Source: Coriobacteriia bacterium (GTDB lineage Bacteria > Actinomycetota > Coriobacteriia > Coriobacteriales > Eggerthellaceae). Taken from it: DNA of 32,126 nt. The position numbers were made by a program, and so were the translations under genes. The stretch spans positions 20,150-52,275 of the forward strand of contig JAUNCQ010000010.1 of the NCBI GenBank assembly GCA_030526515.1, written 5' to 3'. Under the pieces are notes generated by a model that had not been told where the DNA came from, did no database searches, and worked only from the letters and a program-made list of their open reading frames with translations. This document shows positions 1 to 32,126 of this stretch, in pieces. The number at the start of each line of letters is the position of its first letter. Within the stretch, counting starts at the first letter, position 1.

Positions 1-1640
1 AGGCGAAGGGCAAGGCCCGCGACGCCCTCGACCAGCTCGACGGCAAGAACGACGACATCGGGCCGGGGTCGGCCAAGACCCACGGCGACCCGCTGCACCC
101 CGACGGCTCCGACCCCGGCAACGGCACCGGCCCGGGCACCGGCACGGACAAGCCCGCCGCCAAGCCGGAAAGCGGCTCCGGGTCCGGATCGGGCAGCCAG
201 AAGCCCTCCCCCAGCAAGCCCAAGCCCTCCTCGGGCTCCAGCTCCGGGTCCAGCACCAAGAACCCCAGCTCGTCTTCGTCCTCCAAGAAGAACGCCACCA
301 CCACGGTGCGCACCTACACCTACGCGGCGTCCTTCCGCAAGGCGGACGCCTTCGGCACGCCCAGCATCTGCGACCCGCTGTTCGCTGCCAAGGCCGACGT
401 GGTCGTGTCCGGCGACCTGGCCAAGGTGACCGTGTACGTGGTGGACCCCATCCCCAACTACACCGACGAGGGCACGCCCCTTTCCCGGGTTAAGTTCGTG
501 TACCAGGGCAAGGCCTACAGCGCCGCATACCAGTCGTCTTCCAAGGTCAAGCGGCAGTTCGGCACCAGCGCCATGTTCATATCGACCGCCGGCACCTACC
601 CCGCCACCCCGATCACGGTGACACTGCCCAAGGCCGCCCTTGAGGCATCCAAGTCCGGCGGACTGAAGTGCCAGGCCCACGTCAACGCCGTGCTGGATGC
701 GGACCAGGAGTTCTACCTGGTGCTGTGCAACGCCAAGCTGATCAGCACCAAGACCGTCCGCACGGGCAGCTCCAGCAGCACCCTGAAGAAGAGCAGCTCC
801 GGCACCGCCACCACCCTGCGCACCAGCGCCACCTCCGGCAGCGGCAGCGTGAGCACCCTTTCGTCCGAAAGCGCCGATGACGCAGCCGAAGACGAGTCCG
901 CTGACCGCAGCACCTCCCGCAAGGCCGGCGCCGCCGAGTCGGGCGACCAGGGCGGCATCACCAGCCGCCGCAGCGGCACCGCCCACGGCTCCTACTCCCA
1001 CCCCACCACGGGCGAGGTAGCCGACTCCGCCGGCCCCGTGGGCCAGGCCATGGGATCAGCCATGATCGGCAAGGTCATCGATCCCCAGTGCCTGCTGGAG
1101 GAAGGGACCGACGGCACCTGGCTGAGCCTGCGCTGGCACCTGACCAACGCCATCTCCGACGTGGTGCTGCAGACCCAGGAGCCCGGCCAGGACAGCTGGA
1201 CCGACGTCGACTACGAGCTCACCGCCGAGTCCGATGACTCCTTTGACCTGCGCCTTCCCGTCCAGTCCGACCAGACGGTGATCAAGGCCCAGTGCCTGAT
1301 CAAGCCCATCGGCCGCACAGTGACCTTCTTCATCTACGCCGACGAATGGACGGACGGCAACGCGGGCGGCTTTGCCCAGCTGCCCGATGCCACGGATTCG
1401 GGCGAAAGCGCCGCTCCGACCCCCGCCCCCGCCGCAGCCGCCCCGGCCTGGCAGCCCACCCTGGGCTTCTGGGCCACGCTGGTGGCCGCGGTGTTCGGCA
1501 GCGCCTTCCTGGGCGTGCTGGCGGCCCTGCGGCTGAACCGCCGCCTGGAGCACAAGCGCTCGGCCGCAGACGCAGCTGGACCCGGACCCGAGCCAGAGCC
1601 CGCCGACATCCCCGCGGACGCGCCCGGCTCCCAGGCCTAG
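1..1640 (+). CDS. Surface-anchored protein, 3' portion (possible NEAT-like domains)
   Basis: The reading frame is open from the first complete codon at base 3, so the true start lies before the window; the GTG at 306 is internal. The visible part begins with a low-complexity linker rich in Lys, Pro, Ser and Gly (to about base 300). It continues with a beta-rich domain starting around YTYAASF and a Ser/Thr/Ala-rich spacer. A second beta-rich domain follows (about bases 1065-1360), then a Pro/Ala linker and one C-terminal membrane segment (about bases 1465-1535) followed by Arg/Lys. This is the plan of a surface protein held by a C-terminal membrane anchor, with no LPXTG motif. The two globular domains loosely resemble haem-binding NEAT domains, but I see no decisive tyrosine motif, so the ligand is open. 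A strong hairpin terminator follows the stop codon. Confidence 0.72.
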   Translation, partial: AKGKARDALDQLDGKNDDIGPGSAKTHGDPLHPDGSDPGNGTGPGTGTDKPAAKPESGSGSGSGSQKPSPSKPKPSSGSSSGSSTKNPSSSSSSKKNATTTVRTYTYAASFRKADAFGTPSICDPLFAAKADVVVSGDLAKVTVYVVDPIPNYTDEGTPLSRVKFVYQGKAYSAAYQSSSKVKRQFGTSAMFISTAGTYPATPITVTLPKAALEASKSGGLKCQAHVNAVLDADQEFYLVLCNAKLISTKTVRTGSSSSTLKKSSSGTATTLRTSATSGSGSVSTLSSESADDAAEDESADRSTSRKAGAAESGDQGGITSRRSGTAHGSYSHPTTGEVADSAGPVGQAMGSAMIGKVIDPQCLLEEGTDGTWLSLRWHLTNAISDVVLQTQEPGQDSWTDVDYELTAESDDSFDLRLPVQSDQTVIKAQCLIKPIGRTVTFFIYADEWTDGNAGGFAQLPDATDSGESAAPTPAPAAAAPAWQPTLGFWATLVAAVFGSAFLGVLAALRLNRRLEHKRSAADAAGPGPEPEPADIPADAPGSQA

Positions 1641-1663
1641 CACCAATAGCCCCGCAAACGCAC

Positions 1664-1700
1664 GACGGCCGCAGCATGATGCTGCGGCCGTCTTTTCTTT
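1664..1700. terminator. Bidirectional hairpin terminator
   Basis: Bases 1664-1677 and 1679-1692 form a perfect 14-bp inverted repeat around a single base, followed by a T-rich tail (TCTTTTCTTT) on the plus strand. It lies between the convergent surface-protein gene and DUF262 gene and can serve both. The tail overlaps a copy of the GGRCGAAA octamer (1698-1705, minus strand). Confidence 0.85.
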
Positions 1701-1727
1701 CGTCCGAATAAATTAGAGTGCGCGAGC

Positions 1728-2750
1728 CTAGAAGCCGCCCTGGCTGAAGCGGGGCGGGACCAGCGTGGTGCGCTTGCCCTTGGCCCAATCCCAGGAGCGG
1801 AACTCCTTGGAGCCGGTCATGACGTCGTGGCTCTTGTAGTTTTCCGACCACATCAGGCAGAAGTCGCGCAGCTCGATGAGCAGGTCCTCGATGGGGCCTT
1901 CGTATTCGTCCTCCACGTAGGTCTTGAAGACGCTGTAGGTCTCGCCCTTGTTGTGGATGTGGACCTTGACGAAGCGCACCGTCAGCCACGCGCGAATGCC
2001 CGCGTTGAGCTTGGCGGACTCGGGGTCGTCGCCGAACATGGTCTCGATGGGCTTCCAGTACTCTTCGTACAGGCGCTCCTGCTCTTCGCGGGATTCGCTG
2101 ATCAGCAGGTAGTTGCGGACCATGTCGCCGGTGGTCAGCGGGGTGCCGCGGGCGTTCAGGGACTCGAAGATCAGCTGGGGACGGTCTTCGCCCGCCAGGT
2201 TGGCGCTGATGAGCAGCAGGTGCTGCATGCCCTCCCACAGGCGCTCGGCATCGAAGCCTTCTTCGCACATGCGGTTCAGGAAGTACTGGAAGTTGGTCAC
2301 CACACGCTCGGACACGCGCTCGGGCATGTCGGTGCCGTCCATCAGGGCGAAGAGCGTGTGGCGGTCGGTGCGGGAAAGCACCAGCTTGTGCTCCGGCCCC
2401 ACCATCAGGTAGTTGTTGCGGATGAAATCGGCGTCCACGAAGCCGACCTTCTTGCCGGTGGTGCGCAGGTGCTTTTCGAAGGCCGCCAGCAGCAGCGTCA
2501 GGGTGGTGGTGCGCTGCTGACCGTCGATGATGGCGAAGCGCTCGATGCCTTCGGTGCGCACCGGCTCCTTGGAATACAGCAGCGTGCCGATGAAGTGCAC
2601 GTTCTTGGTGCGTCCGGAGCGCATGACGTCCAGCCACAGCTCGCCGCACTGCTCGGTGTTCCAGGAGTACACGCGCTGGAATACCGGGATGACGAACTGG
2701 ACGCCGCGCTTGCCGAGCAGCTCCAGGAACAGTTCCTGCTGGGTGATCAT
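1728..2750 (-). CDS. DUF262-domain protein, stand-alone (GmrS-like)
   Basis: This 340-residue protein carries the hallmarks of DUF262, the ParB-like nucleotide-binding module of GmrSD, SspE and related defence enzymes. Near the N-terminus is IPVFQRVYSW, followed by FIGTLLYS, the signature IDGQQRTTTL and further on FESLNARGTPLTTGDMVRN. Known defence nucleases of this group usually continue into a DUF1524 HNH nuclease domain; here the protein ends soon after the helical region (about 220-340) and no HNH motif is visible. It is therefore a short version or lacks its nuclease partner. The ATG at 2750 has a strong Shine-Dalgarno AAGGAGGG just upstream. The 163-aa gene ends 41 bp upstream on the same strand, so the two probably form one transcript. 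Defence is a plausible role by family but is not shown here. Confidence 0.85.
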   Translation of the reverse strand: MITQQELFLELLGKRGVQFVIPVFQRVYSWNTEQCGELWLDVMRSGRTKNVHFIGTLLYSKEPVRTEGIERFAIIDGQQRTTTLTLLLAAFEKHLRTTGKKVGFVDADFIRNNYLMVGPEHKLVLSRTDRHTLFALMDGTDMPERVSERVVTNFQYFLNRMCEEGFDAERLWEGMQHLLLISANLAGEDRPQLIFESLNARGTPLTTGDMVRNYLLISESREEQERLYEEYWKPIETMFGDDPESAKLNAGIRAWLTVRFVKVHIHNKGETYSVFKTYVEDEYEGPIEDLLIELRDFCLMWSENYKSHDVMTGSKEFRSWDWAKGKRTTLVPPRFSQGGF

Positions 2751-2790
2751 TGGGTCCCTCCTTGGTAGTGCTTAGGGTACAGGGGTGCCG

Positions 2791-3282
2791 CTAGAGCCGG
2801 TCCCGCACGGCGGCGGCCAGGGCCGGCACCGCCTCCTCGTACGCGGGATGCTGCTCCAGGATGTAGCGGGCAAAGGCCAGGCAGCTGACGTTCAGCGCGG
2901 ACGCGCACTGGTTGGCAACGGCTTCGCTTTCGCCCCTCTTCTTGGCATGGTGCGCGGTGTCGGACATCTGACGCAGGCGCTGGTTGATGTAGCCGTTTTC
3001 GTCCAGACGGCGGCCGTCAACGCCCACGGCCTGGAACAGCTTCTTCATGCGGCGGTCGGTCACGCTGACGCAGCCGAAGTAGGTGTTCTTCAGGTACCTG
3101 CGGCTGTTCAGGCGGGCGATGTCGATGTCGGTGTCCTTCAGCGGCACCATGCAGGCCACCAGGTCGCCGAAGAGCGGCTGCTCCAGCAGCTGCGGGTCCA
3201 GGCCCTCAGCGCCCTTGAGCTTTGCCAGCTTCCGGTCCGATACCAACGGCTGCGGCTTCTTCAGAATGTCGAGCAGTCCCAT
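2791..3282 (-). CDS. Hypothetical protein, probable partner of the DUF262 gene
   Basis: The 163-residue product beginning MGLLDILKKPQ is not one I recognise. It is soluble, mostly helical by composition, with no signal peptide or membrane segment. A middle segment reads RRYLKNTYFGCVSVTDRRMK, and the tail is Ala/Val-rich and helical. I chose the ATG at 3282 because AAAGGTG lies at ribosome-binding distance and the protein begins with a typical amphipathic helix. An in-frame extension to 3330 has no good Shine-Dalgarno and starts with an unlikely peptide. It is the upstream gene of a two-gene unit with the DUF262 protein (41 bp gap), which suggests a shared role. Confidence 0.7.
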   Translation of the reverse strand: MGLLDILKKPQPLVSDRKLAKLKGAEGLDPQLLEQPLFGDLVACMVPLKDTDIDIARLNSRRYLKNTYFGCVSVTDRRMKKLFQAVGVDGRRLDENGYINQRLRQMSDTAHHAKKRGESEAVANQCASALNVSCLAFARYILEQHPAYEEAVPALAAAVRDRL

Positions 3283-3350
3283 GCTGCGCACCTTTCCCCG
3301 GTTCGTTCGAACACATAGCCTGACCAACATACCACGCTTGCGGGAAGGCG

Positions 3351-3362
3351 TGCGCTACAATC
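3351..3362 (+). promoter_or_regulatory. Candidate -10 region for the EamA gene
   Basis: GCGCTACAATCG contains a near-consensus -10 hexamer TACAAT (3356-3361). Almost the same dodecamer, GCGCTACAATAG, stands before the Nudix gene at 7912-7923. No good -35 hexamer is seen at 16-18 bp in either case, so the call rests on the -10 and the repetition. Confidence 0.4.
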
Positions 3363-3440
3363 GTGAATACCGCTTGCTTGGCCTTGGTTCTTTTGGCCCC
3401 TGAGCGGCAGTTATGTAATCCTCAGGACGAAAGGGAGCTC

Positions 3441-4355
3441 GTGGGAGCAGGCAGGGCATCGGCGTTGGTCTTGGTGGCGGGAGTGCTGTGGGGCGTCATA
3501 GGCGTGTTCACCAAGGCGCTCACCGCGGCGGGGCTTTCGTCCGTGGAGATCACCGCCGTGCGCATGTTCGTGGGCACCGCGGGAATGCTGGCCGTGATCC
3601 TGCTGACCGACCGGTCCAAGCTGCGCATCCAGCTGCGGCACCTGTGGATGTTCGTGGGCACGGGCATTGTGAGCCTGGTGCTGTTCAACGTGTGCTACTT
3701 CACGTGCATCCAGCTGTCCGAGGTCTCCATTGCGGTGATCCTGCTGTACACCAGCCCCCTGTGGGTCACGCTCATGAGCGCCGTGCTGTTCCGAGAGCGC
3801 CTGACCGGCCGCAAGCTGGCGGCCCTGGCCATGGCACTGGTGGGCTGCGCGCTGGTGGCGGGACTGACCGGCGGCGGACTGGCTCTTTCGCCCCTTTCCC
3901 TGGGGCTGGGCCTGGCATCTGGATTCTTCTACGCGCTGTACTCGATCTTCGGACGGGTGGCGCTGGAGCACTACGCGTCCGAGACCGTCACCTTCTACAC
4001 GTTCCTCATGGGCGCCGTGTGCCTGGTGTTCCTGGGCAGCCCCGGTCACATTGCCGGCGTGGTGGCGGCCGACCCGGGCGCGGGCCTATGGTGCATCGGC
4101 ATTGGCCTGGTGTGCACGATCGCGCCCTACCTGCTGTACACCAAGGGCCTGAAGCGCATGGAGACCGGCCGCGCTGCCATCCTGGCCACGGCCGAGCCCC
4201 TGGTGGGCGCCGTGCTGGGCATTTGCGCGTTTGGCGAAACCGCCGGCCCCGCCAAGCTCTGCGGCATGGCCCTGATCCTGGTGGCCGTGGTGCTGCTTAA
4301 CCTGCCGGCCCGCACTGACGCGGACGCAGCCGAGCCCGACGCCTCGGTCCAGTAG
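3441..4355 (+). CDS. EamA/DMT-superfamily transporter
   Basis: The 304-residue protein has ten hydrophobic segments arranged as two five-helix EamA repeats, typical of drug/metabolite exporters in the inner membrane. It opens with ALVLVAGVLWGVIGVFTKAL, and the first repeat ends near FRERLTGRKLAALAMALVG. The second repeat contains FYALYSIFGRVALEHY and TAEPLVGAVLG, the usual EamA end-of-repeat motif. I place the start at GTG 3441, which has AAGGGAG in front. A longer frame from 3363 would overlap the putative promoter and add a poor N-terminus. The Shine-Dalgarno is immediately preceded by a GGACGAAA octamer (3425-3432). Substrate cannot be told from sequence; amino acids or their analogues are common for the family. 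Confidence 0.88.
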   Translation: MGAGRASALVLVAGVLWGVIGVFTKALTAAGLSSVEITAVRMFVGTAGMLAVILLTDRSKLRIQLRHLWMFVGTGIVSLVLFNVCYFTCIQLSEVSIAVILLYTSPLWVTLMSAVLFRERLTGRKLAALAMALVGCALVAGLTGGGLALSPLSLGLGLASGFFYALYSIFGRVALEHYASETVTFYTFLMGAVCLVFLGSPGHIAGVVAADPGAGLWCIGIGLVCTIAPYLLYTKGLKRMETGRAAILATAEPLVGAVLGICAFGETAGPAKLCGMALILVAVVLLNLPARTDADAAEPDASVQ

Positions 4356-4437
4356 CGTCCGCGAACCCGCGCGATCCTCGCATTCGCCCGTGCCTCATAC
4401 CCGCAACGGCTCCGCACGCCCGCGCTCCCCTGCCCCG

Positions 4438-4471
4438 AAACGCAAAGCGGCCCCGCACCAGGCGGGGCCGC
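4438..4471 (-). terminator. carB terminator
   Basis: GCGGCCCCGC and GCGGGGCCGC pair as a perfect 10-bp stem around a 5-base loop (4447-4471). Read on the minus strand the stem is followed by TTTGCGTTT. It lies 27 bp past the carB stop codon. Confidence 0.75.
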
Positions 4472-4497
4472 GATCTCAACGCTCGTGCAGCTGATCG

Positions 4498-7728
<3,231 letters not shown>

Positions 7729-7880
7729 ATGAAGAACCTTTCCTCCTTCTTTATTTATGCACAGGCACGGCAGTGCCCATTTTTTGCCGATTATCAATTT
7801 AGCGGTTCTGCCCGTAATTCATGTTAAGAACTGGATATTTTCCGCCAGGACTCGGCCAAATTGCACCCCTTCCCACCATA

Positions 7881-7907
7881 GGGCGAAACGAAGGCTTTCT
7901 TTCGTCC
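7881..7907. repeat. Inverted pair of GGRCGAAA octamers
   Basis: GGGCGAAA (7881-7888, plus) faces TTTCGTCC (7900-7907) across 11 bases in the space between divergent carB and the Nudix gene. With one G-T pair the arms can form a hairpin. It lies just upstream of the TACAAT element of the Nudix gene. Confidence 0.7.
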
Positions 7908-7911
7908 TGCA

Positions 7912-7923
7912 GCGCTACAATAG
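7912..7923 (+). promoter_or_regulatory. Candidate -10 region for the Nudix gene
   Basis: GCGCTACAATAG carries TACAAT (7916-7921) about 40 bp before the Nudix start codon and matches the element before the EamA gene at 11 of 12 positions. No convincing -35 was found. Confidence 0.4.
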
Positions 7924-7960
7924 GCCCCTGACCCAAACGACTGCACGCAAAGGACTGACC

Positions 7961-8479
7961 ATGCCTGAAATGATCGACATCTACGATAAGAACCACCAGC
8001 CCACCGGGGAAACCGCGCCACGCAAGGGCCTGTTCCTGAAGGAGGGCCAGTACATGCTGTACGCGCTGGCCATCATCCAGGACCCGCAGGGCCGCATCCT
8101 GATCACGCAGCGCGCCCACACCAAGCACTGGGGCGCTGGCTGGTGGGAGGTCAGCGGCGGCGGCGTGCTTGCGGGCGAGACATCGCTGCAGGCCATCACC
8201 CGCGAGGTGGCCGAGGAGGTCGGCCTGGACGTGAGCGACCAGGAGCCCGAGCTGGTCTACTCCTATGAGAACGTGGACCTGGAGCGGGGCGACAACTACC
8301 TGGTGGACATCTATCGCTACCAGCTGGACGTGACTGCCGACGACGTGACGCTGCAGGAGGAAGAGGCCGTGGACGCACGCATGGCCACCTGGGAGCAGAT
8401 CACCGAGCTGAAGGCACAGGGCATCTTCCTGCACTACGATCGCATCCGCCTGGCTCTGGAGGCCTGCGGCCAGCTCTAG
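7961..8479 (+). CDS. Nudix hydrolase (YfcD/IDI-like group)
   Basis: This 172-residue enzyme hydrolyses a nucleoside-diphosphate-linked or similar pyrophosphate substrate. The Nudix box is complete: G67, E73, R81-E82, E85-E86 and G88 fit G-x5-E-x7-R-E-U-x-E-E-x-G-U. The N-terminal MIDIYDKNHQPTG is typical of the subgroup with YfcD and isopentenyl-diphosphate isomerase-like proteins. The start is ATG 7961 with AAAGGA 6 bases upstream; an in-frame extension to 7757 would run through the promoter region. The stop codon overlaps a GGGCGAAA octamer (8479-8486). It is convergent with the ABC operon, and no partner gene suggests a specific substrate. Confidence 0.9.
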   Translation: MPEMIDIYDKNHQPTGETAPRKGLFLKEGQYMLYALAIIQDPQGRILITQRAHTKHWGAGWWEVSGGGVLAGETSLQAITREVAEEVGLDVSDQEPELVYSYENVDLERGDNYLVDIYRYQLDVTADDVTLQEEEAVDARMATWEQITELKAQGIFLHYDRIRLALEACGQL

Positions 8480-8528
8480 GGCGAAAGCGCCGTCCGCAGC
8501 CATGGCACGGCCCGGGCGCCGTCCGCAG

Positions 8529-9122
8529 CTAGCCCAGATCCACCACGCGGGTGGCCACGTGCTCCAGCAGCGCCGGCGAATGGCTCACCACCACCATGCC
8601 CAGCCCACGCCGATCAGCCTCGGCGACCAGGAAGCGCCACAGCTGGGCCTGGGTCACGGCGTCGAGCATGGTCGATATCTCGTCCGCGATCAGGTACCGC
8701 GGGTTGGCCGCCAGCGCGCGGGCAATGCAGAACCGCTGCATCTCACCGCCGGACAGCTCATGGGGGAAGCGGCTCATCCACTCATCGCGGATGCCCAGCT
8801 CCGCCACAACCCGCTCGTCCACGGGACCCGCCTCCGCCAGGGAGCGGCCCAGCCGCATGCGCGGGTCCAGCACCCGCTCCGGATGCTGCCAGATCATCTG
8901 CACCGGGCACGCCCCGCGCTTGGGCAGCGATGCGCCGTCCACCAGCACCTGGCCGGCCGTAGGCTGCAGATACCCCGCCAGGATCTGGCACAGCGTGGTC
9001 TTGCCGAAGCCGGACGGCGCCCGCAGCGCCACCCTTTCGCCCGGCGCAACGGTCAGGTCCAGCCCCGTATAAATAGGTGCGCCGCCGGCGTACCCGAACG
9101 CAATGCCCTTCGCCTCTAGCAC
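8529..9122 (-). CDS. Nickel/peptide ABC transporter ATPase (NikE/OppF type)
   Basis: The 197-residue ATPase is the last gene of the importer operon. Walker A is APSGFGKTT (about residues 35-43), which satisfies [AG]x4GK[ST]. The Q-loop region includes VQMIWQHPERVLDP, a hallmark of the Opp/Nik ATPase F/E subgroup. The signature LSGGE, Walker B YLIADE and switch histidine in VVSHS follow. It is short compared with usual OppF/NikE proteins (about 260-330 aa) because it ends soon after the H-loop and lacks the C-terminal extension found in peptide transporters. It overlaps the preceding ATPase gene by 7 bases, implying translational coupling. I see no clear terminator after it. Confidence 0.9.
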   Translation of the reverse strand: MLEAKGIAFGYAGGAPIYTGLDLTVAPGERVALRAPSGFGKTTLCQILAGYLQPTAGQVLVDGASLPKRGACPVQMIWQHPERVLDPRMRLGRSLAEAGPVDERVVAELGIRDEWMSRFPHELSGGEMQRFCIARALAANPRYLIADEISTMLDAVTQAQLWRFLVAEADRRGLGMVVVSHSPALLEHVATRVVDLG

Positions 9123-10114
9123 GACTCCTCCCCTCCCACGCGCAAGCCGTGCTCAGGCAGCGCGTGCCACAGTTCCCGGGAAAACGGATGGCGCAGCAAG
9201 CTGGGGTCCGCAAAGGACGAAACAGCCGTTTCCTCCACCACCGTGCCGTCCTTGAACACGGCAACGCGGTCGGCCACCCGCAGGGCCAGCTCGATGTCGT
9301 GGGTGATCAGCATCACGCCGCCGCCCCCGTCGGCGAAGGCCCGCAGGTCGTCCATGGCCCGCACCGCCAGCTCCAAGTCCATGCCAGGCGTGGGCTCATC
9401 GGCCACGATGAGCCGCGGCTCGTCCATGAGCGCGCAGCACAGCAGCACGCGACGGGCCATGCCGCCGGAAAGCTGATGCGGGTACAGCCCCGCCACCTCT
9501 TCGTCCAGGCCGTAGCGGGCGAAAAGCTCGCATCGCCGCCGGGCCCTGCGCTGGGCATCGGCCGCGTCGGCTGCCCAGCCCTCCACCTGACGGCCCACCT
9601 TCATGAGCGGGTCCAGGTGATCCACGCTCTGGGGCACCAGCGATATGCCATGCCCCCGCAGCGCCGCCAGGCCAGCCGCGTCCTGCAGGTCGCCATCGAA
9701 CCAGATGGTCCCCTCCACCGTGGCGTTGGGGTCGGAAAGCCCCAGCACGGCGTCGGCCACCAGGGTCTTGCCGGAGCCGGATGCGCCCACCACGGCCACG
9801 ATTTCGCCCTGATGGACGGAGATGCTCAGGTCGTGGATGACCTGCACGTCCCGCTGGCGCGCACGGAAGAAGGGCGCCGCGTCGTCGTACATGCGGAAGC
9901 TCACGCTAAGACCCTCGCAGGTCAGCAGGTGGTGGTGGCCCGGGTGCACCGAATGGGCCGCGTGGGTGTGATGATGGTGCTCCTGGGCATCCGCGTGGGG
10001 CCCGTGGGCCGGGGCCGCGGCCGCCGGGGCCGCGCCCGCCGCATGGGCATGCGCGCTCGCGACCGCGTCCGTCGCGGCCGTTTCGCCCACCGTATTCGAA
10101 ATCAGCTCGTCCAT
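9116..10114 (-). CDS. Nickel/peptide ABC transporter ATPase with His-rich N-terminus (NikD/OppD type)
   Basis: A 332-residue ATPase that energises the importer from the cytoplasmic side. Walker A GASGSGKT, LSGGM signature, Walker B LIVADEPT and the H-loop LITHD are intact. VPQSVDHLDPLMKVG is the Opp/Nik-type Q-loop. Unusually, the first 65 or so residues form an Ala/His-rich extension with about 14 histidines in 41 residues (for example EHHHHTH and HPGHHH). This is not part of normal NikD or OppD and is typical of Ni or Zn binding/storage tails. It is the main sequence argument that the system carries a transition metal, with nickel the best guess. It is followed by the second ATPase with a 7-base overlap and preceded 8 bp away by the permease gene. 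Confidence 0.9.
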   Translation of the reverse strand: MDELISNTVGETAATDAVASAHAHAAGAAPAAAAPAHGPHADAQEHHHHTHAAHSVHPGHHHLLTCEGLSVSFRMYDDAAPFFRARQRDVQVIHDLSISVHQGEIVAVVGASGSGKTLVADAVLGLSDPNATVEGTIWFDGDLQDAAGLAALRGHGISLVPQSVDHLDPLMKVGRQVEGWAADAADAQRRARRRCELFARYGLDEEVAGLYPHQLSGGMARRVLLCCALMDEPRLIVADEPTPGMDLELAVRAMDDLRAFADGGGGVMLITHDIELALRVADRVAVFKDGTVVEETAVSSFADPSLLRHPFSRELWHALPEHGLRVGGEESC

Positions 10115-10122
10115 CTGCCCTC

Positions 10123-10962
10123 CTACTCCTGCGCGCTCTGGGGGTCAACCAGCCGGCGCAGGTTGGAGCCGGCCGCATCGAACAGCAGCACCGTGGCCAC
10201 CAGGGCCACGCCCGGCAGCAGCGCCAGCCACCACATGCCCGCGGACAGGCAGGCCATGGACTCGCTCAGCACAATGCCGATTGCCGGCTGCTCCGGCGAA
10301 AGACCGAACCCCAGGAACGTCACCGATGCCTCGTGCAGGATGGCGTGGGGGAACAGCAGGATCAGGCCCACCAGGTACTGGGGCAGCACGTAGGGCACCA
10401 TGTGATGCAGGGCAATGGCCAGCCGGCCGCATCCCAGCCGCTGCGCCACCGCCACGAAGGGCGCCTCCTTGCACTGCAGGACCTCGGCACGGACCACGCG
10501 GGTCAGGCTGGGCCAGTGGGTCAGCGCCACGCCGATGGTCACGCCCCAGAAGCCCTTGCCGCTGGCGTAGCTGATCAGCAGCACCAGCACGATGTGGGGC
10601 ACGCCCATGCACAGGTCCACCAGCCACGTGACCGCCGCGTCCACCCGTCGGCCGCCCAGGGCCGCCGCGGTGCCCAGCACCAGCGCGATCACCGAGGAAA
10701 CCCCCGCCGCCAGCAAGCCCACCATCACGCTGGTGGACAGGCCCGCCACGGTGCGCAGGAACATATCGCGCCCCATGACATCGGTGCCGAACCAATGGGC
10801 GGCGCACGGCGCCAGGCCCTTGGACGTGAAGTCGCTCACCTGTGCCGCGTCTTGGGCGAAAGCCCCCACGACCACCACGGCCACCAGCGCCACGGCGCAG
10901 CAGACGAAGGTGAGCAGCGCCCGCAGGCGCCCGTTCATGCGGCTGCGGCTACCCACGGCCAT
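10123..10962 (-). CDS. ABC transporter permease (NikC/DppC type)
   Basis: A membrane subunit of 279 residues belonging to the BPD-transporter-C family. It has an N-terminal hydrophobic helix (LLTFVCCAVALVAVVVVGAF), then the characteristic HWFGTDVMGRDMF motif. Five further membrane segments follow, with the cytoplasmic coupling (EAA-like) loop around VVRAEVLQCKEAPFVAVAQR. The final GFGLSPEQPAIG is also family-typical. A GTG at 10965 and an ATG at 10962 are adjacent possible starts; either overlaps the end of the upstream permease gene by 14-17 bases. It pairs with the NikB/DppB-type permease to form the translocation pore. Confidence 0.92.
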   Translation of the reverse strand: MAVGSRSRMNGRLRALLTFVCCAVALVAVVVVGAFAQDAAQVSDFTSKGLAPCAAHWFGTDVMGRDMFLRTVAGLSTSVMVGLLAAGVSSVIALVLGTAAALGGRRVDAAVTWLVDLCMGVPHIVLVLLISYASGKGFWGVTIGVALTHWPSLTRVVRAEVLQCKEAPFVAVAQRLGCGRLAIALHHMVPYVLPQYLVGLILLFPHAILHEASVTFLGFGLSPEQPAIGIVLSESMACLSAGMWWLALLPGVALVATVLLFDAAGSNLRRLVDPQSAQE

Positions 10963-11941
10963 CACCCGCCCGGCCCGCGCGTATGCGAGGGTCGATCACG
11001 CCGTACAGCACGTTGGCCACCAGGTTGCCGCCGAACACCAGCGCGGCGCTGACCAGGGCAATTGCCACCAGCAGCGGCGCGTCGCCGCCCAGACCGGCCG
11101 TAACCGCCGCCTGCCCCAGGCCCGGATACGAAAACACCTGCTCCACCAGCACCGATCCGCCGAAGATCTCCGAAATGGACGCGAACTGCAGCGTCAAGGC
11201 CGGCAGCGCCACGTTGCGCAGCACGTGTCCCCACAGCAGCTGCCGATCGGACGCGCCGCGGGCCCGGGCAAAGCGCACGTAGTTGGACTCCAGCACGTCC
11301 ACGGTCTTCTCGCGCGTGTGCAGCGCGATGTTGGCCACCCCCAGCAGGGACAGGGTCAGGGCCGGCAGCACCATGCAGTGCAGCGACTGGAACACCGTCA
11401 CCTCCGCCGCCGGCACGCCGATGGGCGCCGAAAATCCCAGCGGGAACCAGCCCAGCCCCACGGAAAACACCATGAGCGCCAGCAGACCCACCCAGAACGT
11501 GGGGGTCGATGCCAGCACGTAGCAGTAGCAGCGCACGGCCCGGTCCAGCAGCGTGCCCCGGCGCATGCCCGCGGCCACGCCCAGCGCAAAGCCCAGCACG
11601 CCGCTGAGCACCCAAGCCGTTGCCATGAGCACCAGGGAGTTGCCAGCACGCACGACCACCACCTGGGCCACCGGCGCGTTGAACCGCAACGACGTTCCCC
11701 AGTCGCCGGCCAGCACGGCTCCCAGCCAGCTGGCGTACCGCTCCCATATGGGCACGTCCACGCCCCAATGGGCGGCAAGCTGCGCACGCTTGGCGTCGGA
11801 CATTCCCAACAGCGCGTTCTGGCCCACGTTGGCCTGCACCGGATCAATGGGCGAAAGCCCCACCAGCACAAAGGTGATCACGCTCACGGCGAACATGAGC
11901 GTGATCAACCTGATCACCTGTATAAATATGTGCCTTCCCAC
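10949..11941 (-). CDS. ABC transporter permease (NikB/DppB type)
   Basis: A 330-residue inner-membrane permease. The N-terminus IRLITLMFAVSVITFVLVGL is the usual first helix. The extracytoplasmic segment with SPIDPVQANVG and GDWGTSLRF, and the cytoplasmic loop TREKTVDVLESNYVRFARAR, are diagnostic of the DppB/OppB/NikB family. Further motifs are EIFGGSVLVEQVFSYPGLG and the C-terminal GVIDPRIR. It starts 14 bp after the stop of the substrate-binding protein gene and overlaps the next permease, as expected for a single operon. Confidence 0.93.
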   Translation of the reverse strand: MGRHIFIQVIRLITLMFAVSVITFVLVGLSPIDPVQANVGQNALLGMSDAKRAQLAAHWGVDVPIWERYASWLGAVLAGDWGTSLRFNAPVAQVVVVRAGNSLVLMATAWVLSGVLGFALGVAAGMRRGTLLDRAVRCYCYVLASTPTFWVGLLALMVFSVGLGWFPLGFSAPIGVPAAEVTVFQSLHCMVLPALTLSLLGVANIALHTREKTVDVLESNYVRFARARGASDRQLLWGHVLRNVALPALTLQFASISEIFGGSVLVEQVFSYPGLGQAAVTAGLGGDAPLLVAIALVSAALVFGGNLVANVLYGVIDPRIRAGRAGDGRG

Positions 11942-11954
11942 GAATCCCCCCGGG

Positions 11955-13598
11955 CTATGCGGACCAGGTCCACTGATCCACGTTGTTGGCCAGGGACCAG
12001 CCGTGGCCGTGGGGATGAGGCTTCTGCTGGGCCACCTTCAGGTTGGAGCGCTTGAAGTACAGATGGTCCACGTTGGCCAGCCACACCCAGGTGGCAGCAC
12101 CCTGGGGAGCAACACCGACGCCGGCTTTTTCGTCCCACTGGGCCAACTTGTAGTGCTCGTAGGACTCCTCCACCGACGGCGCCGCCAGGGCAGCGTCCAG
12201 GTGCTTGTCGATGTCCTTGCTGTCATAGGCGGCCACGTTGCCCCAACCCGTGGAGTAGGTGAGCTCGTACAGCTCCACCGGGGCGTTGGAGCCCCAGCCC
12301 CACAGGATGGGCGTGGTGAACTGAGCCGGATACAGGTCGGTGTCCCAGTCGCCGCCCTTGGGAGTGACCTCCACGCCCAGGGCCTTCATCTGGTTGGCAA
12401 ACTCGTAGGCCAGAGCCTGGCGCACGGAGTCGCCGCTGGCATACAGCAGGTCGAAGGCCGCCCGGACGCCGTCCTTCTCACGGATGCCGTCCTTGCCGGG
12501 CTTCCAGCCGCCTTCGTCCAGGATCTTCTTGGCCTTGGCCACGTCGGTTTCCACCTTCATGTCCTCGGACGCCCACGGCATGCCGTCGCCCACGCTGTAG
12601 GCCTTGGTGCCGTAACCGTTCAGCACGTTCTTGATCATGGCGTCGCGGTCCACGCCGTAGTTCAGGGCGCGACGCATGGCCAGGTCGCAGGTGACGTCGT
12701 TGCCCACCGCGTGCTCGGCGCCGTCCATGCCCACGCGGGCCGCGTCCTCGCCGGCAGGCCGGGTCGGCAGGCTGATGCCGCGGGAGTCAACGGACTCGCA
12801 CACGAACAGCTCGTAGCCGTCGGGCACGTTGTCTGCCAGCAGGGCGGACGTGTACGCAATGTCCACTTCGCCCGCCTTGGCCGCCGCCATGGCCGCATCC
12901 TCCTCCATGAACACCACCACGACGCGCTCCATCAGCGGGGCGTCACCGTAATAGTCGGGGTTGGCCTTGAAGATGATCTGCTGGCCCTGGTCCCACTGCT
13001 CCAGCAGGTAGCGACCGGAGCCTACCGGCTTGGCGCCGTAGTCCTTGCCGTAGGCGTGCTCGGGAACAATGCCCAGCACCGCCAGGGTGTACAGCAGCGC
13101 GTTGTTGGGCTTGGCCATGCGCAGCTCCACGGTGGTGCCGTCCAGGGCCACGGCCTCCTTGACCATGGACAGGTCCGCCTGGGCGGTTTCGGAAGCGTTG
13201 ATGGTGTTGATGGTGAAGGCCACGTCGGCCGCGGTCAGAGGCTGTCCGTCGCTGAACTTGGCGTCGTCGCGCAGGGTGAAGGTCCAGGTCATGCCGTCCT
13301 TGGAGCACTCGTAGGACGTGGCCAGGTCGTTGACGAACTCCAGGTCAATGTTGGTGGTGATCAGCGTGGACTGGATCAGCGGCTCATGCACGTGCTCGCC
13401 GCAGCCCCAGGAAACGCAGGGGTCGAAGCCGGCCGCCGGCTCGGAGCTGGGGCTCATGGCAATGATCACCTGGCTGGCCTTGCCTTCTCCCTGACCCTGG
13501 CCCTGGCCACCGCAGCCGACCAGACCGGAGCCCAGCAGGCCCGCGGCCGAAAGCAGGCCGAACCCCTTCATGAAGCTTCGCCGAGAAATCTGGGCCAC
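11955..13598 (-). CDS. Extracytoplasmic substrate-binding lipoprotein (NikA/DppA type)
   Basis: The 547-residue protein captures the substrate outside the membrane and delivers it to the permeases. It starts with a twin-arginine-type signal RRSFMKGFG, a hydrophobic stretch and a lipobox LVGC, so Cys28 should be lipidated and the protein exported folded. The rest is an SBP family 5 protein with family motifs (WTFTLRDDAKFSDGQPLTAA and RRALNYGVDRDAMIKNVLNG). Histidines in GEHVHEPL and PHPHGHGW could contact a metal. Start is GTG 13598 with GGGAGGGGAGGG upstream. It is the first gene of the importer operon, controlled by the promoter and palindrome at 13691-13746. Peptide versus nickel specificity cannot be fixed from the fold alone. 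Confidence 0.92.
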   Translation of the reverse strand: MAQISRRSFMKGFGLLSAAGLLGSGLVGCGGQGQGQGEGKASQVIIAMSPSSEPAAGFDPCVSWGCGEHVHEPLIQSTLITTNIDLEFVNDLATSYECSKDGMTWTFTLRDDAKFSDGQPLTAADVAFTINTINASETAQADLSMVKEAVALDGTTVELRMAKPNNALLYTLAVLGIVPEHAYGKDYGAKPVGSGRYLLEQWDQGQQIIFKANPDYYGDAPLMERVVVVFMEEDAAMAAAKAGEVDIAYTSALLADNVPDGYELFVCESVDSRGISLPTRPAGEDAARVGMDGAEHAVGNDVTCDLAMRRALNYGVDRDAMIKNVLNGYGTKAYSVGDGMPWASEDMKVETDVAKAKKILDEGGWKPGKDGIREKDGVRAAFDLLYASGDSVRQALAYEFANQMKALGVEVTPKGGDWDTDLYPAQFTTPILWGWGSNAPVELYELTYSTGWGNVAAYDSKDIDKHLDAALAAPSVEESYEHYKLAQWDEKAGVGVAPQGAATWVWLANVDHLYFKRSNLKVAQQKPHPHGHGWSLANNVDQWTWSA

Positions 13599-13690
13599 AA
13601 TGCCCTCCCCTCCCGCGCAGCCCGGACGCGGTCATAACCGCAACCGCAGCCACGACCGCAACCGCGCCTATGCCGCCGTCAGCAACGCGC

Positions 13691-13717
13691 GTAACACAAT
13701 TCAAAAATTCGTGTTAC
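13691..13717 (-). promoter_or_regulatory. Palindromic operator of the ABC importer operon (NikR-like candidate)
   Basis: GTAACAC (13691-13697) and GTGTTAC (13711-13717) form perfect 7-bp arms separated by 13 bases. The palindrome begins one base downstream of the -10 box of the operon promoter, so a bound repressor would cover the transcription start. A two-arm site with a spacer of this length and this half-site sequence recalls sites described for some NikR proteins, though the arm order may differ; the assignment is an inference. Confidence 0.6.
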
Positions 13718-13718
13718 C

Positions 13719-13746
13719 AGTATACGGACGCAAATACCCCGCGCAA
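13719..13746 (-). promoter_or_regulatory. Promoter of the ABC importer operon
   Basis: On the minus strand TTGCGC (13746-13741) and TATACT (13724-13719) are spaced by 16 bp, a good sigma-70-type promoter. It predicts a 5' leader of about 110 nt before the GTG at 13598. Confidence 0.65.
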
Positions 13747-13780
13747 CCCCCAATGTTACGAATGGTGCGAATTTCACAAC

Positions 13781-13806
13781 GGGCGAAATCGCCGGGGCTT
13801 TCGCCC
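13781..13806 (-). terminator. Hairpin of paired GGRCGAAA octamers after the MBL gene
   Basis: GGGCGAAA (13781-13788) and TTTCGCCC (13799-13806) are exact inverted copies across a 10-base GC-rich loop, immediately past the stop codon of the MBL-fold gene. No T-run follows, so termination is possible but not certain. Confidence 0.55.
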
Positions 13807-13810
13807 TACC

Positions 13811-14860
13811 CTAGAAGCACAGCTTGCAGGGGTCGAACCCTCGGGACCGGGCGCTGCGCAGGGTCGTCTTGATCTTGGAGTATCGCAGGCAGGAGCACCA
13901 GGACCGGTGGTACTTGGTGCCGGTGCGCGTCAGGTACACCGCGGTCCCCGAAGACGCCGTCGACCCGGAGCCGCTGCTGGCCGACGACCCGCTGCTGGAC
14001 GAGCCGCCGCCCGCCGTGGACGTGGACGCCTTGGCGCGCGTGGACACCTTCCCCGCGGAAACTACCAGCTTCACGCTGCCCGAACGGTCGGTGCGGTACC
14101 ACTTCACGCCAGCGCGCTTCAGCCGCTTCAGCACCGTGGATGTGGGATGCCCGTAGGAGTTTCGCCCCACGGAAACAAGGGCGTACTTGGGCCGCACCCG
14201 CTTCAGGAACGATGAGCTGGTGGAGTAGGACGACCCATGGTGGCCCACCTTCAGGATGGTGGACCGCAGCGTCCGCCCGCTGCGCATGAGCTTGGACTCG
14301 ACCTCGGTGGACGCATCGGCCATGAGCAGGGCCGAAACCTTCCCCGATACCGCTCGCAGCACCAGCGACCCATCGTTGGAGTCGCCGTGCTTGGAGCCGC
14401 CGAACAGCACCGTCACCTTGGCCGAGCCCAGCTTGTAGGTGGCGCCGGCCCGCGGATGCGAATAGGAGCACCCCTCCGCCCGCATGTAGCGCAGGAACCG
14501 CTTGTAGGTGCGGGTAGTAGAGCTCTTGGGCGAGTACAGCGTCCGCTTGACCTTGAAGTTCTTGTACACCGCCACGGAACCGCCAATGTGGTCGGCGTCC
14601 GGATGCGTGGCCACGTAGTAGTCCAGCGTCTTCACGCCCGCCTTCTTCAGGTAGCGCACCACGGACCGCGCCTGGCTGGCATCGCCGGAGTCCACCAGCA
14701 TGGCGTGGCCATTGCTCTTGATGAGCGTGGCGTCACCCTGCCCGCAGTCGATGGCCGTCACGGTCATGGCGGCGTGGGCGCTCGCACCGGGCAGGCACAG
14801 CGCAAGGCCGGCAATAATCAGGGCGAAAATTCCGCCGCGCAGGCGGGCAGCAACGTTCAT
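13811..14860 (-). CDS. Secreted MBL-fold hydrolase, ComEC/Rec2-like, with C-terminal Cys motif
   Basis: The protein has 349 residues from ATG 14860. That ATG lies 6 bases after CGGGAG; the ATG two codons earlier abuts the Shine-Dalgarno and is less likely. A signal peptide (FALIIAGLALCLPGASAHAA) precedes a metallo-beta-lactamase domain like the hydrolase part of ComEC: DCGQGDATL, LVDSGD, the metal-binding THPDADHIGG, then LLMADA, VGHHGS and NSYGHP. The metal ligands appear complete. After a Ser/Gly-rich linker the last 45 residues read YHRSWCSCLRYSK and DPCKLCF, a small Cys motif found at the end of many secreted MBL and nuclease proteins in Gram-positives. It is probably a periplasmic or secreted nuclease or phosphodiesterase. 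It lacks the ComEC channel and so is not itself a DNA translocase. Confidence 0.85.
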   Translation of the reverse strand: MNVAARLRGGIFALIIAGLALCLPGASAHAAMTVTAIDCGQGDATLIKSNGHAMLVDSGDASQARSVVRYLKKAGVKTLDYYVATHPDADHIGGSVAVYKNFKVKRTLYSPKSSTTRTYKRFLRYMRAEGCSYSHPRAGATYKLGSAKVTVLFGGSKHGDSNDGSLVLRAVSGKVSALLMADASTEVESKLMRSGRTLRSTILKVGHHGSSYSTSSSFLKRVRPKYALVSVGRNSYGHPTSTVLKRLKRAGVKWYRTDRSGSVKLVVSAGKVSTRAKASTSTAGGGSSSSGSSASSGSGSTASSGTAVYLTRTGTKYHRSWCSCLRYSKIKTTLRSARSRGFDPCKLCF

Positions 14861-14902
14861 GGGCATCTCCCGGAGTCGATAAATCGTTCACACACTTCCC
14901 CC

Positions 14903-14908
14903 ATTATA
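14903..14908 (-). promoter_or_regulatory. -10 box for the MBL-fold gene
   Basis: A perfect TATAAT on the minus strand, about 43 bp before the start codon of the MBL gene. The -35 region is GC-rich and unclear. The remaining bases to about 15020 are low-complexity GC repeats (GCCCC runs) without recognisable content. Confidence 0.5.
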
Positions 14909-15025
14909 GAGCCGCACCCGAACCCCGCAGGCACCGCCACGCAAGCGGCGCGCCCTGCGGCGCCCCACGCCCCGCGCCCCGCGGCGCCCCTGCGCGCCCC
15001 ACAACCGCCCGCGCGCCGTGCGCTT

Positions 15026-15053
15026 TTGACCCCTGCAGGCAACGTGATACTAT
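15026..15053 (+). promoter_or_regulatory. Promoter of the DnaA-like gene
   Basis: TTGACC (15026-15031) and TACTAT (15048-15053) are spaced by 16 bp, a good sigma-70 match. The start codon lies 63 bp downstream. Confidence 0.65.
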
Positions 15054-15072
15054 ACGACCCGTAAACTAGTAC

Positions 15073-15092
15073 GAACTGGACTAGTCCAGTTC
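15073..15092. promoter_or_regulatory. 20-bp perfect palindrome between promoter and DnaA-like gene
   Basis: GAACTGGACTAGTCCAGTTC reads the same on both strands. It begins about 20 bp past the -10 box and ends before the Shine-Dalgarno AGGGGG (15101-15106). It could be an operator for a dimeric regulator or a 5'-leader hairpin. The core ACTAGT is repeated just upstream (15065-15070). Confidence 0.6.
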
Positions 15093-15115
15093 CCAAACGT
15101 AGGGGGCGTTTGACT

Positions 15116-15808
15116 ATGAGAACTCCACTTGATGCACTCATCATCACCGACGGCAACCGCGAAGGCTTCCAGCGCGTCATCGACTGCACGCATGCCGAGG
15201 GCCCGCAGCTGCTGTTCATCGTGGGCGAAAAGGGCACCGGCAAGACCACGCTGCTCCGCGCCCGTCAGCTGGAAAAGGACCTGCTGTCCACCAAGCACGT
15301 GACCTACAAGCCCTGCGCTCAGATCCTGGACGCCATCCACGCCTGCGCCTTCGACGAGGACCTGGACGCCCTGGGCACCACCGACGTGCTGCTGCTGGAC
15401 GACATCGAGGGCTTCCTGGAGGACGAAACCCTGGGCGCACCCACCGCTCACTGCCTGCTGAAGGAGCGCATCGACCGCGGCTTCACCACGGTCATCACCT
15501 CCTCCAAGCCCATTGCTGAGCTGGGCGAAATCGGCGAGCTGGCCGACGACCTGGCCAAGTTCGAGGAGTTCACCGTCCAGCCCATCGACGACGACGCCAT
15601 GCTGAGCCTGATCCAGTCCCTGGTCGACTCCTACGCCGACCTGGAGACCGCGCCCAAGCTCACCGACGAGGCCATCGCCTACATCGCCAACGAAATGGAC
15701 GTGAACACCACCATGAAGGCAAAGGCCATCGACTTCCTGATGACCCAGTACCAGGGCGAAGCCGGCGAAACCCTCTCCCTGACTGCCGTCAAGCAGATCC
15801 TGGAGTAG
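15116..15808 (+). CDS. DnaA/Hda-like AAA+ ATPase without DNA-binding domain
   Basis: The 230-residue protein corresponds to the AAA+ core of DnaA and is the size of E. coli Hda. GNREGF near the N-terminus mirrors the DnaA SNR element. Walker A is GEKGTGKTT (37-45), Walker B VLLLDDIE (91-98), and sensor-1 lies in VITSSKP. Two DnaA hallmarks are altered. The arginine-finger box, normally RLRSRF, reads ELADDLAKF, and the sensor-2 region, normally NVRELEGAL, is NTTMKAKAI. There is no helix-turn-helix domain IV. It may still bind ATP but is unlikely to form a normal DnaA filament by itself. Start is ATG 15116 with AGGGGG 9 bases upstream. It is monocistronic, with its own promoter, palindrome and terminator. 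A role in regulating initiation is inferred only from the family. Confidence 0.75.
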   Translation: MRTPLDALIITDGNREGFQRVIDCTHAEGPQLLFIVGEKGTGKTTLLRARQLEKDLLSTKHVTYKPCAQILDAIHACAFDEDLDALGTTDVLLLDDIEGFLEDETLGAPTAHCLLKERIDRGFTTVITSSKPIAELGEIGELADDLAKFEEFTVQPIDDDAMLSLIQSLVDSYADLETAPKLTDEAIAYIANEMDVNTTMKAKAIDFLMTQYQGEAGETLSLTAVKQILE

Positions 15809-16115
15809 GGAATCAGCCCAGATCCCGCTTCAAACAGGGCGGTCACACGGGTAAAACCGGGCGACCGCCCTTCTTTTTCGTCCTCATACGGGCAATACGA
15901 GCGACCGCGCGCTTTGCCCGTTGAGACCAAAATTACAGCACGCAAAATTCTCATACTCTCCATAAAGTGGTACGATTCAAACGTTATGCGAATGTCGCCT
16001 TCCCTCCGTGCGCAGCCAACCCCTGACTTTCCTGCCCATGGACGAAAGGCGCGATGCGACGCACTCACGCCGCATAAGCACACATTGAGTGAGTTCCAAT
16101 CAAGAAAGGAAAGAC
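15809..16115. other. Intergenic region before the MFS gene
   Basis: Contains the terminator at 15837-15879, two octamer copies (15876-15883 minus and 16040-16047 plus) and an inverted repeat CGGGCAA/TTGCCCG (15889-15895 and 15914-15920). An AT-richer patch (15921-15980) probably holds the MFS promoter, although no clean -35/-10 pair could be fixed. No small gene was recognised. Confidence 0.5.
15837..15879 (+). terminator. Terminator of the DnaA-like gene
   Basis: GGGCGGTC and GACCGCCC enclose a second small stem, followed by TTCTTTTT. The tail overlaps an octamer copy (15876-15883). Confidence 0.85.
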
Positions 16116-17399
16116 ATGGCTGAAATGACTGCTGCTCAGGTCAAGAGCAAGCGCATGGTATACCTGGCTCTGTCCGTGGTGTCCCTGCTGTTCCTGGGCC
16201 TGATCTACGCATTCTCTATGTTCGCCGCGCCTATGTGCCAGGTGTTCGGCTACGAAAAGGCTGCTGTTGGCCTGACCTTCAACATCATGATGATCACCTT
16301 CTGCGTGGGCGCCGTCCTGGGCTCCCAGATCGAAAAGAAGCTGGGCGTCAAGGGCACCCTGATCGTGGGCGCCGCCATGTACGCCATCGGCTTCATCGGC
16401 AACGGTGCCATGGGCGGTAACGACGTTATGTTCGTCTACCTGTTCTACGGCGTCATCGCAGGCCTGGGCGTGGGCGTTGGCTACAACACCGTCCTGGCCA
16501 CCACCAACGTGTGGTTCCCCGACAAGGTCGGCTTCTCCTCCGGCGTCCTGATGATGGGCTTCGGTCTGGGCTCCCTGATCTTCGGCACCCTGGCCACCAA
16601 CCTGTACAAGGGCGGCATGGACCTGCATGTCATCTTCATGGCCATCGGCGTCATCGGCGGCATCGTCATCGCCATCTCCGGCCTGATCCTGCAGCGTCCG
16701 CCGGCAAACATCGTTGCCCTGATGTGCCCCGAAAAGGCCGCTGCCTCCGGCAACACCGGCTACGACCCCGCTGACGACGACGCAGCCCTGAAGACCCCCA
16801 TGTTCTACGTGTACTGGGTGTGGGCAATCATCGTCATCGCCGTGGGCCTGGCCACCATCGGCAACTGCGCATCTGACGCTCAGGCCGTGGGTTGGGACGA
16901 AGGCTTCGCCACCCTGCTGGTCGGTCTGGTCTCCGTCTGCAACGGCCTGGCCCGCGTGGTCATCGGCATGATCTTCGACAAGACCAACGTCAAGGTCACC
17001 ATGCTGATCGACGGCCTGGTCTCCGTCGTCGCCACCGTCTGCATCATCGGCGGCTTCATGCTGGGCCAGCCGGTCCTGTACGTGGTCGGCGCCTTCTGCT
17101 GCGGCTTCTGCTACGGCGGCGTTCCGGTTGTGGCATCTGCGTTCTCCCGCTCCCGCTTCGGCGCGAAGAACTACCCGCTCAACCTGTCCCTGGCCAACTT
17201 CGCCATCGTGTTCGCTTCCCTGCTGAACCTGCTGATCCAGAACGTCACGGCCGGCGCACCGCGCTACGTCGTGTTCGGCGTGCTGTTCGTCCTGACCATC
17301 ATCGCCGTCCTGGACGTCATCCCCTTCTCCAAGATGTTCGACAAGGGCGTCGCGGAGCTGGAGGAGCGCCGCAAGGCCCACGCAGCCAAGGCTGCCTAG
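16116..17399 (+). CDS. MFS transporter, oxalate/formate antiporter (OxlT-like) family
   Basis: A 427-residue inner-membrane carrier with twelve hydrophobic segments in two six-helix halves. The first helix ends GLIYAFSMFAAPM. The cytoplasmic loop after helix 2 has GSQIEKKLGVKG (variant MFS motif), and GLGVGVGYNTVLATTNVWFP in helix 4-5 is characteristic of the OFA family. The second half repeats the motif as VVIGMIFDKTNVKV. Members exchange small organic acids; the actual substrate here is unknown. The start is ATG 16116 behind AGAAAGGAAAG. It is convergent with the first zinc-ribbon gene, each with its own terminator. Codon use is strongly biased to G/C endings, suggesting high expression. 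Confidence 0.9.
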   Translation: MAEMTAAQVKSKRMVYLALSVVSLLFLGLIYAFSMFAAPMCQVFGYEKAAVGLTFNIMMITFCVGAVLGSQIEKKLGVKGTLIVGAAMYAIGFIGNGAMGGNDVMFVYLFYGVIAGLGVGVGYNTVLATTNVWFPDKVGFSSGVLMMGFGLGSLIFGTLATNLYKGGMDLHVIFMAIGVIGGIVIAISGLILQRPPANIVALMCPEKAAASGNTGYDPADDDAALKTPMFYVYWVWAIIVIAVGLATIGNCASDAQAVGWDEGFATLLVGLVSVCNGLARVVIGMIFDKTNVKVTMLIDGLVSVVATVCIIGGFMLGQPVLYVVGAFCCGFCYGGVPVVASAFSRSRFGAKNYPLNLSLANFAIVFASLLNLLIQNVTAGAPRYVVFGVLFVLTIIAVLDVIPFSKMFDKGVAELEERRKAHAAKAA

Positions 17400-17420
17400 C
17401 CCCAAGCGCATAGCATCTGC

Positions 17421-17457
17421 AAGGCCGGTCGCCTTCGGGCGGCCGGCCTTTTTATTT
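17421..17457 (+). terminator. MFS gene terminator
   Basis: A 13-bp stem with one G-T pair around a TTCG tetraloop (17421-17450), followed by TTTTTATTT. Confidence 0.92.
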
Positions 17458-17460
17458 CCA

Positions 17461-17515
17461 GGACGAAAGGAAGGCGCGTCGCATGCGCAGCACTCCCCTT
17501 CCTTCTATTTCGCCC
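17461..17515. repeat. Extended inverted pair of GGRCGAAA octamers
   Basis: GGACGAAAGGAAGG (17461-17474) faces CCTTCCTTCTATTTCGCCC (17497-17515). The arms pair over both the octamer and GGAAGG, with a small bulge. It lies between two ordinary terminators in a convergent intergenic region. Confidence 0.65.
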
Positions 17516-17517
17516 TG

Positions 17518-17550
17518 AAAAACAGAAGGCCCCCGCAAAAGCGGGGGCCT
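17518..17550 (-). terminator. Terminator of the first zinc-ribbon gene
   Basis: AGGCCCCCGC and GCGGGGGCCT (17527-17550) pair perfectly around AAAA. On the minus strand the stem is followed by TCTGTTTTT. Confidence 0.88.
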
Positions 17551-17583
17551 CCCTAACGATGTAGAACGTCTAGCTTTCCGCGA

Positions 17584-17793
17584 CTACTGGAACTTGCGGT
17601 CCTGGTTGCGGCGCTCGGACTCATCAATCGGCTTGTACGTGGCACCTGCGATGTCGTCGGTGATGACCTTGTCAGCACCACACTTCTTACAGGTCGGAGC
17701 TTCGGCAGCGTTAAACGTGTCGCACTCAGGGCAACGCCACAGAATATTACCGATCGGCGGCGGACGGAAGCCGCCCTTCATCTGCTGAGACAT
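17584..17793 (-). CDS. Small zinc-ribbon protein, copy A
   Basis: A 69-residue soluble protein. It begins MSQQMKGGFRPPPIGN, then has one rubredoxin-like knuckle pair CPEC and CKKC separated by 14 residues (TFNAAEAPT lies between), fit for one Zn or Fe. The tail is polar with YKPIDESERRNQDRK. The copy at 25000-25209 differs by a single Asp/Glu, yet 28 nucleotides differ, all at third codon positions. A third relative is at 28350-28532. FRPP, the C-x2-C-x2-FNA block and CKKCGA define the family. GGAGGAG precedes ATG 17793. The function is unknown. Because copies B and C flank a molybdoenzyme, a role in redox-enzyme assembly or electron transfer is possible. Confidence 0.85.
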   Translation of the reverse strand: MSQQMKGGFRPPPIGNILWRCPECDTFNAAEAPTCKKCGADKVITDDIAGATYKPIDESERRNQDRKFQ

Positions 17794-18318
17794 AATCTCC
17801 TCCTAGACTTGTCCCTTTCCTACATCTTCCAATCAAATCCCGGCTGGCGGGATGAGTTGGCAATCCGGCCGACGGACAACCTCACCCTGTGTCCATCTGC
17901 TGCCCTTATCTTACACCAGTATGACGTCTCAGGAGCCTTTGACTTGCCCATATTCTTTCATACTCGTCATAGATTTGCGCTCAATTGACCCCTTGACAGA
18001 CCGCCCCAACGGACGTATCCGCCCGACCTTTGAATCAAGCCCGCATCGCGTCCAACATTACTTTTTTCCGAAGTAGTACTAGATGCCACTATGCCGTTGA
18101 CCTGGCGTTTTCCCCAGGGTCTCATACCCATCTCATACTCCTAGCACTCCCCTGGCCAAAAAGACGCTGTTTGTAGGCGGATAATCCAAATGGGCTGAGT
18201 TAGAATAGAACCCAAACAAACACGGGCTGTTCAGGTCACCAAGCTTCGGACGCTGCGGTCCTCGCGCGATCGTCGTCTCGTATGACCCCGGCAGCCCCCG
18301 ACCAAATGGGAGAAATTT
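17794..18318. other. Long intergenic region with regulatory blocks shared with 28533-28988
   Basis: 525 bp without a gene between divergent zinc-ribbon A and the first trigger-factor-like gene. Two blocks recur upstream of zinc-ribbon C. The first is 17959-17987 (CATACTCG, AGATTTGCGCTCAATTG). The second is 18074-18133 (TAGTACTA, then CGTTTTCCCCAGG, then CATACCCATCT). A TTGACA (17992-17997) lacks a convincing -10. TAGAAT (18201-18206) may be the -10 for the chaperone genes. The rest holds nothing I recognise. Confidence 0.5.
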
Positions 18319-19173
18319 ATGGCCGAGAACACGAAGATCATCGAACTCGATCCCGCGAACTACACCCTGAACGACTACGACAACGTCCGCATCACGCTTC
18401 CGCCCAAGGAAGTCATGACCAACGAGGACATCGACGCCGAGCTGTTCCAGTACGTCATCAGCAGCGGCAAGCAGATCAAGTCCATCGCCGACCTGGACGA
18501 CGAATGGGTCAAGCGCACCTTCGAGGGCATGGAGACCATCGACGAGGTCCGCAACGCAATCGTGGAAGACTACGAGCGTCAGCAGGAGTTCGCCCGCGCC
18601 GACCTGAAGTACCACGCCTGCTGCGAAGTTCTGATCGACCGTCTTGAGGGCGAAATCCCCGCCGACGTCATCCAGAACAACGTCAACGCCATCCGCAAGG
18701 GCAACGAAGAGCAGTTGGCCATGATGCAGATGAGCCTGACCCAGTACCTGCGCGAGGAGCACCTGACCCTGGACCAGTACGAAGCCAAGCTCCAGAAGGA
18801 GGCCGAGTACCAGACCAAGCTGAACCTGGCCCTGGACTGCATGGCCGTCGTTCTTTGCACCCAGGTCGGCAACCATGAGCTGACCGAGTACCTGTCCACC
18901 CCGGACCCGGCCGCATTCATCGCCGAGATCCGCGAGAAGGGCCTGGTGGAGGAAGCTCGCCGCGCCGCCGTCCGCGTCAAGGTCATGCGCCGCGTGGTCG
19001 ACACCGCAATCGTCACCATCGAGGGCGAAGAGCCCGAGCCCGTGAAGCCCGTCGTGGTCGAGGACGAAGAGCCGTTCATCATGCCGGACTTCGACGAGAT
19101 GCCGAACCCGAACATCGTCAACGCCGACGGCTTCGACAAGTTCGCATTCAACGTCGTCTCCACCAACGAGTAG
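18319..19173 (+). CDS. Trigger-factor-like chaperone lacking N-terminal ribosome-binding and PPIase domains
   Basis: The 284-residue protein matches the linker and SurA-like C-terminal part of trigger factor. LDDEWVKRTFEGMETIDEVR is the typical entry helix, followed by about 120 residues of long helices (ADLKYHACCEVLIDRL, IPADVIQNN) and the second-arm segment KEAEYQTKLNLALDCMAVV. The N-terminal 50 residues are short and do not form the ribosome-docking domain, and there is no FKBP-type PPIase module. A Glu/Pro-rich acidic stretch (about 235-260) precedes the C-terminus. GGGAGAA precedes ATG 18319. It lies 50 bp before a second trigger-factor-like gene and is probably cotranscribed. It is most likely a cytoplasmic holdase for particular clients, which is an inference. 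Confidence 0.7.
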   Translation: MAENTKIIELDPANYTLNDYDNVRITLPPKEVMTNEDIDAELFQYVISSGKQIKSIADLDDEWVKRTFEGMETIDEVRNAIVEDYERQQEFARADLKYHACCEVLIDRLEGEIPADVIQNNVNAIRKGNEEQLAMMQMSLTQYLREEHLTLDQYEAKLQKEAEYQTKLNLALDCMAVVLCTQVGNHELTEYLSTPDPAAFIAEIREKGLVEEARRAAVRVKVMRRVVDTAIVTIEGEEPEPVKPVVVEDEEPFIMPDFDEMPNPNIVNADGFDKFAFNVVSTNE

Positions 19174-19223
19174 ATCCGCTTCCGCCGAATCACCATTCGA
19201 GCGAGTTCTAGAAAGGCACCATC

Positions 19224-20537
19224 ATGAAAGTAGAACGCGTACGTGAAAAGGACGGCAAGCTTGAGCTCATGGCAGAGCTGTCCGGCGCCGAGGTGGCCCA
19301 GGAGCTGAACGAGATCGCCCTGGCCGAGATCGCCAAGAACGAGTACGACTTCGATCACAACGGCGACCAGTCCGCCGTGGCATTCCTCCGCGACCGTCTG
19401 GGTTCCGACGAGGCCGCCTTCGTCTTCGACGAGGCCCTGATGCGCAAGCGCGCCTCCTTCGCCCTGACCGCCGCACAGGTGGACATCATCGGCTCCCCCG
19501 TGTACCGCTGCCTGGAGCACGCAACCGAGGGCAAGCCCTTCGAGTACCACCTGGTCGTGGTCCTGGTTCCGGAAATGGAGCTGGAAAACTACGACCCCGT
19601 CTCCATCACCGTTCCCTCCTACACCGTCAAGAAGGACGAGGTGGACGAGGAGATCGAGCGCATGGTCAAGGCTTCCTCCGTCAACGTCACCGACGAGTCC
19701 CATGAGACCGTCATCAAGGGCGACAAGGTCGAGCTGAAGCTGGAGACCACCATGGACGGCAAGAAGGTCCGCCCGCTGTGCACCGACGGCCGCCAGTACT
19801 CCACCGGCTCCCAGACCATGCCCGACGACTTCGACGAGGCCATCATCGGCATGAAGGTGGGCGAAACCAAGACCTTCAAGTTCCTGGGCCCCGACACCGT
19901 CCTGAACGAGGACGGCACCCCCAAGATGGACGAGTACGAGTGCACCGCCACCGTCAATCGCATCCTGACCGCCCAGGCCCCGACCATCAACGACGGCTGG
20001 GCATCCACCGTCCGCGCCGGCGTCAAGACCGTCGCCGAGCTGCGTGAGGTCGTTGAGAAGGAGATCCAGGAAAAGCACGACGACGACTATCGTCGCCTGG
20101 CCGAAAACCTGGCTGGCAACGAGCTGGCCAAGCGCCTGGTGGGCAAGATCCCCGACCTGGTCTACGGCGTTGCCGTCAAGGAAGCCAAGGAAAACCTGGT
20201 CAAGAACCTGAAGGAACAGCAGAACATGACGGTCGAGGAGTACCTGGAGAAGGAAGGCCAGACCGAGCAGCAGCTGAACCAGCAGCTCATGATGAACATC
20301 CGCCAGCAGCTGACCCGTCAGTTCGCCCTGAACGCCTTCGCTAAGCATCGCGGCCTGATCGCCGAAGAGGACGACATGAACGCCTACTTCGAGTCCATCG
20401 CCCCGGGCAAGGCCAACTTCGCCCACCGCGACTTCAAGAAGGACGGCCGCATGTACGCGGCCCGCTGCGCCGCGACCCGCCTGAAGGCCGCCCGCATCGT
20501 CGTGAAGGAAGCAAACGTCACCAAGCTGGGCCAGTAG
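19224..20537 (+). CDS. Divergent full-length trigger-factor-like protein
   Basis: This 437-residue protein has trigger-factor layout. An N-terminal alpha/beta domain spans about 1-115. An FKBP-like domain spans about 145-250, with IKGDKVELKLETTMDGK and then FDEAIIGMKVGETKTFKFLG. The helical C-terminal domain runs from about 265 to the end. The ribosome-docking signature GFRxGK of true trigger factors is replaced by YDFDHNGDQS (41-50), so binding to ribosomal protein L23 is unlikely. The length is normal for the family. AGAAAGGCACC precedes ATG 19224. It follows the shorter trigger-factor-like gene by 50 bp, has its own terminator (20578-20613), and is followed by htpG. Together they look like a specialised folding unit distinct from housekeeping tig. 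Confidence 0.78.
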   Translation: MKVERVREKDGKLELMAELSGAEVAQELNEIALAEIAKNEYDFDHNGDQSAVAFLRDRLGSDEAAFVFDEALMRKRASFALTAAQVDIIGSPVYRCLEHATEGKPFEYHLVVVLVPEMELENYDPVSITVPSYTVKKDEVDEEIERMVKASSVNVTDESHETVIKGDKVELKLETTMDGKKVRPLCTDGRQYSTGSQTMPDDFDEAIIGMKVGETKTFKFLGPDTVLNEDGTPKMDEYECTATVNRILTAQAPTINDGWASTVRAGVKTVAELREVVEKEIQEKHDDDYRRLAENLAGNELAKRLVGKIPDLVYGVAVKEAKENLVKNLKEQQNMTVEEYLEKEGQTEQQLNQQLMMNIRQQLTRQFALNAFAKHRGLIAEEDDMNAYFESIAPGKANFAHRDFKKDGRMYAARCAATRLKAARIVVKEANVTKLGQ

Positions 20538-20577
20538 CACTTCCCGGCTGGCGCCGGAAACCCGAACGTGCCACGCA

Positions 20578-20613
20578 AGCCCCTGCAGCAGCCAACGCTG
20601 CAGGGGCTTTTTT
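20578..20613 (+). terminator. Terminator after the trigger-factor-like pair
   Basis: A perfect 12-bp stem (20578-20589 with 20597-20608) and 7-base loop, followed by a run of T to 20613. It separates the pair from htpG, which may use a promoter in 20614-20660. An octamer copy sits at 20635-20642. Confidence 0.9.
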
Positions 20614-20677
20614 CGAAAGAGGCACCACCTGCTATTTCGCCCGCTAAAGACCTGATTCCTGACCGAGGAGGGTACCC

Positions 20678-22582
20678 ATGAAGGAATTCAAAACCGAAAG
20701 CAAGAAGATTCTTGATCTGGTCATCAACTCTATTTACACCAACAAGGACGTGTTCCTGCGCGAGCTCATCAGCAACGCATCCGACTCCCTTGACAAGGTG
20801 ATCCTGCGCGCTGCCGCCGAGGGCGACCAGGTCAACCGCTCTAGCCTGGAGATCAACCTGGACTTCGACTCCGAGGCACGCACCATCACCGTGTCTGACA
20901 ACGGCATCGGCATGACCGCCGCCGAGCTGGAGGAAAACCTGGGCACCATCGCCCACTCCTCCTCCTTCGAGCTCAAGCACTCCGACGACGAGGCCCTGGA
21001 CGAAGAGGACGTGGACATCATCGGCCAGTTCGGCGTGGGCTTCTATTCGTCGTTCATGGTCGCCGACCACGTGACGGTCATCAGCCGCGCCTACGGTTCG
21101 GACGAAGCCAACGTCTGGGAAAGCGACGGCATCGAGGGCTTCACCGTTGCCCCCGCCGAGCGCGCCACCCATGGCACCGACGTCATCCTGCACCTGCGCA
21201 AGAACGGCGGCGGCACCGACTACAACAAGTTCCTGAGCCATCCGGCCCTGGCCGAGCTGGTCAAGCGCCACAGCAACTACATCCGCTACCCCATCACCCT
21301 GGAGGTCACCGGCCGTCGCGAGGTGGAGCGTCCTGCTGACGCCCGCTTCTGGGAGCCCACCTTCGAGGACTTCACCGAAAAGAAGGTCCTGAACTCCATG
21401 GTGCCCATCTGGGCCAAGCCCAGCTCCGAGGTCACCCGTGAGGACTACGAGGAGTTCTACAAGAACGAGTTCAACGATCCGAACCCGCCCCTGCGCATCA
21501 TCAGCATGCATGCCCGCGGCGGTCACAGCTGCGACGTGCTGCTGTTCATCCCCTCGGAGCCCCCGGCGGACCTGTACACCAGCGAGTTCAAGAAGGGCCT
21601 GGAGCTCTACAGCTCCGGCGTCATGATCCAGGAGCGCTGCGAAGACCTGCTGCCGGAGTACTTCGGCTTCGTCCGCGGCATCGTGGACTCCCCCGACCTG
21701 GCGCTGACCCTTTCCCGCGAATCCACCTCCGAGGACGTGTTCCTGAAGGCAATCGCCAAGCAGATCGACCTGCGCCTGAAGGCTGAGCTGCAGGCCATGC
21801 GCGACCGCGAGCGCGATCAGTACATCGAGTTCTTCGCCAACTTCGGCCGCATGTTCAAGTTCGCCATCTACGCTACCTTCGGCGCCCTTAACGAGCAGCT
21901 CGAGGAGTTCCTGCTGTTCTGGACCGCGCTGAAGGACCAGCCGGTGACCCTGAAGGAGTACGCCGAAAGCCTTACGCCCGGCCAGGGCTACGTCCTGTAC
22001 GCATCAGGCGACGACTCCCACCGCCTGGAAGCCAGCCCGTCCGTGACCAACGTCACCCGCCGAGGCTACGACGTGCTTCTTTGCGGCGAAAGCATCGACG
22101 AGTTCTGCCTGATGACCCTGCGCGAGTACAACGGCAAGCCCATCAAGAACGTGGACTCCAACGACCTGAACCTGGACGATGCCTTCGACGTGGCCGTGAC
22201 CCAGAGCGTGAACGCTCAGAACCGCAAGCTGTTCGCCGCCATGACCCGCGCCCTGCCGCCGGACGTCATCGAGGTCTGCGCCACCTCCCGCCTGAGCCAG
22301 GCTCCTGCCTGCATCACCGCCAAGGGCCCCATCAGCCTGGGCATGGAAAAGTACTTCGCCTCCATGCCGGAGGAAATGGGCGGTCGCCCCAAGATCCAGC
22401 ATGCGCTGGAGCTGAACCCGGAGCACCCCATCTTCGCCCGCCTGGTACAGGCTCAGGACGAAGGGGACGAGGACCTGATCAACCACTACGCCCTGGTCCT
22501 GTACGGACAGGCCATGCTGGCTGAAGGCCTGCAGATCCCCGACGTAGCAGCCTACTCCCGCGCCGTCTACTCCCTCATGTAA
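20678..22582 (+). CDS. htpG: Molecular chaperone HtpG (Hsp90)
   Basis: HtpG is the cytosolic ATP-dependent Hsp90 chaperone. The 634-residue length is normal. The GHKL ATPase domain shows the family motifs LRELISNASDSLDK, the ATP-contacting DNGIGM, and the lid region GTIAHSSSFE with IGQFGVGFYSSFMVA. The middle domain has the catalytic arginine region SRESTSED. The C-terminal dimerisation domain ends in a typical helical segment with NPEHPIFARL. AGGAGGG precedes ATG 20678. It is followed after 24 bp by the AKR-like gene and then the methyltransferase-GNAT gene, with no terminator until 24900, so these three may be one transcript. Its place after two trigger-factor-like genes forms a chaperone cluster. 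Confidence 0.97.
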   Translation: MKEFKTESKKILDLVINSIYTNKDVFLRELISNASDSLDKVILRAAAEGDQVNRSSLEINLDFDSEARTITVSDNGIGMTAAELEENLGTIAHSSSFELKHSDDEALDEEDVDIIGQFGVGFYSSFMVADHVTVISRAYGSDEANVWESDGIEGFTVAPAERATHGTDVILHLRKNGGGTDYNKFLSHPALAELVKRHSNYIRYPITLEVTGRREVERPADARFWEPTFEDFTEKKVLNSMVPIWAKPSSEVTREDYEEFYKNEFNDPNPPLRIISMHARGGHSCDVLLFIPSEPPADLYTSEFKKGLELYSSGVMIQERCEDLLPEYFGFVRGIVDSPDLALTLSRESTSEDVFLKAIAKQIDLRLKAELQAMRDRERDQYIEFFANFGRMFKFAIYATFGALNEQLEEFLLFWTALKDQPVTLKEYAESLTPGQGYVLYASGDDSHRLEASPSVTNVTRRGYDVLLCGESIDEFCLMTLREYNGKPIKNVDSNDLNLDDAFDVAVTQSVNAQNRKLFAAMTRALPPDVIEVCATSRLSQAPACITAKGPISLGMEKYFASMPEEMGGRPKIQHALELNPEHPIFARLVQAQDEGDEDLINHYALVLYGQAMLAEGLQIPDVAAYSRAVYSLM

Positions 22583-22606
22583 CCACCGACTCACAAGGAG
22601 CTCGCA

Positions 22607-23485
22607 ATGCAGTACAGCACCATTGGAGACACCAAGATTTCCCGCCTGTCCCTGGGCACCAAGCGCCTCCCCACCACTGACGTCACCCGCGTGGTGCATC
22701 TGGACGTGCCTGAGGCCGAAACCATCTTCGAAGCAGCCGTTGCCGAGGGCATCACCTGCTTCGACACCGCCTACAACAACCGCAAGGGCGAAGCCGAGTC
22801 CGCCCTGGGCACGTATTTCGCCCAGGCAGATCCCAAGCCTGCGTTCGTGACCAGCTACTTCGAAATGGTCGACCCCCGCTACGAGTACGTCTTCCAGAAG
22901 CAGCTGAAGAAGCTGCAGGTCGATCGCATCGACTTCTACTACCTGGAGGGCGTGGGCGACATCACCCAGTACGGCCTGGTGGACTCCGGCATCGTGGACT
23001 TCCTGTTCAAGATGAAGGAAGAGGGCAAGATCAAGCACCTGGGCTTCGACTCCGACATGAGCGGCGCCAACCAGGTCGAGTTCGCCAAGAAGTACCCCTG
23101 GGACTTCGTCCGCCTGAGCATCAACTACTTCGACTGGTTCAACAAGAAGGCCAAGGAGCGCTACGACGCCGCCATGGAGTCCGAGCTTCCGATCTTCGCC
23201 CACAGCGCCCTGCGCGTAGGCCTGAACTCCTCCCTGAAGCAGGAGACCCTGGACGTGCTCCGCGCCGCCAACCCGACCCGACCCTCCGTCGAGTGGGGCA
23301 TGCGCTTCGTGAAGAGCCTCGAGGGCGTGGCCACGGTTTCGTCCAACGTCTACTCCGTCAACCAGCTGAAGGAAAACGCCGCCATCTTCAACGACGACGT
23401 CGTTCTAACCGCTGACGAGCTGGAGGTCCTGAAGGAAGCCGCTGCCGTCCAGAAGCAGATCAAGCGCGTCAGCTCCCGCAGCTAA
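22607..23485 (+). CDS. Aldo/keto-reductase-fold protein with degenerate active site
   Basis: The 292-residue protein follows the AKR TIM-barrel pattern (MQYSTIGDTKISRLSLGTKR, then FDTAYNN, KLQVDRIDFYYLEG, then MKEEGKIKHLGFDSD). It resembles the AKRs of anaerobes that normally end in a ferredoxin domain, which is absent here. Of the catalytic tetrad only Asp53 is kept. The Tyr position is Asn58, the Lys position is Ser83 in FVTSYF, and the His position is Glu114 in YYLEG. Glu for His is known from steroid 5-beta-reductases, but loss of Tyr and Lys as well makes normal carbonyl reduction unlikely. AAGGAGCT precedes ATG 22607, 24 bp after htpG. It is probably a pseudoenzyme or has another chemistry. 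Confidence 0.82.
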   Translation: MQYSTIGDTKISRLSLGTKRLPTTDVTRVVHLDVPEAETIFEAAVAEGITCFDTAYNNRKGEAESALGTYFAQADPKPAFVTSYFEMVDPRYEYVFQKQLKKLQVDRIDFYYLEGVGDITQYGLVDSGIVDFLFKMKEEGKIKHLGFDSDMSGANQVEFAKKYPWDFVRLSINYFDWFNKKAKERYDAAMESELPIFAHSALRVGLNSSLKQETLDVLRAANPTRPSVEWGMRFVKSLEGVATVSSNVYSVNQLKENAAIFNDDVVLTADELEVLKEAAAVQKQIKRVSSRS

Positions 23486-23547
23486 CGCAACCCAGTACAG
23501 CCACCGGCTGGCACAAACCCCATAGAACAGAAAGAAGGCGCTCGCGC

Positions 23548-24876
23548 ATGACTTGGAACCAGGAACGTATCACCGCTGTTGCCAAGGCTAGCGCGAGCGC
23601 CGACTTCTTGGCCTTCGAGGCCATCGGCCTGTCGGAGATCGACGGAGCCCGCATCCTGGACGTAGGTTGTTTCGACGGCTACAACACCGTCCTCAAGTTC
23701 GCTGCCTATGAGGACGCGGCGCAGATCGTGGGCATTGACCCTGAAGCGGCTATGATCGACCAGGCACGTCAGCGCACCGACGACCCGCGCTTCACCTGGA
23801 CGGCCACGTCTTTTGAAGACTTCCAGGACGAAAGCCAAGAAGGCTTCGACCTGGTCTACTTCAGCCACGTGTTCCAGCACCTGCCCAACAAGCAAGACGC
23901 CGCCCGCAAGGCCTTCGACTTGCTGAACCCCGGAGGATTCTGCGTCATCAAGACCGTGGACGACAGCACCAACATTTCCTCCCCCGACCCCCAGAACCTG
24001 ATGAGGCGCCTGTACGCGCTGTACGATGAGCACGTTCTGCCCAATACGCCCCACACCCGCAACACGGACCGCAACAACGGCTCCAAGTGCTACGGGCTGC
24101 TCAAGGATGCAGGATTCAACAACGTTGCCGTGCGCACGCTTCCCTCCGACACCGCCAACAAGACGCCCCAGGAGCGCGCCAAGCTCTTCGAACGGCTCAC
24201 CTACTACCGCAAGAACGTCCCCGACTGCGTCGATCCCGGCATCGCGGATCAGATTCGCGACCTGCTGGATGCGTGGTCGAAGCTGTTCTTGCAAGACGAT
24301 TATTACTTCGCATCCCAGACCTTCGTGGTCATAGCGCAGAAGCCTCTGGAAGGCTCTCAGACGCGCTATGAGGGCCCGTTGTTCCAACAGGCTACTCCTG
24401 GCATTTCGGGCGAAACAGGCCCTCAGAAGACCTGGATGCTTCGGCCTATGGTGGAGTCCGACCTGGGTCAGGTGATGGACATCGAGATCCGCTCCTTCCC
24501 GGATCCCTGGACCCCCGTGGCATACGCTATGGAGCTGCGCTACAACACCAGAGCAGCCTATACCGTGGCAGTATCCGCCGAAGGCCGCATCGGCGGTTAC
24601 GTGGGCTCCTGGGAGGCTGACGGCATGGCGACCATCGCCAACATCGCCACCGATCCCCGCCTCCGCCGCTCAGGTATCGGCAGGATGCTCATAGACCACG
24701 CCTGTGACCAGGCCCATGAGCACGGCTGCGCCGCCATGCAGCTTCAGGTACGAGCCCAGAACGAAACCGCACGCAGCTTCTATGCGGCCATGGGGTTCAA
24801 TGAGATGGGCTTGTCTCAGGGCTACTACACGAACCCGGACGACGATGCTGTGATCTTGGTACGCATGCTCGGCTAG
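23548..24876 (+). CDS. Methyltransferase-GNAT (RimI-like) fusion protein
   Basis: A 442-residue fusion. Residues 1 to about 270 are a class I SAM-dependent methyltransferase: motif I ILDVGCFDGYNT, acidic GIDPEAAM after strand 2, FDLVYFSHVFQHLP as motif IV, and LLNPGGFCVIKTV. After a linker, about 300-442 form a GNAT acetyltransferase with RimI features: MLRPMVESDLGQVMDIE, SFPDPWTP, the acetyl-CoA loop RLRRSGIGRMLID, and LQVRAQNETARSFYAAMGF. RimI acetylates the N-terminus of ribosomal protein S18; related enzymes modify other N-termini. The combination in one chain is unusual. GAAAGAAGG precedes ATG 23548. It is followed by a strong terminator and is probably the last gene of the htpG unit. 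Confidence 0.88.
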   Translation: MTWNQERITAVAKASASADFLAFEAIGLSEIDGARILDVGCFDGYNTVLKFAAYEDAAQIVGIDPEAAMIDQARQRTDDPRFTWTATSFEDFQDESQEGFDLVYFSHVFQHLPNKQDAARKAFDLLNPGGFCVIKTVDDSTNISSPDPQNLMRRLYALYDEHVLPNTPHTRNTDRNNGSKCYGLLKDAGFNNVAVRTLPSDTANKTPQERAKLFERLTYYRKNVPDCVDPGIADQIRDLLDAWSKLFLQDDYYFASQTFVVIAQKPLEGSQTRYEGPLFQQATPGISGETGPQKTWMLRPMVESDLGQVMDIEIRSFPDPWTPVAYAMELRYNTRAAYTVAVSAEGRIGGYVGSWEADGMATIANIATDPRLRRSGIGRMLIDHACDQAHEHGCAAMQLQVRAQNETARSFYAAMGFNEMGLSQGYYTNPDDDAVILVRMLG

Positions 24877-24899
24877 CTTCTCTTATTCCAGCAAAACAC

Positions 24900-24927
24900 G
24901 AAAGCCCCTCAACGAGGGGCTTTCTTC
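24900..24927 (+). terminator. Terminator of the htpG-AKR-methyltransferase unit
   Basis: GAAAGCCCCTC and GAGGGGCTTTC pair perfectly around AAC (24900-24924). Confidence 0.82.
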
Positions 24928-24953
24928 ATGCTCAGAGCAGAAATGAGGCATAC

Positions 24954-24980
24954 AAAAAGGGACCCCCTTGGGGGGTCCCT
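24954..24980 (-). terminator. Terminator of zinc-ribbon copy B
   Basis: AGGGACCCCC and GGGGGTCCCT form a tight stem (24958-24980), followed on the minus strand by TTTTT. It lies 20 bp past the zinc-ribbon stop codon and probably ends the molybdoenzyme transcript. Confidence 0.88.
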
Positions 24981-24999
24981 GAACCATTCGAGATAAGTC

Positions 25000-25209
25000 C
25001 TACTGGAACTTACGGTCCTGGTTACGACGCTCAGACTCGTCGATCGGCTTGTAGGTAGCGCCAGCGATGTCATCAGTAATGACCTTCTCGGCACCGCACT
25101 TCTTGCAGGTCGGAGCTTCTGCAGCGTTGAAAGTGTCGCACTCGGGGCAACGCCAAAGGATGTTGCCAATGGGAGGCGGACGGAAGCCGCCCTTCATCTG
25201 CTGAGACAT
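25000..25209 (-). CDS. Small zinc-ribbon protein, copy B
   Basis: A 69-residue protein identical to copy A (17584-17793) except GAEKV in place of GADKV. The Cys motif CPEC and CKKC and the FRPPPIGN leader are the same. Nucleotide comparison over 210 bases shows 28 changes, all at third codon positions and 27 silent. The duplication is therefore not recent, and the protein is held almost constant by selection or the copies use different codon preferences. AAAGGAGG precedes ATG 25209. It is the last gene behind the molybdoenzyme and its ferredoxin subunit, 110 bp from the latter across a hairpin, and ends at a strong terminator. It may form part of the enzyme complex or its maturation path. Confidence 0.88.
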   Translation of the reverse strand: MSQQMKGGFRPPPIGNILWRCPECDTFNAAEAPTCKKCGAEKVITDDIAGATYKPIDESERRNQDRKFQ

Positions 25210-25277
25210 AATGTCCTCCTTTTAGTCTGAGCTTGGATCTTCGTAGAACCTTGCTCATTACGCGACTTTTAGGCAAG

Positions 25278-25301
25278 GCCCGGAGGCTTGCGCCTCCGGG
25301 C
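25278..25301 (-). other. Hairpin between the Fe-S subunit and zinc-ribbon B
   Basis: GCCCGGAGGC and GCCTCCGGGC pair perfectly around 4 bases. There is no T-run on the minus strand, so it may be an attenuator or RNA-processing/stability hairpin that sets different levels for the enzyme and the zinc-ribbon protein. Confidence 0.6.
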
Positions 25302-25319
25302 AGAAGTTACATAGAAGCT

Positions 25320-25730
25320 TTAGAGGGTGTACAGAACCATCTTGGACTTCTCGGCAGCCTTCTTGGCCAGCTCGTCGATGGAGCCATAGTACATAACTGC
25401 GGACTGGCAGTGATGCACGCACATGGGCAGACGACCCTGAGCAACGCGGTCAGCGCAGCCGTCGCACAGATCGGTCGGCATGGGAACGAAAGTCCACTCC
25501 CAGTTGCCCTTAACATTCTTGGTCGGACCATACTCCAGAACCTTGATACCCCAGTTGTTGGGATCCAGGCCCAGGTGCATCTGGCATGCGACCTCGCAGG
25601 AATGGCAGTTGGTGCACCACTCGTAGTTGATCAGAAGACCCTTGTCGGAACCCTCTGCGTTAGCGTCCTTGAAGTCAGCCCAATAACGAACGGCGTCAAA
25701 ACCACGGTTCAGCTCTTCAGCAGTAGCCAT
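25320..25730 (-). CDS. Two-cluster ferredoxin-type subunit of the molybdoenzyme (DmsB-like, minimal)
   Basis: The 136-residue protein has Cys39-Cys42-Cys45-Cys49 (CTNCHSCEVAC) and Cys89-Cys92-Cys104-Cys108 (CDGCADRVAQGRLPMCVHHC). These match motifs I and IV of DmsB/NrfC-type four-cluster subunits. The usual motifs II and III are missing, so it should carry two [4Fe-4S] clusters rather than four. In the known fold motif I pairs with IV and II with III, so loss of the inner pair leaves a coherent domain. It would pass electrons to or from the catalytic subunit, whose gene ends 5 bp upstream. There is no signal peptide, so it is cytoplasmic, and no membrane anchor gene follows. GATAAATGGCTACT forms its start, with only a weak Shine-Dalgarno, which suggests coupling. 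Confidence 0.9.
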   Translation of the reverse strand: MATAEELNRGFDAVRYWADFKDANAEGSDKGLLINYEWCTNCHSCEVACQMHLGLDPNNWGIKVLEYGPTKNVKGNWEWTFVPMPTDLCDGCADRVAQGRLPMCVHHCQSAVMYYGSIDELAKKAAEKSKMVLYTL

Positions 25731-25735
25731 TTATC

Positions 25736-28099
25736 CTACACCCCCTCGAACCTAGTGAAATGATAACCCTTGAGCGGCTTGGTGGTGATGCATGCGGAGT
25801 GATCGTGATCGTTCTCCGGGGTCACCTTGTAGCACTTGCACAGGGTGGACTTGTACGGTGCGCCATAGTGGGTCGGACCATAGACGCCCATGGTGGTGAG
25901 GTTGTTGGCGTTAGAGTTGAACACACCATACAGATGCGGCTCTGCTGCCTCTTCCTCGGGGAACCACCAGCCGTGACGTGCACGGACGAGGTTCGGGATC
26001 AGGCCGGGAGCGATGTGGATCTGCTGCTTGCAGCGACCGCGACCGTTCTCGAACCAGACCCAATCGCCTTCCTTGAGACCCAGCTCAGCTGCGATCTCTT
26101 CGGAGACGTCTGCGATAGCCGTCGGATGGAACTGACGCATATGCGGCAGCTGGCGATGCTCGGAGTGGAACAGGCCGATGTGACGGTGACCAGAGGTGTA
26201 GATGTACGGGTAGGTCTTGAACAGCTCCGGAGTACGATACGGGGACTCGTACGGCTCCATGTGATGCGGCAGCGGATCGAAGCCCCACACGTCGAACAGC
26301 GGGGAGTAGATCTCGAACAGACCAGTTGCGGTAACGAAGCCGGGGCGGCCGTCCTCGCGAAGCAGGCCCTTGGCATACTTCTCGTAGGTCTCGTTCCAAT
26401 CCCACCAGTCATAGACCTTGTGGGTGAGCTCTTCGAAGGTGTAGTCGACGCCATTGCCCTCGTCCTGGATCATCCAGGTCAGGAAGTCGTAGGTGGTCTC
26501 GAACTGATCGTAGAACTCGGGGTTGAAGCGCTTGCCCATTGCCATAACGAGCTCTTCGTCAGACTTGGACTCATAGTAACGACCAGCGGAAGCGGTGATC
26601 GTACGCAGCGGCTGCCACCAAGAACGATAGGAGTCGCGCTCGACGGACATTGCCATCGGCAGAACGACGTCTGCGAAGGCCACAGCGGTCGGAGTCAGAT
26701 AGTAATCAGCCACGACGGTGTACTTGATCTTCTTCCAAGCCTTGTAGATACGAGGAGCGTCGCCACCCATGTTTGCGATGGGGTTGGTCTGCTCGACCCA
26801 GATCAGCTGCGGACGATAAGGAACGCCAGTCTCCATGGCCTCGATCAGCAGATCGGGCGGAATGAAGGGCGTGTAACCGGCCTTGTGGATCGGGGACTGA
26901 GCGGTACCGATGCGGCGGTCGAGCATCTCGGGGGAGATGAACTCGAGGCCAGCGCCGTACTTCTTAGAGGAGTTGTATGCATAACGCATCTGGATGTTGC
27001 CACCCGGGACGTCCAGGTTGCCGCAGATGGCGACCATGTCGTCGATAGCGTTGGAAGCCTCCATAGCGGAGATCTGCATGTCGATTGCCAGACCCCACTG
27101 GACAGCGGAGGGCTTGCCGGAAGCATACAGGCGAGCAGCGTCAATCAGATCCTGCTCGTCGATCCAGCAGATCTCAGCGACCTTGTCGGTCGGATACTCC
27201 TGGACGCGCTCAGCGAGGGACTCGAAGCCGTAGGTCCAAGTGTTGGTCCACTCAGCGTCATACAGTTCCTCGTTGATGATGACGTTCAGCATACCGAGTG
27301 CCAGAGCGCAGTCGGTGCCAGGACGAACCTGCAGCCAAATGTCAGCCTTGGAGGCCAGCCAGGTCAGAGCCGGGTCGACAACGATGAGCTTGGAGCCCAT
27401 GCGCAGCAGGTCGATCAGCCAGTGACCCATGAAGCCGTCGGGGTTGGAAGCCAGAGGCTCGTTAGCCCAAACGATGATAACTTCAGGCTTCTTCCAATCA
27501 GCGTTGTTGTAGCGATCGGGGTGAGTCTGAGCGTTGTCAAGAATCCAGCAGTCGCCGCACTGCAGCAGGTTAGCGGTCATGCGGGGCTGATAGCAGGAGT
27601 CTGCGGACAGGAAGCCGAAGGACATGTTCGGAGAACCGAAAGCAGTACGCAGGATCATTGCGCCCTGCCACATTGCGTTACGGCCGGTACCGGACAGAGC
27701 AACGACGCCCTCGGGGCCGATGCCGCCGAACTCTTCCTTGATGATCTTGCAGCAATCAGCGAATGCTTCCTCGATGAAGTCAAGAGCCTCATCCCAGGTC
27801 ACGCGATTCCACTGGTTGGAACCCTTCTCGCCAGCCAGCAGCAGAGGCCACTTCAGACGATCGTGGTTGTAAATCTGCTCAACCATGTTGATGCAGCGCA
27901 GGCAAAGACGACCCTGGCTGTAAGCGAAGTTCGGGTCACCCTCGACTCGCTCGAGCTTGCCGTCCTTGACGTAGGTCAGGACACCACAACCATTGTGGCA
28001 GCCAGGACCGGTCCAGACTGAGGTACGTGTTACTTCATAACCATCCTCGTACCAACGCCAATCTGTCTTATACAGATCTTTATTGATCTCATTGATCAT
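25736..28099 (-). CDS. Molybdopterin oxidoreductase catalytic subunit (DMSO reductase superfamily)
   Basis: The 787-residue protein has the full fold: N-terminal Fe-S segment, molybdopterin core (WDEALDFIEEAF, GTGRNAMWQGAM, VIIVWANEPLASNPDG) and the C-terminal dinucleotide-binding domain (TSGHRHIGLFHSEHRQLP, GDWVWFENGRG). The Fe-S motif is altered. The canonical first Cys is Gly31; Cys34, Cys38 and Cys66 are in place, and an extra Cys69 (LCLRC) could supply the fourth ligand. Cys169 in SADSCYQPR is the likely Mo/W ligand. No twin-arginine signal, so it is cytoplasmic. Partners are the two-cluster ferredoxin and zinc ribbon B. I cannot name the substrate; acetylene hydratase-, transhydroxylase- and dehydroxylase-like branches are all possible. 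AAAGGGGGAA precedes ATG 28099. No GGRCGAAA octamer occurs. Confidence 0.9.
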   Translation of the reverse strand: MINEINKDLYKTDWRWYEDGYEVTRTSVWTGPGCHNGCGVLTYVKDGKLERVEGDPNFAYSQGRLCLRCINMVEQIYNHDRLKWPLLLAGEKGSNQWNRVTWDEALDFIEEAFADCCKIIKEEFGGIGPEGVVALSGTGRNAMWQGAMILRTAFGSPNMSFGFLSADSCYQPRMTANLLQCGDCWILDNAQTHPDRYNNADWKKPEVIIVWANEPLASNPDGFMGHWLIDLLRMGSKLIVVDPALTWLASKADIWLQVRPGTDCALALGMLNVIINEELYDAEWTNTWTYGFESLAERVQEYPTDKVAEICWIDEQDLIDAARLYASGKPSAVQWGLAIDMQISAMEASNAIDDMVAICGNLDVPGGNIQMRYAYNSSKKYGAGLEFISPEMLDRRIGTAQSPIHKAGYTPFIPPDLLIEAMETGVPYRPQLIWVEQTNPIANMGGDAPRIYKAWKKIKYTVVADYYLTPTAVAFADVVLPMAMSVERDSYRSWWQPLRTITASAGRYYESKSDEELVMAMGKRFNPEFYDQFETTYDFLTWMIQDEGNGVDYTFEELTHKVYDWWDWNETYEKYAKGLLREDGRPGFVTATGLFEIYSPLFDVWGFDPLPHHMEPYESPYRTPELFKTYPYIYTSGHRHIGLFHSEHRQLPHMRQFHPTAIADVSEEIAAELGLKEGDWVWFENGRGRCKQQIHIAPGLIPNLVRARHGWWFPEEEAAEPHLYGVFNSNANNLTTMGVYGPTHYGAPYKSTLCKCYKVTPENDHDHSACITTKPLKGYHFTRFEGV

Positions 28100-28349
28100 G
28101 AAATATTCCCCCTTTCAATCTTTCTCACTCAATGGATTAGCTGGTTAGCAGCGTCTTTACTGCCAACCATCTCCTATGTGTGTCCCGCACATGCGAGACG
28201 GTGCTAAAAGGCCTTCCTGCAGATTCGGAGGATCCCTGACTTCCTCGTCTTCCTAGCCCTTCGCGATTCCCCTGAATCGTTCCGGAACGGATACACCTGC
28301 GATCTGGCCGAGAAGCTAAATCAGCTGGCGCGCTTGGCGCCGAAGGGAC
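28100..28349 (-). promoter_or_regulatory. Structured leader region of the molybdoenzyme operon
   Basis: On the minus strand two consecutive hairpins precede the Shine-Dalgarno. One has 7-bp arms at 28182-28188 and 28193-28199 (loop ACAT). The other has 9-bp arms at 28143-28151 and 28160-28168 (loop CGTCTTTA); each has one G-U pair. Further upstream is a 12-bp perfect palindrome CGTTCCGGAACG (28278-28289), a candidate operator. The conserved wobble pairs hint at a functional RNA, but I cannot match it to a named riboswitch. Confidence 0.45.
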
Positions 28350-28532
28350 TTAAGCCGCGGGCGGCTTCGGTGCGCCGGGAGCAGCCGGTGCGCCGGGAGC
28401 TGCAGCAGCAGCGTCGCCAGCAGCGAGCTCAGCGCCGCACTTCTTGCACTTGGTCAGCTCGGGGGCGTTGAAAGCACCGCAAGCGTCGCACTTCTTCATC
28501 ATTTCGTCGAACGACGGGGGCCTGAAGCACAT
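28350..28532 (-). CDS. Small zinc-ribbon protein, copy C
   Basis: The 60-residue protein starts MCFRPPSFDEMMKKCDACGA and continues FNAPELTKCKKCGAEL, ending in an Ala/Pro/Gly-rich tail. FRPP, the CxxC pair, FNA and CKKCGA align with copies A and B, so this is a shorter paralogue with a different tail. I take ATG 28532, which has GAGG 7 bases upstream, over an in-frame ATG at 28601 with no Shine-Dalgarno. It lies 250 bp upstream of the molybdoenzyme gene on the same strand with no obvious terminator between, and has a long AT-rich upstream region with conserved blocks. Confidence 0.8.
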   Translation of the reverse strand: MCFRPPSFDEMMKKCDACGAFNAPELTKCKKCGAELAAGDAAAAAPGAPAAPGAPKPPAA

Positions 28533-28870
28533 AATCGATCCTCTTTCTCTAGATGATCTCTTTCGAGAAAACGTTCCGGTCGGGCCTCCCGATTTATTCA
28601 ATCGTCCCCGACCGCTTATGAACTATATCACACATCCGATTGAGGAGTAGTCCTGATTCGCTCATTTTTTTCGTCAGTTGTAGTTACACCCGTACTAGCA
28701 AAGATTTCAGCGCAATTTGCCAGATTATTGGATAGTACTACTCGTATTATGAGAGAACGTTTTCCCAGGTCACAGGGGCATACCATCTACGTTGGTGACA
28801 AGTACTAGAATTGAATATATCTTAATTGAGGATTATTCAATCTTTTCAATATGCCCTTTGATTTCGTCTG

Positions 28871-28930
28871 AAAATCAAAGCCTACCTTTTCACTGAGTAT
28901 TAGGGAAAAGGGTAGATCCGGCTTGATTTT
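28871..28930. repeat. Long imperfect inverted repeat
   Basis: AAAATCAAAGCC with TACCTTTTC (28871-28891) pairs with GAAAAGGGTA and GGCTTGATTTT (28905-28930). The 5-base insertion GATCC in the right arm makes a bulge. The loop is about 13 bases. It could be a small RNA, a second terminator for the minus strand or a remnant of a short transposable element. Confidence 0.5.
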
Positions 28931-28946
28931 GGATGTTTCAGCGCAC

Positions 28947-28973
28947 AAAAAAGAGGAGCCCGTGGGCTCCTCT
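28947..28973 (-). terminator. Terminator of the LRR/Cys-rich operon
   Basis: AGAGGAGCCC and GGGCTCCTCT pair (28952-28973), followed on the minus strand by TTTTTT. It lies 16 bp past the stop codon of the Cys-rich gene. Confidence 0.9.
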
Positions 28974-28988
28974 CATACGCCGTATGAT

Positions 28989-29336
28989 TCAGTGTCGTGC
29001 CTTCGACGCTGCCGTCGGATGGGCGTCCAGCCACTCCTGGCTCGGCGGCGTGTTGCGCTCGCAGGGCTGGTCTCCCCAGTCGTGCTTCGGACTAGTGCTC
29101 TTGCCGCAGCTGTAGGCGCACAGCTTGCCGCTGTAGTTGCACAGGACCACCTTGGGCCTGCACATGTCGGTCAGGTCCTTGCCGCACTTCTTGCACAGCA
29201 AGTCGCCTCCTGCAATCACCTGAGCCTTCTCGAAGACCGTCAGCGTCCCGCAGTCGGGGCAGTTGCCCGGACGGAACGGCGGCGGCTGGCACTTGCCGCA
29301 CCAGGGATTGCAGATCCAGCATCCTCCTCCTGCCAT
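28989..29336 (-). CDS. Cysteine-rich multi-zinc-knuckle protein
   Basis: A 115-residue protein with about 14 cysteines. CWICNPWCGKC near the start is followed by PPFRPGNCPDCG. Farther on are LLCKKCGKDL, and then MCRPKVVLCN with LCAYSCGKS. The CPDC/CKKC pair and the PPFRP element recall the three zinc-ribbon proteins, so it may be an enlarged member of that family binding two or more metals. The tail is polar (EWLDAHPTAASKARH). GGGG precedes ATG 29336. It follows the LRR gene by 48 bp with no terminator between and is the last gene of that unit. I do not recognise a named family. Confidence 0.75.
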   Translation of the reverse strand: MAGGGCWICNPWCGKCQPPPFRPGNCPDCGTLTVFEKAQVIAGGDLLCKKCGKDLTDMCRPKVVLCNYSGKLCAYSCGKSTSPKHDWGDQPCERNTPPSQEWLDAHPTAASKARH

Positions 29337-29384
29337 GGATCCCCCTTTTCTGGTTGGTTACTCACTCACAAGCACACGCTACGC

Positions 29385-31469
29385 CTACTGGTTCAAATAA
29401 GCAAGGAACTCCTGGGCGTTCTCGCTTTCCGCGATCTTGATGGCAAGCTCGCGGTTTTCACCCTGAAGATAACCATTGCGGTCAAGCAACTTGACGGCAT
29501 CAAGGTCGCCGGTCTGCACGTATCGCAGCAGCGCCGGGTTCATGTAGCGCTCCAGAGCGGAGTTGTAGTTCACCCGGGCGAAACGGTCCAGCTTAATGGG
29601 GCGCTCGATGCGCGTCACGGCCATCTTCAGCACCATACCGGGGTCGTACTGGGTCACGGCCATGCTGTCATAGGACGCGAAGTCGAAGAACAGGCCGTCC
29701 TCGTCCATGCACAAGGCACGGCTGAAGTCGTTGATATCGCGGGCATGGTGGGGGCACAGAACCTCCACGTGGTCGAAGCCATCCACCTCATGCGGGAAGT
29801 CGATGACCACCTTGTCCAGCATGTCCACGCCCATCATGGCGCGGGGATCGATGTGCTTGATGCCCGCATGGAAGCGCAGCTCCGCCACGTAGGCGTAGTG
29901 GAAGCACATGTCGGCAATGTAGGTGACCTGCTCGGGGATGACCACGCAGTCGCAGGGCTCCACGAACACCAGGGCCTTGTGGCCGTTGGGACAGCGCTCG
30001 ATGAGCAGGTTGCTCTGGTAGTAGTAGCGCTCGTTGGCCGGGTCCACGTCCAGGTGGCGAATGGTCCTGCGGTCATGCTCGAGGGTGTCTCCGGCGGTCT
30101 CCAGGGCGTTCTTGCCCAGGCGATCCACCTTCGGACCCAGATGCACGGACTCCAGGGACGTACGCCAGAACGCGTTGGCGCCGATTTCCTCCAGGGAATC
30201 CGGGAAGTTCACCTGGCGCAGCACGTCACAGGAGCGGAAGGCGGCATCGCCGATACTGCGGATGCCCTCCGGCAGGGTGACTTGCTGCAGGTTCATGTGG
30301 TTTTCACAGGCGCCCGCGGCCACGGTGACCGTGCCAGGCGCCACGTCATACTGCTCCGGCTTGCCGTACAGGCCCTCGAACACCAGGCCGTCCTCCCCGC
30401 GGGAGTACAGGCCCTGGCCATCCAGGGTCAGGTACGGGTTTTCGGGCGATACGGTCAGGCTGTAGCCGCCCTCCCCCGCCAGCATGCGGGCGTCGAAGGC
30501 ATGCAGGCCCATGCGACGCACCGATGCGGGCACGTCCACGCTCTTCAAGCCGCGGCACTGGGCGAAAGCCTTGTCGGAAATGACCTCAACACCGTCAGCC
30601 ATGCGCACCTGCTCCAGCTTCAGGCAGGAGCCGAAGGCGTTTTCGCCCACGGTACGCAGGGTTGCGGGCAGATCAAGCTCCGCAATGCCGGTGCGGAAGA
30701 AGGCAAAGGAGCCTATGCTTTCCACATTGCCCAGGTCAACGGCGGCCAGCTTGGTCTGGCCCTTGAAGGCCGAATGGCCGATGGCACGACAGCCTGCGGG
30801 CACCTGATAGGACTCCACGGTGACCAGCGCGCTGATCAGCTCGGAGCCGTCGGCCGTGAACAGCGCCACACCGTCGGTGCTCAGATGCGGGTTGTCGGGC
30901 GAGATGACGATCTTGGTCAGATGCTGATGGTTGAAGACCTGCTCTCCCACCTTGGCCACGGCCGCCGGAATGGTCACTTCCTGCAGCGGGCAATCATAGA
31001 AGTTGCGGGTCTGGAGCACCGTCAGGGACGCCGGAAGCGTCAGGTCGGTGACCTTCATGCAGCCGCTGAGCACGGATGCATCGATTTCCGTGAGGGCGTC
31101 GGAGAAGACCACACGCTTCAGGCTGAAGCAGCGGCCGAACGCCTTCTGGCCGACCTTATTTATAGTAGGCGGCATCTGCACGGATTCCATGCGGCCGTCC
31201 ATGAAGGCGCCGCTGATGATTTCCCGCACCTCGAGCTCACCGAGTCGGGACGGGATGATGACGTCGGCTTCCGCGCCTTCGTAGCGCACGATACTGGCGT
31301 AGGACTCCGAGGAGCCTTCGTCCGCGGAAACCACGTAGACCCAGTCGCCCTCCTTGATGCAATCCTGTTCCTGGATCACGCGACCGACGCCTACGCTGCC
31401 GACGACATTGGATCGAATGGCCTCCTGGCCCTTCTTCGACCACTGGGAAAAGTCCATTAGTTCTTGCAA
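29385..31469 (-). CDS. BspA-type leucine-rich-repeat protein with ankyrin-like tail
   Basis: About 694 residues. The body is a series of LRR_5 (BspA/TpLRR) repeats with the pattern seen in LPASLTVLQTRNFYDCPLQE and LPATLRTVGENAFGSCLKLE, interrupted near 400 and 500 by non-repeat inserts. The last 50 residues (LLRYVQTGDLDAVKLLDRNG) resemble an ankyrin repeat. No signal peptide or membrane anchor is visible, so unlike many BspA proteins it may be intracellular. I favour the TTG at 31469 because AGGGGG stands 6 bases ahead of it and a TATGCT -10 box lies at 31503-31508. ATG 31457 and ATG 31490 are alternatives, the latter with no Shine-Dalgarno. It is likely cotranscribed with the Cys-rich gene. 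Confidence 0.82.
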   Translation of the reverse strand: MQELMDFSQWSKKGQEAIRSNVVGSVGVGRVIQEQDCIKEGDWVYVVSADEGSSESYASIVRYEGAEADVIIPSRLGELEVREIISGAFMDGRMESVQMPPTINKVGQKAFGRCFSLKRVVFSDALTEIDASVLSGCMKVTDLTLPASLTVLQTRNFYDCPLQEVTIPAAVAKVGEQVFNHQHLTKIVISPDNPHLSTDGVALFTADGSELISALVTVESYQVPAGCRAIGHSAFKGQTKLAAVDLGNVESIGSFAFFRTGIAELDLPATLRTVGENAFGSCLKLEQVRMADGVEVISDKAFAQCRGLKSVDVPASVRRMGLHAFDARMLAGEGGYSLTVSPENPYLTLDGQGLYSRGEDGLVFEGLYGKPEQYDVAPGTVTVAAGACENHMNLQQVTLPEGIRSIGDAAFRSCDVLRQVNFPDSLEEIGANAFWRTSLESVHLGPKVDRLGKNALETAGDTLEHDRRTIRHLDVDPANERYYYQSNLLIERCPNGHKALVFVEPCDCVVIPEQVTYIADMCFHYAYVAELRFHAGIKHIDPRAMMGVDMLDKVVIDFPHEVDGFDHVEVLCPHHARDINDFSRALCMDEDGLFFDFASYDSMAVTQYDPGMVLKMAVTRIERPIKLDRFARVNYNSALERYMNPALLRYVQTGDLDAVKLLDRNGYLQGENRELAIKIAESENAQEFLAYLNQ

Positions 31470-31502
31470 AACGAACCCCCTGTCTGTCATTTTTGCCGCT
31501 TT

Positions 31503-31508
31503 AGCATA
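31503..31508 (-). promoter_or_regulatory. Candidate -10 box of the LRR gene
   Basis: TATGCT on the minus strand, which predicts a leader of about 30 nt carrying AGGGGG and supports the TTG start. The -35 was not resolved. Confidence 0.4.
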
Positions 31509-31599
31509 GCACAGCGCCTCGGGGCGACCCCCACGTGAGCTGTCTTCAGCCCCTGCCATGATTTTCCCGTGGACGAAAACAGCGCGAAACAATGCTCCG

Positions 31600-31605
31600 T
31601 ATAAT
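31600..31605 (+). promoter_or_regulatory. -10 box of ddh
   Basis: Perfect TATAAT 39 bp before the ddh start codon. No clear -35. A GGACGAAA octamer (31571-31578) lies at the position where a -35 would be expected. Confidence 0.55.
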
Positions 31606-31644
31606 GTGCATGGATAAACGTAAACCTGCGAAGATCGGAGCAGC

Positions 31645-32126
31645 ATGAATATTGGTATTGTGGGCTACGGCAACCTGGGCCGCGGCATCGAGAGCGCAAT
31701 CCGCCAGAACGACGACATGGAGCTGGCAGCGGTGTTCACCCGTCGCGAGCCCTCCACCGTGACCATCCAGACCGAGGGCGTGCCCGTATACAACGTGGCC
31801 GACTTCGAGCAGCATGCTGCCGAGGTCGACGTGCTGGTCATGTGCGGCGGCAGCGCCACCGACCTGCCGGAGCAGACCCCGGTGTTCGCCAAGATGTGCA
31901 ACGTGATCGACAGCTTCGACACCCATGCCAACATCCCCCAGCACTTCGCCAACGTTGACGAGGCTGCCAAGGAGTCCGGCCACACCGCGCTGATCAGCTG
32001 CGGCTGGGACCCGGGCATGTTCAGCCTGAACCGCCTGTACGGCAACTGCATCCTGCCCGAGGGCAACGACTACACCTTCTGGGGCAAGGGCGTGAGCCAG
32101 GGCCACTCCGACGCCGTCCGTCGCAT
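31645..32126 (+). CDS. ddh: meso-Diaminopimelate D-dehydrogenase, 5' part
   Basis: The first 160 residues are visible; the gene runs out of the window. Ddh reductively aminates tetrahydrodipicolinate to meso-diaminopimelate with NADPH and ammonia, a one-step route to lysine and peptidoglycan precursors. The N-terminal Rossmann motif GIVGYGNLGRGIE, CGGSATDLPEQTP, SFDTHANIPQHF, the signature SCGWDPGMFSLNRLYG and GKGVSQGHSDAVRRI closely follow the Corynebacterium enzyme as I recall it. ATG 31645 has CGGAG upstream. It is divergent from the LRR gene. Confidence is high despite the truncation. Confidence 0.95.
   Translation, partial: MNIGIVGYGNLGRGIESAIRQNDDMELAAVFTRREPSTVTIQTEGVPVYNVADFEQHAAEVDVLVMCGGSATDLPEQTPVFAKMCNVIDSFDTHANIPQHFANVDEAAKESGHTALISCGWDPGMFSLNRLYGNCILPEGNDYTFWGKGVSQGHSDAVRR

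Follow-up and report, generated by a model that had tools for sequence, protein, structure and literature searches.

Predicted zinc-ribbon mini-proteins encoded in many copies beside cytoplasmic molybdoenzymes of Eggerthellaceae

The gene group and its near-identical copies

The window analysed here, a stretch of 32,126 nucleotides from a Coriobacteriia bacterium of the Eggerthellaceae, encodes a molybdopterin reductase (Mo enzyme) and its 4Fe-4S partner, whose genes are enclosed by those of two cysteine-containing mini-proteins, copies C and B. The relevant features are listed below.

17584–17793, minus strand: copy A, 69 residues, a near-identical paralogue of B (six-frame reading)
18319–19173, plus strand: trigger-factor paralogue reduced to the C-domain, 284 residues (PF05698, E = 2e-11; no Trigger_N)
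19224–20537, plus strand: trigger-factor paralogue, 437 residues, without the GFRxGxxP ribosome-docking signature (PF05698 and partial PF05697)
25000–25209, minus strand: copy B, predicted zinc-ribbon mini-protein of 69 residues, KGGFRPPP ... WRCPEC..FN..CKKCGA (six-frame reading)
25320–25730, minus strand: 4Fe-4S electron-transfer partner, 136 residues (Fer4_11 above the Pfam cut-off)
25736–28099, minus strand: molybdopterin reductase, 787 residues, cytoplasmic, without Tat signal (Pfam Molybdopterin, Molydop_binding and Fe4S4)
28350–28532, minus strand: copy C, MCFRP-type predicted zinc-ribbon protein of 60 residues with an Ala-Pro-Gly-Lys tail (six-frame reading and alignment)
28989–29336, minus strand: D, Cys-rich protein of 115 residues with an N-terminal CxxCxxxCxxC block and a ribbon (open reading frame)

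Consistent with the original prediction, all three copies are present, the signature FRPP-x7/8-(K/R)CxxCxxFNAxExxxCKKCGA matches A, B and C, and the coordinates place B and C on either side of the molybdoenzyme and ferredoxin genes, with B as the final gene of a C-Mo-4Fe4S-B group. Copy C starts at a good ATG, giving MCFRPPSFDEMMKKCDACGAFNAPELTKCKKCGAE..., while the solitary copy A lies outside positions 25000–29336, divergent from the two trigger-factor paralogues. Copies A and B show 99% protein identity (one residue differs) and 87% DNA identity (28 of 210 bases differ); since the proteins are near-identical despite this DNA divergence, selection on them is purifying and these are not chance open reading frames. 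In two related genomes, the A and B proteins are closer to each other within a genome than to their counterparts in the other genome, and the A–B DNA identity (182–185 of 210 positions) equals that between genomes (183–185 of 210); gene conversion or constraint may account for this likeness. A phage search with copy B gave no match, nor did an Rfam scan of the window find any RNA family.

Protein D does contain the PPFRP, CPDC and CKKCG motifs previously noticed in it, but it looks like a member of a separate, second family with an N-terminal CxxCxxxCxxC block. Homologues of D (48–68% identical) occur in many of the same molybdoenzyme loci as the C/B family. Small proteins combining a CxxCxxCGxC-like N-terminal block with a ribbon form a second group near Mo enzymes (28989–29336 in the window; L112 11545, L114 8103, L119 7766, L122 6596, L198, L204 and L184 9529). 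Immediately upstream of D and on the same strand, positions 29385–31646 encode a BspA-type leucine-rich-repeat protein, and similar genes are present in several diverged Mo loci.

The molybdoenzyme of the window has the layout of a DMSO-reductase family member lacking a Tat signal and paired with a small 4Fe-4S subunit. Among solved structures, acetylene hydratase (2e7z, E = 1e-66) is nearest to it in sequence, and a DmsB-type match of the 136-residue protein falls far under the equivalog cut-off in an NCBIfam scan. The enzyme shares its lack of a Tat signal, and its small 4Fe-4S subunit, with the soluble catechol dehydroxylases of Gordonibacter type, Dodh, Gp Hcdh and Eadh1-3 (PMC7028382, PMC12771579); this likeness is one of layout, and they are likely to be the class of the partner enzymes. 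Some partner Mo enzymes, 22–27% identical to that of the window, differ from this layout in having larger 4Fe-4S subunits. The steroid 21-dehydroxylase cluster Elen_2451–2454 was considered as the same operon and rejected, its flanks being described as FdhD and SPFH/band 7.

Architecture of the MCFRP family

Judged by sequence, copy C is a member of a family, named here MCFRP, whose members begin with MCFRP and continue with a ribbon of four cysteines and a tail of Ala, Pro, Gly and Lys. Copies A and B are related to it through FRPP and the ribbon, and have neither the MC start nor the tail. A census combining a class-wide search with a DNA pattern finds 16 (G066), 17 (G069), 21 (G086) and 24 (G087) MCFRP genes in four large genomes; unlike these MCFRP-rich genomes, four others contain none, two of them Eggerthella-like. 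A reversed-pattern control gave one match over all eight census genomes. The window's own genome (G000) holds three MCFRP genes. We read 96 distinct genes, copy C and 95 others, 88 of them intact. All 96 start with ATG. Each of the 88 intact ones carries two CxxC motifs or more beyond residue 5, and a tail rich in A, P, G and K (at least three AP dipeptides) is found in 84 of the 88. The ribbon interior is highly variable, whereas the first residues and the character of the tail are conserved. A B-type query finds matches in 28 of 138 Eggerthellaceae genomes, a count that takes in C-type and a few doubtful matches. The extent of the family is stated here for Coriobacteriia, from searches that covered family, class and phylum; outside Coriobacteriia, the phylum-wide search mostly matched the ribbon core alone, without the MCFRP start.

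Two CxxC knuckles and a predicted ribbon fold place the mini-proteins in the RanBP2/zinc-ribbon fold class, and they probably bind zinc. Their cysteine spacing, C-x2-C-x10-C-x2-C, is that of RanBP2/NZF zinc fingers and eL40 ribbons, and the W and N positions of RanBP2/NZF fingers agree with B. Profile matches to zinc-ribbon/RanBP2 families reach 25.6 and 25.7 bits for B and C, under the Pfam gathering cut-off of 27 bits, whereas one MCFRP protein exceeds the cut-offs for Zn_Ribbon_1 and Zn_ribbon_3. In an AlphaFold model of B, used for the ribbon core because overall confidence is low (66) while the ribbon has pLDDT values of 81–83, a 26-residue core superposes at 0.4–0.6 Å on Nup153 fingers; Foldseek similarities are not significant (E = 0.04 or worse). 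The likeness to RanBP2/NZF-type fingers is one of sequence and model, with no sign of Ran, ubiquitin or RNA binding.

A further regularity lies at the nucleotide level. The Arg4 codon is AGA in 84 and AGG in 12 of the 96 genes (for example at 28532 in the window), and a further census adds one exception, CGA. By comparison, across the G066 and G069 loci AGR makes up 7% of all Arg codons, a share that rises to 28% at codons 3–5. A constraint acting on nucleotides at the beginning of the gene is possible; the plain account of it is weak structure where translation begins, and we offer no explanation of our own.

Genomic neighbours of the ribbon genes

Two complete Gordonibacter genomes together hold 33 MCFRP genes, of which 29 (88%) lie within 5 kb of a Mo enzyme gene on the same strand, the Mo enzymes being taken from PF01568 lists of 83 and 66 members. 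A zinc-ribbon family without any link to Mo enzymes would, in genomes crowded with them (66–99 each), be expected to show some such proximity, but random positions predict a fraction of 0.11–0.12 (binomial P about 8e-12 and 5e-13 in the two genomes), which makes a chance neighbourhood extremely improbable; these P values overstate independence, as the genomes belong to one genus and the genes are paralogous, yet the effect remains large. When the 96 loci were mapped with a simple gene caller, 84 had a Mo enzyme no further than 5 kb away, and an 85th enzyme that the caller had missed was recovered by tblastn. The association with redox enzymes thus extends well beyond the window, as the original prediction required, and so does gene order. 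The C-Mo-4Fe4S-B arrangement recurs in about ten other loci or genomes, including Gordonibacter, Paraeggerthella and Adlercreutzia, with Mo enzymes 79–98% identical. A Raoultibacter locus has Mo-4Fe4S-B without C, and where the Mo enzymes are about 50% identical a single MCFRP gene follows the 4Fe-4S gene.

Not every molybdoenzyme has an MCFRP neighbour. A Tat-like motif (RRx[FLIVM] in the first 60 residues) is found in none of the 80 Mo enzymes nearest to MCFRP genes and in 5 of 23 control enzymes from 20 loci away from such genes (Fisher P = 4e-4); MCFRP genes are absent beside Tat-exported enzymes. In G066, the nearest MCFRP gene is over 9 kb away for 60 of 83 Mo enzymes. A putative eam urolithin cluster, with two Mo enzymes, an amidohydrolase and MFS genes, contains no MCFRP gene, so that the factor is not required in cis for every such enzyme. 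Conversely, one MCFRP gene (G000:C28) has no redox neighbour within the 5–6 kb read on either side. A mirror-tree comparison of MCFRP proteins with their Mo partners gives r = 0.41 over all pairs, orthologues included, while covariation within genomes is weak (r = 0.08, 0.11 and 0.37); being unconvincing within genomes, it is left out as evidence.

Other genes share these neighbourhoods. Within 5 kb, a 4Fe-4S protein is found at 71 and a multi-transmembrane protein at 70 of the 96 loci. The latter figure might suggest that the ribbon protein couples an MFS-type importer to the reductase and that the Mo link is secondary, as might L112 and L149, where the ribbon gene is co-oriented with a transporter and divergent from the Mo gene; we regard such a scaffold as quite unlikely, because B and C of the window have no adjacent transporter and the Mo enzyme is the commoner neighbour. 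The proposal of an accessory system stands as to its link with redox enzymes, which the neighbourhoods strongly support, but not as to a partner restricted to the molybdoenzyme: the partner set also takes in diverged Mo enzymes, flavin reductases and trigger-factor paralogues, and a few loci have no visible redox gene. In two genomes (L139 6255–6660 and L183 5765–7859) a split flavoprotein carries the MCFRP ribbon at the start of its second-half protein, the fused remainder being the second half of an FAD_binding_2/FMN_bind reductase whose first-half gene lies directly before. At three loci the MCFRP gene forms an operon with an AAA_15 ATPase; these operons (L113 4560–6861, L148 and L052 9025–11446) add two small proteins, and the best PADLOC match of the ATPase is NsnB (E = 2e-49).

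A regulatory function, in which the ribbon protein would tune how the reductase cluster is transcribed or translated, for instance together with LuxR-type membrane regulators, is unlikely. LuxR-like genes lie near 27 of the 96 loci by a crude motif test, RanBP2-type fingers are able to bind RNA (PDB 3g9y), and the near-universal AGR at codon 4 suggests a constraint on nucleotides. However, the LuxR association is weaker than that with Mo enzymes, the ribbon proteins have no recognisable DNA-binding domain, and neither the pair of ribbon genes around one Mo enzyme nor the fusion to an enzyme half is what a regulator would lead one to expect.

Trigger-factor paralogues also gather near MCFRP genes. 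Besides the presumed canonical copy, G066 has six paralogues (PF05698) and G069 four, of which five and three, respectively, have an MCFRP gene no more than 5 kb away; conversely, just 18 of the 96 MCFRP loci have one. The presumed canonical trigger factor of the window's genome (G000:C47) has GFRKGKAP, whereas the MCFRP-adjacent paralogues examined lack GFRxGxxP near the start, with one exception (G000:C41), which lies about 2.7 kb from an MCFRP gene and retains GFRKGKAP. On that same contig (L214 12660–15366), a Mo enzyme beside an MCFRP gene and trigger-factor paralogues appears to have lost its N-terminal Fe-S cysteines, and its partner ferredoxin likewise seems to lack its cysteines. Elsewhere in the window's genome (L215 4196–7061, contig C8), a trigger-factor paralogue sits between rplW (L23) and rplB, and in L111 and L150 an MCFRP gene adjoins its counterpart.

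Possible roles in reductase biogenesis

Our best reading, to which we give a probability of about 0.45, is that the mini-proteins serve as adaptors in the biogenesis or assembly of cytoplasmic reductases, mostly Mo and sometimes flavin enzymes, in Eggerthellaceae, acting much as FdhE may do and unrelated to it. The ribbon and the FRP(P) N terminus would bind protein partners, with the flexible Ala-Pro-Gly-Lys tail as a tether, and the adaptor could keep the apo-enzyme, or the enzyme with its 4Fe-4S partner, ready for folding or cofactor insertion; at some loci it might work alongside a trigger-factor-like chaperone. Protein binding and a role in maturation are suggested by the same-strand clustering with Mo enzymes far above chance, the C-Mo-4Fe4S-B order, the lack of a Tat motif in the partners, the proximity of trigger-factor paralogues, the flavin-reductase fusion, the conserved CxxC motifs and tail, and the ribbon's resemblance to protein- or RNA-binding RanBP2/NZF fingers. 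Against them stand the majority of Mo enzymes in these genomes, which have no MCFRP gene nearby, the putative eam cluster without one, the weak covariation, the G000:C28 gene, the small share of loci with a trigger-factor gene, and the fusion, which would suit a stable subunit too.

Precedents exist for both the protein type and the gene arrangement. The original prediction held that no zinc-ribbon subunit or maturation factor had been described for this superfamily; FdhE contradicts this: it is rubredoxin-like, carries four CX2C motifs and is needed for periplasmic formate dehydrogenases (PMC10609526). Like the mini-proteins, FdhE has metal-binding CX2C motifs, is encoded near molybdopterin enzymes and is thought to serve biogenesis (PMC10609526). 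It differs in its four CX2C motifs and its periplasmic, Tat-exported formate dehydrogenases, the mini-proteins having about 60–100 residues, usually two CX2C motifs and non-Tat neighbours. Membership of the FdhE family was rejected: B and C have two CX2C motifs, their neighbours lack Tat motifs, and the FdhE profile matches neither B, C, D nor further MCFRP proteins in Pfam, nor B, C and D in NCBIfam.

In Eggerthella lenta, Dadh activity depends on co-located accessory genes, including that of the unknown-function protein DadhE, reported as essential (PMC11887054). The products DadhD-I comprise a helicase-domain protein, a hypothetical protein, a TorD-like chaperone and ferredoxins, most of them essential for activity (PMC11887054), and offer a precedent for dedicated accessory genes beside catechol dehydroxylases. 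Unlike the mini-proteins, they serve membrane-anchored Tat enzymes and are described without mention of a zinc ribbon, a distinction of description and not of sequence. Searches of the open literature, to the exclusion of subscription journals and supplements, gave no paper linking zinc ribbons with Gordonibacter or catechol dehydroxylases. Small metal-ribbon accessory proteins of this superfamily are known, whereas the MCFRP family, with its number of copies and its range of partners, is undescribed as far as these searches reach.

The proteins might instead be permanent structural or redox-tuning subunits of the reductases, possibly binding iron as rubredoxin does, which we consider doubtful. 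A gene directly beside those of the catalytic and 4Fe-4S proteins, the retention of this group at about ten loci and the covalent fusion with a flavin-reductase half in two genomes would all suit a stable subunit, but many paralogous Mo enzymes have no ribbon protein. The knuckles of the mini-proteins are about 10 residues apart, whereas those of rubredoxin have a far longer spacing. Moreover, purified Eadh1, Eadh2 and Eadh3 are reported as active from G. urolithinfaciens, although this host may supply its own copies (PMC12771579).

A bolder form of the adaptor reading, which we think very unlikely, is that FRP(P) mimics the docking loop GFRxGxxP of trigger factor and that mini-proteins and loop-less trigger-factor paralogues together form a split co-translational chaperone for cofactor-containing reductases. 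If so, the AGR at codon 4 would belong to translational control of the MCFRP genes.

The mini-proteins suggest an overlooked helper family for gut Mo reductases. In the human gut, cytoplasmic catechol dehydroxylases and related enzymes act on polyphenols and similar compounds; the partner Mo enzymes are of the kind that removes hydroxyl groups from dietary and host molecules. Catechol dehydroxylases are reported to be hard to express beyond related hosts (PMC11887054). A helper family present in many copies would be a concrete, deletable candidate for a missing factor, and its association with trigger-factor paralogues points to a folding route reserved for molybdoenzymes and distinct from the known TorD/NarJ one.
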